Positions 1-64,000 of a stretch of 64,000 nt of DNA are shown piece after piece. The notes under the pieces were generated by a model that searched no databases, had not been told where the DNA came from, and saw nothing but the letters and a program-made list of their open reading frames with translations. The DNA comes from Streptomyces durmitorensis (lineage in GTDB: Bacteria; Actinomycetota; Actinomycetes; Streptomycetales; Streptomycetaceae), in the NCBI RefSeq assembly GCF_023498005.1, contig NZ_CP097289.1, forward strand, positions 5,456,001 through 5,520,000. Reading direction: 5' to 3'. Both the position numbers and the translations under genes were made by a program. The stretch's first letter is position 1, and every line of letters starts with the position of its first letter.

Positions 1-245
1 GCGTCGGCGAGCAGCCACGTGTGCCGGTACGTCTCGCGGTGCATGCCCGCGCTGTGGTGCGCCGAGTGCAGCGAACTGTCGTACGCGAGAGCCGACTCCA
101 GGCGTCCTATCGTGTCGTCCGGCAGGTCGAAGGAGTTCAGGGCGCGGCGAAGAAGCCGCTCGAGATGCTCCTGCGGAGAGTGCGGAGAATTCTGCTCGGC
201 CGACTGTGGCTCGTACGCCGTCTCGTACTCGTACGGAACGCTCAA
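1..245 (-). CDS. DUF6227 family protein, N-terminal part (runs off the window)
   Basis: Reading leftward from a TTG start at 245-243 gives an uninterrupted frame of 81 codons that leaves the window. A GGGAG ribosome-binding site lies 5 bases upstream (251-255), which is why this start is chosen; the nearby ATG frame stops at once. The protein is acidic and Tyr/Glu rich at its N-terminus. It contains the segments RALNSFDLPDDTIGRLESAL and SLHSAHHSAGMHRETYRHTW, which I recognise as the conserved Streptomyces DUF6227 family. Family function is unknown, and no signal peptide or membrane segment is visible in this part. The family call rests on memory of the sequence pattern. Confidence 0.75.
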   Translation of the reverse strand, partial: MSVPYEYETAYEPQSAEQNSPHSPQEHLERLLRRALNSFDLPDDTIGRLESALAYDSSLHSAHHSAGMHRETYRHTWLLAD

Positions 246-332
246 GGTTTCTCCCGGCGTTGCTGCATGTCACCTTGTGAGTGCATACCGTAGCCCCTGC
301 GTCGGACATCATGCCCGGGAACGGGAAAACGT

Positions 333-365
333 ACGAGCCGCACGGCAAGTTCCCGTGCGGCTCGT
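333..365 (-). terminator. Rho-independent-type hairpin after the L,D-transpeptidase gene
   Basis: Perfect 13-bp stem (333-345 with 353-365, ACGAGCCGCACGG and its complement) around a 7-base loop, 41 bases past the stop codon of the leftward L,D-transpeptidase gene. There is no clear T run, as is usual for Streptomyces terminators. Confidence 0.8.
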
Positions 366-405
366 GGTGTTGGCCCTGGTGAGAGGGTCGGCCCGGCGGC
401 TGGGG

Positions 406-1635
406 TCAGCCCGCGCTGCCCGCCGTCCACTGGCTCCAGGACATGTTCCAGCCGTTGAGGCCGTTGTCCGGGGCGATCGTCTCGTCCGGGGAGCCCTTGA
501 CCGTCACGATGTCCCCGATGAGGGAGTTGTCGTAGAACCACGCGCCCGGCGTGCTGGAGTCGCCCGCGCCCTGCGCGTCCTGGAGGCCGACGCAGCCGTG
601 GCTGGTGTTGGCGCTGCCGAAGATCGAGGGCGAGCCCCAGTAGTTGCCGTGGATGAAGGTGCCGGAGGACGACAGGCGCATCGCGTGCGGGACGTCCTTG
701 ATGTCGTACTCACCGCCGAAGCCGACCGTGTCGCCGTTCATCCGGGTCTGGGTGAACTTCTCGGAGATCACCATTTTCCCGTTGTACGTGGGGTTCGACG
801 GGCTGCCCGCGGAGATCGGGATGGTCTTGACGACCTTGCCGTCCCGCTCGACCGTCATCGTCTTGGCCTTGACGTCGACCGTGGAGACCTGCGCGCGGCC
901 GACGGTGAAGGTGACCGTCTTGTTCTGCACGCCGGTGGCGCCGTCCGCGCCCTTCACGCCCTCCAGGTCGATCTTCATCGTGACCTTGGAGCCGGCCTTC
1001 CAGTACTCCTCGGGCCTGAAGTCGAGGCGCTGGTTCCCGAACCAGTGGCCCACGACCTTCTGGCCGCTGTCCGAGGTGACCTTGATGTGCGACTGGACGG
1101 ACTGCTTCTCGGTGATCGCCTTGTCGAAGTTGAAGGAGACCGGCATGCCGACGCCGACCTTCGTGCCGCCGTCGGGGGTGTAACTGCCGATGAAGCTGTT
1201 GTCCTTCGAGACGGTGGTGAAGATCGAGTTCTCGGTCGCTTCCTTGCCCTTGGTGTCCTTCGCGTCGGCCGTGATCTTGTACTTCATGCCGCGCTCCAGC
1301 TGGGCCTTGGGCTTCCAGCTCGTGCCGTCGGCGGAGAGCGTGCCGTCGACCGCCGCCCCGGTGGAGACCAGGGTCATCTTCACCTCGGTCAGCTTGCCGC
1401 CCTCGACCTTGACGCCCGTGGCGTTGATCGACGCGCCGGTCGAGCCGTCCTTCGCCGAGATGGTGATGTCGGCGCCCTGGGTCTTGGGCTTGCCGTCCTT
1501 GCCGTCGCCGTCGGTGTCCGCGTCGCCGCCGCAGGCCGTGAGGGAGAGCGCACCCACGGCGGCGAGCGCGGTGGCCGCCAGAAGGGTGCGTCGCCGGGGC
1601 TTGGCTATGTGCGACGTTGTCACGGGCTGCTCCAT
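406..1635 (-). CDS. Lipoprotein L,D-transpeptidase (YkuD domain with Ig-like domains)
   Basis: Cell-wall enzyme of 409 residues expected to form 3-3 peptidoglycan cross-links outside the membrane. The start chosen is MEQPVTT at 1635, because the signal sequence (RRR, hydrophobic stretch, lipobox LTAC with Cys35) follows directly; the frame stays open 30 codons further upstream without signal-peptide character. An Asp/Gly/Lys-rich linker is followed by two Ig-like modules (about residues 50-210), as in mycobacterial LdtMt2. The YkuD catalytic domain spans about residues 215-375 and carries HGNYW and the SHGCVGL signature, with nucleophile Cys348. A C-terminal extension rich in Trp and Asn follows, as is common in Streptomyces Ldts. 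The gene is transcribed leftward, downstream of the P1 peptidase gene. The class is clear; which cross-link or lipoprotein substrate it prefers is not. Confidence 0.93.
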   Translation of the reverse strand: MEQPVTTSHIAKPRRRTLLAATALAAVGALSLTACGGDADTDGDGKDGKPKTQGADITISAKDGSTGASINATGVKVEGGKLTEVKMTLVSTGAAVDGTLSADGTSWKPKAQLERGMKYKITADAKDTKGKEATENSIFTTVSKDNSFIGSYTPDGGTKVGVGMPVSFNFDKAITEKQSVQSHIKVTSDSGQKVVGHWFGNQRLDFRPEEYWKAGSKVTMKIDLEGVKGADGATGVQNKTVTFTVGRAQVSTVDVKAKTMTVERDGKVVKTIPISAGSPSNPTYNGKMVISEKFTQTRMNGDTVGFGGEYDIKDVPHAMRLSSSGTFIHGNYWGSPSIFGSANTSHGCVGLQDAQGAGDSSTPGAWFYDNSLIGDIVTVKGSPDETIAPDNGLNGWNMSWSQWTAGSAG

Positions 1636-1830
1636 CTTTGTGCGAAGTGCGCGTTCTGATCCAGTACGAGTTAAGAGCGGTGTGCAGGCGGAAAGGTTCC
1701 GTCCGCTTGATGTGAGCGCGGGCACAGCGGCATGGCCCGCCGGCGACCCAACGGGCGCTGTTCTGTTGCTCTTTGTAGCGTTTCTTTCTTGGGATTCCCT
1801 TAAAGGTTCCTCTGCGGACTATGTGTTGAA

Positions 1831-1874
1831 GCGGACTATGTGCGGACTATGTGCGGACTATGTGCGGACTATGT
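1831..1874. repeat. Four perfect tandem copies of an 11-bp unit (plus one isolated copy)
   Basis: GCGGACTATGT is repeated head to tail at 1831-1841, 1842-1852, 1853-1863 and 1864-1874. A fifth copy lies 6 bases upstream at 1814-1824. The array contains the stop codon of the leftward P1 peptidase gene (1869-1871) and lies in the upstream region of the L,D-transpeptidase gene. The unit length is not a multiple of three and the array is not coding. It looks like slippage-prone sequence. Confidence 0.9.
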
Positions 1875-3002
1875 GTTGTAGAGGTCGCGGTACGAGGGGA
1901 AGTCGCCGCCCGGTGTCTTCACCGACTCCGCGGCGAGCAGCGCCCGGACGATCGCCGCCGTCACCATGTCCGCGCCCGCCGCGAGGATCTCGTTCAGGGC
2001 GAGCGGGTTCCGCGCGGCGTCCGGCAGAGGGCGCTCGCAGGTCGCGAGGGCGAAGACGGTGTCCCCGTCGTTGAGGAGATGGACGGGCCGCACGGCGCGC
2101 GCCATGCCGTCGTGCGACGTACCGGCCAGCTTCTGCGCCTGGGCCTTGGTGAGTTCGGCGTCCGTGGCGACCACGGCGAGGGTGGTGTTCAGCGGGGGAG
2201 GCCCACTCCTGGCAGCCGCCGCGGCTTCGGCGAGGCGACGCGTGGCCTCCTCGTGGGCCTCGGGGGCGGGGTAGACCACGGGCCGCCCCTCGAAGTACCG
2301 CCCGTACAACGCGCCCGTCCCCGGATCGACCCCCGAGCCCGCGGCGTTCGCCACGACCAGGGCGGCGACCGTGACGCCCGATTCCAGCCTGACGCTCGCG
2401 CTGCCGATGCCGCCCTTGACCTTGCCGACCACGGCGCCGGCGCCCGCGCCCACGTTCCCCTCCTCGACGGGCGTGAACGGCTCGGTGGCCGCGGCGGCCT
2501 CCACGGCGGCGCGGCCCGTCGTGGCGTCGGGGCGCGCGCTGAAGTCGCCGCCGCGGCCGAGGTCGAAGACGCAGGCGGCCGGGACCACGGGGACGACGTG
2601 GGAGGGATCGGGGCCGACCCTGACGCCGCGGCCCTGCTCCTCGAGCCACGCCATCACGCCGGTCGCCGAGTCCAGGCCGTACGCGCTGCCGCCGGTGAGC
2701 ACGAGGGCCTCGACGCGCTGCACCAGATTGCGGGGGTCCAGGGCGTCCGTCTCCCGGGTGCCGGGGCCGCCGCCGCGCACATCCACGGCCGCGACGGCGC
2801 CGCCCACCGGGGCGAGCACGACGGTGGTGCCGGTGAGGTGGCCTTGATGGTCGGGGGCGGTACGGGTGGCATGGCCCACGCGCAGGCCGGGGACGTCGGT
2901 GAGGGAGTTGAGAGGGGTGAGGGGATTGCGGGAGCCGGGGGAGTTGGGGGAATCGAGTGAGCCGGGTGAGCCGGGGGAGGTGAGGGGATCGGAGGAAGCC
3001 AT
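1869..3002 (-). CDS. P1 family (DmpA-type) N-terminal nucleophile peptidase
   Basis: A 377-residue protein of the DmpA/BapA family, which are self-cleaving L-aminopeptidases or D-amidases and beta-aminopeptidases. The start at MASSDPL is followed by a Ser/Pro/Gly/Leu-rich low-complexity leader. The conserved fold then begins at LTDVPGLRVGHATR, typical of the family N-terminus. RGGGPGTRETD and the LTGGSAYGLD motif follow. The segment PPLNTTLAVVATD contains the predicted autoproteolytic Asn-Thr junction that exposes the catalytic nucleophile of the beta chain. It lies 26 bases downstream of the LtrA-like gene on the same strand, so the two are probably co-transcribed. No signal peptide is seen. 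The physiological substrate is unknown. Confidence 0.9.
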   Translation of the reverse strand: MASSDPLTSPGSPGSLDSPNSPGSRNPLTPLNSLTDVPGLRVGHATRTAPDHQGHLTGTTVVLAPVGGAVAAVDVRGGGPGTRETDALDPRNLVQRVEALVLTGGSAYGLDSATGVMAWLEEQGRGVRVGPDPSHVVPVVPAACVFDLGRGGDFSARPDATTGRAAVEAAAATEPFTPVEEGNVGAGAGAVVGKVKGGIGSASVRLESGVTVAALVVANAAGSGVDPGTGALYGRYFEGRPVVYPAPEAHEEATRRLAEAAAAARSGPPPLNTTLAVVATDAELTKAQAQKLAGTSHDGMARAVRPVHLLNDGDTVFALATCERPLPDAARNPLALNEILAAGADMVTAAIVRALLAAESVKTPGGDFPSYRDLYNT

Positions 3003-3028
3003 GCCGACTTGCGTATCACGCGCGGGAG

Positions 3029-4267
3029 TTACGCGGCCCTCTCCCGGCGTGCCATCCGGCTGGTAAGCGTCACGCCGGTCGTGACGGTGGCCGTCGCCAC
3101 GATCCCCGCGACCAGGACCGCCCAGCTGCCTGCGAACGTGCTCGCGAGCGTCGCCAGCGCACTGACGGGCAGGACCAGTTGCTGGGCGAGGCCCACCTTG
3201 TAGTAGCGGGAGTGCAGCAGCCAGACGGTGAGGAGATACAGCGCCATCGGCACGGTCACCGCGGCGGACGCGGCGAGCGTCGAGATGTGCGCCTTGCCGA
3301 CCGCCTCCTCGACCGCGACCTCCAGCCCGGCTCCGATCGCGGCGGCCGAGCCGAGGATGACGTAGTGCCCGTACCCCCACAGGAAGGCCTGCCGGTTGCC
3401 GCTCAGGCGGCCGTGGATGGGCACGACGAAGTAGATCCACCACGCGGCGAAGACCATCAGGAGACCGCCCGCCGCGATGGGCAGGAGTTCGCCGAGTGCG
3501 TCGTTCTCCTCGATGCCGGACTTCACGGCGACGGTCGCCGCCGCGATCGTCTCGCCGAGCACGATGATGGTGAACAGGCCGTACCGCTCGGAGATGTGGT
3601 GCGGATGCCAGGCCGTGGTGTAGCTCTTCTCCGCGAACACCGGCACGCACATCTCCAGGACCGCCATCGCCAGGAACAGCCATAGGCGCCCGCCCTCGGG
3701 CAGGAACAGCAGCCCCGACCAGCCGATCTGACAGACCAGCACCCCGCACGCGTACCGCAGCGCGGTGGTGCGTTCGGCGCCCGTCGCCGACCGGGCGACG
3801 CGCAGCCACTGGACGGTGAGCGCGACCCGCATGATCAGGTAGCCGAGCCAGATGAGCAGGAAGTCGTGCTCCTCGAACCCCTTGGACACCCCGGCGGCGA
3901 ACACGAGCACACCGGCGATCTGTACGAGCGTGACCACGCGGTAGAGCACGTCGTCGTTGTCGTACGCCGACGCGAACCACGAGAAGTTGACCCACGCCCA
4001 GAACAGCGCGAAGAACACCATCGCGTAGTTGAGCACGCCCTCGCCCGCATGCCCCTCGGCGACAGAGTGCACGAGCTCGGCCCCGGCCTGCGCGACCGCC
4101 ACGACGAAGCAGAGGTCGAAGAAGAGCTCCAGCGGAGTCGCGGCCCGATGCGCCTCCTCGCGCCCCCGCGCGCGCAGGGGCCGCAGGGTGGCGGGAGGAG
4201 ACGCGGGAGCTGTCACGGGTGTGGGAGGTGGGCCTGGGGTCGGCTCGGGGGCCGCTGCGGACGTCAT
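3029..4267 (-). CDS. Low temperature requirement protein A (LtrA) family membrane protein
   Basis: An integral membrane protein of 412 residues. The start chosen is MTSAAAPEP at 4267, just ahead of a Pro/Ala-rich cytoplasmic leader. The LtrA signature begins with ATPLELFFDLCFVVAVAQ and continues through FFALFWAWVNFSWFASAYDN and ISERYGLFTIIVLGETI; about ten to twelve hydrophobic segments follow to the end. LtrA was named from a Listeria locus needed for growth in the cold, but the biochemical role of the family is not established. It is upstream of, and probably co-transcribed with, the P1 peptidase gene, and divergent from narK across a 262-base gap. Confidence 0.88.
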   Translation of the reverse strand: MTSAAAPEPTPGPPPTPVTAPASPPATLRPLRARGREEAHRAATPLELFFDLCFVVAVAQAGAELVHSVAEGHAGEGVLNYAMVFFALFWAWVNFSWFASAYDNDDVLYRVVTLVQIAGVLVFAAGVSKGFEEHDFLLIWLGYLIMRVALTVQWLRVARSATGAERTTALRYACGVLVCQIGWSGLLFLPEGGRLWLFLAMAVLEMCVPVFAEKSYTTAWHPHHISERYGLFTIIVLGETIAAATVAVKSGIEENDALGELLPIAAGGLLMVFAAWWIYFVVPIHGRLSGNRQAFLWGYGHYVILGSAAAIGAGLEVAVEEAVGKAHISTLAASAAVTVPMALYLLTVWLLHSRYYKVGLAQQLVLPVSALATLASTFAGSWAVLVAGIVATATVTTGVTLTSRMARRERAA

Positions 4268-4439
4268 GAACCCCAGCACAGCAGAAGGCCCGCGCCGAAT
4301 CGGGCTGCGGCGCCCAGCGGGTCGGCAGTGACACCCGGGCGCCGCACGGCGGGTGGCCGGGGCCCGCTCGCGCACCGCGGTCCACGAGGTCCGAAGGCCC
4401 CCTGATCTTGGTGCCTTTGGGCTGGTCGGCGCGTGCCCT

Positions 4440-4463
4440 ACGACTCTGCTCCACAGGAGTCGT
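4440..4463. promoter_or_regulatory. Inverted repeat upstream of narK
   Basis: ACGACTC (4440-4446) and GAGTCGT (4457-4463) form 7-base arms around a 10-base spacer, 66 bases before the narK start codon. It could be a regulator site or an mRNA hairpin. It matches no consensus I can name. Confidence 0.35.
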
Positions 4464-4529
4464 GCACGGCACCGTGGAAACGTCAGGCCCCGGAGCAAGG
4501 TCGGGACCGGTAGCGAACTGGGAACCAAC

Positions 4530-5963
4530 ATGAGATCGCCTGCCACCCAAGAAGCGCAGACCGCACCAGTGGACGCGACGTACGACACGACGCAGTACCG
4601 CCCCGGCAAGACCATCACCGACTGGGAGCCGGAGAACGAACTCTTCTGGAAGTCCATCGGCAAGAAGGTCGCGTCCCGCAACCTGTGGATCGCCGTCCCC
4701 GCGCTCCTGGTGGCGTTCGTCGTCTGGCAGGTGTGGTCGGTCACCGCGACCAACCTCAAGGACGTCGGCTTCGGCTTCTCCACCTCGCAGCTGTTCTGGC
4801 TGACGGCCGTCCCCGGCATCACCGGCGGCACGGCGCGCATCTTCTACACCTTCCTCGGCCCGATGATCGGCCAGCGCCGCTTCACCGCGCTCTCGACGAT
4901 CGTCCTGGTCATCCCGCTGATCTGGCTGGGCATAGCGGTCCAGGACCCGAACACCTCGTACGGCGTGATGATCGCCATCGCGGCCCTGTGCGGCGTCGGC
5001 GGCGCGAACTTCGCCTCGTCCCTCGCCAACATCGGCTTCTTCTTCCCCAAGCGGGACAAGGGCAACGCCACCGGCATCAACGGCGGCCTCGGCAACCTCG
5101 GTGTCTCCGTCGTCCAGCTGGTCACCCCGATCGTCATCACCAGCTCGGTCCTCGCGGTCGGCTCGGCCCAGCACAAGGCCGACGGCACGCCCGTGTTCCT
5201 GCAGAACGCCGCGTTCCTGTGGGTGCCGGTCCTGGTGATCCTGGCCGTCGTCGCGTGGTTCGGCCAGAACGACCTGAAGGTCGCGTCGACCCCCTTCAGC
5301 CAGCAGAAGATCATCTTCAAGCGCAAGCACAACTGGCTGATGACCTGGCTCTACGTCGGCACGTTCGGTTCCTTCATCGGCTTCGCGGCGGCTCTGCCGA
5401 TGCTCATCAAGACGACGTTCACGCCGATCGACGCGGCCTACTCCGCGGCGACGTACGCCTGGATGGGCCCGGCCGTGGGTGCGCTCGCACGCTGGGCCGG
5501 CGGCTGGATCGCCGACAAGATCGGCGGCGCCAGGGTCACCATCATCTCGTTCGTCGGCATGGCGGTCTCGATCATCGGCGTCATCAACTTCCTGCCCTCC
5601 GGCGGCGACAACGGCAACTTCTACGGCTTCTTCGCCTGCTTCCTGGCCGCGTTCTTCTTCTCGGGCATCGGCAACGGCTCGACGTTCCGCCAGATCCCGG
5701 TGATCTTCCGCGCCCAGCACCTGAAGGGTCTGACGGAGGGCACGCCCGAGTACACGAAGGCGCTGAAGCAGTCCGAGATGGAGGCGGGCGCCGTCACCGG
5801 CTTCACCTCCGCCATCGCGGCGTACGGCTTCTTCTTCATCCCGGCGATGTTCGCCAACTTCGCGGTGACCAGCGCGATGTGGGGCTTCGTGGCCTTCTAC
5901 GTCAGCTGTATCGCGGTCTGCTGGTGGTTCTACGCCCGCAAGGGCGCGGAGTCCCCGAGCTGA
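4530..5963 (+). CDS. narK: NarK-type nitrate/nitrite transporter (MFS)
   Basis: A 477-residue major facilitator of the nitrate/nitrite porter branch. After a hydrophilic N-terminus (DWEPENELFWKS, typical of NarK) there are twelve predicted membrane segments. Two family hallmarks are visible: GGTARIFYTF in helix 2 and the Gly-rich NFASSLANIGFFFPKRDKG plus NATGINGGLGNLG nitrate signature in helix 5. A second Gly-rich motif (FFSGIGNGSTFRQIP) corresponds to the helix-11 signature. The start at MRSPATQ is chosen because upstream sequence lacks coding character. No nitrate reductase genes are adjacent, so this is an orphan transporter serving reductases elsewhere. It is followed by a terminator-like hairpin and by pflB. 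Confidence 0.95.
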   Translation: MRSPATQEAQTAPVDATYDTTQYRPGKTITDWEPENELFWKSIGKKVASRNLWIAVPALLVAFVVWQVWSVTATNLKDVGFGFSTSQLFWLTAVPGITGGTARIFYTFLGPMIGQRRFTALSTIVLVIPLIWLGIAVQDPNTSYGVMIAIAALCGVGGANFASSLANIGFFFPKRDKGNATGINGGLGNLGVSVVQLVTPIVITSSVLAVGSAQHKADGTPVFLQNAAFLWVPVLVILAVVAWFGQNDLKVASTPFSQQKIIFKRKHNWLMTWLYVGTFGSFIGFAAALPMLIKTTFTPIDAAYSAATYAWMGPAVGALARWAGGWIADKIGGARVTIISFVGMAVSIIGVINFLPSGGDNGNFYGFFACFLAAFFFSGIGNGSTFRQIPVIFRAQHLKGLTEGTPEYTKALKQSEMEAGAVTGFTSAIAAYGFFFIPAMFANFAVTSAMWGFVAFYVSCIAVCWWFYARKGAESPS

Positions 5964-5987
5964 CGTCCTGGGCGGCGTCGGCGGGCT

Positions 5988-6013
5988 GGGCCGGGTGTGG
6001 GAGCACCCGGCCC
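5988..6013 (+). terminator. Terminator hairpin after narK
   Basis: Perfect 10-bp stem, GGGCCGGGTG (5988-5997) with CACCCGGCCC (6004-6013), and a 6-base loop, 25 bases after the narK stop codon. It should insulate pflB from narK transcription. Confidence 0.75.
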
Positions 6014-6102
6014 ACTCGCATGTCCAGGCCCTCTTGGCACTCCTGACTCTCTTGGCATTCCTGGCCCTCCTGACCCCGTACCACGGGATGTGCGGGAAAT
6101 TC

Positions 6103-6120
6103 TTGTGAATGCATTCACAA
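6103..6120. promoter_or_regulatory. Rex-type operator (perfect palindrome)
   Basis: TTGTGAATGCATTCACAA is a perfect 18-base palindrome matching the Streptomyces Rex operator pattern TGTGAA-N4-TTCACA. Rex is a repressor that leaves DNA when the NADH/NAD+ ratio rises. The site sits 177 bases before the pflB start and overlaps the presumed -35 element. Binding itself is inferred, and the rex gene is not in this window. Confidence 0.85.
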
Positions 6121-6132
6121 GCGAACTTAGGT
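6103..6132 (+). promoter_or_regulatory. Putative pflB promoter overlapping the Rex site
   Basis: TTGTGA (6103-6108) and TTAGGT (6127-6132), separated by 18 bases, resemble a vegetative sigma promoter. The -35 would lie inside the Rex palindrome, a geometry suited to repression. Assigned by eye. Confidence 0.45.
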
Positions 6133-6296
6133 CCAAAGTCCCGAGAGAAACCCCAGGTCAGGATGGGTGCTTCTGGTCGGGGGAGCGGAGAGAGGGGACC
6201 TCGGGCCCCGAAGTGGGGACCATTGCGGCGCCGCTGATCGATCAAACCGGAGTGCAATGGAGGCATAGCGAAAAGACGACTCGGAAGGTGCCGGCG

Positions 6297-8555
6297 ATGA
6301 CTGCCACTCCCGCGGAAACGACAGTGCACGGCGAGGCATGGGACGGCTTCAAGGGTGGCCTGTGGCGGGACGCCATCGACGTCCGCGACTTCGTGCAGCA
6401 GAACTACACCCCGTACGAGGGCGACGACTCCTTCCTGGCCGGCGCGACCGAACGCACCACCCAGGTCTGGCAGAAGCTCCTTGCGATGTTCCCGGCGGAG
6501 ATCGAGCGCGGCATCCACGACGTCGACGTGAAGACCCCCTCCCGCATCGACGCCTTCAGGCCCGGCTACATCGACGGCGACCGGGACCTCATCGTCGGCC
6601 TCCAGACCGACGCCCCGCTGCGCCGCGCCATCATGCCCAACGGCGGCTGGCGCATGGTCGAGGGCGCACTCAACGCCTACGGCTACGAGGCCGACCCCGA
6701 GGTCAGGGAGGTCTACACGCACCTCCGCAAGACCCACAACGAAGGTGTCTTCGACGCCTACACGCCCGAGATCCGCGCCTGCCGCTCCTCCGGCATCATC
6801 ACCGGCCTGCCCGACGCCTACGGCCGAGGCCGCATCATCGGCGACTACCGCCGCGTCGCGCTCTACGGAGTCGACCGCCTCATCGCCGCGAAGGAGGCCG
6901 ACAAGGCGCTCCTCGGCGAGGAGTGGGCCACCGAGGACGTCATCCGGGCCCGCGAGGAGACCTCCGAGCAGATCAAGGCCCTGGGCGAACTGAAGGCCAT
7001 GGCGATGTCGTACGGCTACGACATCTCCGGCCCCGCCACCAACGGCCGCGAGGCCGTCCAGTGGCTGTACTTCGCCTACCTGGCCGCCGTGAAGGAGCAG
7101 AACGGCGCGGCCATGTCGATCGGCCGCATCGACAACTTCCTCGACATCTACCTCCAGCGCGACATCGAGTCCGGCCGCATCACCGAGACCGAGGCCCAGG
7201 AGTTCATCGACGACTTCGTCATCAAGCTCCGCATCGTCCGCTTCCTGCGCACCCCCGAGTACAACGAGCTCTACTCCGGCGACCCCACCTGGGTCACCTG
7301 GTCGATGGCCGGCATCGGCCAGGACGGCCGCCCGCTGGTCTCCCGCACCACGTTCCGTGCCCTGCAGACCCTCTACAACCTGGGCCCGGCCCCCGAGCCG
7401 AACCTGACGGTCTTCTGGGCGCGGGAACTGCCCAAGGGCTTCAAGGACTTCGCCGCCAAGGTCGCCATCGACACCTCGGCCATCCAGTTCGAGTCCGACG
7501 ACCTGATGCGCCCGAAGTACGGCGACGACACCGCGATCGCCTGCTGCGTCTCGGCGATGGCCGTCGGCAAGCAGATGCAGTTCTTCGGAGCCCGCGTCAA
7601 CGTCGCCAAGGCTCTGCTCTACGCGATTAACGGCGGACGTGACGAGAAGACCGGCAAGCGCGTCGTCGAGGGCTTCGAGCCCATCGAGGGCGACTACCTG
7701 GACTACGACACCGTCGCCGAGCGCTACGACGCGATGCTCGGCTGGCTCGGCAAGACGTACGTCCACGCGCTGAACGTCATCCACTACATGCACGACAAGT
7801 ACGCCTACGAGCGCATCGAGATGGCGCTGCACGACCAGGAGATCCTGCGCACGATGGCGTGCGGCATCGCGGGCCTCTCGGTCGCGGCCGACTCGCTCTC
7901 GGCCATCAAGCACGCCAAGGTCAAGGTCATCCGCGACGAGACGGGCCTCGCCGTCGACTACGAGATCGAGGGCGACTACCCCGCCTACGGCAACAACGAC
8001 GAGCGGGCCGACGCCATCGCCCAGCGGATCGTCTCGGACTTCATGGGCAAGATCCGCCGTCACCCCACCTACCGGAACGCGGTGCACACCCAGTCCGTCC
8101 TGACGATCACCTCGAACGTCGTCTACGGCAAGAAGACCGGCAACACCCCCGACGGCCGCCGCGCGGGCGAGCCGTTCGCCCCCGGAGCCAACCCGATGAA
8201 CGGCCGCGACGAACACGGCTACATCGCCTCCGCGCTGTCGGTCGCCAAGCTCAACTACGACGACGCCGAGGACGGCATCTCCCTCACCAACACCATCACG
8301 CCGGACGCCCTGGGCCGCACCCCCGGCGAGCGGATCCAGAACCTCTCCGGGGTCCTCGACGGATTCATGGCCAGCGACGGCTTCCACATGAACGTCAACG
8401 TGCTCGACAAGGCGACCCTCCAGGACGCCATGGAGCACCCGGAGAACTACCCGCAGCTGACCATCAGGGTCTCCGGCTACGCGGTCAACTTCATCCGCCT
8501 GACCCGCGACCAGCAGCTGGACGTCATCAACCGCACCTTCCACGGCTCCCTCTGA
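6297..8555 (+). CDS. pflB: Pyruvate formate-lyase (formate C-acetyltransferase)
   Basis: A glycyl-radical enzyme of 752 residues (E. coli PflB has 759). It cleaves pyruvate with CoA to acetyl-CoA plus formate in the cytoplasm without oxygen. The start at MTATPAE is chosen for the GGAAGG site at 6283-6288. The catalytic cysteine pair is Cys416-Cys417 in AIACCVSAM. The radical-bearing glycine is Gly727 in RVSGYAV, 25 residues from the C-terminus. The body aligns with family landmarks such as [29 protein letters not shown] and [18 protein letters not shown]. The activase gene follows at 8667 across a gap with a hairpin, and a Rex-type site lies upstream. PFL is unexpected in a strictly aerobic filamentous organism and suggests survival metabolism under hypoxia. 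Confidence 0.97.
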
Positions 8556-8592
8556 GCCACCGGCTCCCCACGAGCCACCCCCGATCCGCGGC

Positions 8593-8623
8593 CCCGGAGC
8601 CGGCCCCTCACCCCGGCTCCGGG
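8593..8623 (+). terminator. Hairpin in the pflB-pflA gap (terminator or attenuator)
   Basis: CCCGGAGCCGG (8593-8603) and CCGGCTCCGGG (8613-8623) make an 11-bp perfect stem with a 9-base loop between pflB and pflA. If transcription only partly stops here, far more PflB than activase would be made, matching the catalytic role of the activase. Confidence 0.6.
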
Positions 8624-8666
8624 CGCCGCGAACATCACGTCCTGCCAGTAGTCCGGGAGTTCTGCC

Positions 8667-9461
8667 ATGACTGTCCTGCTCGACACGGCGATCGAATCCA
8701 CCACCCCGGCGGCCGCGGTCACCCGGCGCCCCGTCACCGGATCCATCCACTCCTGGGACCTGTCCACCGGCGTCGACGGCCCCGGCAGCCGCTTCGTCAC
8801 GTTCCTCTCGGGCTGCCCGCTGACCTGCCTGTACTGCCACAACCCCGACACCTGGCGGATGCGCGACGGCAAGCGGACCACCGCCGACGACGTGATCAAG
8901 GAAGCCGCCAAGTACACCAGGTTCATCTCGGCGGCGGGCGGCGGCGCCACCGTCAGCGGCGGCGAACCCCTCCTGCAGCCCGTCTTCACCGGCGAACTGC
9001 TGCACCGCCTCAAGCACGAACTGGGCCTGCACACCGCCCTCGACACCTCCGGCTTCCTCGGCGTGCGCGCCACCGACGCCCTGCTCCGTGACGTCGACCT
9101 CGTGCTCCTGGACATCAAGTCCTGGGACCGCGAGACGTACAAGAAGGTCACCGGGCGCCCGCTGCGGCCCACCCTCGACTTCGCCCACCGCCTCGCCGGC
9201 CTCGGCAAGGAGGTCTGGGTGCGCTTCGTCCTCGTGCCCGGTCTGACCGACGACCCGGAGAACATCGAGGGCGTCGCCCGCTTCGCCGCCTCGCTCGGCA
9301 ACGTCTCGCGCGTCGACGTGCTGCCCTTCCACAAGCTGGGCGAGGCGAAGTGGGACGCACTCGGCAAGGACTTCACCCTGCGCGACACCCCCTCGCCGAC
9401 TCCGGCGCAGGTGGCCACCGCCAAGGAGATCTTCGCAGCTCAGGGGCTCACGGCCGTCTGA
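8667..9461 (+). CDS. pflA: Pyruvate formate-lyase-activating enzyme (radical SAM)
   Basis: A radical S-adenosylmethionine enzyme of 264 residues that installs the glycyl radical on PflB. The cluster-binding motif is CPLTCLYC, with Cys50, Cys54 and Cys57 in the CX3CX2C spacing. Family features SGGEPLLQ, LDTSGF, DLVLLDIKSWD and RFVLVPGLTDD follow in order. N-terminal RRPVTGSIHSWDLSTGVDGPG resembles the E. coli PflA entry strand (GXIHSXEXXGXVDGPG), here lengthened by about 20 residues. It lies 111 bases behind pflB on the same strand; no other promoter is obvious. Activity requires reduced flavodoxin or ferredoxin, not encoded here. Confidence 0.96.
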   Translation: MTVLLDTAIESTTPAAAVTRRPVTGSIHSWDLSTGVDGPGSRFVTFLSGCPLTCLYCHNPDTWRMRDGKRTTADDVIKEAAKYTRFISAAGGGATVSGGEPLLQPVFTGELLHRLKHELGLHTALDTSGFLGVRATDALLRDVDLVLLDIKSWDRETYKKVTGRPLRPTLDFAHRLAGLGKEVWVRFVLVPGLTDDPENIEGVARFAASLGNVSRVDVLPFHKLGEAKWDALGKDFTLRDTPSPTPAQVATAKEIFAAQGLTAV

Positions 9462-9498
9462 CTCCCACGGCGGCGCCCCACGGACGTACCCTGGAGAC

Positions 9499-9726
9499 AT
9501 GAGCACCGCCCCTGCCTCCGAACCGCGCGATCCGAAGGAATCGGAGACCCCGAAGGGCTCCGCGGCGCCGAAGAAGCCGAAGAGCGCCCTGGTCTTCGAC
9601 GACCCCCTGTCGCAGCAGTCTTCGGACGACACGGACCGTGGGTGGGGCGAGCGGCCTCCGGTCGGCGGCGACAGCGCCGCCGACCTGGCGCGCTTCCTCG
9701 ACGAGAAGCCGCCCCACCACCTCTGA
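9499..9726 (+). CDS. Conserved hypothetical protein (small, Streptomyces type)
   Basis: A 75-residue hydrophilic protein starting MSTAPASEPRDPKESE. A Pro/Lys/Ser-rich disordered N-terminal half is followed by a more conserved C-terminal half containing SALVFDDPLSQQSSDD and GGDSAADLARFLDEKPPHHL. Similar short proteins occur widely in Streptomyces next to mscL, which together with codon bias supports it as a real gene. No domain, signal or membrane segment is visible and the function is unknown. It converges on mscL with only 7 bases between the stops. Confidence 0.75.
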   Translation: MSTAPASEPRDPKESETPKGSAAPKKPKSALVFDDPLSQQSSDDTDRGWGERPPVGGDSAADLARFLDEKPPHHL

Positions 9727-9742
9727 GCGCGCGCTAGCGCTC
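9725..9742. terminator. Short shared hairpin between two convergent genes
   Basis: GAGCGC (9725-9730) and GCGCTC (9737-9742) with a 6-base loop overlap both convergent stop codons. It is a weak 6-bp stem that could act in either direction. Confidence 0.35.
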
Positions 9743-10213
9743 GTCGTGCCCCGAGCCGCGCTGGGCCACCAGGGCGTCGCGGATCTCCTTGAGGACCTCC
9801 AGCTCCGAGAGCTCGAGAACCTCCTGCGTCCCCTCCTTGGCGGCCTTCCGCGCGGCCTGCTTCGCCAGGTACTTGGCCATGGGCAGCACCATCAGGAAAT
9901 AGACGACGGCCGCGGTGATCACGAAGCTGAGCGTCGCGCTGAGCACGGAGCCCCACATGATCGGGATGCCGCTCTCGACCGTGCCGTCGGCCTTCATGAC
10001 GCACGGGGCCTTCAGGCATGAGCTGTAGTGGTCGAGGTCCTTCGTACCGAAGGCACCGACCAGCGGGTTGATGACACCCTTCACCACGGAGTTCACGATG
10101 TTCGTGAACGCGGCGCCGATGACCACCGCGACCGCCAGGTCGATGACATTGCCGCGCATCAGGAAGGCCTTGAAGCCCTCCCAGAGACTCGGTTCGTTCT
10201 TCTCGCTCACCAC
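9734..10213 (-). CDS. mscL: Large-conductance mechanosensitive channel MscL
   Basis: A 159-residue inner-membrane channel that opens on membrane tension to release solutes during osmotic downshock. The N-terminal amphipathic region and first helix read WEGFKAFLMRGNVIDLAVAV, the diagnostic MscL signature including the pore-lining Gly/Ala face. A periplasmic loop containing two Cys residues, a second helix (SFVITAAVVYFLMVLPMAKY) and a charged cytoplasmic helix (VLELSELEVLKEIRDALVAQ) complete the fold. ATG at 10213 is followed by GTG AGC, so translation may begin one codon later. The order mscL next to the FmdB/galU cluster matches mycobacteria. Confidence 0.97.
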   Translation of the reverse strand: MVSEKNEPSLWEGFKAFLMRGNVIDLAVAVVIGAAFTNIVNSVVKGVINPLVGAFGTKDLDHYSSCLKAPCVMKADGTVESGIPIMWGSVLSATLSFVITAAVVYFLMVLPMAKYLAKQAARKAAKEGTQEVLELSELEVLKEIRDALVAQRGSGHDER

Positions 10214-10348
10214 GAGGCCTTTCGTTGCAACTGCAGGTCGTGAAACAAACAGCTTCGAAACCTACGGCAGGGCCTGGCAGCACTGTCCAATTGGGTAACA
10301 CGAATGAGCGACTTGACAGGATGTCAGTGCAGTTGCACACGGCGTGGG

Positions 10349-10945
10349 TCAGCACAACGTCACCGCCAGACGCATGCTCGCACCGGCTCCGGCGAGCCGT
10401 GCCGCCGTCGGCCGTGGCACGGAGAGCACCACCAACGCCCCTGCCTCGGCGGCACTTTCGGCCGCGCCATCGCCGGGCTCGGGTACCTCGGCCACCCTGG
10501 CCCCGGCAGCCACCACCCGTGACGCGGAGCCATCGGCGGCGACGACATCGACCCGGTCGCCCCGGTGCAGAAGCCGCACCGTCTCCGCGTCCGCGATCCG
10601 CACGGGCGCCGTCACCCAAGGGGTGGCCCGCTCCGGCCGCGGCGAGGAGGAGGCAGCCGTCGGATGCCCCGGTGGCCGCGCCCGCTCGGCATCCCGTGGC
10701 CCGGCGGCCACCAGTGCCGCCGCGGTGACCGCGAGCCCCGCGGCCATGGCCCGCCGTCTGTGCCGCAGCAGCCTTCGCAGCCGGTGCCGCCCGCCTCGTA
10801 CGCGCACGGGGGCGAAATGGGGTACCGGACAGGGCGCGGGAGGAGAAGAGGACGGGATGTCTGAGGGAACGTGTGCCACGACGGCCACCGCCTGCGGAGA
10901 GAGGAGAGAGTCGGGAGAACTGCGGATCTTGCCTTCCGCCCTCAC
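10349..10945 (-). CDS. SAF/CpaB-RcpC-like secreted or membrane-anchored protein
   Basis: A protein of up to 198 residues with an Arg-rich segment (RGGRHRLRRLLRHRRR, about residues 51-66) followed by a hydrophobic anchor (AMAAGLAVTAAALVAAG). A small domain then reads TPWVTAPVRIADAETVRLL through RGDRVDVVAADG and ARVAEVPEP, resembling the SAF/RcpC-CpaB domain of Flp pilus assembly proteins. No pilus genes are nearby. The start is uncertain: no good ribosome-binding site precedes 10945, and GTG codons inside the Pro-rich N-terminus (near 10874) are alternatives. Function is not established. Confidence 0.6.
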   Translation of the reverse strand: MRAEGKIRSSPDSLLSPQAVAVVAHVPSDIPSSSPPAPCPVPHFAPVRVRGGRHRLRRLLRHRRRAMAAGLAVTAAALVAAGPRDAERARPPGHPTAASSSPRPERATPWVTAPVRIADAETVRLLHRGDRVDVVAADGSASRVVAAGARVAEVPEPGDGAAESAAEAGALVVLSVPRPTAARLAGAGASMRLAVTLC

Positions 10946-11068
10946 GATGCAGGCCCGCGCCGAATCCCGCTGAGCCCCGTGGACTACTCGCGGGTTGTGG
11001 ACAACTCCCTCACCCGAAGGGGAAGTTCCGGCCCCGAACGCCCCTTGTCCCCAACGGACTCGGACACC

Positions 11069-11929
11069 TCACGGCAGCCGAATCCCCGTCTCCATCCCGC
11101 CCAGCGCCCCCGCACACAAGCAGTCCCGCTCACCCTCCGCCGGCAGCCCCGCCACCGCGTCGAACAGCACCGTCCGCAGCCGGTCCACATTCGCCGCGAA
11201 CACCTGGAGCACCTCTCCGTGCGAGACGCCCTCGCCGCTCTCCGCCCCCGCGTCCAGGTCCGTGACCAGCGTCAACGACGTGTAGCAGAGCTCCAGTTCA
11301 CGGGCGAGCACGGCCTCGGGATGCCCCGTCATGCCGACCACCGACCAGCCCTGCGCCGCGTGCCAGAGCGATTCGGCCCGGGTCGAGAACCGCGGCCCTT
11401 CGATCACCACGAGCGTCCCGCCGTCCACCGGCTCCCACTCACGCCCGCGGGCCGCCTTCAGGGCGGCGCTGCGTCCGACGGGGCAGTACGGGTCGGCCGG
11501 CGACACGTGCACGACGTTCGGGATGCTCCCGTCCGCCAGCGGCACCCCGTCGAAATACGTCTGCGTACGCGTCTTCGTGCGGTCCACGAGCTGATCGGGC
11601 ACCAGCAGCGTCCCGGGCCCGAAATCGGGCCGCAGCCCGCCCACCGCACACGGGCCGAGCACCTGCCGTACGCCCACGGAACGCAGCGCCCACAGGTTGG
11701 CGCGGTAGTTGATGCGATGCGGCGGCAGATGGTGTCCGCGGCCGTGCCGGGGCAGGAACGCGACCCGCCGTCCGGCGATGTCACCGAGGAAGAGGGAGTC
11801 GCTCGGCGCTCCGTAGGGGGTGTCGACCTGGAGCTCGGTCACGTTGTCGAGGAAGGAGTAGAGACCGGAGCCGCCGATGACACCGATCTCGGCGCGTTCC
11901 GTGCTGGTCGTGTCCGCCGTATTCACCAT
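11069..11929 (-). CDS. MTA/purine nucleoside phosphorylase family protein
   Basis: A cytoplasmic phosphorylase of 286 residues in the PNP/MTAP superfamily. It probably splits 5'-methylthioadenosine or a related purine nucleoside with phosphate for salvage. The N-terminal phosphate-binding GVIGGSGLYSFL, RHGRGHHLPPHRINYRAN, and the later VVGMTGHPEAVLARELELCY segment are diagnostic of the family. The residues that separate MTAP from inosine-specific relatives cannot be judged confidently by eye, so no gene symbol is given. The start at MVNTADTT (11929) is favoured over the in-frame GTG three codons earlier. It is 75 bases downstream of the FmdB-type gene but separated from it by a strong hairpin. 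Confidence 0.87.
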   Translation of the reverse strand: MVNTADTTSTERAEIGVIGGSGLYSFLDNVTELQVDTPYGAPSDSLFLGDIAGRRVAFLPRHGRGHHLPPHRINYRANLWALRSVGVRQVLGPCAVGGLRPDFGPGTLLVPDQLVDRTKTRTQTYFDGVPLADGSIPNVVHVSPADPYCPVGRSAALKAARGREWEPVDGGTLVVIEGPRFSTRAESLWHAAQGWSVVGMTGHPEAVLARELELCYTSLTLVTDLDAGAESGEGVSHGEVLQVFAANVDRLRTVLFDAVAGLPAEGERDCLCAGALGGMETGIRLP

Positions 11930-11965
11930 GCCGAGCACAGTAGCCGGGCCCCGGAACGCCGAAAT

Positions 11966-11989
11966 CCCCGCTGTCGGACGACAGCGGGG
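11966..11989 (-). terminator. Terminator hairpin after the FmdB-type gene
   Basis: CCCCGCTGTC (11966-11975) and GACAGCGGGG (11980-11989) form a perfect 10-bp stem with a 4-base loop just past the stop codon of the leftward FmdB-type gene. Confidence 0.8.
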
Positions 11990-12004
11990 GCCTGGAGAAA
12001 GAAC

Positions 12005-12376
12005 CTAGGCGGCCGACGAGCTGGAGGAACTCGAAGAGCTGGACGAGCCGGCCGACGAACCCGAGGAGGAGCCGGACGACTTCGAGTCCGAAGAGCCCGA
12101 GGAGGAGGACGAAGCGCCCGCGGTGGACTTGGAGTCCGACGGCTTGGAGTCCGAGGACTTCGACGCGTTCGCCGTCGACGGCGTGCTGCTCGACGACGAG
12201 CCGCGGCTGTCGTTGCGGTAGAAACCGGAGCCCTTGAAGACGATGCCGACCGCCGAGAACACCTTCTTGAGGCGTCCGTCGCAGCTGGGGCATACGGTCA
12301 GGGCGTCATCAGTGAACTTCTGCACCGCCTCGAGGCCCTCGCCGCATTCGGTGCACTGGTACTGGTACGTCGGCAC
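12005..12376 (-). CDS. FmdB-family zinc-ribbon protein with Ser-rich tail (likely Ruc-type redox-regulated chaperone)
   Basis: A 123-residue protein in two parts. The first 55 residues form an FmdB-type zinc ribbon (MPTYQYQCTECG through CPSCDGRLKKVF) with Cys8, Cys11, Cys29 and Cys32. The remainder is a low-complexity, disordered tail of almost pure Ser with Asp, Lys, Ala and Gly. M. tuberculosis Rv0991c (Ruc), an oxidation-activated chaperone with the same layout, lies in the same neighbourhood (mscL, formyl-THF cyclo-ligase, galU), so orthology is likely. AGGAGG precedes the ATG. Upstream I see a SigR-type promoter and a CIRCE element, which predicts induction by disulfide and heat stress. 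The chaperone role is inferred. Confidence 0.88.
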   Translation of the reverse strand: MPTYQYQCTECGEGLEAVQKFTDDALTVCPSCDGRLKKVFSAVGIVFKGSGFYRNDSRGSSSSSTPSTANASKSSDSKPSDSKSTAGASSSSSGSSDSKSSGSSSGSSAGSSSSSSSSSSSAA

Positions 12377-12386
12377 TTGCTTCCTC

Positions 12387-12413
12387 CTGGCACTCTCACT
12401 CGTTGAGTGCTAA
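12387..12413 (-). promoter_or_regulatory. CIRCE element (HrcA operator)
   Basis: Read on the minus strand this is TTAGCACTC (12413-12405), a 9-base spacer, and GAGTGCCAG (12395-12387). The CIRCE consensus is TTAGCACTC-N9-GAGTGCTAA: the first arm is perfect, the second matches 7 of 9, and the spacer length is exact. It lies just upstream of the FmdB-type gene, overlapping its promoter's -10 at one end and its ribosome-binding site at the other. Confidence 0.82.
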
Positions 12414-12437
12414 CGACGGTCCATAGTGACGTATTCC
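12412..12437 (-). promoter_or_regulatory. SigR/SigH-type promoter of the FmdB-type gene
   Basis: On the minus strand GGAAT (12437-12433) is followed after exactly 18 bases by GTT (12414-12412), within TCGTTAG. This is the SigR consensus GGAAT-N18-GTT used for thiol-oxidative stress genes in Streptomyces (SigH in mycobacteria). The predicted transcription start falls inside the CIRCE element. Confidence 0.7.
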
Positions 12438-12443
12438 GCGGGA

Positions 12444-13709
12444 TCAGTCCACCGTGACCGGCTCGCGGTGACCGACGCCACGTGCGACGGTGCGTCCGAC
12501 GGACCGCGGAACGAGCCGCGAACGCAGGGTCACGAGCACCGCGAGCGCGAGCGCCGTACCGCCCAGCGGCACCAGGAAACCGGCGCCGTCCCAGAAGCGG
12601 TCCTCAAGCTGTCCCGCGACCGTGACGGCGGCCGCCTGGCCGAGCGCGACGGCGCCGGTGAGCCAGGTGAACGCCTCGGTGCGGCCTGACGGGTCCACCA
12701 GCCGGTCGACCAGCGTGTAGCCGGTGATCAGCGCGGGCGCGATGCAGACGCCGACCAGGAGGCCGAGCCCGGCGAGCAGCACCACGGAGTGCGCGGCCCA
12801 CAGGCCGGAGGCCATCAGGGTCAGCGCCGCGTACCCGACGAGGAGCCGCCGCTGCGGGGCGATCTTCCAGGCGATGGCTCCGCAGACGAGTCCGGAGAGC
12901 ATGTTGCCCGCCGCGAACGTGCCGTACAGGACGCCGTTCAGGCCGGGTTCGCCGATGGACTCGGTGAAGGCGGCCAGCGAGACCTGCATGCCGCCGAAGA
13001 CGGCGCCGATGCCCAGGAAGGTCACGATCAGCACCCGCACACCGGGGATCCGCAGCGCCGAGACGTGCTCCACGCGCGCGTGCTCCTCGCGGGAGGCGGG
13101 CTTGGGCTGGGTGCTCTTCTGCGCGGCGAACAGCAGGCCGCCCACCAGCGTGAGTCCGGCCTCCGTGAAGAGTCCGGCCGCCGGGTCGATGGTCGTGCAC
13201 AGCGCGGTCGCGAAGAGCGGGCCGAGGACGAACGTCAGCTCGTCCGTGACCGACTCGAAGGCGGCCGCCGTGCCCGCCAGCGGGGAGTCCTGGAGCTTGA
13301 CGCCCCAGCGGGCCCGCACCATGGGACTGATCTGCGGCTGCGAGGCGCCGGTGGGCACCGCCGCGACGAAGAGCGCCCACAAGGGGGCGTCGGAGAGTGC
13401 GAGCACCGTCAGGGAGAGCACCGACACCGTGTGGATGAGGACACCCGGCACCAGTACGGCCCGCTGGCCGAACCGGTCGGCGAGCTTGCCGCCGAAGGGG
13501 GCGAAGACCGCCATGGAGACGCCGGTGACGGCCGATACGGCGCCCGCGACGCCGTACGAGCCGGTGGTGTGCTGCACGAGCAGCACGATGGAGATGGTCA
13601 GCATCGCGAAGGGCTGTCGTGCCGCGAAGCCGGGCAGGAGAAACGTCCAGGCGCCGCGGGTGCGCAGCAGCTGTCCGTATCCGGGGCGGGAGGTGACCGT
13701 GGATGCCAC
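12444..13709 (-). CDS. MFS transporter
   Basis: A major facilitator of 421 residues with about twelve hydrophobic segments. The GTG start at 13709 (VASTVTSRPGYGQLL) is preferred: it has AAAGG upstream and the frame before it is Arg/Gly/Pro-rich without transporter character. The loop 2-3 MFS motif appears as GGKLADRFGQRAVL. The first helix GAWTFLLPGFAARQPFAMLT is typical of a Streptomyces exporter subgroup of unknown substrate. The gene ends only 7 bases before the SigR-type promoter of the FmdB gene, so it is probably expressed separately. Confidence 0.88.
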   Translation of the reverse strand: MASTVTSRPGYGQLLRTRGAWTFLLPGFAARQPFAMLTISIVLLVQHTTGSYGVAGAVSAVTGVSMAVFAPFGGKLADRFGQRAVLVPGVLIHTVSVLSLTVLALSDAPLWALFVAAVPTGASQPQISPMVRARWGVKLQDSPLAGTAAAFESVTDELTFVLGPLFATALCTTIDPAAGLFTEAGLTLVGGLLFAAQKSTQPKPASREEHARVEHVSALRIPGVRVLIVTFLGIGAVFGGMQVSLAAFTESIGEPGLNGVLYGTFAAGNMLSGLVCGAIAWKIAPQRRLLVGYAALTLMASGLWAAHSVVLLAGLGLLVGVCIAPALITGYTLVDRLVDPSGRTEAFTWLTGAVALGQAAAVTVAGQLEDRFWDGAGFLVPLGGTALALAVLVTLRSRLVPRSVGRTVARGVGHREPVTVD

Positions 13710-13957
13710 GGCCCGTGCCTTTCTGCCGCCTGGTAGCGCGGCCCCCCTTTTCAGGGCGACGGCGCCGAGAGCTGTCCTCTTGCGCGGGACTGCGGTAGAT
13801 GCCGGTTGCCCACTGCGAGGACACGCGGCCGCCATACGGTCGGCGCCAGCTCTGCTTCAGACAGAGTTGGTTCGATCAGTTGGTACAGAAGAAGTGTGCC
13901 TTCATCGTACAGGGAATGGGACCACCGGACCTGTGAATACGGAGAATGAGGCGCCCG

Positions 13958-15478
13958 TCACCTGCGATTAACCCGCTCTTCCGGCTCCTGGCCAGCGGTT
14001 CCCAGCCATCCGGCCAGCTTTCCGCCCTGTCCGACGGCCCGCAGCCGCTTCTCCGCCGCGTCCCGCACCGGGTCGGTCGCGACCACCAGGAGTTCGTCCC
14101 CGCGCTGGAGCACGGTCGTGGGCTGCGGTACGAATGATTCGCCGTTGCGAACGACGAGCGTGACCGCCGCCCCCGCGGGCATTCGCAGCTCGCCCACCTC
14201 GACGCCGTGCATCCGCGATCCCTTCGGGATCGCCACCGAGAGCAGGTGTCCGCGAAGGCGCTCCAGGGGTGCCGATTCGATGCCCAGGTCGGCGGCGCCC
14301 GAGGAGTCGCCGAGGCGCAGTTTCCTGGCCAGCCACGGCAGCGTAGGGCCCTGGATGAGGGTGTAGACGACGACCAGGACGAAGACGATGTTGAAGATCC
14401 GCTGGCTGTCGTCGACGCCGTTCACCATCGGGATCGTGGCCAGGATGATGGGCACGGCTCCGCGCAGTCCCGCCCAGGACATCAGGGCCTTCTCCTGCCA
14501 GGGCATGCGGAACGGCAGCAGGCTGGCGATGACCCCCAGAGGTCTGGCCACCATGGTCAGGATCAAGCCGATGATGATCGCGGGCCAGGTGTCGTCGAGC
14601 AGGTCGTGCGGGGTGACCAGGAGGCCGAGCAGGACGAACATGCCGATCTGCGCGATCCAGCCGAGGCCTTCGGCGAAGCCGCGGGTGGCGGGCCAGTGCG
14701 GCAGCTTGGCGTTGCCGAGGACCATCGAGGCGAGGTAGACGGCGAGGAATCCACTGCCGTGCGCCATGGCTCCGGCCGCGTAGGCGGCGACCGCGATGGC
14801 CATCACGGCGATGGGGTAGAGGCCGGACGCGGGCAGTGCCACGTGCCGCAGGCCGAAGGCGCCGAGCCAGCCCACCGCGATGCCGATGGCGGCACCGATG
14901 GCCAGCTCCAGGGCGATCTCGCCGATCAGGACGTACCAGTGCTCCACGGGGCCCGCGGTGGAGAAGGCCACGACCAGGATCACCACAGGGGCGTCGTTGA
15001 ACCCCGACTCAGCTTCCAGGATGCCCGTCACGCGGGAGGGCAGCGGCACCTTGCGCAGCACGGAGAAGACCGCCGCCGCGTCCGTCGAGGAGACCACCGC
15101 GCCGATGATGAGCGCCTGCCGCCAGTCGATGCCGACCAGGTAATGGGCAGCGGCTGCCGTCACGCCGACACTCACCGCGATGCCGACGAGCGACAGGGCG
15201 GCGGCTGCGGGCAGCGCGGGTTTGATCTCTTTCCACTTCGTGCCGAGGCCGCCCTCGGCCAGGATCACGACGAGCGCCGCATAGCCGATGACCTGCGTCA
15301 ACTCGGCATTGTTGAACGTGACGTTGCCAATGCCGTCCTGGCCCATGGCAATGCCGATGCCGAGGTAGAGGAGCAGGCTTGGGAGCCCACTGCGCGACGA
15401 GATGCGAACCGCCGCGACCGCGACGAGCAGGACGAGCGAGCAGATGAGCAGAAGCTGGTTGAGGTCGTGGACAGTCAG
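13958..15478 (-). CDS. Potassium/proton antiporter (CPA1, NhaP2/CvrA type) with a CTG start
   Basis: A 506-residue cation:proton antiporter with about 13 membrane segments followed by a cytoplasmic TrkA-C/RCK-C-type domain (about residues 410-485). Helix landmarks include GTKWKEIKPALP, the ion-binding region SSTDAAAVFSVLRK with ESGFNDAPVVILV, and SWAGLRGAVPIILA. The first ATG (15346) would remove the whole first helix, LTVHDLNQLLL through PSLLLYLGIGIAMGQDG, which family members possess. No ATG, GTG or TTG lies in frame between that ATG and the upstream stop, but CTG at 15478-15476 follows GGAGGAAGGA at a normal distance. RCK-C domains often bind c-di-AMP. It is divergent from the acylase gene. 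Confidence 0.9.
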   Translation of the reverse strand: MTVHDLNQLLLICSLVLLVAVAAVRISSRSGLPSLLLYLGIGIAMGQDGIGNVTFNNAELTQVIGYAALVVILAEGGLGTKWKEIKPALPAAAALSLVGIAVSVGVTAAAAHYLVGIDWRQALIIGAVVSSTDAAAVFSVLRKVPLPSRVTGILEAESGFNDAPVVILVVAFSTAGPVEHWYVLIGEIALELAIGAAIGIAVGWLGAFGLRHVALPASGLYPIAVMAIAVAAYAAGAMAHGSGFLAVYLASMVLGNAKLPHWPATRGFAEGLGWIAQIGMFVLLGLLVTPHDLLDDTWPAIIIGLILTMVARPLGVIASLLPFRMPWQEKALMSWAGLRGAVPIILATIPMVNGVDDSQRIFNIVFVLVVVYTLIQGPTLPWLARKLRLGDSSGAADLGIESAPLERLRGHLLSVAIPKGSRMHGVEVGELRMPAGAAVTLVVRNGESFVPQPTTVLQRGDELLVVATDPVRDAAEKRLRAVGQGGKLAGWLGTAGQEPEERVNRR

Positions 15479-15691
15479 GGGCCGTTCCTTCCTCCGCGCG
15501 AGCCAAGTACTTCGTTACCTTACCTAATTGTTAACGCTTCCTTGACGTCTTCGAACACCTATCCGATGCGTCGCGATGTAGGTTCCTGACTCCGCGTCCG
15601 GGGCCGCAGTGCCCTGCGCCTATGGTTGCTCCAGCGCTCCCACCACCGCCCAGCCAGCCCTGCCGCTCGCGTAAGGACAGCAAGGACAGCG

Positions 15692-18448
15692 ATGCCCTCG
15701 AAAACCACCGCCTCTTCCGGTCATAAGTCCGGCAAGAAGAAGGGGCGCCGAGCCCGCCTCATCGTGATCGTCCTGGTCCTGGCCATCGTGGCGGGCATCG
15801 GTTACGGCGCGTACTGGAGCGTCAGTACGGTGCGTGCCTCCTTCCCGCAGACCAAGGGGACGATCAAGCTCGACGGCCTCTCCGGCCCCGTCGACGTGAA
15901 GCGTGACGGCAACGGCATCCCGCAGATCTACGCCGAGTCCGACGCCGACCTGTTCATGGCCCAGGGCTTCGTCCAGGCGCAGGACCGCTTCTGGGAAATG
16001 GATGTCCGCCGTCATACGACCTCCGGTCGCCTCTCCGAGATGTTCGGCAAGGGCCAAGTAAAGACCGATGAGTTCCTGCGGACGCTCGGTTGGCACCGTG
16101 TGGCGCAGAAGGAGTACGACACCAAGCTCTCGCCGGAGACGAAGAAGTACCTCCAGGCGTACTCCAAGGGAGTCAACGCCTACCTGAAGGACAAGAGCGG
16201 CAAGGACATCTCCCTGGAGTACGCCGCCCTTGGCTTCACCAACGACTACGCGCCCCAGGAGTGGACCCCCGTCGACTCCGTGGCGTGGCTCAAGGCCATG
16301 GCCTGGGACCTGCGCGGCAACATGCAGGACGAGATCGACCGCTCCTTGATGACCAGCCGCCTGGGCCCGTCCCAGATCGACGACCTGTACCCGGAGTACC
16401 CGTACTCCCGGAACAAGCCCATCGTCCAGGAGGGCTCCTACAACAGCATCACCAAGGAGTACGAGGGCAAGGGCAGCGCGGGCAGCCAGTCGCAGTCGCA
16501 GACCGGCGGCGCGGCGGGCACCGGCCTCGCGGGCAACACCCAGGCCCCCGACGGGCTCCAGTCCCAGCTGTCGGGCCTCTCCGACGTCCTGGACAGCGTC
16601 CCCGACGCGGGCCTCGGCCCGAACGGCAACGGCATCGGATCCAATTCCTGGGTGGTCTCGGGCGACCACACGATCAGCGGGAAGCCGCTGCTCGCCAATG
16701 ACCCGCACCTGTCACCGCAGCTGCCCTCCACCTGGTACCAGATGGGCCTGCACTGCAAGGCGGTCTCCAAGGACTGCCAGTACGACGTCTCCGGCTACAC
16801 CTTCGCGGGCATGCCCGGCGTGGTCATCGGCCACAACCAGGACATCGCCTGGGGCATGACGAACCTCGGCGCCGACGTCACCGACCTCTACCTCGAGAAG
16901 TTCGAGGGCGACGGCTACGCGTACGACGACAAGGTGCTGCCCTTCAAGTCCCGCGTGGAGACCATCAAGGTCGCGGGCGGCAAGTCCAAGAAGATCACCG
17001 TCAGGGAGACCGACAACGGCCCCCTGCTGTCCGACCGCGACGACGAGCTGGTGAAGGTCGGCAAGAAGGCCACGGTCGACAGTGCCGCCCCCGACCGGGG
17101 CGACGGCTACGGAGTCTCGCTGCGCTGGACCGCGCTCAAGCCGGGCAGGTCGATGGACGCCGTCTTCGAGCTGAACAAGGCGAAGGACTTCTCGGAGTTC
17201 CGCAAGGCGGCCGCTTCTTTTGAAGTGCCCTCGCAGAACCTGATCTACGCGGACACCAAGGGCCACATCGGCTACCAGGCACCGGGCAAGATCCCGGTCC
17301 GCGGCAAGGGCGACGGCGCGCTCCCGGCGCCCGGCTGGGACTCCGACTACCGCTGGACCGGCTACATCCCGCAATCCGCGCTGCCCTACGAGTACGACCC
17401 CAAGCGCGGGTACATCGTGACCGCCAACCAGGCCGTCATCGGCAAGGAGTACCCGTACAAGCTCACGTCGGACTGGGGCTACGGCGCGCGCAGCCAGCGC
17501 ATCACCGACCTGATCCAGTCGAAGATCAAGAACGGTGGGAAGGTCTCCACCGAGGACATGCGCACGATGCAGATGGACAACAGCAGCGAGATCGCCAAGG
17601 TCCTCGTGCCCAAGCTGCTCAAGATCGACGTCAAGGACAGCTACGTCCGTGAGGCGCAGAAGCTCCTGGAGGGCTGGGACTACACCCAGGATCCCGACTC
17701 GGCGGCGGCCGCGTACTTCAACTCGGTCTGGCGCAACATCCTCAAGCTCTCCATCGGCAACAAGCTGCCCAAGGAGCTGCGGGTCAAGGGTCAGTGCCTG
17801 AACGTCGAGCCGGCCGGGAACACCGGTCCCGCCGACGAGGCCGAGCGGGTGCGCGAGTGCGGCCAGCGGGACGCGGAGTCCGCGCAGCCCGACGGCGGCG
17901 ACCGCTACTACGAAGTGATCCGGTCGATCCTCGACGACGAGGACAACGACTGGTGGAAGTCGCCGGGGACCCGCACGGACGCCGAGACCAAGACCCGCGA
18001 CCAGCTGTTCGGCCGGGCCATGGAGGACGCGCGCTGGGACCTGACGGCCAAGCTCGGCAAGGACGTCGACACCTGGAGCTGGGGCCGCCTGCACCGGCTG
18101 ACCCTGAAGAACCAGACCCTGGGCGTCGAAGGCCCCGGCTGGCTCCAGTTCATGCTCAACCGCGGCCCGTTCAAGCTGGGCGGCGGCGAGGCGGCGGTCA
18201 ACGCCACCGGCTGGAACGCGGCGGGCGGCTATGGAGTGCAGTGGGTGCCGTCGATGCGCATGGTGGTGAACCTCGACGACTTCGACAAGTCCAAGTGGAT
18301 CAACCTCACCGGAGCTTCGGGGCACGCCTACAGCGCGCACTACACCGACCAGACCAGCAAGTGGGTCAAGGGCGAGCTGCTGCCGTGGTCCTTCTCGAAG
18401 AATGCCGTCAAGAACAGCACGAACGACACGCTGGTGCTGCGGCCCTGA
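15692..18448 (+). CDS. Penicillin acylase family (S45) N-terminal nucleophile hydrolase, membrane anchored
   Basis: A 918-residue Ntn-hydrolase precursor expected to mature outside the membrane into alpha and beta chains. The start at MPSKTTASSG precedes a Lys/Arg-rich stretch and a single hydrophobic anchor (about residues 23-41). The alpha part carries DRFWEMDVRRH. The cleavage point lies before Ser317 in GIGSNSWVVSG, where SNSWV is the S45 beta-chain N-terminus. Further marks are NDPHLSPQLPSTWYQMGLHC and GHNQDIAWGMTN. A Ser/Gln/Gly-rich linker ahead of the cleavage site is probably the removed spacer. Family members hydrolyse beta-lactam side chains or acyl-homoserine lactones; the substrate here is unknown. 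A strong terminator follows. Confidence 0.93.
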   Translation: MPSKTTASSGHKSGKKKGRRARLIVIVLVLAIVAGIGYGAYWSVSTVRASFPQTKGTIKLDGLSGPVDVKRDGNGIPQIYAESDADLFMAQGFVQAQDRFWEMDVRRHTTSGRLSEMFGKGQVKTDEFLRTLGWHRVAQKEYDTKLSPETKKYLQAYSKGVNAYLKDKSGKDISLEYAALGFTNDYAPQEWTPVDSVAWLKAMAWDLRGNMQDEIDRSLMTSRLGPSQIDDLYPEYPYSRNKPIVQEGSYNSITKEYEGKGSAGSQSQSQTGGAAGTGLAGNTQAPDGLQSQLSGLSDVLDSVPDAGLGPNGNGIGSNSWVVSGDHTISGKPLLANDPHLSPQLPSTWYQMGLHCKAVSKDCQYDVSGYTFAGMPGVVIGHNQDIAWGMTNLGADVTDLYLEKFEGDGYAYDDKVLPFKSRVETIKVAGGKSKKITVRETDNGPLLSDRDDELVKVGKKATVDSAAPDRGDGYGVSLRWTALKPGRSMDAVFELNKAKDFSEFRKAAASFEVPSQNLIYADTKGHIGYQAPGKIPVRGKGDGALPAPGWDSDYRWTGYIPQSALPYEYDPKRGYIVTANQAVIGKEYPYKLTSDWGYGARSQRITDLIQSKIKNGGKVSTEDMRTMQMDNSSEIAKVLVPKLLKIDVKDSYVREAQKLLEGWDYTQDPDSAAAAYFNSVWRNILKLSIGNKLPKELRVKGQCLNVEPAGNTGPADEAERVRECGQRDAESAQPDGGDRYYEVIRSILDDEDNDWWKSPGTRTDAETKTRDQLFGRAMEDARWDLTAKLGKDVDTWSWGRLHRLTLKNQTLGVEGPGWLQFMLNRGPFKLGGGEAAVNATGWNAAGGYGVQWVPSMRMVVNLDDFDKSKWINLTGASGHAYSAHYTDQTSKWVKGELLPWSFSKNAVKNSTNDTLVLRP

Positions 18449-18478
18449 GCCGCCGCACCTGACCGGTGCGAAGCAGTG

Positions 18479-18512
18479 AAAGGGCCCTCCACGCGCGCGT
18501 GGAGGGCCCTTT
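18479..18512. terminator. Bidirectional terminator between convergent genes
   Basis: A perfect 34-base palindrome with 17-base arms (AAAGGGCCCTCCACGCG and its complement) lies between the acylase stop and the cyclo-ligase stop. The AAA and TTT flanks make it a good terminator in both directions. Confidence 0.92.
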
Positions 18513-18529
18513 GGCGTGCGGGCGGAGGG

Positions 18530-19141
18530 TCAGCGGAAGCGCCGCACTCCCGACGGCGTGACGACGGCGTGCACCGGCTTGTCGTGCGCCTCCTGGGGTA
18601 CGTGGGCGACGACCTCCGTGTCGTACAGGAGCACCACCAGGGCGGGATCGGCCCCGGCCCGTCCGAGCCGGGCGAGCACCCTGTCGTAGGACCCGCCGCC
18701 GCGCCCGAGCCGCATCCCGCGCTCGTCCACGGCCAGGCCCGGAAGCAGCACGGCGTCCGCCGCCACGACGGCATCGGGACCGAGCCGCGCCCCTGAGGGC
18801 TCCAAGAGCGCCATCTTTCCCGGGTGTTGCACGCGGGCCAGCGAGCCCTCGCCCTCATAGGCCGCCCAGTCCAGGTCGTTGTCCGCGAGGAGCACCGGGA
18901 GCAGGACCCGCGTCCCGCGCGCGTGGAGGACGTCGAGGAGCGCTCGCGTCCCCGGCTCGCTCCCCACGGAGACGTACGCCGCGACCGTGCGCGCCCCGGC
19001 GAGCTCCGGCAGCTCCGATGCGCGGTCGGCGAGAACCGCGGCGGCCTTCTGCGCGTCATCCCTAGTCAACCGGCTTCTCACCGCGAGGAATTCTCCGCGC
19101 AATGTGCGCTTGGTTGGCTCGGCCGGGCCGGTTTCTTCCAT
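18530..19141 (-). CDS. 5-formyltetrahydrofolate cyclo-ligase
   Basis: A 203-residue cytoplasmic ATP-dependent enzyme that converts 5-formyl-THF to 5,10-methenyl-THF. The start is MEETGPAEP at 19141; sequence before it lacks family character. KRTLRGEFLAVRSRLT gives the N-terminal Lys/Arg folate and ATP region. The hallmark nucleotide-binding loop is RGMRLGRGGGSYDRVL, followed by a C-terminal strand with VHAVVTPSGVRRF. It is divergent from galU, which mirrors mycobacterial Rv0992c-galU. Confidence 0.93.
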   Translation of the reverse strand: MEETGPAEPTKRTLRGEFLAVRSRLTRDDAQKAAAVLADRASELPELAGARTVAAYVSVGSEPGTRALLDVLHARGTRVLLPVLLADNDLDWAAYEGEGSLARVQHPGKMALLEPSGARLGPDAVVAADAVLLPGLAVDERGMRLGRGGGSYDRVLARLGRAGADPALVVLLYDTEVVAHVPQEAHDKPVHAVVTPSGVRRFR

Positions 19142-19235
19142 GGTGCGCTCACAAACCCTTCCAGGTGCGCTCATATGAGAACAAAATGTCCGGAGGCACA
19201 GATTCCGCACATACTCACCGGTTATGGTTACCGAC

Positions 19236-20141
19236 ATGACTGAGTCTCACCCCCACAGGATCAGCAAGGCTGTCATTCCGGCAGCAGGTCTGGGCACCCG
19301 GTTCCTGCCGGCGACCAAGGCCACTCCCAAGGAGATGCTGCCGGTCGTCGACAAGCCGGCGATTCAGTACGTGGTCGAGGAGGCCGCCTCCGCAGGCCTC
19401 GATGACGTCCTCATGATCACGGGCCGCAACAAGCGCCCCCTGGAGGACCACTTCGACCGCAACTACGAGCTGGAGTCGGCCCTTCTGAAGAAGGGCGACG
19501 AGGCGAGACTGGCGAAGGTCCAGGAGTCCAGCGACCTCGCGACCATGCACTACGTACGCCAGGGAGACCCCAAGGGACTCGGTCACGCCGTCCTGTGCGC
19601 CGCGCCGCACGTCGGCGACGAACCGTTCGCCGTCCTCCTCGGCGACGACCTGATCGACCCGCGCGACCCGCTCCTCGCCCGCATGGTCGAGGTCCAGGAG
19701 CGGCACGGCGGCAGCGTCATCGCCCTCATGGAGGTGGCCCCCGAGCAGATCCACCTCTACGGCTGCGCGGCGGTCGACGCCACGGACGAGGGTGACGTCG
19801 TCAAGGTGACGGGCCTGGTCGAGAAGCCCGACGCGGCGGATGCCCCCAGCAACTACGCCATCATCGGCCGCTATGTCCTTGACCCGCACGTCTTCGACAT
19901 ACTGCGCAAGACCGAGCCCGGCCGCGGCGGCGAGATCCAGCTCACCGACGCACTCCAGCAGCTCGCCGTCGACGAGAAGGTCGGCGGCCCCGTGCACGGC
20001 GTCGTCTTCAAGGGCCGCCGCTATGACACCGGCGACCGCGGCGACTATCTGCGTGCCATTGTCAGACTCGCGTGCGAACGTGAAGACCTGGGCCCGGACT
20101 TCCAGGCCTGGCTTCGCAGTTACGTGTCCGAGGAGATGTAG
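19236..20141 (+). CDS. galU: UTP--glucose-1-phosphate uridylyltransferase
   Basis: A 301-residue nucleotidyltransferase that makes UDP-glucose from UTP and glucose-1-phosphate for glycan and trehalose synthesis. The N-terminal signature AVIPAAGLGTRFLPATK plus EMLPVVDKPAIQYVVEEA is fully conserved. Later motifs include GHAVLCAAP, FAVLLGDDLID with the metal-binding Asp pair, LVEKPDAADAPSNYAIIGRY, and EIQLTDAL. ATG at 19236 (MTESHPH) is chosen by family length; an in-frame ATG four codons earlier (19224) is possible and neither has a strong ribosome-binding site. The stop is 4 bases before the glp start, so the two are translationally linked. Confidence 0.96.
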   Translation: MTESHPHRISKAVIPAAGLGTRFLPATKATPKEMLPVVDKPAIQYVVEEAASAGLDDVLMITGRNKRPLEDHFDRNYELESALLKKGDEARLAKVQESSDLATMHYVRQGDPKGLGHAVLCAAPHVGDEPFAVLLGDDLIDPRDPLLARMVEVQERHGGSVIALMEVAPEQIHLYGCAAVDATDEGDVVKVTGLVEKPDAADAPSNYAIIGRYVLDPHVFDILRKTEPGRGGEIQLTDALQQLAVDEKVGGPVHGVVFKGRRYDTGDRGDYLRAIVRLACEREDLGPDFQAWLRSYVSEEM

Positions 20142-20145
20142 CACT

Positions 20146-21477
20146 TTGAGCAGCAGCGCGACGACCGAAGTCACCGGCCAGGAACACGTCTGGTCGGTGA
20201 GCGAGCACCTGGACGACATCCTCGGATCCGTCCGCCCCCTGGAGCCCATCGAGCTCCAACTCCTCGACGCACAGGGCTGCGTCCTCGTCGAGGACGTCAC
20301 GGTGCCTGTCTCGCTGCCGCCCTTCGACAACAGCTCCATGGACGGATATGCCGTCCGGGTCGCCGACATCGCGGGCGCGAGCGAGGAGTTCCCCGCCGTC
20401 CTGACGGTCATCGGTGACGTCGCCGCCGGCCAGGGCGAACAGCCCACCGTCGGCGCGGGCGAGGCCGCCCGCATCATGACCGGCGCCCCGCTGCCGCCCG
20501 GCGCGGAAGCCGTCGTCCCCGTGGAGTGGACCGACGGAGGCCTCGGCGAAGGCCCCGTCTCCGGAATGCGCGCGCACAGCGCCGCCCCCGACGGAGCCTT
20601 CGGAGAGGTCCGCGTGCACCGCCCCGCCGAGGCACGCGCGCACGTGCGGGCCCGCGGCAGCGACGTCCAGGCCGGTGACCGCGCACTGGCCGCGGGCACG
20701 GTCCTCGGCGCCCCGCAGATCGGCCTGCTCGCCGCGATCGGCCGCGGCACGGTCAAGGTGCGCCCGCGCCCCCGCGTGGTCGTCATGTCCACCGGCAGCG
20801 AGCTGATCCAGCCCGGCGAGGAGTTGGCCAAGGGCCAGATCTACGACTCCAACAGCTTCTCCCTGACCGCCGCCGCCCGGGAGGCCGGAGCGATCGCCTA
20901 CCGCGTGGGCGCGGTCGCCGACGACGCCGAGACACTGCGCTCCACCATCGAGGACCAGCTCATCCGCGCCGACCTCATCGTCACCACGGGCGGCGTCAGC
21001 GTCGGCGCGTACGACGTCGTGAAGGAAGCACTCTCCTCGGTGGGGGACGAGGACGAGGCCGGCAGCGGCATCGAGTTCCGCAAGCTCGCCATGCAGCCGG
21101 GCAAGCCGCAGGGCTTCGGCTCCATCGGCCCCGACCACACCCCGCTGCTCGCACTGCCGGGCAACCCGGTGTCGTCGTACGTCTCCTTCGAGATCTTCGT
21201 ACGTCCCGCGGTGCGCGCCCTGATGGGCCTCCCGGACGTGCACCGGCCCACGGCGCGCGCGGTGCTCAGCGCCGACAAGGCGCTGACCTCACCCAAGGGG
21301 AAGCGACAGTTCCTGCGCGGGCAGTACGACGCCGAGGCGGGCAGCGTGCGGCCCGTGGGCGGCGCCGGCTCCCATCTCGTCGCGGCCCTCGCGCACGCGA
21401 ACGCGCTGATCGTCGTCCCGGAGGACACCGCATCGGTGGAGCCGGGTGCCGACGTCGAAGTGGTCCTGCTCGGCTGA
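20146..21477 (+). CDS. glp: Gephyrin-like molybdotransferase Glp (MoeA family)
   Basis: A 443-residue MoeA/gephyrin-family protein. Translation starts at TTG 20146, with GAGGAG at 20130-20135 inside the galU end. Conserved parts include PFDNSSMDGYAVR, RIMTGAPLPPGAEAVVPVE, the MPT-binding VVVMSTGSEL and DLIVTTGGVSVG, and the domain IV entry LPGNPVSSYVSFEIFVRP. MoeA inserts molybdenum into adenylated molybdopterin. In Corynebacterium glutamicum the paralogue Glp binds the membrane receptor GlpR and FtsZ in cell division. The presence of sepX/glpR at the end of the same gene row favours the Glp assignment, but a metabolic MoeA role cannot be excluded. Confidence 0.9.
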   Translation: MSSSATTEVTGQEHVWSVSEHLDDILGSVRPLEPIELQLLDAQGCVLVEDVTVPVSLPPFDNSSMDGYAVRVADIAGASEEFPAVLTVIGDVAAGQGEQPTVGAGEAARIMTGAPLPPGAEAVVPVEWTDGGLGEGPVSGMRAHSAAPDGAFGEVRVHRPAEARAHVRARGSDVQAGDRALAAGTVLGAPQIGLLAAIGRGTVKVRPRPRVVVMSTGSELIQPGEELAKGQIYDSNSFSLTAAAREAGAIAYRVGAVADDAETLRSTIEDQLIRADLIVTTGGVSVGAYDVVKEALSSVGDEDEAGSGIEFRKLAMQPGKPQGFGSIGPDHTPLLALPGNPVSSYVSFEIFVRPAVRALMGLPDVHRPTARAVLSADKALTSPKGKRQFLRGQYDAEAGSVRPVGGAGSHLVAALAHANALIVVPEDTASVEPGADVEVVLLG

Positions 21478-21518
21478 AAGGCACTCCCGCGCGGTACGGT
21501 GTCGCGCACGTAGGCCCC

Positions 21519-21614
21519 CTAGGGCCTGTCGTCAAACGCCCGTCTGCCCCGCGACGCCATGCACGCACTCTCGTCACACCGGGCGGACGACGGGAGTTTG
21601 ACGACAGGCCCTAG
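21519..21614. mobile_element. MITE-like element with 19-bp perfect terminal inverted repeats
   Basis: CTAGGGCCTGTCGTCAAAC (21519-21537) and its exact complement (21596-21614) bound a 96-base non-coding element between glp and moaC. Each end carries CTAG, compatible with a TA target duplication as used by IS5-type elements. AGGGCCTGTCGTCAAAC resembles terminal repeats I associate with Streptomyces insertion sequences. No transposase is encoded. Its position separates two genes that would otherwise be adjacent. Confidence 0.7.
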
Positions 21615-21656
21615 CGCCGCACCGCGGGAGGGCCCGGACCGGGAGCGCCACAGCAC

Positions 21657-22148
21657 ATGAGTAGCCAGCAGCGACTGACGCACATCGACGAAGCGGGCGC
21701 GGCCCGCATGGTCGACGTATCCGCGAAGGACGTGACCGCGCGCACCGCCCGCGCCAGTGGCCGCGTCCTGGTATCGCCCCGCGTGATCGAGCTGCTGCGC
21801 GGGGAGGGCGTCCCCAAGGGCGACGCCCTGGCCACCGCGCGGATCGCGGGCATCATGGGCGCCAAGCGCACCCCCGACCTGATCCCCCTCTGTCACCCGC
21901 TGGCCGTCTCCGGAGTGAAACTCGACCTCTCCGTGGCGGACGACGCCGTCGAGATCCTCGCCACGGTGAAGACGACGGACCGCACGGGCGTCGAGATGGA
22001 GGCCCTCACCGCGGTGACCGTCGCCGCCCTCACGGTGATCGACATGGTCAAGGCCGTCGACAAGGGCGCGGTCATCACGGACGTACGCGTCGAGGAGAAG
22101 ACCGGCGGGAAATCGGGGGACTGGAGCCGCGAAGGAGTCGGCGCATGA
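21657..22148 (+). CDS. moaC: Cyclic pyranopterin monophosphate synthase
   Basis: A 163-residue enzyme of the first step of molybdenum cofactor synthesis, converting the MoaA product to cyclic pyranopterin monophosphate. Family landmarks are LTHIDEAGAARMVDVS, KGDALATARIAGIMGAKRT, the active-site LIPLCHPL, TGVEMEALTAVTVAALTVID and MVKAVDKG with the catalytic Lys. It overlaps moaB by 4 bases (ATGA), showing translational coupling. MoaA, MoaE and MoaD are not in the window. The MITE just upstream may separate it from the galU-glp transcript. Confidence 0.96.
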   Translation: MSSQQRLTHIDEAGAARMVDVSAKDVTARTARASGRVLVSPRVIELLRGEGVPKGDALATARIAGIMGAKRTPDLIPLCHPLAVSGVKLDLSVADDAVEILATVKTTDRTGVEMEALTAVTVAALTVIDMVKAVDKGAVITDVRVEEKTGGKSGDWSREGVGA

Positions 22149-22645
22149 CCGCCTACCGCGCGCTCGTCGTCACCGCCTCCAACCGCGCTGCCGCCGGTGT
22201 CTACGCGGACCGGGGCGGGCCGCTCATCGCCGATGCCCTTGCCGCCCTCGGCTTCGACGTCGAAGGCCCCCAGGTCGTCCCCGACGGCGACCCCGTCGAG
22301 CAGGCCCTGCGCGCCGGAGCCGACGCCGGATACGACGTGATCCTCACCACAGGCGGCACCGGCATCTCGCCCACCGACCGCACCCCCGAGGCCACCCGCG
22401 CCGTCATCGACCACGAAGTGCCGGGCATCCCGGAGGCGATTCGCGCGTACGGCAGGGAGAAGGTGCCCACGGCCGCGCTCTCCCGAGGCCTCGCCGGAGT
22501 CGCGGGGCGCACGCTCATCGTGAACCTGCCGGGCTCCACCGGCGGCGTACGGGACGGCCTCGCCGTCCTGGAGCCCCTGCTGACGCACGCCGTCGAGCAG
22601 CTCAGGGGCGGCGACCATCCCAGACCCTCAGGTGGTGCGAGCTGA
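22145..22645 (+). CDS. moaB: MogA/MoaB family molybdenum cofactor biosynthesis protein
   Basis: A 166-residue protein of the MogA/MoaB/Cnx1G fold that adenylates molybdopterin before metal insertion. The start overlaps moaC by ATGA. Signature elements are RALVVTASNRAAAG, DVILTTGGTGISPTDRTPEA, the Asp-containing VIDHEVPGIPEAIRAYG, and LIVNLPGSTGG. Its stop codon overlaps the presumed CTG start of rimJ by 4 bases (CTGA), so four consecutive genes appear coupled. Confidence 0.94.
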   Translation: MTAYRALVVTASNRAAAGVYADRGGPLIADALAALGFDVEGPQVVPDGDPVEQALRAGADAGYDVILTTGGTGISPTDRTPEATRAVIDHEVPGIPEAIRAYGREKVPTAALSRGLAGVAGRTLIVNLPGSTGGVRDGLAVLEPLLTHAVEQLRGGDHPRPSGGAS

Positions 22646-23265
22646 ACAGCCCTTCCTGGCCCGTCGAGCTGACGGACGGCGATGTCGCCCTCCGTCCGAT
22701 AAAGATGCGCGACCAGAGGCCCTGGCGTGAGGTCAACCGGCGCAACCGGGACTGGCTGCGCCCCTGGGAGGCGACGATCCCGCCGCCCACGCCCAGCGGC
22801 CCGATCGTGCACCGCCCGACGTACCGTCAGATGGTCCGGCACCTGCGCGCCGAGGCGCACGCCGGGCGCATGCTGCCCTTCGTGATCGAGTACCAGGGGC
22901 GCCTTGTCGGGCAGTTGACGGTCGCCGGGATCACCTGGGGATCGATGTGCTCGGGCCATGTCGGCTACTGGGTCGACCAGTCGGTCGCGGGCCGCGGCGT
23001 GATGCCGACCGCCGTCGCGCTCGCGGTCGACCATTGCTTCCGCTCGGTGGGGCTGCACCGTATCGAGGTCTGTATTCGACCGGAGAACGGGCCAAGTCGC
23101 AGGGTCGTGGAGAAACTCGGATTCCGCGAGGAGGGGCTTCGTCCACGCTATCTCCACATCGATGGCGCCTGGCGCGACCATCTTGTCTTCGCGCTCACCG
23201 CGGAAGAGGTACCGGAAGGGTTGCTGCGGCGCTGGCACCAGGCACGACCCCGGAAGACCGCGTAA
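22642..23265 (+). CDS. rimJ: RimJ-type GNAT N-acetyltransferase with a CTG start
   Basis: A 207-residue acetyltransferase of the RimJ/RimL class (acetylates protein N-terminal amines such as ribosomal protein S5). The first in-frame ATG (22705) would remove the first GNAT strand, PVELTDGDVALRPIKMRD, which relatives have. No ATG, GTG or TTG lies upstream in frame. CTG at 22642-22644 does, preceded by AGGTGG and overlapping the moaB stop as CTGA, exactly the geometry of an ATGA overlap. Motif A reads YWVDQSVAGRGVMPTAV, and RPENGPSRRVVEKLGFREEG is the RimJ C-terminal hallmark. The position next to glp and sepX matches Rv0995. Confidence 0.9.
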   Translation: MNSPSWPVELTDGDVALRPIKMRDQRPWREVNRRNRDWLRPWEATIPPPTPSGPIVHRPTYRQMVRHLRAEAHAGRMLPFVIEYQGRLVGQLTVAGITWGSMCSGHVGYWVDQSVAGRGVMPTAVALAVDHCFRSVGLHRIEVCIRPENGPSRRVVEKLGFREEGLRPRYLHIDGAWRDHLVFALTAEEVPEGLLRRWHQARPRKTA

Positions 23266-23462
23266 ATAGAATAAGTGTTTGAAATTGATCGGTGATCGAC
23301 CGTCTGGGGCCCGACTTGATCCCCCTACGGCATTAATTTCACGGTCTCGGTGACCTGTTGATCGCATCAGTCACAAAAAAAGTTCGAGATATCAGCCAGA
23401 TCGTGCGACACACCGGCTCAATTGGCAGATGGCCTCAAGCAAACCCCTCTACCGTGTGAGGC

Positions 23463-24791
23463 GTGAGCAGCAGCGGCCTCATCTACGCAGTCATCGTCGG
23501 GGCCTGGGCCGCCTACTTGGTGCCGATGTGGCTCCGTAGGCAGGACGAGCTCAATGAAGCCCGTCCGACGGAACGCTTCAGCACCGCCATCCGGCTCTTG
23601 TCCGGACGGGCGGGGATGGAGCGCCGGTACGCCAAGGACCTGCAAGCGCGCTCGCCTGAAGAGGAGGAGTCGCGCGACCCGGACGACGCCACCGGCGCGG
23701 TGGACGTCCGGGCCTTCGTCGCGCCCGCGCATCGGCAGGGCGACCAGGAAGAGCGGCCCGAGCCGCAGGCCAAGGCGCCGGTCAAACCCCAGGCGCAGCA
23801 GCCTCCCGCACGGTCCAAGCCGCAGCCGGCGGCGCAGTCTCCGGCAAGGCCCTCCGTGAAGGCCCAGGCGAACGCCCCGGCGCAGGCGCAGGCACAGGCG
23901 CAGGCACAGGCGCAGGCACAGGCACAGGCACAGGCGTCAGCGCAGGCCCCGGCGAAGAGCGCCGCGCGGCCCCAGCAGTCGCCCGCCCGGCGTGCCGCAT
24001 CGGCGGAAGCCGCCGCGCGCGCCCGGCGCGTGAAGGTGCTCGCGCGCCGTCGGCGCACGACCGTGATGCTGTTCGTCGCCTTCACGATCGGCACGATCGT
24101 CGCCGCGGTCGGCGGGCTCGCGTTCCTCTGGGCGCCCGCCGCACCGGCCGCGCTCCTGAGCGCGTACATCGTGTACCTGCGGGGCCAGGAGCGACGCCGC
24201 TTCACCTACACCATGGACCGGCGCCGGGCCGAGGTCGCGGCGCAGCGGCTGCGGGAGCGTCAGCCGCGCAGGCGCGCTTCGAGCGGCGCGGAAGCGGTCG
24301 TCGACGACGCGGAGGAAGGACCGGCCCCCGACACGGAGACCGGCCTCTCCGCACTCGCCGCCGACCGCCGGGCCCTGGTCGAGCAGACCGACCACGCCGA
24401 GTGGGTCGACCAGCAGCGTGAGCGGCAGCGCCGCCCGGGGCACGGCGACAGCTGGGACCCGGTGCCGGTGCCCCTGCCGACGTACGTGACCGCGCCGGTC
24501 GCCCCGCGGGCCACCGGTGACGTCGACCTGGGCGCGCCCGACGCCTGGAGCTCGGCGCGGTCGAGCTCCGTGGAGCCCGCGGCCGACGAGTCGGACGAGG
24601 GCGAGTACGCGGAGTACGGCGAGTACGGCGAGTACGTCGAGGACACAGAAGGCGCCGACGGCGTGGACGGGGTCGGCGGTCGCAGTGACGCACGGCGGGC
24701 CGCGTCCGCACGCCGGGCCCGCGAGCGCGGACGTACGCCGCTCTTCGATCAGTACGACGACGGGCAGCGCCCCCGGGCCGCCAACGAGTGA
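23463..24791 (+). CDS. sepX: Divisome membrane protein SepX/GlpR
   Basis: A 442-residue membrane protein starting with GTG at 23463. The N-terminal helix (SGLIYAVIVGAWAAYLVPMW, residues 4-23) is followed by RRQDELNEARPTERFSTAIR, the conserved core. A long Ala/Gln/Pro linker (about residues 95-180) contains an alternating Ala-Gln run. An Arg-rich segment, then two adjacent hydrophobic helices (about 202-240, FVAFTIGTIVAAVGGLAFLW and following) come before RRFTYTMDRRRAEVA. The tail is acidic and Tyr-rich. SepX is needed for hyphal cross-walls in Streptomyces venezuelae; its corynebacterial relative GlpR is the membrane receptor of Glp, encoded upstream here. The assignment rests on remembered family features and on context. 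Confidence 0.85.
   Translation: MSSSGLIYAVIVGAWAAYLVPMWLRRQDELNEARPTERFSTAIRLLSGRAGMERRYAKDLQARSPEEEESRDPDDATGAVDVRAFVAPAHRQGDQEERPEPQAKAPVKPQAQQPPARSKPQPAAQSPARPSVKAQANAPAQAQAQAQAQAQAQAQAQASAQAPAKSAARPQQSPARRAASAEAAARARRVKVLARRRRTTVMLFVAFTIGTIVAAVGGLAFLWAPAAPAALLSAYIVYLRGQERRRFTYTMDRRRAEVAAQRLRERQPRRRASSGAEAVVDDAEEGPAPDTETGLSALAADRRALVEQTDHAEWVDQQRERQRRPGHGDSWDPVPVPLPTYVTAPVAPRATGDVDLGAPDAWSSARSSSVEPAADESDEGEYAEYGEYGEYVEDTEGADGVDGVGGRSDARRAASARRARERGRTPLFDQYDDGQRPRAANE
23879..23938 (+). repeat. CAGGCR hexanucleotide run encoding an Ala-Gln repeat
   Basis: About ten consecutive 6-base units (CAGGCG or CAGGCA) encode an uninterrupted alternating Gln-Ala tract in the SepX linker. The length is a multiple of three, so copy-number changes would alter linker length without a frameshift. 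Confidence 0.85.
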
Positions 24792-24816
24792 GGCCTGACC
24801 GGCCGGGCGACCAGCC

Positions 24817-24852
24817 AGGTCACCGGCCAGGTCACCGGGCAGGTCACCGGCC
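24817..24852. repeat. Three tandem 12-bp repeats upstream of the tRNA gene
   Basis: AGGTCACCGG followed by CC or GC occurs at 24817-24828, 24829-24840 and 24841-24852, with a partial fourth unit after. It lies between the sepX stop and the tRNA-Ala promoter and can fold into small stems (GGTCACCGGCC-type). Confidence 0.8.
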
Positions 24853-24862
24853 AGGAACGGAT

Positions 24863-24892
24863 TTCCGAGCACCCGGATCGGGATGCTAGAGT
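24863..24892 (+). promoter_or_regulatory. Putative tRNA-Ala promoter
   Basis: TAGAGT (24887-24892) is a good -10 candidate 15 bases before the mature tRNA 5' end. A TTCCGA-like -35 lies near 24863. Assigned by eye; the -35 is weak. Confidence 0.45.
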
Positions 24893-24906
24893 TTCACTCG
24901 TTGCAA

Positions 24907-24980
24907 GGGCCTGTGGCGCAGTCTGGTAGCGCACCTCGTTCGCATCGAGGGGGTCTGGGGTTCAAATCCCCACAGGTCCA
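24907..24980 (+). tRNA. tRNA-Ala (anticodon CGC)
   Basis: A complete cloverleaf of 74 bases. The acceptor stem is GGGCCTG paired with CAGGTCC and includes G3:U70, the alanine identity pair. The D stem is GCGC, the anticodon stem CCTCG/CGAGG holds loop TTCGCAT (anticodon CGC, reading GCG), and the T stem TGGGG/CCCCA holds TTCAAAT. The discriminator base is A. The CCA end is not encoded. Confidence 0.96.
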
Positions 24981-24990
24981 CTGCACATGA

Positions 24991-25026
24991 GATCCCGTCC
25001 AGTTCATCGAACTGGGCGGGATCTTT
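24991..25026 (+). terminator. Terminator after tRNA-Ala
   Basis: A 15-bp stem (24991-25005 with 25009-25023, one G-T pair) with a 3-base loop, followed by TTT, begins 10 bases after the tRNA. It also lies close to the stop of the convergent GNAT gene. Confidence 0.9.
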
Positions 25027-25073
25027 GCTGTGCCTCGGATGTGCGGCCTGGGAGAACGTGCGGTTCGGGAGGA

Positions 25074-25586
25074 CTACAGCGGCTTCGCGAAGCAGCGGCT
25101 CAGGTCCTCGAAGCGGTAGAGGCCGAACTTGTTGGGGGCCGGGGTGTAGCCGGTCGAGGTGTAGAGGGCTATCGCCTCCGGCTGCTTCGTGCCCGTCTCC
25201 AGGACCATGCGCGTACGGCCCGCCGCCCTCGCGTCGTCCTCCAGAGCCGCCAGGATGCGGCGGGCCAGGCCGAGGCCGCGGGCCTCCGGGGTGACGTACA
25301 TGCGCTTGATCTCGGCGTCGCCGTGCGCGTACCCCTCGTCGTTCTCGTCGTGACCGCGCCAGCCGCCGGTGGCCAGCGGGGTGCCGTTCTCGTCGTACGC
25401 GATGAGGTACAGGCCGCGCGGGGCCGTGAACATGGCCGGGTCGAGGGGTGTGACGTCGCCCTCGTCCCCGTACCGCCGCGCGTACTCGAGCTGGACGCGG
25501 TCGTTGAGCTCGACCGCGTCGGGGTGGTCGAAGGAGGTGGCGCGCAGCTCTACGGCGGGGCGCTGCAACGATGACTGGATACTCAT
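25074..25586 (-). CDS. GNAT family N-acetyltransferase
   Basis: A 170-residue acetyl-CoA-dependent acetyltransferase. The start MSIQSSLQ at 25586 is preferred over a codon three earlier. The acetyl-CoA pyrophosphate-binding motif A is IKRMYVTPEARGLGLARRIL (R-G-x-G-x-A). Motif B follows as TRMVLETGTKQPEAIALYTSTGY. The substrate is unknown, and it is not linked to any operon: the tRNA lies on one side and a divergent exonuclease gene on the other, 71 bases apart. Confidence 0.85.
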   Translation of the reverse strand: MSIQSSLQRPAVELRATSFDHPDAVELNDRVQLEYARRYGDEGDVTPLDPAMFTAPRGLYLIAYDENGTPLATGGWRGHDENDEGYAHGDAEIKRMYVTPEARGLGLARRILAALEDDARAAGRTRMVLETGTKQPEAIALYTSTGYTPAPNKFGLYRFEDLSRCFAKPL

Positions 25587-25657
25587 GCGGACCATCGTAC
25601 TTCTATGCGGTGGGGATGTGTGCGGGTGTCCATTAAGTGTGCCGGTATCGTTCCGGG

Positions 25658-26461
25658 ATGCTCACAGTGACCAGTGTGAATGTGAACGGGCTGCGCGCCG
25701 CCGCCAAGAAGGGCTTCGTCGAGTGGCTCGCCGGGACCTCGGCCGACGTGCTCTGCCTCCAGGAGGTGCGGGCCGAGCCGCAGCAGCTGCCGGAGGGCGT
25801 GCGGGAGCCCGAGGGCTGGCACGTCGTGCACGCGCCGGCCGCCGCCAAGGGGCGCGCGGGTGTCTCCCTCTATACGCGCCGTGAGCCGGATCGCGTGCAG
25901 ATCGGGTTCGGGTCGGAGGAGTTCGACGGCAGTGGGCGCTACGTCGAGGCCGATCTGCCCGGCGTCACGGTCGCGAGCCTCTATCTGCCCTCCGGTGAGG
26001 TCGGCACGGAGCGGCAGGACGAGAAGATCCGCTTCATGGGGGAGTTCCTCACGTATCTGAAGGGGCTCAAGCAGCGGGCCGCGGCAGAGGGGCGCCAGGT
26101 CGTGGTCTGCGGCGACTGGAACATCGCCCACCAGGAGGCCGACCTCAAGAACTGGAAGGGCAACAAGAAGAACTCGGGCTTCCTGCCCGAGGAGCGTGCC
26201 TGGCTCAGTGAGGTCTTCGAGGGGGAGTCCGGCGGCTACGTCGACGTGGTGCGGGCGCTGCATCCCGATGTCGAGGGGCCCTACTCATGGTGGTCCTACC
26301 GGGGGCGCGCCTTCGACAACGACACGGGCTGGCGCATCGACTACCACGTGGCGACGCCGGGGCTCGCGGAGCGCGCGGTCAAGGGGTTCGTGGAGCGGGC
26401 GGCCAGTCATGACGAGCGGTGGTCGGACCACGCACCCGTCACGGTGGTCTACGACATGTGA
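25658..26461 (+). CDS. xth: Exodeoxyribonuclease III / AP endonuclease
   Basis: A 267-residue Mg-dependent endonuclease/exonuclease/phosphatase-fold enzyme for abasic-site repair. Start ATG at 25658 (MLTVTSVNVNGLRAA). All catalytic motifs are present in order: VNVNGLR, LCLQEVR with the metal-binding Glu, GRYVEADL, VVCGDWNIAH with the catalytic Asp and Asn, DNDTGWRIDYHVATPGL, and the terminal WSDHAPV with the Asp-His pair. The length is typical for the ExoA/Xth group. It appears monocistronic. Confidence 0.96.
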   Translation: MLTVTSVNVNGLRAAAKKGFVEWLAGTSADVLCLQEVRAEPQQLPEGVREPEGWHVVHAPAAAKGRAGVSLYTRREPDRVQIGFGSEEFDGSGRYVEADLPGVTVASLYLPSGEVGTERQDEKIRFMGEFLTYLKGLKQRAAAEGRQVVVCGDWNIAHQEADLKNWKGNKKNSGFLPEERAWLSEVFEGESGGYVDVVRALHPDVEGPYSWWSYRGRAFDNDTGWRIDYHVATPGLAERAVKGFVERAASHDERWSDHAPVTVVYDM

Positions 26462-26497
26462 CGCCGCGCGGCGCCATGGCATGTTGCGGGCACGTAC

Positions 26498-26519
26498 CTG
26501 ACAATGACTCAACTGTCAG
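26498..26519. promoter_or_regulatory. Inverted repeat upstream of the DUF6528-like gene
   Basis: CTGACA (26498-26503) and TGTCAG (26514-26519) with a 10-base spacer sit 19 bases before the start codon. It is a possible operator or mRNA hairpin close to the ribosome-binding site; the regulator is unknown. Confidence 0.35.
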
Positions 26520-26537
26520 CCGTGTGGGGGAGACTTC

Positions 26538-27572
26538 ATGTCCGGTATGTCATTGCCGTCCCGTCGGGGTGTGCTGCTGAGCGCTCTGGGCGCCGGGATC
26601 GGGGCGGGGTTGCCGCTGGCCTCCGCGTCGTCCGCCGCCGCCTCGGGCGGTGTACCCCGGGGCACCCCGCCCGTACTCCTCACGGAACAGGCGACCCAGC
26701 ACATTCTCGTACTCGATCCGCGGCGCAGGGTCTGGGACCGGGAGGCCGATCCTTCCGTGGTGCGGTGGGCGTTCTCGCCGCATGGGGACGCGCGGTACAA
26801 GGACCTTCGGCCCGAGGACAGCTGGGTGTATCCGAGCGAGTCGAAGGTGCGCGGACTCAAGGGGCGTACGTACGTCCTGACGACCGCGTCCTTCGGTTTC
26901 GTGGCCGTCGTCGACTACCCCTCGGGCAGGCGCTACTGGGGCACGGCGATCGGCCCCGGCGACGACCTCTTCAATCCGCACAGCGCGGAGATCCTGCCGG
27001 ACGGCAATGTCGCGGTGGCGTGCAGCACGGGTGCTCTGGTCAGGCTGTACGCGGCGTCGCAGGGGCCGCGAGCGTCGCGGTACGCCGAGGCGGAGCTCAA
27101 GGGCGCGCACGGGCTGCACTGGGACGGCGGGCGCGAGGTGCTGTGGGCCATCGGCGACGACGAGCTGGTCACGTATGAGGTGGGCGGCACGCGGGCCAGG
27201 CCCGAGCTGACGCGTCGGTCCTCGGTCGGACTCCCGATCGGGACACCGGGCAAGACCCCCGGCGGCCACGACCTCTTCCCCGTGGCGGGGCGTCCGGACC
27301 GGCTCTGGGTGACGACGAACGCGTCCGTCTTCCAGTACGACATCCGGGGCGGGGTCTTCGTGCAGGACTTCGCGGGGGCCGCGGAGATCTCCCGGAAGTC
27401 GGTCAAGGGCGTCGGCAACGATCCGCGGACGGGACAGGTCATCACCACCGTGCCGGAGAGCGGGCTCGAGGAGACCTGGTGGACGACGAAGGTGGGCGTG
27501 CATCAGCCGCAGAGTGAGTACAAGCTGGTCGGCGGCGGGATCTACAAGGCGCGGTGGTTCCTGCCGAGGTAG
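26538..27572 (+). CDS. Tat-exported DUF6528-like protein (predicted beta-propeller)
   Basis: A 344-residue secreted protein. The N-terminus SLPSRRGVLLSALGAGIGAG carries the twin-arginine pattern followed by a hydrophobic stretch, with likely cleavage after ASASSAAA. The mature part repeats short strands of the form LVLDP, FVAVVDYPSGRRYWG, VRLYAAS, LVTYEVGG and VFQYDIRGG, consistent with beta-propeller blades. GKTPGGHDLFPV and the terminal GIYKARWFLPR look conserved. I place it in DUF6528 from memory; no enzymatic motif is visible. It converges on the MerR gene. Confidence 0.75.
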   Translation: MSGMSLPSRRGVLLSALGAGIGAGLPLASASSAAASGGVPRGTPPVLLTEQATQHILVLDPRRRVWDREADPSVVRWAFSPHGDARYKDLRPEDSWVYPSESKVRGLKGRTYVLTTASFGFVAVVDYPSGRRYWGTAIGPGDDLFNPHSAEILPDGNVAVACSTGALVRLYAASQGPRASRYAEAELKGAHGLHWDGGREVLWAIGDDELVTYEVGGTRARPELTRRSSVGLPIGTPGKTPGGHDLFPVAGRPDRLWVTTNASVFQYDIRGGVFVQDFAGAAEISRKSVKGVGNDPRTGQVITTVPESGLEETWWTTKVGVHQPQSEYKLVGGGIYKARWFLPR

Positions 27573-27604
27573 GGGCGTCCGGGCCGGGGCGGGCCGCGGC
27601 GGGG

Positions 27605-28282
27605 CTACGCCTCCTCCGCCTCCTCCGGCTTCTCCGAGGCGAGGCGGCGGTCCAGGGCCATCGACAGCTCCGCCTCCACCACGCTCTTCGCCAGCGGGCG
27701 CAGGCGGTCGATGCTGACGTCGCCCGCATCGGGCGGCGTGTGGGCGCGGATGATCGTGATGAACAACTCCGCCAGCGCGTCCGCGTGTTCGCGCACGCGC
27801 TGGCCCGCCTCCAGGACCGCCGCCAGCGGTATGCCCTCGCGGACCAGGGCCGACGAGACGTCCAGGAGGCGGCGGCTGACGTGCACGATCTCCTCGCCGT
27901 CCGTGCCGAGGTAGCCGAGGTCGAGGGCCGCGGCGAGGTTCTCGGGGGTGACCTCGCCCGCGAAGTGGTCGGCCAGTTCCTCGGGGGTGAGGCGGACCGG
28001 GGTCTCCTCGGTGGGTTCGCCGATGCCGAGGAGCTCGCCGACGTCGCGGCCGTTCTCGAAGGCCTCCGCCAGTTCCGCGATGCCGCTCAGGGTGTGGCCA
28101 CGGTCGAGGAGCGCGGCGATCGTGCGCAGTCTGGCCAGGTGGTGGTCGTCGTACCAGGCGATACGGCCCTCGCGGCGGGGCGGCGGGATCAGGCCGCGCT
28201 CACGGTAGAAGCGCACGGTGCGCACCGTGATACCGGCCGCCTTGGCCAGCTCCTCCATGCGGTACTCGCGTGTCTCTGCCAC
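27605..28282 (-). CDS. MerR family transcriptional regulator
   Basis: A 225-residue regulator. The N-terminal winged helix is YRMEELAKAAGITVRTVRFY followed by RERGLIPPPRREGRIAWYDD, the full MerR signature. A dimerisation coiled coil follows (HLARLRTIAALLDRGHTLSG). The C-terminal two thirds are helical with no Cys/His metal site, so an organic ligand is more likely than a metal. It is divergent from the monooxygenase operon across 153 bases and may control it. Confidence 0.9.
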   Translation of the reverse strand: MAETREYRMEELAKAAGITVRTVRFYRERGLIPPPRREGRIAWYDDHHLARLRTIAALLDRGHTLSGIAELAEAFENGRDVGELLGIGEPTEETPVRLTPEELADHFAGEVTPENLAAALDLGYLGTDGEEIVHVSRRLLDVSSALVREGIPLAAVLEAGQRVREHADALAELFITIIRAHTPPDAGDVSIDRLRPLAKSVVEAELSMALDRRLASEKPEEAEEA

Positions 28283-28320
28283 GGCAGCAGCCTATGTGCT
28301 GCCGGATCGTGCGCGTGTTC

Positions 28321-28331
28321 TACCGGCGGTA
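28321..28331. promoter_or_regulatory. Near-palindromic operator candidate TACCGGCGGTA
   Basis: TACCG-G-CGGTA is palindromic around its central base and sits in the MerR-monooxygenase divergent promoter region, 105 bases before the monooxygenase start. MerR proteins usually bind between widely spaced -35/-10 elements, so a TetR/FadR-type repressor encoded elsewhere is equally possible. Confidence 0.4.
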
Positions 28332-28435
28332 ACTCACGACGCCAGACCCCTACCCATCAGTACGCAGCTGTTCTACTCTCCCAATTGCGCCAGTGGTCAC
28401 TGGCAGAGTCGTGAAGCAGTTCGGGAGGCGGCGGC

Positions 28436-30019
28436 ATGGCCGAGGACGAGCGCCAGCAGGAGCGCGGGCAGGGGTCCGAGCTCGGGGGCGAACGCGAGCA
28501 TGTGCGGGTGGCGGTGATCGGGTCCGGCTTCGGCGGGATCGGTGCCGCGGTCCGGCTGCGCCGGGAGGGCGTCACCGACTTCGTCGTCCTGGAGCGGGCC
28601 GGCGCGGTGGGCGGCACCTGGCGGGACAACAGCTACCCGGGCTGCGCGTGCGACGTGCCCTCGCATCTGTACTCGTTCTCCTTCGCGCCCAACCCCGACT
28701 GGCCGCGCACCTTCTCGGGCCAGGAGAAGATCCAGGAGTACCTGGAGCAGGTCGCCGACACCTTCCGGCTGCGCTCGCACATCCGCCTCAACACCGAGGT
28801 GACACAGCTGCGTTGGGACGCGGACAAGCTGTGGTGGGAGGTCGAGACCAGCGACGGCACCCTCACCGCCGACGTCGTCGTCTCCGCCACCGGGCCGCTC
28901 TCCGACCCCAAGCTCCCCGACATTCCCGGCCTGGACACCTTCGAGGGCAAGGTCTTCCACTCCGCGCGCTGGGACCACGACTACGACCTGCGCGGCAAGC
29001 GCGTCGCGATGATCGGAACCGGCGCGTCCGCCATCCAGATCGTGCCCGCGATCCAACGCGAGGTCGGCAGGCTCACCCTCTTCCAGCGCACTCCGCCCTG
29101 GGTGATGCCACGCATGGACCGCGCCATCAGCAAGGCCGAGCGCTGGGTGCACCGCCAGCTGCCGTTCACCACGCACGCCCGGCGCGGAATCCTGTGGGGC
29201 ATAAGGGAGTTGCAGGTCCAGGCGTTCACCAAGCGGCCGAACGAGCTCGGCGCGGTCGAGCAGCTCGCCAAGCGGAACATCGCACGCGCCATCAAGGACC
29301 CGGCGCTGCGGGCCAAGCTGACGCCCTCGTACCGCATCGGCTGCAAGCGGATCCTGCTCTCCAACACCTATTACCCGGCGCTCGCGCAGCCCAATGTGGA
29401 CGTCGTCGCCAGCGGGCTCAGCGAGGTGCGCGGGAACACCGTCGTCGCCGCGGACGGCACCGAGACCGAGGTCGACGTGATCATCTTCGGTACGGGATTC
29501 CATGTGACGGACATGCCGATCGCCAACCGCGTGGTGGGCGCCGACGGCGGGACGCTGATGGAGTCCTGGAAGGACGGGATGAAGTCCCTGCGCGGCGCGA
29601 CCGCCGCGGGCTTCCCCAACTTCATGACGGTCATCGGCCCGAACACCGGTCTCGGCAACTCCTCGATGATCCTGATGATCGAGTCCCAGCTGAACTATCT
29701 CGCCGACTACATGCGGCAGTTGGACGTCCTGGGCGACCGCGCCGCGCTCGCCGCGCGGATGAGCGCCGTGCACGCCTGGAACGACCAGGTGCAGGAGCGC
29801 ATGAAGCGCACCGTGTGGAACACCGGCGGCTGCAACAGCTGGTACCTCGACGAGAACGGCGTGAACACCACGATCTGGCCGGGTACGACGAGCGAGTTCC
29901 GGGGTGCCACGCGGCGGGTCGATCTCGCCGAGTACGAGGTGGTGCGGCCGCCGAAGGTGAGTGCGGAGGCGGCGAGGCCGAAGTCCCGTAAGGCGAAGAA
30001 GGTCGAGGCAGAGGCATGA
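28436..30019 (+). CDS. Flavin-containing monooxygenase (Baeyer-Villiger type)
   Basis: A 527-residue FAD- and NADPH-dependent monooxygenase. The FAD-binding loop is VIGSGFGGIGAAVRL (GSGFGGIG at 29-36). The Baeyer-Villiger fingerprint FxGxxxHxxxW is present as FEGKVFHSARWDHD. The second Rossmann loop GTGASAIQIVPAI binds NADPH. A conserved WRDNSYPGCACDVPSHLYS block also matches the group. The next gene overlaps by 4 bases (ATGA). The trio monooxygenase-hydrolase-SDR resembles mymA-lipR-sadH of M. tuberculosis. Likely role: oxidation of a ketone or lipid, followed by ester hydrolysis and alcohol oxidation; the substrate is not known. Confidence 0.93.
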   Translation: MAEDERQQERGQGSELGGEREHVRVAVIGSGFGGIGAAVRLRREGVTDFVVLERAGAVGGTWRDNSYPGCACDVPSHLYSFSFAPNPDWPRTFSGQEKIQEYLEQVADTFRLRSHIRLNTEVTQLRWDADKLWWEVETSDGTLTADVVVSATGPLSDPKLPDIPGLDTFEGKVFHSARWDHDYDLRGKRVAMIGTGASAIQIVPAIQREVGRLTLFQRTPPWVMPRMDRAISKAERWVHRQLPFTTHARRGILWGIRELQVQAFTKRPNELGAVEQLAKRNIARAIKDPALRAKLTPSYRIGCKRILLSNTYYPALAQPNVDVVASGLSEVRGNTVVAADGTETEVDVIIFGTGFHVTDMPIANRVVGADGGTLMESWKDGMKSLRGATAAGFPNFMTVIGPNTGLGNSSMILMIESQLNYLADYMRQLDVLGDRAALAARMSAVHAWNDQVQERMKRTVWNTGGCNSWYLDENGVNTTIWPGTTSEFRGATRRVDLAEYEVVRPPKVSAEAARPKSRKAKKVEAEA

Positions 30020-30975
30020 GCAGGCTGACGCATGTGACGAGCGGGCCCTTCGCCCCGCCCCCCGCCGCACGGGAGCTGACCGTCGTGTCGGCAGACGGCG
30101 CACGGCTGCACGCCGAGGTGCACGGTCCCGAGGGCGCGCCCGCCGTTGTGCTCGCGCACGGGTGGACGTGCTCGACCGCCTTCTGGGCGGCGCAGATACG
30201 TGACCTGGCCGTCGACCACCGGGTGATCGCGTACGACCAGCGGGGGCACGGGCGCAGTGCCGCGCCGGACGGCGTCGAGGGCTACAGCACGACCGCACTC
30301 GCCGACGACCTGGAGGCGGTGCTCGCGGCGACGCTGGAGCCCGGGGAGCGGGCCGTGCTCGCCGGGCACTCCATGGGCGGCATGACGATCATGGCCGCGA
30401 GCACGCGGGCAGGGTTCCGGGAGCACGCGGCGGCGGTTCTGCTGTGCAGCACGGGGAGTTCGCGGCTCGTCGCCGAGTCGCTCGTGGTGCCGATGCGGGC
30501 CGGTTGGCTGCGGACGCGGATCACGCGGTCGGTCCTCGGCGCGAAGGCGCCGCTGGGGCCCGTGACGCCGCTGGCCCGCAAGATCCTCAAGTACGCGACG
30601 ATGGGCGCCGGTTCGCCCCCGGAGCGGGTCGATGTGTGCGCGCGGATCGTGCACGGGTGCCCGAGGGTGGTCCGCTACCGCTGGTCGCATGTGCTCGACG
30701 AGCTCGAACTCGACGCGGGCGTCCTGGAGTTGACGGTGCCGACCGCGGTCGTCGCGGGCACCGCGGACCGGATGACGCCCGTCGCGGGCGCGCGGCGCAT
30801 CGCCGCGATGCTGCCGGACTCCCTCGGTCTCACCGAGCTGCCGGGGCTCGGTCACATGACGCCGGTCGAGGCGCCGGAAGCGATAACGGCGGGGATCAGG
30901 GATCTCGTGGAGTCGTACGTACGGGTGGACGCGTCACAGTCACAGGTCCAGGGACTTGAGGGGAGCAGCGCATGA
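30016..30975 (+). CDS. Alpha/beta hydrolase
   Basis: A 319-residue hydrolase of the alpha/beta fold. The oxyanion region is VVLAHGWTCSTAFW, followed by VIAYDQRGHGRSAAP. The nucleophile elbow is AGHSMGGMTIM with Ser119. An acidic residue in VAGTADRMTPV and the catalytic His in GLGHMTPVEAPE complete the triad. It is translationally coupled to both neighbours by 4-base overlaps. It could open the lactone or ester made by the upstream Baeyer-Villiger enzyme. No signal peptide. Confidence 0.92.
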   Translation: MSRLTHVTSGPFAPPPAARELTVVSADGARLHAEVHGPEGAPAVVLAHGWTCSTAFWAAQIRDLAVDHRVIAYDQRGHGRSAAPDGVEGYSTTALADDLEAVLAATLEPGERAVLAGHSMGGMTIMAASTRAGFREHAAAVLLCSTGSSRLVAESLVVPMRAGWLRTRITRSVLGAKAPLGPVTPLARKILKYATMGAGSPPERVDVCARIVHGCPRVVRYRWSHVLDELELDAGVLELTVPTAVVAGTADRMTPVAGARRIAAMLPDSLGLTELPGLGHMTPVEAPEAITAGIRDLVESYVRVDASQSQVQGLEGSSA

Positions 30976-31850
30976 GCAAGGTCAGCCTGGAGGGTCAGGT
31001 CGCGGTCGTCACCGGGGCGGCGCGGGGCGTGGGGGAACTGCTCGCGCGCAAGCTGTCGGCGCGGGGCGCGAAGATCGCGCTCGTCGGCCTGGAGCCGGAC
31101 GAGCTGAAGCAGGTGGCGGGGCGGCTGCACACGGAGGCCGAGGCCTGGCACGCGGACGTGACGGACCATGTCGCGATGGCCCGGGTCGCCCAGGAGGTCA
31201 AGGAGCGGTTCGGGAAGGTCGACATCGTCGTCGCCAACGCGGGCGTCGCCAACGGCGGTCCTTTCGTCGAGTCCGACCCCGAGGCGTGGCGCCGGGTGAT
31301 CGAGGTCAACCTCATCGGCAGCGCGGTGACGGGCAGGGCGTTCCTGCCGGTGTTGATGGAGAGCCGCGGCTATCTCCTCCAGATCGCCTCGCTGGCGGCG
31401 ATCACTCCGGCACCGATGATGACGGCGTACTGCGCTTCGAAGTCGGGTGTCGAGGCGTACGCGCACTGTCTGCGGGCCGAGGTCGGCTACAAGGGCGTGA
31501 AGGTGGGCGTCGGTTACCTGTCCTGGACGGACACGGACATGGTGCGGGGCGCGGACCAGGACGACGTGATGCGGGAGTTGCGGCAGCGCCTGCCGTGGCC
31601 GGCCAGCAAGACGTACCCGCTGGGTCCGGCGGTGGACCGGATCGTCGCCGGGATCGAGCGCCGGTCCAGCCATGTGTACGCGCAGTGGTGGCTGCGGGGG
31701 ATGCAGGGCATCCGGGGGTACCTGCCGGGGGTCATCGGCTCGGTGGGCCAGCGCGAGATGCGGAGGTTCGAGCCCCGGCTCGGGTCGGTCTCCACGGGGC
31801 TCGTGGGGGCGGGGGGCTCCGCCGATGAGCAGGGCCGTGCGGGGCGGTAG
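30972..31850 (+). CDS. Short-chain dehydrogenase/reductase
   Basis: A 292-residue SDR. The cofactor loop TGAARGVG spans residues 14-21. NAG appears in VVANAGVANGG, and the catalytic set is Ser140 (IASLAAIT), Tyr153 and Lys157 in YCASK. A C-terminal extension rich in Trp, Arg and Gly (HVYAQWWLRGMQGIRGYLPG) resembles SadH-type alcohol dehydrogenases of mycobacteria and may associate with the membrane. It is last in the three-gene coupled operon, followed by a strong terminator. Confidence 0.93.
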   Translation: MSKVSLEGQVAVVTGAARGVGELLARKLSARGAKIALVGLEPDELKQVAGRLHTEAEAWHADVTDHVAMARVAQEVKERFGKVDIVVANAGVANGGPFVESDPEAWRRVIEVNLIGSAVTGRAFLPVLMESRGYLLQIASLAAITPAPMMTAYCASKSGVEAYAHCLRAEVGYKGVKVGVGYLSWTDTDMVRGADQDDVMRELRQRLPWPASKTYPLGPAVDRIVAGIERRSSHVYAQWWLRGMQGIRGYLPGVIGSVGQREMRRFEPRLGSVSTGLVGAGGSADEQGRAGR

Positions 31851-31907
31851 TTGATTCCTTGGGTCCTGCTGCCGGGCGGGCAGGAGGCGCACCGTGCCCC
31901 CACGGCG

Positions 31908-31941
31908 GTGGGGCCCGCCCGGCGTCCCGGGTGGGCCCCAC
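31908..31941. terminator. Bidirectional terminator between convergent genes
   Basis: A 15-bp stem (31908-31922 with 31927-31941, one G-T pair) and a CGTC loop, located between the SDR stop and the stop of the small hydrophilic protein gene. Confidence 0.85.
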
Positions 31942-31962
31942 TGGTCAAAGCTCAGCGCAGCG

Positions 31963-32202
31963 TCAGGCGTCGTAGTCCTGGTTGAACTTGTCCTGCTGCT
32001 CCCGCGCCGCACGCTGCGCGTCGTCAGGAGACTTCGCGGAACGCTCACGCGCCTGCTCCTGGGCCTGCGAGCCGCGCTCCTGCGCGTCGTCGCGGGCCTG
32101 CGAGGCGCGCTCGCTCGCCTCGTCCTTCTCGCCACCCATGGCGCCCTTCGCCTTGGCGGAGAGGTCGTTGGCCTTGTCCTGGAACTGGTCCTTGATGCCC
32201 AT
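31963..32202 (-). CDS. Small hydrophilic coiled/disordered protein (stress-protein-like)
   Basis: A 79-residue, highly charged protein beginning MGIKDQFQDKANDLSAKAKG. The start at 32202 is set by TAGGAG eight bases upstream; the GTG three codons earlier overlaps that site. The composition is Lys/Glu/Ala/Gln/Arg with repeating EAxERAxQAxDDAQE patterns, predicted helical or disordered. It resembles CsbD-like or LEA-like desiccation/osmotic stress proteins, but no family assignment is firm. Monocistronic. Confidence 0.75.
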   Translation of the reverse strand: MGIKDQFQDKANDLSAKAKGAMGGEKDEASERASQARDDAQERGSQAQEQARERSAKSPDDAQRAAREQQDKFNQDYDA

Positions 32203-32327
32203 GCGGTTCACTCCTAGAGGGTGAGGTTGGAAGGGCCTCGACCAGACTTACATGAGGGCACATTCCTCGCATTTCGATCATTGACCGGCAGTGACGAACC
32301 GCGAAAAGCCCTGCCCGGGACGGTCCG

Positions 32328-35300
32328 CTACTCCCGCGGCGGAAGCTTCGGCCGCCGCCGGTCCGGCACGTCGTCCAGGCCCGGCGGAGTCGCCGCGGGC
32401 TGCCGTGCCAGGAGGTCGAGCGCCACCCCCACCGCGTCGTCGAGCTGGGCGTGCCGGCCCTCCGCCCAGTCCAGGGGCGTGCGCAGGACCTCCAGGTCCG
32501 GGGTCACGCCGTGGTTCTCCACGGACCAGCCGTACTCGTCGAACCACCCCGCGTTCATCGGCACCGTGATGATCGTCCCGTCACCGAGCACGTGCCGCCC
32601 GGTCATCCCCACCACGCCGCCCCACGTGCGCTGGCCCACCACAGGGCCGAGGCCGAGCAGCTTGAAGGCCGCCGTGATCATGTCGCCGTCCGATGACGTC
32701 GCCTCGTCGGCCAGGGCCACCACAGGGCCTCGGGGCGCATTCGACGCGTACGACACCGGCTGGGCGTTGCGTGTCAGGTCCCAGCCCAGGATCTTCCGCG
32801 TCAGCTTCTCGACCACCAGCTCGCTGATGTGGCCCCCCGCGTTGCCGCGCACGTCCACGATCAGGGCCGGACGCGAGACCTCAAGGCGCAGGTCCCGGTT
32901 GAACTGCGCCCAGCCGGAGCCGCCCATGTCGGGGATGTGCAGGTAGCCGCACTTGCCCGCGCTCAACTCCCGTACGACCTCACGGCGTTTGGCCACCCAG
33001 TCCTGGTAGCGCAGGGGGCGTTCGTTGATGAGGGGGACGATCGCCACCCTCCTCGCCCTTCCCTCCCGCTCCGCCGGCTGGAACGTCAGCTCCACCGTCG
33101 TGCCGCCCGCGGCCGCGAGCAGGGGGAAGGGGCCCGCCACCGGGTCCACCGGGCGGCCGTCGATGTGCGTGAGGACCGCGCCCTCGCGGATGCCCGCGCC
33201 CGCGAGCGGCGAGCGCGCCTTGGAGTCGGAGGAGTCGCCCGGCAGGATCCGCTTGATCATCCAACTGCCGTCCCGGCAGACCAGGTTGGCGCCGAGCAGG
33301 CCCATCGCCCGCTGGTAGTGGGGTGGTCCTTCGTTGCGGCGGGCCGCGGTCACGTACGCATGGGACGTGCCCAGTTCGCCCAGGACCTCGCGGAGCAGGT
33401 CCGCGAACTCGTCGGGGGACGCGACCCGTTCCACCAGCGGACGGTACTGGTCCAGGATCGCGGGCCAGTCGATGCCGCACATGTGCGGCTCCCAGAAGTA
33501 GGCGCGGATGAGGCGGCCCGCCTCGTCGTAGGCCTGGCGCCATTCGGCCGCCGGGTCGACCTCGTGCAGGATGCGGCGCAGGTCGATCCAGACGGTCGTG
33601 TCGACGTCACCGGTCTCCGTGGAGGGCACCGCGCGCAGATCGCCCTCGTCGACCACCACGAGCCGCGAGCCGTCGCCGCTGAGCGCGAACCAGTCGAGGT
33701 GGTCGACAAGCGCGGACTTCTTCCCCTTGGTGATGTTGAAGTACTCCAGGGTGGGGCGGCCCGAGGTGTCCGAGGGGTTGGCGAACGTCTCGCCGAGCGC
33801 GCCCGAGATCGGCCAGCGCAGCCAGACGAGGCCGCCGCCGCTGACGGGGTGGAGCGCCGAGTACTTCGACGCCGATACCGGGAACGGCGTCACCCTGCTC
33901 TCCAGGCCCTCCACCTCCACGATCACCGCGCCGTCCTCCGAACCGCCGTCGGCCGGGTCGAGCCCGCCCGCCGCGGGGCGGCCGTCGGGGGAGAGCGCGA
34001 AGGGGGAGGGGGTCGCCGACGAGAGGGGGACCAGGTAGGGGCGGCAGCCGAGCGGGAAGGACAGATCGCCGGTGTGCACGTCGTAGACCGGGTCGAAGCC
34101 GCGCCAGGACAGGAACGCCAGATAGCGGCCGTCGCGGGTGAAGACCGGGTTCTCGTCCTCGAAGCGGCCGTTGGTCACGTCGACGATCGTGCGGGCGCCC
34201 GGACCGTGGATGCGGGCCATCTTGATCTGCCGGAGGGATCGGCCGATGCCCGGGTGCGACCAGGTCAGCCAGGCCCCGTCCGGCGAGAACGCCAGGTCAC
34301 GGACCGGGCCGTTGATGGAGCGGATCAGCTCCGTCACCTCGCCGTTCGACTCCTCGGTCGCGTCGACCAGGAGGAGCCTGCCGTCGTTCGAGGCGATCGC
34401 GAGCCGTTCGCCGTCCGGGTCGGAGAGCAGCTCCAGGACCCGGCCGAGCTCGCCCTGTGCCAGCCTGCGCGGCTCGCGCTCGCCGCTGGCGCGCGGCAGA
34501 TAGGCGATCTCGACGGCGTCCTCGCCCTCCGCGTCGGTGACGTAGGCGACCTGCCCGCCCTTGCCGAGCATCTCCGGGAGCCGCACGCGCACGCCCGGGG
34601 TGTCCGTGATGGTGCGGGCGGGCCCGTCCCGGTGCGTGAGCCAGTACAGGCTGCCGCGTACGACGACGGCGCTGGCCCGGCCCGTCGTGTCCACGGAGAG
34701 CGAGTCGACGTGCTGCGCGGCCGGCACCTGATAGATCCGGCGTCCGGCGCGCGGCCCGCCCAGGCGTACGTCGAGGCGGCGCGGCACGGAGCCTGCGGAC
34801 AGGTCGTCCACCAGCCAGACGTCGCCCGCGCACTGGTAGACGACGCGCGTGCCGTCGCTGGAGGCGTGCCGGGCGTAGAACGCGTCGTGGTCGGTGTGCC
34901 GCCGCAGGTCGGAGCCGTCCGGCAGGCAGGAGTACAGGTTGCCGACGCCCTCGTGGTCGGAGAGGAAGGCGATCCTGCCGTCCACGAACATCGGGGCGTC
35001 CAGGTGTCCGTCGAGGTCGGGCAGGAGCTGCTCGCCGTGCAGCCACAGGCGGCCCGTCGCCCCGCCCCGGTAGCGCTTCCAGGCGGCGGGCTCGTGCGGC
35101 GGCTTCCCGGTCAGGAGGAGGGTCTTGCGCTCGCCCTCGATGTCGTTGACCGCGATGTCGTACACCGGACCCCAGGGCAGCTTGCCGCCGGGTGATCCGT
35201 CGGTCGGCACGCTGTAGGCCCAGCAGAAGTAGGAGAAGGGCTGGCCGTGCGAGGAGACGGCGAGGATGTCGCCGTCGGGGGACCAGCCGCAGACCCGGGT

Positions 35301-35606
35301 GTCCGTGCTCCCCCAGTAGGTGAGCCGCCGGGACGGGCCGCCGTCCACCGGGGCGAGATGGATCTCCGGGTCGAGGCTGCGCCATGTCGTGTACGCGATG
35401 TGGCGGCCGTCCGGCGAGAAGCGCGGATGGCTCACCTTGGTCCGGTCGACGGTCACCCGCCAGGCCCGGCCCGCGGGCGCGCCGTCGGGGTTCAGCGGGG
35501 CCACCCAGAGATCGTCCTCGGCCGCGAAACAGAGACGGTCGCCGCTGAGGTGCGGAAATCGCAGGTAGGCGTGGTCAGCATGGGCTTCATCGCGCGCGTC
35601 GGTCAC
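32328..35606 (-). CDS. Tricorn-type protease (S41 family peptidase)
   Basis: A 1,092-residue self-compartmentalising peptidase that cuts oligopeptides downstream of the proteasome or other proteases (archaeal Tricorn has about 1,070). The GTG start at 35606 (VTDARDEAHADHAYLRFPHL) is the only start codon near the family N-terminus; its ribosome-binding site is weak. Residues about 15-670 contain the beta-propeller repeats (SPDGRHIAYTT, FLSDHEGVGNLYS, FSPDGAWLTW). A PDZ-like domain and the catalytic core follow. The His of the active site is His749 (LGTSHAYV) and the nucleophile is Ser972 next to Asp973 (ATSSDGDMI). The C-terminal Pro/Arg tail is typical of actinobacterial members. Confidence 0.95.
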   Translation of the reverse strand: MTDARDEAHADHAYLRFPHLSGDRLCFAAEDDLWVAPLNPDGAPAGRAWRVTVDRTKVSHPRFSPDGRHIAYTTWRSLDPEIHLAPVDGGPSRRLTYWGSTDTRVCGWSPDGDILAVSSHGQPFSYFCWAYSVPTDGSPGGKLPWGPVYDIAVNDIEGERKTLLLTGKPPHEPAAWKRYRGGATGRLWLHGEQLLPDLDGHLDAPMFVDGRIAFLSDHEGVGNLYSCLPDGSDLRRHTDHDAFYARHASSDGTRVVYQCAGDVWLVDDLSAGSVPRRLDVRLGGPRAGRRIYQVPAAQHVDSLSVDTTGRASAVVVRGSLYWLTHRDGPARTITDTPGVRVRLPEMLGKGGQVAYVTDAEGEDAVEIAYLPRASGEREPRRLAQGELGRVLELLSDPDGERLAIASNDGRLLLVDATEESNGEVTELIRSINGPVRDLAFSPDGAWLTWSHPGIGRSLRQIKMARIHGPGARTIVDVTNGRFEDENPVFTRDGRYLAFLSWRGFDPVYDVHTGDLSFPLGCRPYLVPLSSATPSPFALSPDGRPAAGGLDPADGGSEDGAVIVEVEGLESRVTPFPVSASKYSALHPVSGGGLVWLRWPISGALGETFANPSDTSGRPTLEYFNITKGKKSALVDHLDWFALSGDGSRLVVVDEGDLRAVPSTETGDVDTTVWIDLRRILHEVDPAAEWRQAYDEAGRLIRAYFWEPHMCGIDWPAILDQYRPLVERVASPDEFADLLREVLGELGTSHAYVTAARRNEGPPHYQRAMGLLGANLVCRDGSWMIKRILPGDSSDSKARSPLAGAGIREGAVLTHIDGRPVDPVAGPFPLLAAAGGTTVELTFQPAEREGRARRVAIVPLINERPLRYQDWVAKRREVVRELSAGKCGYLHIPDMGGSGWAQFNRDLRLEVSRPALIVDVRGNAGGHISELVVEKLTRKILGWDLTRNAQPVSYASNAPRGPVVALADEATSSDGDMITAAFKLLGLGPVVGQRTWGGVVGMTGRHVLGDGTIITVPMNAGWFDEYGWSVENHGVTPDLEVLRTPLDWAEGRHAQLDDAVGVALDLLARQPAATPPGLDDVPDRRRPKLPPRE

Positions 35607-35700
35607 TTCACCATGCTTTTCCGGTGCGCAGGGCCCGGCAACTCGTACACGGGGGCGGAAGGGAGTGCGGAGCCGCGGAGCGCGTGACGCAGCACACGTA

Positions 35701-35713
35701 CGAAACGGTTTCG
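35701..35713. promoter_or_regulatory. TetR operator candidate 1
   Basis: CGAAACGGTTTCG is a perfect palindrome around its central base, 65 bases before the TetR start. It lies next to or over the likely -35 (TTTCGT, 35709-35714) of a promoter whose -10 is TACAGT (35732-35737). Autoregulation is inferred. Confidence 0.65.
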
Positions 35714-35746
35714 TTTCGTTAAGGCCGCGGGTACAGTCATGGCGTA

Positions 35747-35759
35747 CGGAACGGTTTCG
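35747..35759. promoter_or_regulatory. TetR operator candidate 2
   Basis: CGGAACGGTTTCG repeats the first site with one arm mismatch, 46 bases downstream (centre to centre) and just after the predicted -10. Two copies bracketing the core promoter suggest cooperative repression by the adjacent TetR protein. Confidence 0.6.
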
Positions 35760-35777
35760 ACGAGGAGCGGAGGGATC

Positions 35778-36368
35778 ATGGCTGAGGCGGCAACGGTGCG
35801 GCGCAGCCGGATCACACCCGAGCGCGAGGCCGAGCTGTATGCGGCCGTGCTCGATCTGCTCCGCGAGGTCGGCTATGAAGCGCTGACGATGGACGCCATC
35901 GCGGCCCGCACGAAATCCAGCAAGGCCACCCTCTACCGCCAGTGGGGGAGCAAGCCGGAGCTGATCGTCAGGGCGCTGCGGGCCAACAAGCCGGTGTCCA
36001 TCGAGGACATCGACACCGGGTCCCTCCGCGGTGACCTCCTGGAGTCCGCGAACCGTTCGGACGACTGCCAGATGGAGCGGGACGCCGCGCTGATGCGGAG
36101 CCTGTTCCATGCCATTCACGAGAACCCCGAACTCCACCAGGCGCTCAGGCAGTTGCTCATCGAGCCGGAGATCACCGGCCTGAACGAACTGCTGCGCAGG
36201 GCCGTGGAGCGCGGTGAAGTGGCCGCGGACAACCCCGCGTTGGACTACGTCATCCACATGATGGTCGGCGGCTTCGTCGCCCGTGACCTGATCGAGGACC
36301 GCACGGTCGACCGTGAGTTCCTCCGTTCCTACATCGACGCCGTGATCCTCCCCGCTCTCGGCGTCTGA
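35778..36368 (+). CDS. TetR family transcriptional regulator
   Basis: A 196-residue repressor. ATG at 35778 (MAEAATVRRSRI) follows GGAGGG; an upstream in-frame ATG (35739) would lie inside the operator region and is rejected. The DNA-binding domain reads EVGYEALTMDAIAARTKSSK then ATLYRQWGSKPELI. The C-terminal ligand domain has the TetR_C-like stretch MRSLFHAIHENPELHQALRQ. It precedes the MMPL transporter by 108 bases on the same strand and very likely regulates it and itself through the twin palindromes upstream. Confidence 0.93.
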   Translation: MAEAATVRRSRITPEREAELYAAVLDLLREVGYEALTMDAIAARTKSSKATLYRQWGSKPELIVRALRANKPVSIEDIDTGSLRGDLLESANRSDDCQMERDAALMRSLFHAIHENPELHQALRQLLIEPEITGLNELLRRAVERGEVAADNPALDYVIHMMVGGFVARDLIEDRTVDREFLRSYIDAVILPALGV

Positions 36369-36476
36369 TCCACCCCTCTCACAGGACCACCCCCTCCACC
36401 TGACGCGACCGCTCACGTCGTCGGGCTGATCCCCCCTGCCCTGTAGACACCACGACCTGACCGGGAGTACGCCCTC

Positions 36477-38717
36477 GTGGCCACTTTCCTTTACAAAATG
36501 GGCCGACTCGCCTTCAGGCGACGGCACTTCGTCGCCCTGATCTGGGTGGCGCTCCTGACGCTCGCCGGAGTCGGCGCCGCGTCCGCGCCCACCGCCGCCT
36601 CCAGCTCCTTCTCCATTCCGGGGACGGAGGCCCAGAAGGCCTTCGACCTGCTCGACGAGCGTGTGCCCGAGGCCAAGGCCGACGGCGCGAGCGCCCGTGT
36701 CGTCTTCAAGGCGCCGGACGGCGAGAAGGTCACGGACCCGGCCAACAAGGCCGAGATCCAGAAGACCGTCGCCGCCCTCAAGTCCGGTTCGGACGAGGTG
36801 GCCAGGGCGGACAGCCCCTTCCAGACCAAGACGGTCAGCAAGGACGGCTCCACCGCGTACGCCTCGGTCTCGTACAAGGTCACCTCGATGGAGCTGACCG
36901 ACGAGAGCCGTGACGCGCTGGAGAAGACGACCGACCAGGCGCGGGAGTCCGGGCTCACGGTGGAGGTCGGCGGCGACGCGCTGCAGGCCATGCCCGAGAC
37001 CGGGGCCACCGAGATCATCGGCATCGCGGTCGCGGCCGTCGTCCTCGTCATCACCTTCGGCTCGCTGATCGCTGCGGGGCTTCCCCTGCTCACCGCGCTG
37101 ATCGGCGTGGGCATCGGTGTCTCCTCGATCACCGCGCTCGCCAGCGCGCTGGACCTGGGGACGACCACCTCCACGCTCGCCATGATGATCGGCCTCGCGG
37201 TCGGCATCGACTACGCGCTCTTCATCGTCTCGCGCTACCGCGGCGAACTCGCCGACGGCCGGGACCGCGAGGACGCGGCGGGCCGCGCGGTGGGGACGGC
37301 CGGTTCGGCCGTGGTCTTCGCCGGGCTCACCGTCGTCATCGCCCTTGTCGGCCTCGCCGTGGTGAACATCCCGATGCTCACCAAGATGGGCTTCGCGGCC
37401 GCCGGCACGGTGGTCATCGCCGTACTCATCGCACTCACCCTGATCCCGGCGCTGCTCGGCTACGCGGGCAAGAAGGTCAAGCCCACGGGCGAGAAGAGCA
37501 AGGTGCTCGGCGGTGGCAGGAAGAAGGCCGCCGCCGCTGAAGGCGCCGAGCCGAAGGACAACCTCGGCACCCGCTGGGCACGCTTCGTCGTCCGCCGTCC
37601 GCTCACCGTCCTGCTCGTCGGTGTCATCGGCCTGGGCGCCGCCGCACTGCCCGTCTCCTCCCTCGAACTGGGCCTCCCGGACGACGGCGCACAGCCGACG
37701 TCCACGACCCAGCGCAAGGCGTACGACCTGGTGTCCGACGGATTCGGGCCCGGCTTCAACGGCCCGCTGATGACGGTCGCCGACCTCAAGGGTTCCGACG
37801 ACCCGAAGGCCGCGGCCGGTGAGATCACCAAGACGATCTCCGGACTCGACGACGTCCTCTCGGTCGCCCCGCCGATGATCAACAAGGCGGGCGACACGGC
37901 GATCATCAGCGTCGTCCCGTCCTCCAAGCCCAGCGGCATCGAGACCGAGAACCTCGTCCACTCGATCCGCGACGCGGGCGCCGACATCAAGTCCGACACC
38001 GGCGCGAGCGTCATGGTCACCGGCACGACGGCCATGAACATCGACGTCTCACAGAAGCTGAACGACGCCCTGCTGCCCTACCTGGCACTGGTCGTCGGCC
38101 TCGCCTTCCTCCTCCTGATCGTCGTCTTCCGCTCGATCCTGGTCCCGCTCAAGGCGGCGCTCGGCTTCCTGCTCTCGGTCCTCGCGGCCCTGGGCGCGGT
38201 CGTCGCGGTCTTCCAGTGGGGCTGGCTCGGCTCGCTCTTCGGCGTCGAGCAGACCGGCCCGATCATGAGCATGATGCCGATCTTCATGGTGGGCGTCGTC
38301 TTCGGCCTCGCGATGGACTACGAGGTCTTCCTCGTGACGCGCATGCGCGAGGCGTACGTCCACGGGGAGCGGCCCGGCCAGGCCATCGTGACCGGCTTCC
38401 GGCACGGGGCGCGCGTGGTCTCGGCGGCCGCCGTGATCATGATGGCCGTCTTCGCGGGGTTCATCGGGTCCAGCGAGCAGATGGTGAAGATGATCGGCTT
38501 CGGTCTCGCGATCGCCGTCTTCTTCGACGCGTTCATCGTGCGCATGGCGCTGGTCCCGGCCGTGCTCGCGCTGCTCGGCAAGAAGGCGTGGTGGCTGCCG
38601 AAGTGGCTGGACCGCGCGCTGCCGAACGTCGACGTCGAGGGCGAGGGGCTGCGTGACGCCGACGAGGCCGGCCCGCAGGGCCCGTCGGACGAGGACCGGG
38701 AGCTCACGCGCGTCTGA
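36477..38717 (+). CDS. MMPL family RND transporter
   Basis: A 746-residue membrane transporter of the MmpL/RND superfamily, which exports lipids or drugs using the proton gradient. Starts with GTG at 36477 (MATFLYKMGRLAFRRRHFVA). Two homologous halves each have one helix, a large extracytoplasmic loop and a five-helix bundle. Signature segments are MIGLAVGIDYALFIVSRYR (helix 4 with the proton-relay Asp) and FGLAMDYEVFLVTRMREAY (helix 10 with the second Asp). The C-terminus is acidic. Partner is the upstream TetR gene; substrate unknown. Confidence 0.94.
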   Translation: MATFLYKMGRLAFRRRHFVALIWVALLTLAGVGAASAPTAASSSFSIPGTEAQKAFDLLDERVPEAKADGASARVVFKAPDGEKVTDPANKAEIQKTVAALKSGSDEVARADSPFQTKTVSKDGSTAYASVSYKVTSMELTDESRDALEKTTDQARESGLTVEVGGDALQAMPETGATEIIGIAVAAVVLVITFGSLIAAGLPLLTALIGVGIGVSSITALASALDLGTTTSTLAMMIGLAVGIDYALFIVSRYRGELADGRDREDAAGRAVGTAGSAVVFAGLTVVIALVGLAVVNIPMLTKMGFAAAGTVVIAVLIALTLIPALLGYAGKKVKPTGEKSKVLGGGRKKAAAAEGAEPKDNLGTRWARFVVRRPLTVLLVGVIGLGAAALPVSSLELGLPDDGAQPTSTTQRKAYDLVSDGFGPGFNGPLMTVADLKGSDDPKAAAGEITKTISGLDDVLSVAPPMINKAGDTAIISVVPSSKPSGIETENLVHSIRDAGADIKSDTGASVMVTGTTAMNIDVSQKLNDALLPYLALVVGLAFLLLIVVFRSILVPLKAALGFLLSVLAALGAVVAVFQWGWLGSLFGVEQTGPIMSMMPIFMVGVVFGLAMDYEVFLVTRMREAYVHGERPGQAIVTGFRHGARVVSAAAVIMMAVFAGFIGSSEQMVKMIGFGLAIAVFFDAFIVRMALVPAVLALLGKKAWWLPKWLDRALPNVDVEGEGLRDADEAGPQGPSDEDRELTRV

Positions 38718-38754
38718 CCCGCGCGTCTGACCCGCGCGTGTGACCCGCGCGTCA
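38707..38754. repeat. 13-bp tandem repeat spanning two convergent stop codons
   Basis: CGCGCGTCTGACC occurs at 38707-38719 and 38720-38732, with one base changed at 38733-38745 and a partial unit after. The first copy contains the MMPL stop codon and the last partial unit reaches the stop of the convergent SsgA-like gene. Confidence 0.85.
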
Positions 38755-39105
38755 GTGGGGAACGGGGGCGGCCGCGTACGTGCGGCGCAGAAAGCGGATC
38801 AGCGCCGAAGCGTCGAACTGCACGACCGCCACCCCCTGCGCGGAGTGGAACTCCATGACCGTCTGGACCCGCCCGCAGGGCCAGATGTGCACGTCGCCGC
38901 TGGTGGTCGGGGCCCGCAGGCCCTGTTCGAGCAGCTGCCGGGCGAAGGTCCATTCGTGGGAACCCTCGTGTGAACCAGGGAGGCCGATCCGCACCGCTTG
39001 CGGGTCGGCCTCCGGGTCGTACCGGAGGACGGCGGGGACGGTGAGCTGGTCGTCAGGGGAGTCCGTGACGACGTGGGCACGTGCGAACTGCTCTACTGCG
39101 GACAT
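38752..39105 (-). CDS. SsgA-like sporulation/cell division regulator (SALP family)
   Basis: A 117-residue SsgA-like protein, a family found only in morphologically complex actinomycetes that steers septum position and spore wall synthesis. The start at MSAVEQFARAHV (39105) is set by GAGGAG seven bases upstream. Core patterns LTVPAVLRYDPEADPQAVRI, WTFARQLLEQGL, GDVHIWPCGR and FHSAQGVAVVQFDASALIRF fit the SsgA fold. It is shorter than SsgA/SsgB (about 135 residues), lacking part of the C-terminus. Which of SsgA-G it corresponds to cannot be told by eye. Divergent from the nickel/cobalt importer. Confidence 0.9.
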   Translation of the reverse strand: MSAVEQFARAHVVTDSPDDQLTVPAVLRYDPEADPQAVRIGLPGSHEGSHEWTFARQLLEQGLRAPTTSGDVHIWPCGRVQTVMEFHSAQGVAVVQFDASALIRFLRRTYAAAPVPH

Positions 39106-39204
39106 CGCGAACTCCTCACCATCACGTGCCTTCTGCCCTCTAATGTCCCATATATTCCGATTCTTGCTCCAAGTGTGACCGGGATAACTGGGTAAGCGCC
39201 GCTC

Positions 39205-39221
39205 TTGCAAGCCGTTCGCAA
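39205..39221. promoter_or_regulatory. Nur-type box (nickel uptake regulator)
   Basis: TTGCAA-GCCGT-TCGCAA matches the Nur consensus TTGCAA-N5-TTGCAA at 11 of 12 arm positions with the exact 5-base spacer. It lies just upstream of a TATCAT -10-like hexamer (39230-39235) before nikMN. Nur is the Fur-family nickel sensor of Streptomyces. Confidence 0.75.
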
Positions 39222-39229
39222 CAAGGCAC

Positions 39230-39235
39230 TATCAT
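39230..39235 (+). promoter_or_regulatory. Putative -10 of the nikMNQO operon
   Basis: TATCAT, 62 bases before the start codon, with the Nur-type box immediately upstream in -35 territory. Assigned by eye. Confidence 0.45.
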
Positions 39236-39296
39236 TGAACGGTTCACGAGCGATCCGCTCTGCCTTCCTCTTCCTGTCCTGCCCAGGAGCGCGCGC

Positions 39297-40358
39297 ATGC
39301 ATGTCCCCGACGGATTCATCAACGCACCCGTCTCCGCCGCCACCGGGGTCATCGCCGCCGGAGCGATAGCCGTCAGCCTCCGTGGCGCACGGCGCGAACT
39401 GGACGAACGGACGGCGCCGCTGGCCGGCCTCGTGGCCGCGTTCATCTTCGCGGTGCAGATGCTGAACTTCCCGGTCGCCGCGGGCACCAGCGGACACCTG
39501 CTCGGCGGGGCGCTCGCCGCGATACTCGTCGGCCCCTACACAGGCGTCCTGTGCGTGTCCGTCGTCCTCCTCATGCAGGGCGTCCTCTTCGCGGACGGCG
39601 GCCTGACCGCGCTCGGCGTGAACATCACGGACATGGCGATCGTCACGACCGTCGTGGCCTATCTCATCTTCCGCGGCCTGGTGAAGGTGCTCCCGCGCAC
39701 CCGCCGCTCCATCACCGCCTCCTCCTTCGTCGCCGCGCTGATCTCCGTGCCCGCCGCCGCGGTCGCCTTCACGTTCCTCTACGCGCTCGGCGGCACCACC
39801 GACGTCTCCATCGGCAAGGTCGCCACGGCCATGATCGGCGTGCACGTCCTCATCGGCATCGGCGAGGCGGCCATCACCGCGCTCACCGTCGGCGCCGTCA
39901 TCGCCGTCCGCCCCGACCTCGTGTACGGCGCCCGCGGCCTGACCCAGAAGCTCAAGCTCCGCGTCGGCGGCGAACTGGTCGACGCCCCGGCGGCCGAAGA
40001 GCCCGCTCCCGTCGCCGCCCGCTCGCACCGCAAGGTGTGGATCGCGGGCCTTGTCACCTCCCTTGTCCTCGCGGGCTTCGTCAGCTTCTACGCCTCCGCG
40101 AACCCCGACGGCCTGGAGAAGGTCGCCCACGACAAGGGCATCGACAAGAAGGCCGAGGAGCACGCCACCTCGGACTCCCCGCTCGCCGACTACGGCGTCA
40201 AGGACATCACCGACAGCCGCCTCTCCGGCGGCCTCGCGGGCGTCATCGGCGTCGGCGTCACCGTCGTCGCGGGCTCGGCGGTCTTCTGGGCGCTGCGCCG
40301 CCGCCGTACGACGGACACGGACCCGGCGTCGACGACGTCGGTCTCCGAGAACGCCTGA
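39297..40358 (+). CDS. ECF nickel/cobalt transporter, fused NikM-NikN (CbiM-CbiN) substrate-binding component
   Basis: A 353-residue membrane protein. The N-terminal CbiM/NikM part starts with the obligatory MHVPDGF, whose His2 and backbone bind the metal. It includes LNFPVAAGTSGHLLGGALAA, with a metal-binding His, and AITALTVGAVIA. After about residue 245 a second unit follows: one helix, then ANPDGLEKVAHDKG, the PDGLE motif of CbiN/NikN, and a final helix. Separate M and N genes are more usual in enterics; the fusion is common in actinobacteria. It is first in the operon with CbiQ and CbiO. The Nur-type box favours nickel over cobalt. Confidence 0.94.
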   Translation: MHVPDGFINAPVSAATGVIAAGAIAVSLRGARRELDERTAPLAGLVAAFIFAVQMLNFPVAAGTSGHLLGGALAAILVGPYTGVLCVSVVLLMQGVLFADGGLTALGVNITDMAIVTTVVAYLIFRGLVKVLPRTRRSITASSFVAALISVPAAAVAFTFLYALGGTTDVSIGKVATAMIGVHVLIGIGEAAITALTVGAVIAVRPDLVYGARGLTQKLKLRVGGELVDAPAAEEPAPVAARSHRKVWIAGLVTSLVLAGFVSFYASANPDGLEKVAHDKGIDKKAEEHATSDSPLADYGVKDITDSRLSGGLAGVIGVGVTVVAGSAVFWALRRRRTTDTDPASTTSVSENA

Positions 40359-40359
40359 C

Positions 40360-41121
40360 ATGGGCGCGGGCCACGCCCACCGGCTCTACCGGCACGGCCA
40401 CTCCCCGGTGCACGCGCTGCCCCCGCACACCAAGCTGGCGGCGGTCTTCTGCTTCGTGGTCGTGGTGGTCTCCACGCCGCGCGAGGCGATGTGGGCGTTC
40501 GGCCTGTACGCGGTGCTCCTCGGCGCGGTGGCGTACGCGTCCCGCGTCCCGCTCCCCTTCCTCCTCAAGCGGCTGCTCATCGAGGTCCCGTTCGTGGCGT
40601 TCGCGGTGCTCATGCCGTTCGTGGCGGAGGGCGAGCGCGTCGACGTACTGGGCATGTCCCTGAGCGTGAACGGCCTCTGGGGCGCCTGGAACGTCCTCGC
40701 CAAGGGCACACTCGGCGTCGCGGCGTCCGTGCTGCTCGCCTCCACCACCGAACTGCGCTCGCTGCTGCTCGGCCTCCAGCGCCTGAAGCTGCCGCCGCTG
40801 CTCGTCCAGATCGCCTCGTTCATGATCCGGTACGGCGACGTGATCACGGACGAGATGCGCCGCATGAAGATCGCGCGCGAGTCGCGCGGCTTCGAGGCGC
40901 GGGGCGTACAGCAGTGGGGCGTCCTCGCGAAGTCCGCGGGCGCGCTCTTCATCCGCTCGTACGAGAGGGGCGAGCGGGTGCACCTGGCCATGGTCAGCCG
41001 GGGTTACGCCGGTTCGATGCCGGTGATCGACGAGGTGACCGCCTCGCGTGCACAGTGGACCTACGCCTTCGCCCTGCCGGGTGCCGCTCTTGTCGTCTGC
41101 CTGCTGGGATGGATGTTGTGA
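40360..41121 (+). CDS. ECF transporter transmembrane component CbiQ/NikQ
   Basis: A 253-residue membrane T-component. It starts at ATG 40360, one base after the nikMN stop codon. Helices surround a cytoplasmic region with the coupling motif MKIARESRGFEARG (the AR[SG] RG box that contacts the ATPases). LPPHTKLAAVFCFVVVVVST is the typical CbiQ N-terminal helix. The 3' end overlaps the ATPase gene by GTGA. It couples ATP hydrolysis to the NikMN unit. Confidence 0.94.
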   Translation: MGAGHAHRLYRHGHSPVHALPPHTKLAAVFCFVVVVVSTPREAMWAFGLYAVLLGAVAYASRVPLPFLLKRLLIEVPFVAFAVLMPFVAEGERVDVLGMSLSVNGLWGAWNVLAKGTLGVAASVLLASTTELRSLLLGLQRLKLPPLLVQIASFMIRYGDVITDEMRRMKIARESRGFEARGVQQWGVLAKSAGALFIRSYERGERVHLAMVSRGYAGSMPVIDEVTASRAQWTYAFALPGAALVVCLLGWML

Positions 41122-41891
41122 CCGCTCAAGCCCCTGTACCCGCCTCCCTTGAGGTCTCCGGCCTCGCCTTCGCCTACCCCGACGGGCACCAGGCGCTCTT
41201 CGGCGTCGACATGACGATCGGCCGGGGCGAGCGGGTCGCGCTGCTCGGCCCGAACGGCGCGGGCAAGACGACGCTCGTCCTGCACCTGAACGGCATCCTG
41301 ACGGGCGGCGCGGGCACGGTCACCGTCGCGGGCCTGCCCGTCGGCAAGAAGCACATGGCGGAGATCAGGCGCCGGGTCGGCATCGTCTTCCAGGACCCCG
41401 ACGACCAACTCTTCATGCCGACGGTGCGGGAGGACGTGGCCTTCGGCCCGGCGGCGGCCGGGATGCGCGGCCCCGAACTGGAGGCCAGGGTCCACAAGGC
41501 GCTGTCACAGGTGGGCATGGCGGAGTTCGCGGACCGCCCCCCGCACCATCTCTCCTTCGGCCAGCGCAGGCGGGTCGCGGTGGCGACGGTCCTCGCGATG
41601 GAGCCGGAGATCCTGGTCCTCGACGAACCGTCATCGAACCTGGACCCGGCATCGCGCCGCGAACTCGCCGACATCCTGCGGTCGTTGGACGTGACGGTCC
41701 TGATGGTCACGCACGACCTGCCGTACGCACTCGAACTCTGCCCCCGGGCCCTGATCCTGAGCGAGGGCGTGATCGCGGCGGACGGGCCGACGGGGGAGCT
41801 GCTCGGCGACGAGGACCTGATGGGGGCTCATCGGCTTGAGCTGCCGTTCGGCTTCGATCCGAAGACGGTCAAGGCCCGGACCTCCGGCTAG
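41118..41891 (+). CDS. ECF transporter ATP-binding component CbiO/NikO
   Basis: A 257-residue ABC ATPase starting at GTG 41118 with a GTGA overlap to nikQ; an in-frame ATG six bases upstream (41112) is an alternative. Walker A is GPNGAGKTT, the Q-loop sits in VGIVFQDPDDQLF (the PDDQ is typical of ECF ATPases), the signature is LSFGQRRRVAVA (Phe in place of the usual Gly), Walker B is ILVLDEPSSNLDP, and the switch His is in MVTHDL. Only one ATPase is encoded, so it probably acts as a homodimer. The stop abuts the convergent immunity gene. Confidence 0.95.
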   Translation: MTAQAPVPASLEVSGLAFAYPDGHQALFGVDMTIGRGERVALLGPNGAGKTTLVLHLNGILTGGAGTVTVAGLPVGKKHMAEIRRRVGIVFQDPDDQLFMPTVREDVAFGPAAAGMRGPELEARVHKALSQVGMAEFADRPPHHLSFGQRRRVAVATVLAMEPEILVLDEPSSNLDPASRRELADILRSLDVTVLMVTHDLPYALELCPRALILSEGVIAADGPTGELLGDEDLMGAHRLELPFGFDPKTVKARTSG

Positions 41892-42521
41892 TCAGAAGCC
41901 CCACGGGTCGGGGTGCGGGGTGAGCGCCGGGTCCTCGGACCACACCAGGCGGGCCTCGACGTCGGAGGCGCGGTCACCGAGCAGTTCGGTCAGACGGTCC
42001 ACCGCCCAGCCGTTCCAGTGGACGCCGCCCGGGAACTGAGGCAGGCGGAACGCGGGCAGATCGCGGGGTACGGCGTCGGGCAGGAAGACCGCCTGCTTGA
42101 ACTCGCCCGTCGTCTTCTTCGGCTTCGACGACCTCCGCAGGTCCACACAGTCGACGACGCTCTCTACGAGGTAGAGCACGTACTCACCGGGGTCGGATGC
42201 CTTGGGGTCCGCGCTCACGATGTCGACCGGCAGCAGACGTCCCGCCCTGAGCAGTTCGTCCCGCCACTGATCCGCGACCCGCCTGCTGAGCGCCGGTGCC
42301 CCGGGAGTCCCCGACGGGAATTCGGATGCCCGCTCCCGCGGATTCCCGATCCATTCGCCGCTGATCGACGTCGGCGCGTCCGCGGGAACGGATCCGTTGA
42401 TCTGCCAGCGGATCAGGCCGACGAGCGAGCGGTCGTACTGAAGATTCCGCACGGCGGTCATGCGGGGCATCAATCGGTATACGGAAAGCGGCTTTTCGGC
42501 GTTCGAAGCGTTCTCAGACAT
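41892..42521 (-). CDS. Putative immunity protein for the adjacent RHS toxin (Imm11-like?)
   Basis: A 209-residue cytoplasmic protein with no signal peptide. Its ATG (42521) shares one base with the toxin stop codon (TGATG), so the two are translationally coupled, as is standard for polymorphic toxin-immunity pairs. Features: YRLMPRMTAVRNLQYDRSLV, GEYVLYLVESVVDCVDLRRS, and a C-terminal segment RDLPAFRLPQFPGGVHWNGWAV then LTELL. The last part resembles Imm11-type immunity proteins, which often accompany AHH nucleases, but the match is by eye and weak. Function is inferred from position. Confidence 0.65.
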   Translation of the reverse strand: MSENASNAEKPLSVYRLMPRMTAVRNLQYDRSLVGLIRWQINGSVPADAPTSISGEWIGNPRERASEFPSGTPGAPALSRRVADQWRDELLRAGRLLPVDIVSADPKASDPGEYVLYLVESVVDCVDLRRSSKPKKTTGEFKQAVFLPDAVPRDLPAFRLPQFPGGVHWNGWAVDRLTELLGDRASDVEARLVWSEDPALTPHPDPWGF

Positions 42522-45500
42522 CACGGCACCGTCCAGAAAGCCCCGCGACCTGGCTGTCCGGTCGCGAGCTCCGACGAGACCTCACGGCCGATGCTCCGGA
42601 GTTCGCGCCGCAGTTCCGTACGAATCGCGCGGTCACCGAATCCGCGGGCGAGGCGGTCCGCCTCCACCGCGTGCAGACGGTCGTTGAGACGGGTGAGGAA
42701 AGGCCCGCGGTGCGTGTAATTGTGCGGGCTCGGATGCCCGAGCGGGATGCCGTTGGCTGCGTCATTGATATTCACTCCGTATCTGTCCAGAAGGGCCCGG
42801 CTGCGGACGCCAGGTGCCCAGTGGCCGTGCGTGCCACCCGATGGCACGAGGTGCGCCGCTGCCTCACCACGCGCCGGGCCGCGCCCTTCCCGCCGCATGT
42901 TCCTGCGCAGCCGCCGTGCGTTCTGCCGACAGGTCAGAAGGCCCAAATAGTCTATCCAACCCAGCGGATTGAGCACATAAGCACGAGGGTTGGGCCCGGC
43001 GTCCATTCCGAGCGGGTCCGGGCTGATGTAAAGCGCGGTCGCGGGGTCGTAATGCCGGAAATAGTTGTAGTGGAGCTGGGTCTCGGGGTCGAAATACTGT
43101 CCGGGAAAGCGGAGCGGTGTGTAGGCGGCCGCCTCGTCGTTCCACGCGGTGATGCCCCACAGCGTGGCATCGCCGTGCCAGGCGATGTCACCGGATTCGG
43201 AGACGAGTTCCGTGGGCGTGCCGACGAGATCGGTGACGATCGCGAAGAAGCGTTCGTCGATGACCTCCTGCGGGGCATCGGCCGACACCCGGCGTTCCGT
43301 CTGCGCCAGGGGGCGTACACCGTCGCGGTCCCAGGTGAGCGTGACCGCTTCGGGGCCGCCGGCTCCGGTGGAGGTCGTGGTCTGCTCGACGAGGTGCGGC
43401 CCGTCCCAGGTGAAGAGCACCTCCTCGACGACCTCCAGGTCCGCCGCACCCGGATCCGATCCGGCGGCGTGCCCCGCGGCCAGCCGCTGCTTCGCCGTGC
43501 GGCGCCCCACCGCGTCGTAGAGGTAGCGCCAGACCGTCCCGTCCGGTGTGACCACGGAGGTGAGGCGGTCCTCGGCGTCCCAGCCGTAGCGCCAGACGTC
43601 CGGCTTGCGGGAGAGCCGCGTCTTGCGGCGCAGCACCACGCGCCCCGCCGCGTCGTACTCGTAGTGCACGGATCCCGCGCCGGTCACGCGGTTGCCGCTG
43701 TAGGAGCGCTCGCCGCGCGCCTCCTCGTCCGGCATCCGGTCGGGCCACGAGGCCCGTGTCTGGTTGCCCGCGGCGTCGTAGGCGTAGGACTCCGTCCAGT
43801 CGGCGGCGCGGACCGCCGTGACGTGCCCGCTGGTGGCCAGGTCGAAGGTGCGACGGCCGGTGTCCTGGTCGTCCAGGGCGGTCAGGTTGCCGTCGGGCCG
43901 GTAGGTGAAGGACTGCGCCTTCAGCGGCCGTGCGGCGCCCGGCGCCGTCAGGGTCTGCCCGGTGACCCGGTCGCCCGAGTCCCAGGTCCGCCCGATCCTG
44001 GGCCCGTCGGCGCCGAGCCGCCGCGAGGTCTCGCGGCCGAGGGCGTCGTACGAGGACGAGAAGGTGCGGCCCGATGAGGTGAGCGTGGTGCGGTTGCCGA
44101 CCGCGTCGTACGTGTACGCCGTGGTGACACCCGACGGTGTGGTGCGCACCGTCGGGCGGCCCGCCGCGTCGTAGGCGATGCGCAGTGCGCGCTCGTCGAC
44201 GGCCTCGCCCGTGATGCGACCGCTGCGGTCGTACCGGTAGGTGAGCGTCGCGTCCGGACCCGCGGCCCGCAGGAGGCGGCCCGCGGCGTCGTTGGAGTAG
44301 GTGGTCGTCCTGCCGTCGACGGTCTTCGAGAGCGGCGAGCCCACGCTGTCGTACGTCAGGGAGATGGCCTGCCCGAGCGGGTTGGTCCGGCTGGTCAGGC
44401 GGCCGACCGCGTCATAGGTGTACGTGAGCGTACGTCCGTCGAAATCGGTCTCCGAGGCGAGCCTGCCCGCGGCGTCGAACTCGTAGTCCCAGGTGAGGCC
44501 GTGGGGGTTGGTGACCCTGGTGAGCCGCAGCTCGGTGTCGTGCGTGAACGCGTGGCGCACGCCGTCCGCCGTGGTGCGCGAGGCGAGCAGGCCGAAGGGG
44601 GCGTACGAGAAGCGGGTGACGCGGCCCACGGCGTCGGTGTGACTGAGCCGGTTGTCCTCGTCGTCGTACGTCCACGACTCGGTGGCGCCGTCCGGGGCCG
44701 TCCTGCTCGCGAGGTGGCCCTCGACCGTCCACGCCAGCTTTGTGGTGGCGTCCGTCGGGTCGGTGGCCTCGACTGTTCGGCCGAACGGGTCGTAGACGAC
44801 GCGGGTGACCGCGCCGAGCGGATCCGTCTCCGAAACCGGCAGCCCTGCCGCGTTGTTGACGAATCGCTGGGTGGCGCCGGTCGCGTCGGTGACCGAGGTC
44901 ACGGCGCCCGTCCCGTCGTGCGTGAACAGGGTGGTGGCCCCGTCGGGCACGGTGACCGAGACGCAGTTGCCGCGCTCGTCGTACTCCTGCCGCCAGACCG
45001 CGCCGTCCTGGGCCGTCTCCTCCACCGGCAGGTTCAGGGAGTTGTAGCGGGCGGACGTGTGCGTGCCGTCCGGCAGGTGGACGGCCGTCCGGTTGCCGGA
45101 GGCGTCCCACTCCATGCGCGTGGTGTGGCCCAACGCGTCGGTGGCGGACAGGAGTTGGTCACGCCGGTCCCACTCCATGACCGAGGTGTTGCCCAGCGGG
45201 TCCGTCTCGGCGACGAGCTGGCAGGCGTCGTTGAACCGGTAGACCGTGGCATGGCCAAGGGAGTTGACGGCAGTCGTCGTCCGCGTCCGGTCGGCGCCTT
45301 CCGCGTAGGAGAAGGCGTAGCTGAGGACTCCTTCCATGCCGTACGTCGCGGAGCACCGTCCTGCGGCGTCGAACTCGTAGCGGTACCAGGTGCCGTTGCG
45401 GTCCTCCCACCCGGTGACGCGGTGCGCGTCGTCGTAGGACAGCCGCTGCGGTCGCTCCGACGACGTGTAGATCTCCACGAGGTCGCCGTGCTCGTCGTAT

Positions 45501-47092
45501 CCGTAGCGCATCAGCATGGGCCGGTCCGGATGACTGGCCAGGGTGAGGGCGACGACGCGGCTGTTCTCGCAGGTCACCGCGATGCGGTAGCCGCCGTGGT
45601 GGGCGATCTCCTGAGGCAGGCCCGCGGCGTCGTACGTGAAGGTGATCGTGTTGCCGTTGCGGTCGCTGATCTCGGCGAGGGGCAGGGCGGTGGGCGGCTG
45701 CCCCGGCAACGGCCGGAAGCGCAGTGTCGTGCCGGTCTCCGGCTGGTGCACCGTGAGCTCGCCGCCCGGGGCTCCATCCCAGCTCAGGGGCCAGACCGGA
45801 CCTTCGAGGGGCGGCTCGGCACCGGCTCCGGCCACCGGAACGGGATAGTGCAGGATCATCCCGTCGTCGGTGGCGAACTGCACGCCTGCCTCATCGAGTG
45901 ACAGCCGCTGATCGAGGGTCGAGGTCCAACTGGGGCCCATGAAAAGGCCACTGCGCACGCCGCTGCGGTGACTGCGCTGGAAGACCAGTGGAAGTTCGCC
46001 GGGCAGCTCGATGTCGGTCGCGGCCATCACCATCTCGCCGGTGGCCATGTCGACCGGGTCGCCGCAGGTGAAGAGCTTCTTCATCTGCCGCCCCATGGCC
46101 TTGAGCCCGCCCTTGAGGCCCATCCTCATGCCCTTGAGTCCCTTGGCGAGGCCGCGGAGGGAGGTGAGGCCCTTCATGCCGGGGATGCAGTCGAGGGCGG
46201 CGAAGGCTACGTCCCATAGGGAGGCCTCGCCGTTGGCGTATTTGTTGAGGGTGTCGGCGAGGACGACGAGGGCGGCGATGAGGACGATGGCGCCGAGGAT
46301 CGGGCCGCCGATGATCATCGCGATGACGCCGAGTACGGCGACGACGACCTTGCAGACGGCGACGATGGTGTCCCAGTTGTCGGTGACCCAGTCCCCGACC
46401 TCCTCCCACCACTTGCGGTTCTGAATACCGGCGTCGGAGGCGTCTTCGAGCTTCTTCTTGGCGGTCCCGGCCGCGTCCTGGCGCATCTTGCGCGCGTCCT
46501 CGGCCATCTTCTTGGCGGCGTCGAGGTTGCTCTTCGCGGTGGACACGTCGGACTGGGCGGCGGTCTGGGCCTTCTCGGCGGAGTTGGCGTTGCGGGTGGC
46601 GGCCTTGACCTTGTCCGGGTCGGGCTTGGGGACGTCTTTCCCGCTGTCTTTGTCGTCCTTGTACTTGTCGGCTTCCTTGCCCGCCTTGTCCATCCAGGAG
46701 TCGGCGGAGGTGAGGCGGGTCTGGGCGGAGGACAGATCGCCCTGCGCCTCACGGCCCTTGACGAGGGCCTTGTCGGCGAGGGCCTGGGCGCGTTCGAGTT
46801 CGGGCCAGTAGGTGGAGAGGGCGTCGCCGGCCATCTCGTAGCTCTTCTTGAGCTTCTTCAGCTTGCCCGGCGCATCCTCGAACTCCGCGGTGAAGGACTC
46901 GGCGGTCTTGCCCGCCCAGGTGAGGATGGCGTCCTCACCTGCCATCCCCTTGATGTCACGAAGAACCTTCGAGACGTCGTCGGCGAAGTCGTGCAGATTC
47001 TTCGCCAGGTTCCGCACCCGGTCCGGATCACCGGGAGTCGGATCCTTGTCCAGGTCAAGGACATGCCAATCCGCCGGACGATTGCCCCCCAT
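42521..47092 (-). CDS. RHS-repeat polymorphic toxin with Esx-like N-terminus and AHH-type nuclease C-terminus
   Basis: A 1,523-residue antibacterial toxin candidate, starting MGGNRPADWHVLDLDKD at 47092 (GGGGGG upstream). Residues 1-110 are helical with a WAG turn (ILTWAGKTAESFTAEF), resembling WXG100 proteins, which suggests type VII-like export. A charged coiled coil follows (to about 235), then a hydrophobic stretch (about 240-285, VAVCKVVVAVLGVIAMIIGG). The DUF6531-like GDPVDMATGEMVMAATDIEL opens the RHS shell. About 25 YD repeats follow (for example YDAAGRLTSRT). The RHS core ends at PDPLGMDAGPNPRAYVLNPL. The last about 130 residues contain AAAHLVPSGG and GVNINDAANGIPLGHPSPHN, an AHH nuclease pattern in which the first His is Ala. 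Confidence 0.93.
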   Translation of the reverse strand: MGGNRPADWHVLDLDKDPTPGDPDRVRNLAKNLHDFADDVSKVLRDIKGMAGEDAILTWAGKTAESFTAEFEDAPGKLKKLKKSYEMAGDALSTYWPELERAQALADKALVKGREAQGDLSSAQTRLTSADSWMDKAGKEADKYKDDKDSGKDVPKPDPDKVKAATRNANSAEKAQTAAQSDVSTAKSNLDAAKKMAEDARKMRQDAAGTAKKKLEDASDAGIQNRKWWEEVGDWVTDNWDTIVAVCKVVVAVLGVIAMIIGGPILGAIVLIAALVVLADTLNKYANGEASLWDVAFAALDCIPGMKGLTSLRGLAKGLKGMRMGLKGGLKAMGRQMKKLFTCGDPVDMATGEMVMAATDIELPGELPLVFQRSHRSGVRSGLFMGPSWTSTLDQRLSLDEAGVQFATDDGMILHYPVPVAGAGAEPPLEGPVWPLSWDGAPGGELTVHQPETGTTLRFRPLPGQPPTALPLAEISDRNGNTITFTYDAAGLPQEIAHHGGYRIAVTCENSRVVALTLASHPDRPMLMRYGYDEHGDLVEIYTSSERPQRLSYDDAHRVTGWEDRNGTWYRYEFDAAGRCSATYGMEGVLSYAFSYAEGADRTRTTTAVNSLGHATVYRFNDACQLVAETDPLGNTSVMEWDRRDQLLSATDALGHTTRMEWDASGNRTAVHLPDGTHTSARYNSLNLPVEETAQDGAVWRQEYDERGNCVSVTVPDGATTLFTHDGTGAVTSVTDATGATQRFVNNAAGLPVSETDPLGAVTRVVYDPFGRTVEATDPTDATTKLAWTVEGHLASRTAPDGATESWTYDDEDNRLSHTDAVGRVTRFSYAPFGLLASRTTADGVRHAFTHDTELRLTRVTNPHGLTWDYEFDAAGRLASETDFDGRTLTYTYDAVGRLTSRTNPLGQAISLTYDSVGSPLSKTVDGRTTTYSNDAAGRLLRAAGPDATLTYRYDRSGRITGEAVDERALRIAYDAAGRPTVRTTPSGVTTAYTYDAVGNRTTLTSSGRTFSSSYDALGRETSRRLGADGPRIGRTWDSGDRVTGQTLTAPGAARPLKAQSFTYRPDGNLTALDDQDTGRRTFDLATSGHVTAVRAADWTESYAYDAAGNQTRASWPDRMPDEEARGERSYSGNRVTGAGSVHYEYDAAGRVVLRRKTRLSRKPDVWRYGWDAEDRLTSVVTPDGTVWRYLYDAVGRRTAKQRLAAGHAAGSDPGAADLEVVEEVLFTWDGPHLVEQTTTSTGAGGPEAVTLTWDRDGVRPLAQTERRVSADAPQEVIDERFFAIVTDLVGTPTELVSESGDIAWHGDATLWGITAWNDEAAAYTPLRFPGQYFDPETQLHYNYFRHYDPATALYISPDPLGMDAGPNPRAYVLNPLGWIDYLGLLTCRQNARRLRRNMRREGRGPARGEAAAHLVPSGGTHGHWAPGVRSRALLDRYGVNINDAANGIPLGHPSPHNYTHRGPFLTRLNDRLHAVEADRLARGFGDRAIRTELRRELRSIGREVSSELATGQPGRGAFWTVP

Positions 47093-47303
47093 GTGTTGCC
47101 CCCCGAGACCTTCGTGCACCCCTGACTACGAGGCTGTGAGGTTACTGGCTGCGGTCAGAGTGAGGGAAGGGGCGTGTGGGCGCCCGGGGTGCGGAGGGGC
47201 TCCGTTTCGGTTTCGAACTGAAGGGCTGCTGAGGCGTTCGGTGGGGAATCGATGGGTGGGCATGACTGTTCGCCTTGCTATGAGTGACGGTGTGGAGGCG
47301 GGT

Positions 47304-48491
47304 ATGGACGCGGACGTGGACGCCGAGTCGGGTGTTGCCGTACAGGGCACGGTGGCTGCCGGATTCGAGCCGGTTCGCGATGCTTTCGTTCGCAACTTTG
47401 GTGAGCGGGGGGAGCGGGGAGCCGCCGTCACCGTGTACCGCGACGGGCGGCCGGTCGTGGATCTGTGGGGCGGTACGGAGTCGTTCGACGGGGGCGGGGC
47501 CTGGGAGCGCGGGACCGCGCAGGTCGTGCGCTCGGCCACCAAGGGCGTGGCCGCCGCGGTCCTGCTCCTCCTCCACCAGCGCGGAGAGCTGGACCTGGAC
47601 GCGCCCGTCGGGTCCTACTGGCCGGAGTTCAAGGCGGCGGGCAAGGAGAGGGCGCTGGTCCGCGATGTGCTCGCGCACCGGGCGGGGGTGCCCGCCCTCG
47701 ACCGTCCGCTGACGCCCGCGGAAGCGGCCGACGCCGACTTCGCCGCCGCGGCGGTCGCGGCCCAGGCCCCGTTCTGGGAGCCGGGCGAGGATCACGGCTA
47801 CCACGCGCAGACGTACAGCTGGCTCACCGGGGAGTTGGTGCGACGCGTGACGGGGCGGTCCATCGGGGAGTGGGTGGCCTCGGAGATCGCCGGGCCGCTC
47901 GGCCTCGACCTGTGGATCGGGCTTCCGGAGGGGGAGGCGGGCCGCGTCGGGCGGATCGGCCGTATCGAGGCCCCTTCGGCGGCGGGCGGCCTCAAGACCC
48001 GTCCCCGGCGGAATGTCGCCGAGGCGTACGCGAACCCCGATTCCCTCACCCAGCGGGCCTTCGGTGCGATCACCCCGTCGCCGGACGAGAACGACCCGGC
48101 GTACCGGGCGGCGGTCCTCCCCGCGTCGAACGGCATCGCGACGGCCGCGTCACTGGCGCGGTTCTACGCCTCGCTGATCGGTGAAGTCGAGGGCGGGGCA
48201 AGGCTGTTCACTCCGGAGACGGTGGCGCTGGCGCGGGGCGAGGTGTCCGCGGGGGCGGACCGGGTTCTGGTGGTGAAGACGCGCTTCGGGCTCGGCTACA
48301 TGCTGCACGGGGGTGCCTCCCCGCTCCTCGCCCCCGGCTCCTTCGGCCACCCCGGCCGAGGCGGCGCCCTCGGCTTCGCCGACCCGGAGTCGGGCACGGC
48401 CTTCGGATACGTCACCAACGGCATGAACAAGGGCGTCACGGCGGACCCGCGGGCCCAGGCGTTGATATGGGCGCTGCGCGAGGCGGTGTAG
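47304..48491 (+). CDS. Serine hydrolase of the beta-lactamase/EstB family
   Basis: A 395-residue enzyme of the class C beta-lactamase-like fold (esterases, D-amino-peptidases). The start at 47304 is favoured by GGAGG five bases upstream; ATGs at 47280 and 47262 are possible. The catalytic SxxK is SATK (Ser77, Lys80) in QVVRSATKGVAAAVLLLL. A Tyr motif is in HAQTYSWLTGELVRRVTG, and a Gly-rich C-terminal strand in FGHPGRGGALGFADPESG fits the third box. No signal peptide, so probably intracellular. Its last 56 bases overlap the 3' end of the convergent methyltransferase gene. Confidence 0.9.
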   Translation: MDADVDAESGVAVQGTVAAGFEPVRDAFVRNFGERGERGAAVTVYRDGRPVVDLWGGTESFDGGGAWERGTAQVVRSATKGVAAAVLLLLHQRGELDLDAPVGSYWPEFKAAGKERALVRDVLAHRAGVPALDRPLTPAEAADADFAAAAVAAQAPFWEPGEDHGYHAQTYSWLTGELVRRVTGRSIGEWVASEIAGPLGLDLWIGLPEGEAGRVGRIGRIEAPSAAGGLKTRPRRNVAEAYANPDSLTQRAFGAITPSPDENDPAYRAAVLPASNGIATAASLARFYASLIGEVEGGARLFTPETVALARGEVSAGADRVLVVKTRFGLGYMLHGGASPLLAPGSFGHPGRGGALGFADPESGTAFGYVTNGMNKGVTADPRAQALIWALREAV

Positions 48492-49170
48492 CCCGCTGCG
48501 CGGGTGCCTGCGCGCGGACCATGAGGGTGCCTTGGTCCCTGGGATCGAGGGCCTTGAGGATGTGGGCGTCGATGTGGGTGAAGCCGTGCCGTTTGAGGAT
48601 GTCCGCCCACATCTCGGGAGTGAACTGCCAGCGAAGTACGGTGAGTTCGTGCTCGCGGCCTTCGAGCCACTTCCCTCGCATCGGCTGGGGTCCGTGGAGC
48701 CCGGCAACGGGCTCGGCCTGGGAGAACGCGAAAATGCCACCGGGGGCGAGGCGCTTGGCGACGGCCGGGAACAGTTCTTCGGGCTCTGTGAACCACACGG
48801 CGCCCCATACCGAGTAGATCGCGTCGTACGCCGTGGAGCCGGAGGCGAGAAAAGCGCGGGCTTCCGCATGGACGAAGGCCAGGCCGGGTGTCCCCTGCCA
48901 GAGGGCCCGAGCCCGCGCGACCTGGACCGAGGAGAAGTCCACCGCCGTCACGTCCACGCCTTGGTGTGCCAGGTGGGCGGCTTCCGTGCCTTCGGCCGGT
49001 CCCAGCTCAAGGGCGCGGCGGGGGCTGCCGAGGATTTCGGCGCCGGGTCCGTGATCGGAGTACTGGGTCCAATTGAACCGGTCCGTCTGCGGTGCCGGCT
49101 GGGGGCCCTTCCCCTTGTGGGGCTTGTACTTGTCCCAGTACTCGGCCGGTGTCGTGGGCTCGTGGGGCAT
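48436..49170 (-). CDS. Class I SAM-dependent methyltransferase
   Basis: A 244-residue methyltransferase. The start MPHEPTTPAEYWDKY at 49170 follows AGGAGCTTC. Motif I is ALELGPAEGTEAAHLA, where Pro-Ala-Glu-Gly replaces the usual GxGxG loop. Motif II is VDVTAVDFSSVQVARARAL. A Trp-rich YDAIYSVWGAVWFTEPEELF segment and LAPGGIFAFSQ fit the remaining motifs. The C-terminus is Pro/Ala-rich. The frame remains open upstream into the inverted-repeat region, but that part lacks coding bias. Substrate unknown. Confidence 0.85.
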   Translation of the reverse strand: MPHEPTTPAEYWDKYKPHKGKGPQPAPQTDRFNWTQYSDHGPGAEILGSPRRALELGPAEGTEAAHLAHQGVDVTAVDFSSVQVARARALWQGTPGLAFVHAEARAFLASGSTAYDAIYSVWGAVWFTEPEELFPAVAKRLAPGGIFAFSQAEPVAGLHGPQPMRGKWLEGREHELTVLRWQFTPEMWADILKRHGFTHIDAHILKALDPRDQGTLMVRAQAPAQRATPPRAAPISTPGPAGPP

Positions 49171-49285
49171 GAAGCTCCTCGGGGGCTGGCGGGACCGGTC
49201 TCCTTCGAGCTGGATACCGTATCGGCGCTTCCGGCTCGGCGGCCGACGGGCCGACGGGCCGTAGGGCACCCTGGGGTGAGGGGTA

Positions 49286-49375
49286 TTGATTAGCGTGGTT
49301 GGTGTGAGTGGGTGGCTGAGCGAGCCTCCATCCCGTGTGGGCCCGCGCGGGTTCGGTGGGGGCTGACTTTCGTCG
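49286..49375. repeat. Left arm of the foldback (90 bases)
   Basis: Reads TTGATTAGCGTGGTTGGTGT and on to GGGGGCTGACTTTCGTCG. It matches the complement of 49887-49975 with five substitutions and one single-base gap. Similarity continues weakly about 20 bases further out, towards a degenerate copy of the ATP-binding gene's last codons. Confidence 0.88.
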
Positions 49376-49567
49376 GCTGATCTACGTACGGCCCCCGATT
49401 CAGCAATCCCCTTAACGACGATCAACGGCCAACACCCCGTACAGCACCCCCCAACGACAACACCCCCGCTACGTCTGCCCGAGGGCCAAAAGACAGCAGC
49501 AACAGGGGGGCGGGCGGGTGGCGCACGCGTGGGGCGAGGGCTTCGCGGATGGGCCTCGCGGGGCCGA

Positions 49568-49638
49568 TTGCAGAAAAGTTCCACTTCCTCCCCCGTAAAC
49601 CCCAGCTCACCGCCCAACCAGGTGGGACTTTCCTGCAA
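49568..49638. repeat. Inner inverted pair of the foldback
   Basis: TTGCAGAAAAGTTCCAC (49568-49584) and GTGGGACTTTCCTGCAA (49622-49638) are 17-base arms with two mismatches and a 37-base loop near the centre of the larger palindrome. Confidence 0.7.
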
Positions 49639-49886
49639 TGGAGGCTCATCGACGCCGAAAACGGACGGCCCGACGGAAGAGCTGGACAGTCCGGTGACGC
49701 CCAGCGAGGAGGTCGGCAGACGGCGCACCCCTCCGTCACCACCCACAGCCGCCCCCGTTGCTGTTGCTGCGTCTTTTGTGGTTGTTGGGCGCTGCTTCGG
49801 GGCGGGCATTGACGCCGCCCTCGGGGTCGGCCCAGCCCGTCGTGTAAACCCCGGTGTCCAACCCGTGGCCACGTTCGAACGTCAGG

Positions 49887-49975
49887 CGACGAAAGTCAGC
49901 CCCCACCGACCCGAGTGGGCCCACGGGGGATGGAGGCTCGCTCAGCCACCCACCCACACCAACCACGCTAATCAA
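49887..49975. repeat. Right arm of the foldback (89 bases)
   Basis: Complement of the left arm. It includes the TGA stop (49972-49974) of the leftward ATP-binding protein gene, so transcripts of that gene could read into the structure. Confidence 0.88.
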
Positions 49976-50436
49976 AGCCCTTCACCCGGGGTGCCGATGC
50001 CGTCCAGCTCCGCGCGGACCGTCTTTCCGATGGGCAGGCGGTCGAGAACGGCCCACCGGTCGGCCAGCGCCTCGACGAGAAGAAGCCCCCGCCCGCCGTC
50101 CGCCCCGGCCGGCGGGGCGGCGACGGTTCCTGGTCCGTCGACGCGACGCTCACCGCGCGGGTCCGACACGTCGATGCGGAGGGTCTGCGCATCGAGACTG
50201 AGCCGCACCTCGAAGTCGCGGCCGGGAACGTGGCCGTGGGTGACGGCGTTGGCGGCCAGCTCGGCGACGAGCAGCGCGGCGGTGTCCGAGGCGTCGGAGT
50301 CGTACGGGATGCCCCATGCGTTCAGGCGGTGCAGGGCGAGGTGGCGGGCGAGGCGTGCACCTCGCGGAGTGGAGCTGAACCGCTGGGCGAACACACGCTC
50401 GGTGACCGGGGCTTGGGGAGTCTGGCTGGGCGTCAT
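49972..50436 (-). CDS. ATP-binding protein (HATPase, anti-sigma factor RsbW-like)
   Basis: A 154-residue GHKL-type ATPase of the Streptomyces anti-sigma/regulatory kinase family. The start MTPSQTPQAPV (50436) is preferred to one ten codons earlier. The N box is VAELAANAVTHGHVPGRDFE with the Mg-binding Asn, the G1 box is IDVSDPRGERR, and the G2 box is GADGGRGLLLVEALADRWAV. Such genes commonly sit beside HTH (WhiJ-like) and DUF397 genes, which follow here on the opposite strand 159 bases away. The partner is presumably a sigma factor or the HTH protein. Confidence 0.9.
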   Translation of the reverse strand: MTPSQTPQAPVTERVFAQRFSSTPRGARLARHLALHRLNAWGIPYDSDASDTAALLVAELAANAVTHGHVPGRDFEVRLSLDAQTLRIDVSDPRGERRVDGPGTVAAPPAGADGGRGLLLVEALADRWAVLDRLPIGKTVRAELDGIGTPGEGL

Positions 50437-50595
50437 GGCCCCAAAGTGGCCGCCCGGGGGCTCCACTCACCAGGTCAGCGAATAGCACTCTGCGTCAGCG
50501 TACTAGTACGGAGAGCGGACAGGGGTGGCAACTGTCCGTAACCATACGTGAGTTGGGAGCGGGTCGCGGGGCAGGCGCAACGGAGGTGTCCTCGT

Positions 50596-51447
50596 ATGAC
50601 GGACGGTGCGGGCGGGTCGCCGGGATGCAGTGAGCCTGAGGTGTCGGACAGCCTGAGGACTTTCGGCGAGGTCTTCAAGGCCTTCCGTAAACGGGCGGGC
50701 CTGACCCAGGAGGAATTCGCCGAGTTGGTCGGCTACTCGGTTCAGACGGTCGCCAAGATCGAGCAGGGCCGCCGCTTTCCGCAGCCGGACTTCGTGGAGC
50801 GGGCGGAGGAGACTCTGGACGCCTTCGGGACGCTGCGGGGTGCGGCGCGGCATCTTTCGCGCCAGCCGGGGCTGGCGAGTTGGTTCCGGCAGTGGGCGAA
50901 GTTCGAGGCGGAGGCGGTGAGCCTGTACACGTACGAATGCCGGGTGGTGCCAGGCCTGTTGCAGACGGAGGCGTACGCACGGGCGGTGTCCTTCAGCGTG
51001 CCACCGCTGCCGGACGAGCAGCAGCTGAGCGAGCGCATCGCGGCGCGGCTCGCCCGCCAGGACCTGCTGGCCACGAGCCGGAAGCCGCCGACGGCGTTCA
51101 GTTTCATCGTGGAGCAGGCGGTACTTGAGCGGTATACGGGTGGGGAGGAAGTGGCGCGGGAGCTGTACGACCACCTCCTCGGCGTGATCGAGCGGCACTG
51201 GAACGTGGAGTTCCAGCTGATGCCCCTGCGACAGCCGGTGCATGCGGGGTTGGATGGGCCGTTGCGGCTGGCGGAGACGGCTGACAGTTGTTGGTTCGGC
51301 TACTCGGAAGGCCAGGAGAACGGACGCCTCATCACTGACGCGAAAGAGATGAGCCGCCTCCATCAGCGCTATGCCAAGATGCGCTCACAGGCCCTGACTC
51401 CAGAGGACTCCCTGGGCCTGTTGAAGCGATTGCGAGGAGCGCTATGA
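50596..51447 (+). CDS. WhiJ-like XRE family regulator with DUF5753 domain
   Basis: A 283-residue DNA-binding protein. ATG at 50596 (MTDGAGGSPG) follows GGAGGT eight bases upstream. The HTH reads FKAFRKRAGLTQEEFAELVG then YSVQTVAKIEQGRRFPQPDF. The remainder is the DUF5753 ligand/partner domain, with LYTYECRVVPGLLQTEAYAR, RQDLLATSRKPPTAFSFIVE and VHAGLDGPLRLAE. Family members such as WhiJ (developmental regulator) act with small DUF397 partners. The downstream DUF397 gene overlaps by 4 bases (ATGA). Confidence 0.93.
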   Translation: MTDGAGGSPGCSEPEVSDSLRTFGEVFKAFRKRAGLTQEEFAELVGYSVQTVAKIEQGRRFPQPDFVERAEETLDAFGTLRGAARHLSRQPGLASWFRQWAKFEAEAVSLYTYECRVVPGLLQTEAYARAVSFSVPPLPDEQQLSERIAARLARQDLLATSRKPPTAFSFIVEQAVLERYTGGEEVARELYDHLLGVIERHWNVEFQLMPLRQPVHAGLDGPLRLAETADSCWFGYSEGQENGRLITDAKEMSRLHQRYAKMRSQALTPEDSLGLLKRLRGAL

Positions 51448-51689
51448 ACACGTCCGACCTGGCTTGGTTCAAGAGCAGCTACAGCGGCTCGCAGGGCGAC
51501 GACTGCGTCGAGGTCGCCCTCTCCTGGCGCAAGTCCAGCTACAGCAGCGGCAGTCAGGGCGACTGCGTCGAGGTCGCCACGTGCCCCGAGGCCGTCCACG
51601 TACGGGACTCCAAGCTTCGGCAGAGTCCGCAGTTCGCGGTCCCCGCGGGAGCGTGGCAGTCCTTCCTCTCGTACGCGACGAAGGACTGA
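51444..51689 (+). CDS. DUF397 domain protein with a duplicated core
   Basis: An 81-residue partner of the upstream WhiJ-like regulator, coupled by ATGA overlap. DUF397 proteins normally have one W-x-K-S-S-Y-S-x-C-V-E-V-A module. Here it occurs twice: AWFKSSYSGSQGDDCVEVA, then SWRKSSYSSGSQGDCVEVA, before the usual VHVRDSKLRQSPQFAVPAGA tail. DUF397 proteins are thought to modulate their cognate HTH proteins, BldB-like in spirit; the mechanism is unclear. Confidence 0.9.
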   Translation: MNTSDLAWFKSSYSGSQGDDCVEVALSWRKSSYSSGSQGDCVEVATCPEAVHVRDSKLRQSPQFAVPAGAWQSFLSYATKD

Positions 51690-51707
51690 CGCGACGCCCG
51701 CCCCCCC

Positions 51708-52559
51708 TCACCCCGCGTGCAACATCAACCCGATCCCCGCCACCATCAACCCCGCCGCCACAAGCCTCGGCGCCCCGAACTTCTCCTTGAAGAAGATCGC
51801 GCCTATCGCCGCCCCGACGATGATCGAGGACTCCCTGAGCGCCGAGATCGGGGCCAGGTCCGCCTTCGTCTGGGCCCACAGGACCAGGCCGTACGCCGCC
51901 ACCGACAGAGCCGCGCCGAGCAGCCCCACCGCCGCGAACGGCCGCAGCCGCCCCACCAGTTCGCCCCGCCAGCGGTACGCCGCGTACAGCGGGATGGCGA
52001 GGCCCTCCAGGATCATCAGCCACGCGATGTAGCCCATGGAGGACCCGGAGGCTCGGACGCCGAGACCGTCCACCACCGTGTACGCCGCGATCGAGACACC
52101 CGTGGCCAGCGCCGCGCCGATCGCCGTCCAGTCGGGGCGTCGGCCCGATCCTCGTATGCCCCAGAGCGCCAACCCCGTCAGGCCCGCGCAGGAGACCGCG
52201 ACTCCCGCCGCCTGCCAGCCGTCCGGTACCTCGCCCGCGAAGACCGCGGCCAGGACGGTGACCACCAGCGGCGCCGTGCCGCGCGCGATCGGGTACGCCT
52301 GGCCGAAGTCGCCCAGCTTGAACGACTTCATGAGCAGGGCGTAGTAGCCGATGTGTATCAGTGCTGAGAGCACCAGGTACGGCCATGCCCCGGCCGCCGG
52401 TATCGCCGCGAACGGGGCGATCAGCAGGCCGATCAGCAACCCGCCGCCCGATATCAGCGTGAAGCCGACCAACTTGTCCGTGATGTGGTGCGCGATCGCG
52501 TTCCAGCACGCGTGCGTGACGGCGGCCAGCAGGACCGCCGCCGTGACCAGCGGCGTCAC
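51708..52559 (-). CDS. EamA/DMT family transporter
   Basis: A 283-residue membrane protein with about ten helices in two EamA repeats. The GTG start at 52559 (VTPLVTAAVLLAAVTHACWN) overlaps the YbaK stop (GTGA). Landmarks are THACWNAIAHHITDK, a DMT helix-1 pattern, YPIARGTAPLVVTVLAAVFA and ALRESSIIVGAAIGAIFFKE. The substrate is unknown. The overlap indicates co-translation with the YbaK-type deacylase. Confidence 0.9.
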   Translation of the reverse strand: MTPLVTAAVLLAAVTHACWNAIAHHITDKLVGFTLISGGGLLIGLLIAPFAAIPAAGAWPYLVLSALIHIGYYALLMKSFKLGDFGQAYPIARGTAPLVVTVLAAVFAGEVPDGWQAAGVAVSCAGLTGLALWGIRGSGRRPDWTAIGAALATGVSIAAYTVVDGLGVRASGSSMGYIAWLMILEGLAIPLYAAYRWRGELVGRLRPFAAVGLLGAALSVAAYGLVLWAQTKADLAPISALRESSIIVGAAIGAIFFKEKFGAPRLVAAGLMVAGIGLMLHAG

Positions 52560-53059
52560 TTGTCGAGCTCGAGCTCGCGCACGTTCACCAGGGTGCCGTT
52601 CGCGTGGTTGATCAGGTCCTTGGGGGACATCGGGAAGACCGCGTAGGGAGTGCCCGCCGCCGCCCACACCACGTCGTGGTCGAGCAGGGAGCGGTCCGCC
52701 AGGACGCGCGTCTTCGTCACGTGACCGAAGGGCGGTACGCCGCCGATCGCGTACCCCGTGGTCTCCCGGACGACGTCCGCCTTCGCGCGCGTCACCTTCG
52801 CCGCGCACAGCTCCCACCGCACGAGCTCCAGGTCGACCCGCGAGGCCCCGTCCATCAGGACAAGGACCGGCACCCCGTCCGCCGCGAAGATCAGCGACTT
52901 GCAGATCTGGCTCAGCTCGCAGCCGATGGCCGCCGCGGCCTCCTGCGCGGTGCGCGTCGCCTCCGGGAAGCGGCGGACCTCGTTGACCAGGTCAGCGAGG
53001 CCGAGCTCGGCCAGGGCGGCGGCGAAACGGGGGTGGGCGGGGGACTCTGTAGCGCTCAT
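52556..53059 (-). CDS. YbaK/EbsC family aminoacyl-tRNA deacylase
   Basis: A 167-residue protein of the YbaK/ProX editing family, which hydrolyses misacylated Cys-tRNA(Pro) or related species. The start at MSATESPAHPRF (53059). The invariant Lys is in GCELSQICKSLIFAAD. Further conserved parts are RETTGYAIGGVPPFGH and VLADRSLLDHDVVWAAAGTP. It is the first gene of a two-gene unit with the EamA transporter. The exact tRNA substrate cannot be told from sequence. Confidence 0.93.
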   Translation of the reverse strand: MSATESPAHPRFAAALAELGLADLVNEVRRFPEATRTAQEAAAAIGCELSQICKSLIFAADGVPVLVLMDGASRVDLELVRWELCAAKVTRAKADVVRETTGYAIGGVPPFGHVTKTRVLADRSLLDHDVVWAAAGTPYAVFPMSPKDLINHANGTLVNVRELELDK

Positions 53060-53138
53060 GCCCGGCACGCTAGCGGTCCGTGTACGGGGCACGCGACCAC
53101 GTATCCGCATATCGGACAGCCGGCACCGGGCAGAGCGA

Positions 53139-54914
53139 CTACCGACCCGCCTGGAACATCGCCCGCACCAGCGGCCCCGCCGAGTCGCCGCCGTGTCCGC
53201 CCTCCTGCACCACCGCTCCCGCCGCCAGATCACCGCGGTATGCCGTGAACCAGCCGTTGGGCTTCTTCTGGCCGTCGACCTCCGCGGAACCCGTCTTCGC
53301 GCCCATGTCGGAGCCGAGCCCGGACATGGGCTTCACCGCGGTGCCCGCGACAGCCGTGTAGTGCATCAGGTCTCGCAGCGCCGAAGCCGTCGCGCCCGAC
53401 ATCTTCCGGGGCGCCGTCGCGAGCGTGCGCTTGTCGACGTCCGGGGAGACCAGGTACGGCTGCTTGAACGTGCCCGACTTCACCGTGGCCGCCACCGACG
53501 CCATGTTCAGCGGGTTCATGCGGACCCCGCCCTGACCGATCAGCGACGCCCCCATCTGCGCGTCGCTCTGCACGGGGATCGCACCGTCGAAGGACGGGGC
53601 GCCGATCGACCAGTTGTCGCGGCCGAGACCGAAGACCTCCTGCGCCTGCTTGGTCAGGGAGTCGTTCTGAAGCTTCTTGGCCTGGCTGATGAAGGCCGTG
53701 TTGCAGGACCGGGCGAAGCTCGCGCGGAACGTGCCGTCCTTGATCTGGAACTTGTCGTCGTTCTGGAACTTCCAGCCGCCGTACGTCACGTACTTCGGGC
53801 ACGGATGCTTCTTGTCGACGCCCGCGAGGTTCTTCTCCAGGAGGAGGGACGACGTGATGACCTTCATCGTCGAGCCGGGGGCCAGCGAACCCTGGAACGC
53901 CGTGTTGAAGCCGCTGGGATTGGAGTTGGCGGCCGCCAGGATCTCGCCCGTGCTCGGCTTCACCAGGACCACCGACGCCTGCTTGCGCTTGCCCGTCTCC
54001 TTCTCCGCCGCCGCTTGGAGCGAGGCGTCGAAGGTCGTCTTCAGGGTGCCGGGGGTGCCGGGGGAGAGCGTGAGCAGCGTCTTGTCGGGCGTCGCCTTGG
54101 CGTCGTCCTTCGTCGTCGCCGACTTCTCGGCGTCCTTCGCGCTGTTCTTGCGTACGACGCGCAGCTCCACGCCCGCCTTGCCGCCGGCCTTGTCGCCGAA
54201 CTTCTCGCGCATGCTGTCGAGCACCGTGCCGAGGGAGGGGTACTTCGCCTTGGTCAGCTCGCCGCCGTCCCGGTCCACCGCCTTGATCGGCGGGTCCCCG
54301 GCCTCGCCGGTGACCAGGCGGTCGCCGTCCTTCAGGTCCGGGTGGACGACGGAGGGCTGCCAGCCGACCAGCGTCTTGCCGTCGTGCTTCCTGCGCACCA
54401 CGGTGAGCTCGGACTCGTAGGCGAAGGGCTTGCTCTTTCCCTCGTACGAGACCGTCGACGAGACCGAGAACGGCACCTTGGCGCCCGCCCGCTTGCCCGG
54501 CTCCATCTTCACCCGCGTGAGGTGGGAGTCCTTGGCGTACGCGGTGAGCGCGGTCTTCGCCGCCGTCCGGTCGTCCGTGAACGCCGCGGCCTTCGCCACG
54601 TCGCCCTTCTCCCACGCGGCGAGGAAGTCGTTCGTGGTGGCACGGACCTCGGCGGCCGTCGGCGGGCCCGCGGCCACCGGCTTCTCGTCGACCGTCGAGT
54701 CTCCGTCGTCGCCGGACGAGCCGCCGATCAGGCTGTACGCGGCGATGCCCACGCCGCACACGACCACGGCGGCGGCGCCGCCGAGCACACCGGGGTGCAC
54801 CTTGGCGCTCTTCGCACCAGGTGTGCCAGGTGTGCCCGGCGTACCGGGATTACCCGGTCTGCCCGTGATGATCTTGATGCCCTTGCGCTCGCTGGCGCGC
54901 CCTCGCTTGCCCAC
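53139..54914 (-). CDS. Class B penicillin-binding protein (transpeptidase with MecA-N domain), copy 1
   Basis: A 591-residue membrane-anchored D,D-transpeptidase. The GTG start at 54914 (VGKRGRASERKGIKIITGRP) follows GGAGGG. A Pro-Gly-Thr collagen-like cytoplasmic stretch precedes the single membrane helix (about residues 45-65). The NTF2-like MecA-N domain (TTNDFLAAWEKGDVAKAAAF) is followed by a dimerisation region and the catalytic domain. The active-site triad motifs are STMK (Ser348), SCN in FARSCNTAF, and KTG in MGAKTGSAEVDGQ. It is paralogous to the next gene, 87 bases upstream. Confidence 0.94.
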   Translation of the reverse strand: MGKRGRASERKGIKIITGRPGNPGTPGTPGTPGAKSAKVHPGVLGGAAAVVVCGVGIAAYSLIGGSSGDDGDSTVDEKPVAAGPPTAAEVRATTNDFLAAWEKGDVAKAAAFTDDRTAAKTALTAYAKDSHLTRVKMEPGKRAGAKVPFSVSSTVSYEGKSKPFAYESELTVVRRKHDGKTLVGWQPSVVHPDLKDGDRLVTGEAGDPPIKAVDRDGGELTKAKYPSLGTVLDSMREKFGDKAGGKAGVELRVVRKNSAKDAEKSATTKDDAKATPDKTLLTLSPGTPGTLKTTFDASLQAAAEKETGKRKQASVVLVKPSTGEILAAANSNPSGFNTAFQGSLAPGSTMKVITSSLLLEKNLAGVDKKHPCPKYVTYGGWKFQNDDKFQIKDGTFRASFARSCNTAFISQAKKLQNDSLTKQAQEVFGLGRDNWSIGAPSFDGAIPVQSDAQMGASLIGQGGVRMNPLNMASVAATVKSGTFKQPYLVSPDVDKRTLATAPRKMSGATASALRDLMHYTAVAGTAVKPMSGLGSDMGAKTGSAEVDGQKKPNGWFTAYRGDLAAGAVVQEGGHGGDSAGPLVRAMFQAGR

Positions 54915-54969
54915 TGACCCTCCGCAAATCCCAGAGCCCCCAAGCTCTGCACCGGAAGGCCCCACACTA

Positions 54970-54990
54970 GGGGGCTTTCATGAAGCCCCC
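54970..54990 (-). terminator. Hairpin between the tandem PBP genes
   Basis: GGGGGCTT (54970-54977) and AAGCCCCC (54983-54990) with a 5-base loop, just past the stop of the upstream PBP gene (copy 2). It suggests separate transcripts. Confidence 0.75.
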
Positions 54991-55001
54991 GACCAATCAC
55001 C

Positions 55002-56642
55002 TCAACTGCCTGCGGCAAGCACCGCCGCCACGATAGGACCCGCCGTATCGCCTCCGTGGCCGCCCTCCTGGGCCACCGCGGCGGCCGCCACGTCCCCTCG
55101 GTAGCCCGTGAACCAGCTGTTGGGCGTCTCCTGGCCGTCGACCTCCGCAGAGCCCGTCTTCGCGCCGATGCTGCCGCTGAGCCCGGCCATGGCGCGGGCG
55201 CCGGTGCCGCTGACCGCCGTGCGGTTCATCATCTGGCGCAGCTGCTGGACCGTGGACGCGGGCAGGCCGTCCGCCTGGGCCAGTTCACGGTCGTCCAGGC
55301 CCTGGGCGACGATGACCGGCTGCCGGAAGGCTCCCGTCATCGCGGTCGCCGTGACCGACGCCATGTTGAGCGGGTTCATCTGCACCTCGCCCTGGCCGAT
55401 CATGTTCATCGCGCGGTCGCCGCCCCCGGACGCGGGGACCGAGCCGTCCACCGTCCGGATGCCCACCTTCCAGTCGAGGCCAAGGCCGAACCGGTTCTGC
55501 GCCTCCTCGCTGAGGGTCCCGTCCGTCATGCCTTCCTCGTCGACCAGCTTCACGAACGCGGTGTTGCAGGAGCGCGCGAAGCTGTCCGCCAGGGTCGCGT
55601 TCTCGTCCGGGGCCAGGCCCGGCAGGTTGCTGACCGTGCGGCTCTGCCAGGTCGCGCTGTCCGGGCAGGGCGCGGGACCGCTCGCCTTCGCCACGCCCTT
55701 GTCGATGAGCGTCGCCGCCGAGACGATCTTCATCGTCGAGCCCGGGGCCATCTTGCCCTCGAAGGCCGCGTTGAACTCGTCCTGCCGGTGGTTGGCCACC
55801 GCCAGGACCTCGCCGGAGCTCGGCCGCACGGCGACCACCGAGGAGTTCGCGTGCCGCGCCACCGCCTTCTCCGCGGCGCGCTGCGCGGGCGCGCTCAGCG
55901 TCGTCCTCAACTGGCCCGCCTTGCCCTTGGCGAGCGTGAGGAGCGTCTCGGTTCCCGCGGCTTCATCGTCCGCGTCCCCGTGCTGGACGTAGAGCTCGAC
56001 GCCGGGGGTGCCGCCCGCCTTGTCGCCGTACTTCGCGCGCAGCTGGTCAAGGACCGGGCCGAGCGACGGGTAGTCCTTCTTGTCCAGGACCGTGCCGTGC
56101 CGGTCGACGGCCTGGATGGGAGGCGCCGCGGCCTCGCCGGTCCGCAGGGTGTCGTCCCTCTTCAGGTCCGGGTGGACGACCGAGGGGTCCCAGTCGACGA
56201 GCGCGCGGCCGGTGGTCTCGCCGCGCACGACGGTCAGTTCGGAGTCGTAGGCGAGCGCCTTGGTCTTCCCCTTGTGCGACACCGTGGCCCGGACGGAGAA
56301 CGGCACGATCGTGCCGGTCGCCCTGCCCGGTGTGAGCTTCACCTTCGTCAGGTGGGCGTCCTCGCGGTAGCCGGTCAGGATCTTCGAGGCCACTTCGGCG
56401 TTGTTCGTGTACGAAGCGGCTTCCTCGGCATCGCCCTTGGCCCACGCGGTGAAGAACTTCTCCGTCGTCGCGCCGATCTCGCCGCTCGTCGGCGGCCCCG
56501 TCTTCACGGCCGCCGGGCCCGCGGCCGGCGAACCGCCGCCCCCGGTCACGCCGTTCACCAGGTTGTACGCGCCGTACCCGGCGCCCCCCACCATGACTGC
56601 GAACACCCCGCCGACCAGAGTGACCTTTACCCCTTTGCGCAT
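55002..56642 (-). CDS. Class B penicillin-binding protein (transpeptidase with MecA-N domain), copy 2
   Basis: A 546-residue D,D-transpeptidase starting MRKGVKVTLVGGVFAVMVGG, with the membrane anchor right at the N-terminus. The MecA-N region reads TEKFFTAWAKGDAEEAASYT. Catalytic motifs are STMK with Ser302 (MAPGSTMKIVSA), SCN (FARSCNTAFVKL) and KTG (IGAKTGSAEVDGQ). It shares long near-identical blocks with copy 1, such as MNPLNMASV and the PNSWFTGYRGDVAA region, so it arose by tandem duplication. Copy 1 differs in its longer N-terminus. Related PBPs in Streptomyces contribute to sporulation or beta-lactam tolerance. Confidence 0.95.
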   Translation of the reverse strand: MRKGVKVTLVGGVFAVMVGGAGYGAYNLVNGVTGGGGSPAAGPAAVKTGPPTSGEIGATTEKFFTAWAKGDAEEAASYTNNAEVASKILTGYREDAHLTKVKLTPGRATGTIVPFSVRATVSHKGKTKALAYDSELTVVRGETTGRALVDWDPSVVHPDLKRDDTLRTGEAAAPPIQAVDRHGTVLDKKDYPSLGPVLDQLRAKYGDKAGGTPGVELYVQHGDADDEAAGTETLLTLAKGKAGQLRTTLSAPAQRAAEKAVARHANSSVVAVRPSSGEVLAVANHRQDEFNAAFEGKMAPGSTMKIVSAATLIDKGVAKASGPAPCPDSATWQSRTVSNLPGLAPDENATLADSFARSCNTAFVKLVDEEGMTDGTLSEEAQNRFGLGLDWKVGIRTVDGSVPASGGGDRAMNMIGQGEVQMNPLNMASVTATAMTGAFRQPVIVAQGLDDRELAQADGLPASTVQQLRQMMNRTAVSGTGARAMAGLSGSIGAKTGSAEVDGQETPNSWFTGYRGDVAAAAVAQEGGHGGDTAGPIVAAVLAAGS

Positions 56643-56789
56643 CGCGCGCCCCCTCCCCAGGAGCCCTCCCGAATGCGTCCGGGAGGGTGGTTCGCCCCGA
56701 ACCCTAAGCGGAGGAGGTGACGTACGAGGGAGCTGTTATCCGAAGGTGTCCAAGGTGCCCACTACATGGACATCGATGGCCCCCATGTC

Positions 56790-58538
56790 CTAGACCCACG
56801 TGTCCAGGAGCATGCGGGCCCGCCAGGAGTCGATGGGAATGGCCTGGCCGGTGTAAATGGGCCAGAACCAGATGAAGTTCCAGAGGATCAGGAGCACCAG
56901 GACGCCCGATGCCGCGGCGCCCACGACCCGCCGCCGTTCGCTGGAGCCGGGCGGGCCCAGGATCGCGCCGATCATCATCGCCACCGCGAGGCAGAGGAAC
57001 GGCACGAAGACGACGGCGTAGAAGAAGAAGATCGTCCGCTCCTGGTACATGAACCACGGCAGATAACCCGCCGCGATCCCGCACACGATCGCCCCCGCGC
57101 GCCAGTCACGGCGGAACACCCACCGCCACAGCACGTAGAGCAGCGCGAACGCCCCCGCCCACCACAGCATCGGAGTGCCGAGCGCGAGGACCTCGCGGGC
57201 GCACTTCTCGGCGGTGCCTGCGGGGCAGCCGTCCTTGCCGGGCAGCGGCGACTCGTAGAAGTACGAGACGGGGCGGCCGTCGACGATCCAGCTCCACGGG
57301 TTCGACTGGTACGTGTGCGGCGAGGAGAGCCCCACGTGGAAGTCGTACACCGCGTGTTCGTAGTGCCACAGGCTGCGCAGCCAGTCCGGCAGGATCGTCC
57401 AGGAGCCGCCCTTGCCGTCCGTGGCCGCCCAGTTGCGGTAGTAGCCGCCCGTGCCGTCGGTCGGGGAGAGGATCCAGCCGAGCCAGGACAGGACGTACGT
57501 GCCGATCGCGACCGGCACCGTCGAGACGAACGCCGGGAACACGTCCCGCTTCAGGACCGCGCGGTAGGGGCGCACGGCCCCGGCGACGCGACGGCCGCCC
57601 ACGTCCCACAGGACGGTCATCAAGCAGAAGAAGACCATGATGTACAGGCCGTTCCACTTGGTCCCGAAGGCCAGGCCCAGGCAGAGACCGGCAGCCCAGC
57701 GCCAGGGCCGCCAGCCAAGGCGCAGGTTCTCGGCGACGTACACGTCCGGGCGGACGATCCCGTCCTCGTCCTTGGGCAGCGCGGCCGCGAGTTTCTCCCG
57801 CGCCTTGTCCCGGTCGATCAGGAAGCAGCCGAACGCGGCGAGCACGAAGAACATCAGGACCTGGTCGAGCAGCGCGGTGCGGCTCATCACGAAATGCAGA
57901 CCGTCCACCGCGAGCAGCGCGCCCGCCAGACAGCCCAGGAACGTCGAGCGGAAGAGCCGCCGCCCGATCCTGCACAGCATCAGGACCGACAGGGTGCCGA
58001 GCACCGCCGTCATGAAGCGCCAGCCGAAGGGATCGAAGCCGAAGATCCACTCGCCGATGCCGATGACGTACTTGCCGACCGGCGGATGCACCACGTACGC
58101 GGCGTCCGTGGGGATCGTGACGTTCGATCCCTGCTCCAGGACGGTGTCGTTGACCTTCTCGGGCCAGTTGACCTCGAAGCCCCGGTGGATCAGCGCCCAG
58201 GCGTCCTTCGCGTAATACGTCTCGTCGAATATCACGGCCTTCGGGTTGCCGAGATTCCAGAACCGGGTGATCCCCGCGACGAGCGTGATCAGCAGCGGGC
58301 CGATCCAGCCGGACCACCGGACCAGTTGATCGGCGTAGCTCCTGGGCATGCCGATCGACGCCCACAGCCGGGGGCTCGGTTCGGTGTACGCGGGCACGAG
58401 CCGGGCCCGGACATCGGGAGTGGGCCCGGTGGTGCGCGCCACGTAACCGAAGCGGCGCAGCCTGTGCTGCCACGACGGCTGCTGCTCCTCGGCTGCCTGG
58501 CTTTGGCGGGTGTCCGGGGAAGACGCGGTACTGGTCAC
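56790..58538 (-). CDS. pmt: Polyprenol-phosphate-mannose--protein O-mannosyltransferase
   Basis: A 582-residue GT39 enzyme that transfers mannose from polyprenyl phosphate to exported proteins. The GTG start at 58538 (VTSTASSPDTRQ) follows the divergent gap to rsmI. About 10-11 membrane segments. The catalytic Asp-Glu pair is in AVIFDETYYAKDAWAL, within the first extracytoplasmic loop. GWRFMTAVLGTLSVLMLCRI and FGTKWNGLYIMVFFCL are typical. In Streptomyces, Pmt glycosylates lipoproteins and PstS, and its loss causes beta-lactam sensitivity. The order pmt-rsmI matches Rv1002c-Rv1003. Confidence 0.95.
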   Translation of the reverse strand: MTSTASSPDTRQSQAAEEQQPSWQHRLRRFGYVARTTGPTPDVRARLVPAYTEPSPRLWASIGMPRSYADQLVRWSGWIGPLLITLVAGITRFWNLGNPKAVIFDETYYAKDAWALIHRGFEVNWPEKVNDTVLEQGSNVTIPTDAAYVVHPPVGKYVIGIGEWIFGFDPFGWRFMTAVLGTLSVLMLCRIGRRLFRSTFLGCLAGALLAVDGLHFVMSRTALLDQVLMFFVLAAFGCFLIDRDKAREKLAAALPKDEDGIVRPDVYVAENLRLGWRPWRWAAGLCLGLAFGTKWNGLYIMVFFCLMTVLWDVGGRRVAGAVRPYRAVLKRDVFPAFVSTVPVAIGTYVLSWLGWILSPTDGTGGYYRNWAATDGKGGSWTILPDWLRSLWHYEHAVYDFHVGLSSPHTYQSNPWSWIVDGRPVSYFYESPLPGKDGCPAGTAEKCAREVLALGTPMLWWAGAFALLYVLWRWVFRRDWRAGAIVCGIAAGYLPWFMYQERTIFFFYAVVFVPFLCLAVAMMIGAILGPPGSSERRRVVGAAASGVLVLLILWNFIWFWPIYTGQAIPIDSWRARMLLDTWV

Positions 58539-58601
58539 CGCGCCATCGTAGGGAACCCGACTGTGTGAGTCCCGTCCCCTGGCCCCTGCGAGGATGGAAC
58601 C

Positions 58602-59528
58602 GTGACAGGAAGCGCTGATTCCCCCGGAAACCCGTCCCCCGGAAACACCTCCCCCGGAACCCTCGTCCTCGCGGGCACGCCCATCGGCGACGTCGCGGAC
58701 GCCCCGCCGCGGCTCGCCACCGAGCTGGAATCGGCCGATGTGGTGGCCGCCGAAGACACCCGGCGGCTGCGCAGGCTCACCCAGGCGCTCGGCGTGCAGG
58801 TGGGCGGGCGGGTCGTCTCGTACTTCGAGGGCAACGAGACCGCGCGCACGCCCGAGCTCGTCGAGGCGCTGGTCGGCGGTGCGCGGGTGCTGCTCGTGAC
58901 CGACGCGGGGATGCCGTCGGTCTCCGACCCCGGGTACCGGCTCGTCGCCGCGGCCGTGGAGAAGGACATCCGGGTCACCGCCGTGCCCGGCCCGTCCGCC
59001 GTGCTCACCGCGCTCGCGCTCTCGGGGCTTCCGGTGGACCGCTTCTGCTTCGAGGGCTTCCTGCCGCGCAAGGCGGGCGAGCGGCTCTCGCGGCTGCGCG
59101 AGGTGGCCGAGGACCGTCGCACTCTCGTCTACTTCGAGGCACCGCACCGGATCGACGACACCCTCGTCGCGATGGCTGAGGCGTTCGGCGACGAGCGCAG
59201 GGCGGCGGTCTGCCGCGAGCTGACCAAGACGTACGAAGAGGTCAAGCGCGGTTCGCTGAAGGACCTCGCGGAGTGGGCGGCCGACGGCGTACGCGGTGAG
59301 ATCACCGTCGTCGTCGAGGGCGCACCCGAGAAAAGCCCAGGTGACCTGGGTCCGGAGGAGCTGGTGCGCAGGGTGCGGGTGCGCGAGGAGGCGGGGGAGC
59401 GACGCAAGGAGGCGATCGCCGCCGTCGCGGCCGATGCGGGGGTACCCAAGCGCGACGTGTTCGATGCGGTCGTGGCGGCAAAGAACGCGGCTCAGGCCGC
59501 CCCATCGGACGGCAAAGGACTATCGTAA
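58602..59528 (+). CDS. rsmI: 16S rRNA (cytidine(1402)-2'-O)-methyltransferase
   Basis: A 308-residue tetrapyrrole-methylase-fold enzyme that methylates the ribose of C1402 in 16S rRNA. GTG start at 58602. After a Ser/Pro/Gly leader comes LVLAGTPIGDVADAPPRL, then VAAEDTRRLRRLTQ (here L-R-R-L), LLVTDAGMPSVSDPGYRLV, VPGPSAVLTALALSGLP and FEGFLPRKAGER, which are all RsmI signatures. ELTKTYEEVKRGSL is also typical. The C-terminal helix has KRDVFDAVVAAK. Divergent from pmt. Confidence 0.96.
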   Translation: MTGSADSPGNPSPGNTSPGTLVLAGTPIGDVADAPPRLATELESADVVAAEDTRRLRRLTQALGVQVGGRVVSYFEGNETARTPELVEALVGGARVLLVTDAGMPSVSDPGYRLVAAAVEKDIRVTAVPGPSAVLTALALSGLPVDRFCFEGFLPRKAGERLSRLREVAEDRRTLVYFEAPHRIDDTLVAMAEAFGDERRAAVCRELTKTYEEVKRGSLKDLAEWAADGVRGEITVVVEGAPEKSPGDLGPEELVRRVRVREEAGERRKEAIAAVAADAGVPKRDVFDAVVAAKNAAQAAPSDGKGLS

Positions 59529-59722
59529 AAAGCAAAGTGCGGGCCGCGCACCGGGCCTGAAGGCTATGGAAAGGCCAAATCGCCTTCAACTGTCGACAGG
59601 TCTGATGCGCTCGCTCCGGGAAAGGCGTCCACTGGTCAAAGGGGACGCACCCGTCCCCACGCTTCCGGCCGGGAGGAATCCCCGGCCCGGCAGCGCTTGT
59701 CCAGCGGACAAGAGGAGCTGGC

Positions 59723-60178
59723 ATGAGTGAGATCGCCGACACCGGTCACGACACCACGGCGTCCACCGCGACATCCAGGACGAACACCGCTCACGAGTCG
59801 TACGCCTTCGCCTGTATGCGGTGCGGGCACGGTTGGGAACAGTCGTACGAGATCGAGCATCACGTGGACGGCAAGGGCAAGGAATTCGTGATGTACGTGG
59901 CGGACGGCCTGCATGTGCCGTCGCCCCTGACCCGGCCGACGTGCCTGAACTGCGACGGGCATGTCGTACGGATCATGCGGGCGGGGCAGGTGTCGTCGGT
60001 GCTCAACCTGATGCAGCGGCATCACGCGCCGCGCGCGGCGGCGGGGGACAAGTCCGAGTCCGGGGCCGAGTCCGAGGCCGAGTCCGGGGCCGATGCGGCG
60101 GAGACCCATGAGGCCAAGCATCACCACTGGCATCTGTCGGCGCTGCTGCATCCCTTCCACCACCGCAAGGCGGGATGA
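59723..60178 (+). CDS. Zinc-ribbon-like conserved hypothetical protein
   Basis: A 151-residue cytoplasmic protein. Residues about 25-85 form a compact unit with CMRCGHGW and CLNCDGH, two CxxC pairs about 42 residues apart, likely one zinc site. HVPSPLTRPTC and RIMRAGQVSSVLNLMQRHH follow. The tail is a Glu/Ser/Ala repeat (SESGAESEAESGAD) ending in a His-rich HHHWHLSALLHPFHHRK, which may bind metal. ATG follows GAGGAG. I do not recognise a named family. The stop codon falls in the first copy of a 22-base tandem repeat. Confidence 0.72.
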   Translation: MSEIADTGHDTTASTATSRTNTAHESYAFACMRCGHGWEQSYEIEHHVDGKGKEFVMYVADGLHVPSPLTRPTCLNCDGHVVRIMRAGQVSSVLNLMQRHHAPRAAAGDKSESGAESEAESGADAAETHEAKHHHWHLSALLHPFHHRKAG

Positions 60179-60262
60179 CGGCTCTTTGAAGGCGGGATGA
60201 CGGCTCTTTGGGTGGGCTGACGTCCCCTTCGTAGGGTCGGCTGACGTCCCCTTCGTAGGATC
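60167..60262. repeat. Two adjacent tandem duplications (22-bp x2 and 24-bp x2) before tatD
   Basis: A 22-base unit (AAGGCGGGATGACGGCTCTT then TG) is present twice from about 60167 to 60210. A 24-base unit (GGCTGACGTCCCCTTCGTAG then GRTC) is present at 60215-60238 and 60239-60262. The second array ends 6 bases before the tatD start codon and so shapes its 5' leader. Confidence 0.85.
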
Positions 60263-60268
60263 GGGGGC

Positions 60269-61144
60269 ATGCCTTCCGACGCCAAGAACGCCGCGCCGCC
60301 GCTGCCCGAACCCCTGCGGGTTCCGGTCGCCGACTCCCACACCCACCTCGACATGCAGTCGGGGACGGTGGACGAGGGGCTCGCCAAGGCCGCGGCGGTG
60401 GGCGTGACGACGGTCGTCCAGGTGGGCTGCGACGTGCGGGGCTCGCGCTGGGCCGCCCAGACGGCCGCCGCGTACGAGAGCGTGCACGCCACCGTCGCCC
60501 TGCATCCCAACGAGGCGCCGCGCATCGTGCTCGGCGACCCCGACGGCTGGTCCCGGCAGGGGGCGCGCGAGGCGGGCGGCGAGGGCGCGCTCGACGCCGC
60601 GCTCGCCGAGATCGACAAGCTCGCCGCGTTGCCGCAGGTCAAGGGCGTGGGCGAGACCGGGCTCGACTACTTCCGCACAGGACCCGAGGGCAAGGCCGCC
60701 CAGGAGCGGTCCTTCCGCGCCCACATCGAGATCGCCAAGCGGCACGGCAAGGCCCTGGTCATCCACGATCGCGAGGCGCACGAGGATGTGCTGCGGGTCC
60801 TGAAGGAGGAGGGCGCTCCGGAGCGCACCGTCTTCCACTGCTACTCGGGCGACGCGGCGATGGCCCAAGTGTGCGCGGAGAACGGCTACTTCATGTCCTT
60901 CGCGGGCAACATGACGTTCAAGAACGCGCAGGGACTGCGGGACGCGCTGGCCGTCGCCCCGCTGGAGCTCGTGCTCGTGGAGACGGACGCGCCCTTCCTC
61001 ACGCCCGCTCCCTACCGCGGACGGCCTAACGCGCCGTATCTCATTCCGGTCACATTGCGGGCCATGGCCGAGGTGCGCGGTATCGGCGAGGACGCCATGG
61101 CCGAGGCGACCTCGGTCAATACGGCGCGCGCATTTGATTACTGA
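60269..61144 (+). CDS. tatD: TatD family metal-dependent hydrolase
   Basis: A 291-residue TIM-barrel hydrolase (DNA 3'-exonuclease or D-aminoacyl hydrolase activity in relatives). ATG at 60269 with GGGGG upstream. Metal-binding residues are in VADSHTHLDMQ (HxH), VGETGLDYFR (Glu), ALVIHDREAHEDVL (His), VFHCYSGDAAMA (His) and LVETDAPFLTPAPYRG (Asp). Length is slightly above average because of an insertion around DPDGWSRQGAREAGGEG. Upstream of the RpfB-like gene, as in Rv1008-Rv1009. Confidence 0.94.
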   Translation: MPSDAKNAAPPLPEPLRVPVADSHTHLDMQSGTVDEGLAKAAAVGVTTVVQVGCDVRGSRWAAQTAAAYESVHATVALHPNEAPRIVLGDPDGWSRQGAREAGGEGALDAALAEIDKLAALPQVKGVGETGLDYFRTGPEGKAAQERSFRAHIEIAKRHGKALVIHDREAHEDVLRVLKEEGAPERTVFHCYSGDAAMAQVCAENGYFMSFAGNMTFKNAQGLRDALAVAPLELVLVETDAPFLTPAPYRGRPNAPYLIPVTLRAMAEVRGIGEDAMAEATSVNTARAFDY

Positions 61145-61244
61145 CCGATAACGCCCCTGGCCCCCTGGTTCAGGGCGGGTTCAGGGCTCGGTCGCGACAC
61201 TGCGTAGTCGAGCTGCTTTGGAGAGTGACGATTGCTCCGCTAGG

Positions 61245-61276
61245 TTCTGGTCCGCCTCGCCCGATCCGGACCAGAA
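61245..61276 (+). promoter_or_regulatory. Hairpin in the leader of the RpfB-like gene
   Basis: TTCTGGTCCG (61245-61254) and CGGACCAGAA (61267-61276) form a perfect 10-bp stem with a 12-base loop, 21 bases before the GTG start. It is too small for a c-di-AMP riboswitch. It may be an operator or a translational control hairpin. Confidence 0.45.
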
Positions 61277-61297
61277 CGAGAACGCTGGAGCGTCGTC

Positions 61298-62635
61298 GTG
61301 AGTCATGCGCCGCAGTACGAGACGTCTTATGGGGGCGGCACGACCTATGAGCCGGAGCCGGAGCCTGGGCTGTGGCCTGAGCAGGAGCTTGATGCCGGGG
61401 ACTACTTCCCCCGGCAGGCCACCGGGGCCGTGCCCGACGGAGGGCGGGCCGAGGCGCGGCGGGCCGCCCGGCGGAAGAAGACGAAGCCGCGGTCGTCGAG
61501 CCCGCGGTCGGGCGGGCGGTCGAAGGGCTCGTCCCCTTCCGCCGGGCGGCCCGATACGTTCCGGCGGCTGCTGCCGCAGGCGCTGGTCGTCGCCTTCCTC
61601 GCGGGCGGTACCTCCGCCTTCGTCGCCAACGACAAGGCCGTGCGGCTGAGCGTCGACGGCGAGTCGCGGACCCTGCACACCTTCGCGGACGACGTGGGGG
61701 AGCTGCTCGAGGACGAAGGCGTGGACTTCGGCACGCACGACATCGTGGCGCCGACCGCGAGCACGGCCCTGGCCAGCGGCGACGAGATCGCCGTCCGCTA
61801 CGGTCGGCCGGTCAAGCTCACCCTCGACGGGCAGCGGCGCGAGGTGTGGACGACGGCGCGCACGGTGGACGGCGCGCTGCGGCAGCTCGGGGTGCGGGCC
61901 GAGGGCGCCTATCTGTCGGCCTCGCGGAGCAAGCGGATCGAGCGGGACGGTCTTGATCTCGACGTACGGACCGAGCGCACCGTGACGATCATGGCGGACG
62001 GGCGTGAGCGGACCATCCGTACGAACGCGGCGACGGTGCGGGAGGCGGTCGCGGAGTCCGGGATCACCCTGAACGGCCAGGACACGACGTCCGTCGCGCC
62101 CGGCAGCTTCCCGCGCGACGGGCAGACGGTCACCGTCATGCGGATCTCCGGGCGCAAGGAGGTGCGGGAGGAGCCGATCCCGTTCGACGTGCAACGGACG
62201 GACGATCCGTCGCTGTTCGCCGGTACGGAGGTCGTGGAGCGGCAGGGCCACCAGGGGACCCGGCGGGTCACGTACGCGCTGCGGACGGTCAACGGCGTCA
62301 AGCAGAAGCCGCGGCGGGTGCGGTCGGAGGTGGTGCGGGAGCCGCAGACGCAGATCGTGAAGGTGGGGACGAAGCAGCTGCCGAATTCGGTGTCGGGCGC
62401 GGACGGCCTGAACTGGGGCTCGCTGGCGCACTGCGAGTCGGGCGGCCGCCCGAACGCGGTGGACGCGTCGGGGACGTACGGGGGCCTGTACCAGTTCGAT
62501 ACGCGGACGTGGCAGGGCCTTGGCGGGTCGGGTCGCCCGCAGGACGCTCCGGCGGAGGAACAGACGTTCCGCGCGAAGAAGCTGTACGTGCAGCGGGGGG
62601 CCAGTCCTTGGCCGCATTGTGGGGGGCGGTTGTAG
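61298..62635 (+). CDS. RpfB-like resuscitation-promoting factor (DUF348-G5-transglycosylase)
   Basis: A 445-residue cell-surface muralytic enzyme. GTG start at 61298. A long hydrophilic cytoplasmic leader (residues 1-88) precedes a membrane anchor (LLPQALVVAFLAGGTSAFVA). Three DUF348 modules follow (VRLSVDGESRTLHTFADDVG; VKLTLDGQRREVWTTARTVD; VTIMADGRERTIRTNAATVR). The G5 domain (about 280-350) contains EPIPFDVQRTDDPSLFAGTE. The lysozyme-like Rpf domain carries the catalytic Glu in LAHCESGGRPNAV and ends TFRAKKLYVQRGASPWPHCG. The architecture equals M. tuberculosis RpfB, in the same gene order. Confidence 0.95.
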   Translation: MSHAPQYETSYGGGTTYEPEPEPGLWPEQELDAGDYFPRQATGAVPDGGRAEARRAARRKKTKPRSSSPRSGGRSKGSSPSAGRPDTFRRLLPQALVVAFLAGGTSAFVANDKAVRLSVDGESRTLHTFADDVGELLEDEGVDFGTHDIVAPTASTALASGDEIAVRYGRPVKLTLDGQRREVWTTARTVDGALRQLGVRAEGAYLSASRSKRIERDGLDLDVRTERTVTIMADGRERTIRTNAATVREAVAESGITLNGQDTTSVAPGSFPRDGQTVTVMRISGRKEVREEPIPFDVQRTDDPSLFAGTEVVERQGHQGTRRVTYALRTVNGVKQKPRRVRSEVVREPQTQIVKVGTKQLPNSVSGADGLNWGSLAHCESGGRPNAVDASGTYGGLYQFDTRTWQGLGGSGRPQDAPAEEQTFRAKKLYVQRGASPWPHCGGRL

Positions 62636-62686
62636 GGGGGGGGCTGCTTCGGCTGCGGGGATGGTCCGTCTTGGGGGCGGGGCCGC

Positions 62687-62778
62687 GCCGGTATGTCCGT
62701 CCTCGCTATCGTCCGGTGGCCGATGGGCTACTGCGGCGGGGGAGCGCCGCGAACCGTGCTCCGGGCGGACATACCGGC
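62687..62778. repeat. Long-loop inverted repeat after the RpfB-like gene
   Basis: Perfect 13-base arms (62687-62699 and 62766-62778) separated by 66 bases, with weaker G/C complementarity continuing outward. It could be a MITE remnant or an RNA structure. Confidence 0.6.
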
Positions 62779-62824
62779 CCGTCCCCTCGCGTGCGTCGCC
62801 GACTGCGAGCGCGTGAGGGCCGAT

Positions 62825-62870
62825 CGCCCACCCAACCCTCGTCACCGCGGGGCAATCGGGTGGGTGGGCG
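62825..62870 (+). terminator. Possible terminator upstream of ksgA
   Basis: CGCCCACCC (62825-62833) pairs with GGGTGGGCG (62862-62870), extendable by CCC/GGG past one bulged A. The loop is about 22-28 bases. Confidence 0.45.
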
Positions 62871-62969
62871 GGAAAGCTCGTTCGTCGAGGGTCGGATGCG
62901 GGGTGAACGGGCGGGTGGGTGGGAGAGGTCTGGTCAGGGCCCAGGGGCCAGGGCCCGTAACCTGGGGTG

Positions 62970-63839
62970 GTGAGTAACAGTGAGCCCGGGGCCCTTTTCG
63001 GCGCCGCCGACATCCGCGAGCTGGCCGCTGCCCTGGGCGTACGCCCGACCAAGCAGCGCGGCCAGAATTTCGTCATCGACGCCAACACCGTCCGCCGCAT
63101 CGTCCGCACCGCGGAAGTCGGCCCGAAGGACGTGGTCGTCGAGGTCGGGCCGGGGCTCGGCTCGCTGACCCTCGCGCTGCTCGACACCGCGGACAGCGTC
63201 ATCGCGGTCGAGATCGACGACGTGCTCGCCGGGGCCCTTCCGGCGACCGTCGAGGCCCGGCTCCCGGCGAAGGCCGCATCCTTCGCGCTCGTGCACAGCG
63301 ACGCCATGCTCGTGCGCGAGCTGCCGGGCCCCGCCCCGACCGCGCTGGTCGCCAACCTCCCGTACAACGTGGCCGTGCCCGTGCTGCTGCACATGCTCGA
63401 CACCTTCCCCAGTATCGAGCGCACGCTCGTGATGGTGCAGGCCGAGGTCGCCGACCGCCTCGCCGCCGACCCGGGCTCGAAGGTGTACGGCGTGCCCTCG
63501 GTGAAGGCGAACTGGTACGCCGACGTGAAGCGCGCCGGTTCCATCGGGCGGAACGTCTTCTGGCCCGCCCCCAACGTCGACTCGGGGCTCGTCTCCCTGG
63601 TGCGGCGCGCCGCGCCCGTCGAGACCACAGCGTCGAAGCGTGAGGTCTTCGCCGTCGTCGACGCCGCCTTCGCCCAGCGCCGCAAGACCCTGCGGGCCGC
63701 GCTCGCCGGATGGGCGGGCTCGGCCGCGGCGGCGGAGGCGGCGCTCGTCGCCGCCGGAGTCTCGCCGCAGGCACGCGGCGAAGCCCTGACGGTGGAGGAG
63801 TTCGCGCGGATCGCCGAGCACAAGGGAGCGGGCGCGTGA
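62970..63839 (+). CDS. rsmA: 16S rRNA (adenine(1518)-N6/adenine(1519)-N6)-dimethyltransferase
   Basis: A 289-residue KsgA/RsmA enzyme that dimethylates two adenines near the 3' end of 16S rRNA; loss gives kasugamycin resistance. Two adjacent GTG codons (62967, 62970) are possible starts; the second is taken, giving VSNSEPG. Conserved parts are [20 protein letters not shown], motif [27 protein letters not shown] motif II, and the target-base motif [18 protein letters not shown] (NLPYN). [14 protein letters not shown] and [14 protein letters not shown] end the core. The stop overlaps ispE by GTGA. Confidence 0.95.
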
Positions 63840-64000
63840 GCGTGACCGTACGCGTTCCCGCGAAGGTCAACGTCCAGCTCGCGGTGGGGGCCGCGCGCGC
63901 GGACGGTTTTCATGACCTCGCCAATGTCTTCCTCGCCGTAGGGCTCTACGACGAGGTCACCGTGACCCCCGCCGAGCAGCTGCGCGTGACCTGCTCCGGG
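63836..64000 (+). CDS. ispE: 4-diphosphocytidyl-2-C-methyl-D-erythritol kinase, N-terminal part (runs off the window)
   Basis: The first 55 codons of a GHMP kinase of the MEP isoprenoid pathway. GTG at 63836 overlaps the rsmA stop by 4 bases. [20 protein letters not shown] followed by [19 protein letters not shown] is the characteristic IspE N-terminus, with the catalytic-region Lys in PAKVN. The rsmA-ispE pairing is conserved in actinobacteria (Rv1010-Rv1011). The GHMP ATP-binding loop lies beyond the window. Confidence 0.95.

Follow-up and report, generated by a model that had tools for sequence, protein, structure and literature searches.

Read on the minus strand, 62 bases of the window (the whole stretch of 64,000 nucleotides analysed here) hold a GGAAT, 18 spacer bases, a GTT, a CIRCE element, a Shine-Dalgarno sequence and the GTG start of a gene of the ruc/FmdB type (Table 1). 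These features are interlocked, as CIRCE, the predicted HrcA operator, begins with the last two bases of the GTT, and its right end has two bases in common with the Shine-Dalgarno AGGAGGA. An earlier note on this DNA had described a SigR consensus ending inside a CIRCE placed directly before the ribosome-binding site, and both its coordinates and this placement are confirmed. Because the right arm of CIRCE touches the Shine-Dalgarno, we also considered an RNA switch that would hide the Shine-Dalgarno in a transcript starting upstream but not in the SigR transcript; the predicted openness was 0.39 vs 0.43 (29 loci) and this candidate was rejected.

Table 1. Coordinates of the ruc-type gene, its promoter-region elements and its gene neighbours in the window
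Feature	Position	Strand	Basis
ruc/FmdB-type gene, 123 aa, GTG start 12376-12374	12005..12376	-	PF09723, TIGR02605
CIRCE (predicted HrcA operator), arms 9/9 and 7/9, spacer 9	12387..12413	-	motif search
CIRCE left arm TTAGCACTC	12413-12405	-	
CIRCE right arm GAGTGCCAG	12395-12387	-	
SigR-type promoter string GGAAT-N18-GTT	12437-12412	-	
SigR-type -35 element GGAAT	12433..12437	-	sequence and genus conservation
SigR-type -10 element GTT, 18 bases after GGAAT	12412..12414	-	sequence and genus conservation
Shine-Dalgarno AGGAGGA	12382..12388	-	sequence
CACTAT within SigR spacer, putative housekeeping (HrdB-type) -10	12423..12428	-	conserved as CANNAT
TGGACT, possible -35 for CACTAT, spacer 17	12446..12451	-	genus alignment of loci
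10-bp hairpin 3' of ruc, terminator-like, without clear T run	11966..11989	-	folding vs shuffles
MFS transporter gene, upstream of ruc	12444-13835	-	
Methylthioadenosine phosphorylase gene, downstream of ruc	11069-11938		
mscL	9734-10213		
5-Formyltetrahydrofolate cyclo-ligase gene	18530-19237		
galU	19224-20141		

The MFS transporter gene and the methylthioadenosine phosphorylase gene are the immediate neighbours of ruc, the hairpin lying between ruc and the latter (z -2.1; 6/200 shuffles fold equally well). The wider neighbourhood includes mscL, the cyclo-ligase gene, galU, moeA and moaC, with mscL, the cyclo-ligase gene, galU and moeA all at most 10 kb from ruc. M. tuberculosis ruc lies among mscL, the cyclo-ligase gene, galU and moeA1 as well, whereas its immediate neighbours differ from those of streptomycete ruc, and the synteny proposed earlier thus stands for the wider neighbourhood and fails for the adjoining genes. 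A gene for a penicillin-amidase family protein (PF01804; 15626-18448, plus strand) is also found near ruc. Elsewhere in the window, three adjacent plus-strand genes (4353-9461) make up an anaerobic set, which is surprising in a genome taken to be Streptomyces; they encode a nitrate transporter of the NarK type (4353-5963), a pyruvate formate-lyase carrying a glycyl-radical domain (5997-8555; TIGR01255, 1158 bits) and the enzyme that activates it (8667-9461; TIGR02493).

The operator, near the start of the gene, has 2 mismatches to TTAGCACTC-N9-GAGTGCTAA (16/18 arm bases match). At ≤3 mismatches it is the only CIRCE in the window, with 0.01 expected, and one of 5 sites in the 9.86 Mb genome, for which the reversed-pattern control gave 0. 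Two of the five precede groES-groEL1, two precede groEL2 and one precedes the ruc-type gene (the GroES/GroEL genes were recognised by eye from their translations), and the operator type at ruc is that of the Streptomyces HrcA/CIRCE regulon; unlike ruc, the groES-groEL1 and groEL2 sites have no exact GGAA-N17/19-GTT ending at CIRCE. An HrcA gene is present in this genome (G000; E 2.1e-59), which also has a SigR/SigH-type sigma gene above the curated cut-off. According to excerpts of PMC7448276 and PMC8223512, the HrcA regulon of M. tuberculosis is the same gene set; nothing on HrcA was found in PMC2448437.

The encoded protein matches PF09723 (Zn_ribbon_8, 55.3 bits; Pfam) and TIGR02605 (71 bits; NCBIfam), both above cut-off, has the N-terminal zinc ribbon domain of the Ruc family, and is identical to mycobacterial orthologues at ∼40/57 residues. 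Cys 8, 11, 29 and 32 are present here and in 217/217 loci read, and it is via Cys 8, 11, 29 and 32 that oxidised M. tuberculosis Ruc (Rv0991c) prevents aggregation (PMC7448276, cited throughout from excerpts, in which the mutant names give the Cys positions). The C-terminal tail is Ser-rich (40 Ser in 71 residues), hydrophilic and predicted to be disordered as in the Ruc family, although at 71 residues it is slightly longer than the ∼7 to 61 residues given for that family in PMC7448276. AlphaFold2 with 25 sequences returned a low-confidence model (mean pLDDT 57.6) with strands at 4-8, 14-16 and 35-40 and neither strand nor helix predicted in the tail, and a search by sequence for a relative of solved structure found none. 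The gene is single-copy, and 118/121 genus genomes carry an orthologue with one match each (E≤1e-8), none being found at that threshold in G001, G032 and G050.

The earlier proposal of a Ruc-like protein is borne out by the zinc ribbon, the four Cys and the Ser-rich tail, and the product is likely a holdase chaperone that oxidation activates, as it does Ruc of M. tuberculosis. Four Cys, zinc and activity when oxidised (as reported for Ruc) recall Hsp33, but the sequences are unrelated and Ruc-type proteins fall outside the Hsp33 family. The gene might instead be an HrcA-repressed one whose product belongs to the heat-shock regulon as a regulator or assembly factor of the FmdB type and not as a chaperone, which would suit the Pfam and NCBIfam names, as these say zinc ribbon/FmdB family only, and the failure to find a solved relative by sequence. 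We consider this improbable, as Ruc, the nearest relative to have been characterised, carries the same four Cys and acts as a holdase when oxidised (PMC7448276, excerpts), and an HrcA-type operator is common to this gene and the chaperonin genes.

The promoter string GGAAT-N18-GTT is of the type used in the S. coelicolor SigR regulon, whose targets include protein quality-control genes (PMC5472188, excerpts), with the difference that the -10 of ruc sits inside a predicted repressor operator. By itself the string is weak evidence because it matches the genome exactly at 75 places, and its reversed control at 18. Two further exact copies lie in the window (29186-29211 and 47245-47270, plus strand). 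The composite of string and CIRCE occurs exactly once per genome in 114/121 genomes of the genus (taken to be Streptomyces from the nearest named relatives) vs 0/121 for the reversed control, as the earlier note would have it for both motifs before orthologues. At ≤3 mismatches it is found in 117/121 genomes vs 1/121 for the control, some of the extra matches being groES/groEL2 CIRCE sites. In 62/62 genomes compared (the first 62 of the 114 listed) the composite lies 8-12 bases before the gene. Of the seven genomes lacking the exact composite, three yielded no gene and the other four carry altered versions, namely a -35 of GGCGC (G022) or GTAAT (G027), a spacer of 19 (G039) and a one-base shift (G094). 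The N18 form is present in 55/60 streptomycete loci, all 55 of which keep GGAAT and GTT without change. The arrangement is thus genuine and its conservation deep.

This arrangement closely resembles that of M. tuberculosis ruc, likewise a zinc-ribbon gene with Cys 8/11/29/32 and an HrcA-type site overlapping a SigR-type promoter, SigH being the counterpart of SigR. There, ruc is repressed by HrcA and heat-induced via SigH, and both DNA sites overlap (Becker et al. 2020, PMC7448276, excerpts); Ruc is abundant at 37°C in an hrcA mutant and rises further at 45°C, and an mpa mutant does not induce ruc at 45°C (same source). Rv0991c is ∼40-fold SigH-dependent after heat, the SigH consensus being GGAAYR-N17-GTT (Sharp et al. 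2016, PMC4803200, excerpts). Since the overlap of SigH and HrcA sites before ruc is published in PMC7448276, the SigR/CIRCE overlap described here is a further case of the M. tuberculosis scheme and not a new kind, so that the extension of that system foreseen in the earlier note holds as an additional example, while dual control was already on record for M. tuberculosis ruc. The two differ in register, as the Mycobacterium-type GTT ends at the base immediately before CIRCE (five loci) whereas the streptomycete GTT shares two bases with it, and the CANNAT hexamer in the spacer is a streptomycete feature relative to the M. tuberculosis ruc region. A literature search, with subscription journals mostly outside its scope, found no paper on a Streptomyces ruc or FmdB gene under SigR/HrcA.

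What is new here is the survey of promoters beneath CIRCE. We read 213 loci, consisting of 30 of the 118 genus matches, 80 named loci (the top 80 among 219 that encode a relative) and 103 from a class search in which 242/246 genomes matched (non-genus rows among the best-scoring matches listed), a sample that does not extend to families with low scores, f21, f29 and f31 among them. At ≤4 mismatches, CIRCE precedes ruc in 194/213 loci, or 191/210 with three repeat loci removed, and in 0 of five shuffles of each. The split is 30/30 genus, 74/80 named and 90/103 class-search loci (24/25 sampled families); those without CIRCE are 6 named loci, 8/16 in f22, 2/2 in f5 and one each in f28, f33 and f37. 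In one locus of f23 (L153) a CIRCE-like site occurs before ruc twice, in tandem.

A SigR-type motif, called as GGAAN-N17-19-GTT ending -10 to +3 of CIRCE, is found in 85 loci (84 without repeats) vs 1.16 expected from shuffles. Its offset from CIRCE is -1 in 68 loci, which besides streptomycetes cover Nocardia, Rhodococcus, Antrihabitans and Amycolatopsis, -2 in 2, -3 in the 5 Mycobacterium-type loci (L103, L105, L106 and two more), and -7 in 10, including Nonomuraea, Pseudonocardia, Parafrankia and one Cellulomonas; this grouping counts L051 (Mangrovactinospora), a streptomycete relative, as outside the streptomycetes. All 10 of the offset -7 loci read GTTANNNT, fusing GTT to TANNNT, a hexamer in which the register forces the first and last T and the A is the sole free evidence. 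By comparison, 95/109 non-streptomycete CIRCE loci without a SigR motif (93/107 without repeats) have a housekeeping-like [TC]ANNNT abutting CIRCE, at -5 in 78 and -6 in 17, vs a maximum of 8/109 elsewhere from -45 to 0. TTGACA (≥4/6, spacing 16-19) accompanies the -10-like hexamer in 43/95 of these loci vs 6.8% in mononucleotide shuffles, and in 0/20 loci of f15 at the usual spacing; the -35 side therefore depends on the family, and f15 may use something else. In f15 loci (e.g. L155, L165, L183), TACTAT touches CIRCE and TGTCGC/TGTCAC recurs ∼20 bases further upstream, as judged by eye.

In a hand-picked panel with at least one genome per sampled genus group, the HrcA gene is present in 37/37 genomes and a SigR/SigH-type sigma gene above cut-off in 36/37, so that loss of the regulators does not account for a missing SigR motif, and it seems to be promoter wiring that varies and not gene content. 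In most of the other families sampled, ruc has CIRCE but no SigR motif, so the gene does not generally require SigR input.

In streptomycetes, CANNAT is found inside the SigR spacer in 55/55 N18-form loci, its third and fourth bases being free; by eye, CACACT stands in its place in no fewer than two genomes of the genus (G049, G091). A TGGAC-type string stands 17 bases before it in 28/30 genus loci, a conservation confounded by its overlap with the stop codon of the MFS gene. The hexamer is not singled out, as six spacer columns are invariant in total. G022 (L219), where the SigR -35 has been lost, has TAGTAT as its inner hexamer, a suggestive exception that would favour an inner promoter and offers a natural test case. 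CANNAT is possibly a second, housekeeping -10, resembling the housekeeping promoter of other families moved about one helical turn upstream.

If so, main transcription might come from an HrdB promoter, TGGACT-N17-CACTAT, under HrcA repression, with SigR minor. The presence of CANNAT, free at its two central positions, in all 55 loci, the prevalence of a housekeeping-like -10 beside CIRCE outside the streptomycetes and the TAGTAT of G022 all point this way. We nevertheless regard it as unlikely, as a minor promoter leaves the invariance of GGAAT and GTT (55 loci; 114/121 genomes) unexplained, other spacer bases are invariant too, and TGGACT overlaps a stop codon. The 75 genomic copies of the SigR string might suggest that the motif lies next to a genuine CIRCE by coincidence, but this is close to refuted by its exact retention in 114/121 genomes and by the 85 loci against 1.16 expected in shuffles.

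HrcA-GroEL titration and RsrA oxidation are general behaviours of these regulator families. In unstressed cells HrcA, kept active by free GroEL, would cover the region where transcription from either possible promoter starts. With GroEL drawn off by misfolded protein, HrcA would leave, while disulfide stress would free SigR from RsrA, and SigR polymerase could use the GTT only once HrcA is off. We infer the action of HrcA and SigR at these sites in this organism, and the steric exclusion by overlap from family behaviour and the genetics of the M. tuberculosis orthologue. The housekeeping-type -10 in the spacer would give a basal transcript, likewise repressed by HrcA. Strong output would then mark oxidative unfolding, when an oxidation-activated holdase would be useful.

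As the SigR-type and CIRCE sites overlap, such a gate, in which HrcA must leave before SigR polymerase starts, appears likelier than the two independent inputs of the earlier note, whose motifs, conservation and Ruc-like protein otherwise stand. The gate would be leaky and not a strict AND, because loss of hrcA alone raises M. tuberculosis Ruc at 37°C (PMC7448276, excerpts). The loss of the SigR -35 in some genus members (G022, G027) counts against a SigR requirement. On balance it is quite probable that in this FmdB/Ruc gene, likely encoding an oxidation-activated holdase, HrcA blocks SigR polymerase at a promoter overlapping CIRCE and full expression needs both disulfide and folding stress; the mechanism is likely one that operates in Streptomyces.

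Across the actinomycetes, motif calls on a partial sample, made without a formal tree, give about even chances to a broader reading. The HrcA site of ruc would be old and kept, and the promoter beneath it would have been swapped more than once between the housekeeping and the disulfide-stress sigma factor, in registers -1/-2, -3 and -7; in the -7 form one -10 could serve both sigmas, and in Streptomyces two promoters would be interleaved under one operator. The locus thus brings to antibiotic-producing Streptomyces a control scheme published for M. tuberculosis, with an oxidation-activated chaperone gene predicted to read both oxidative and folding stress, and if the survey pattern holds, ruc would be a natural series of sigma-factor change under a kept repressor.
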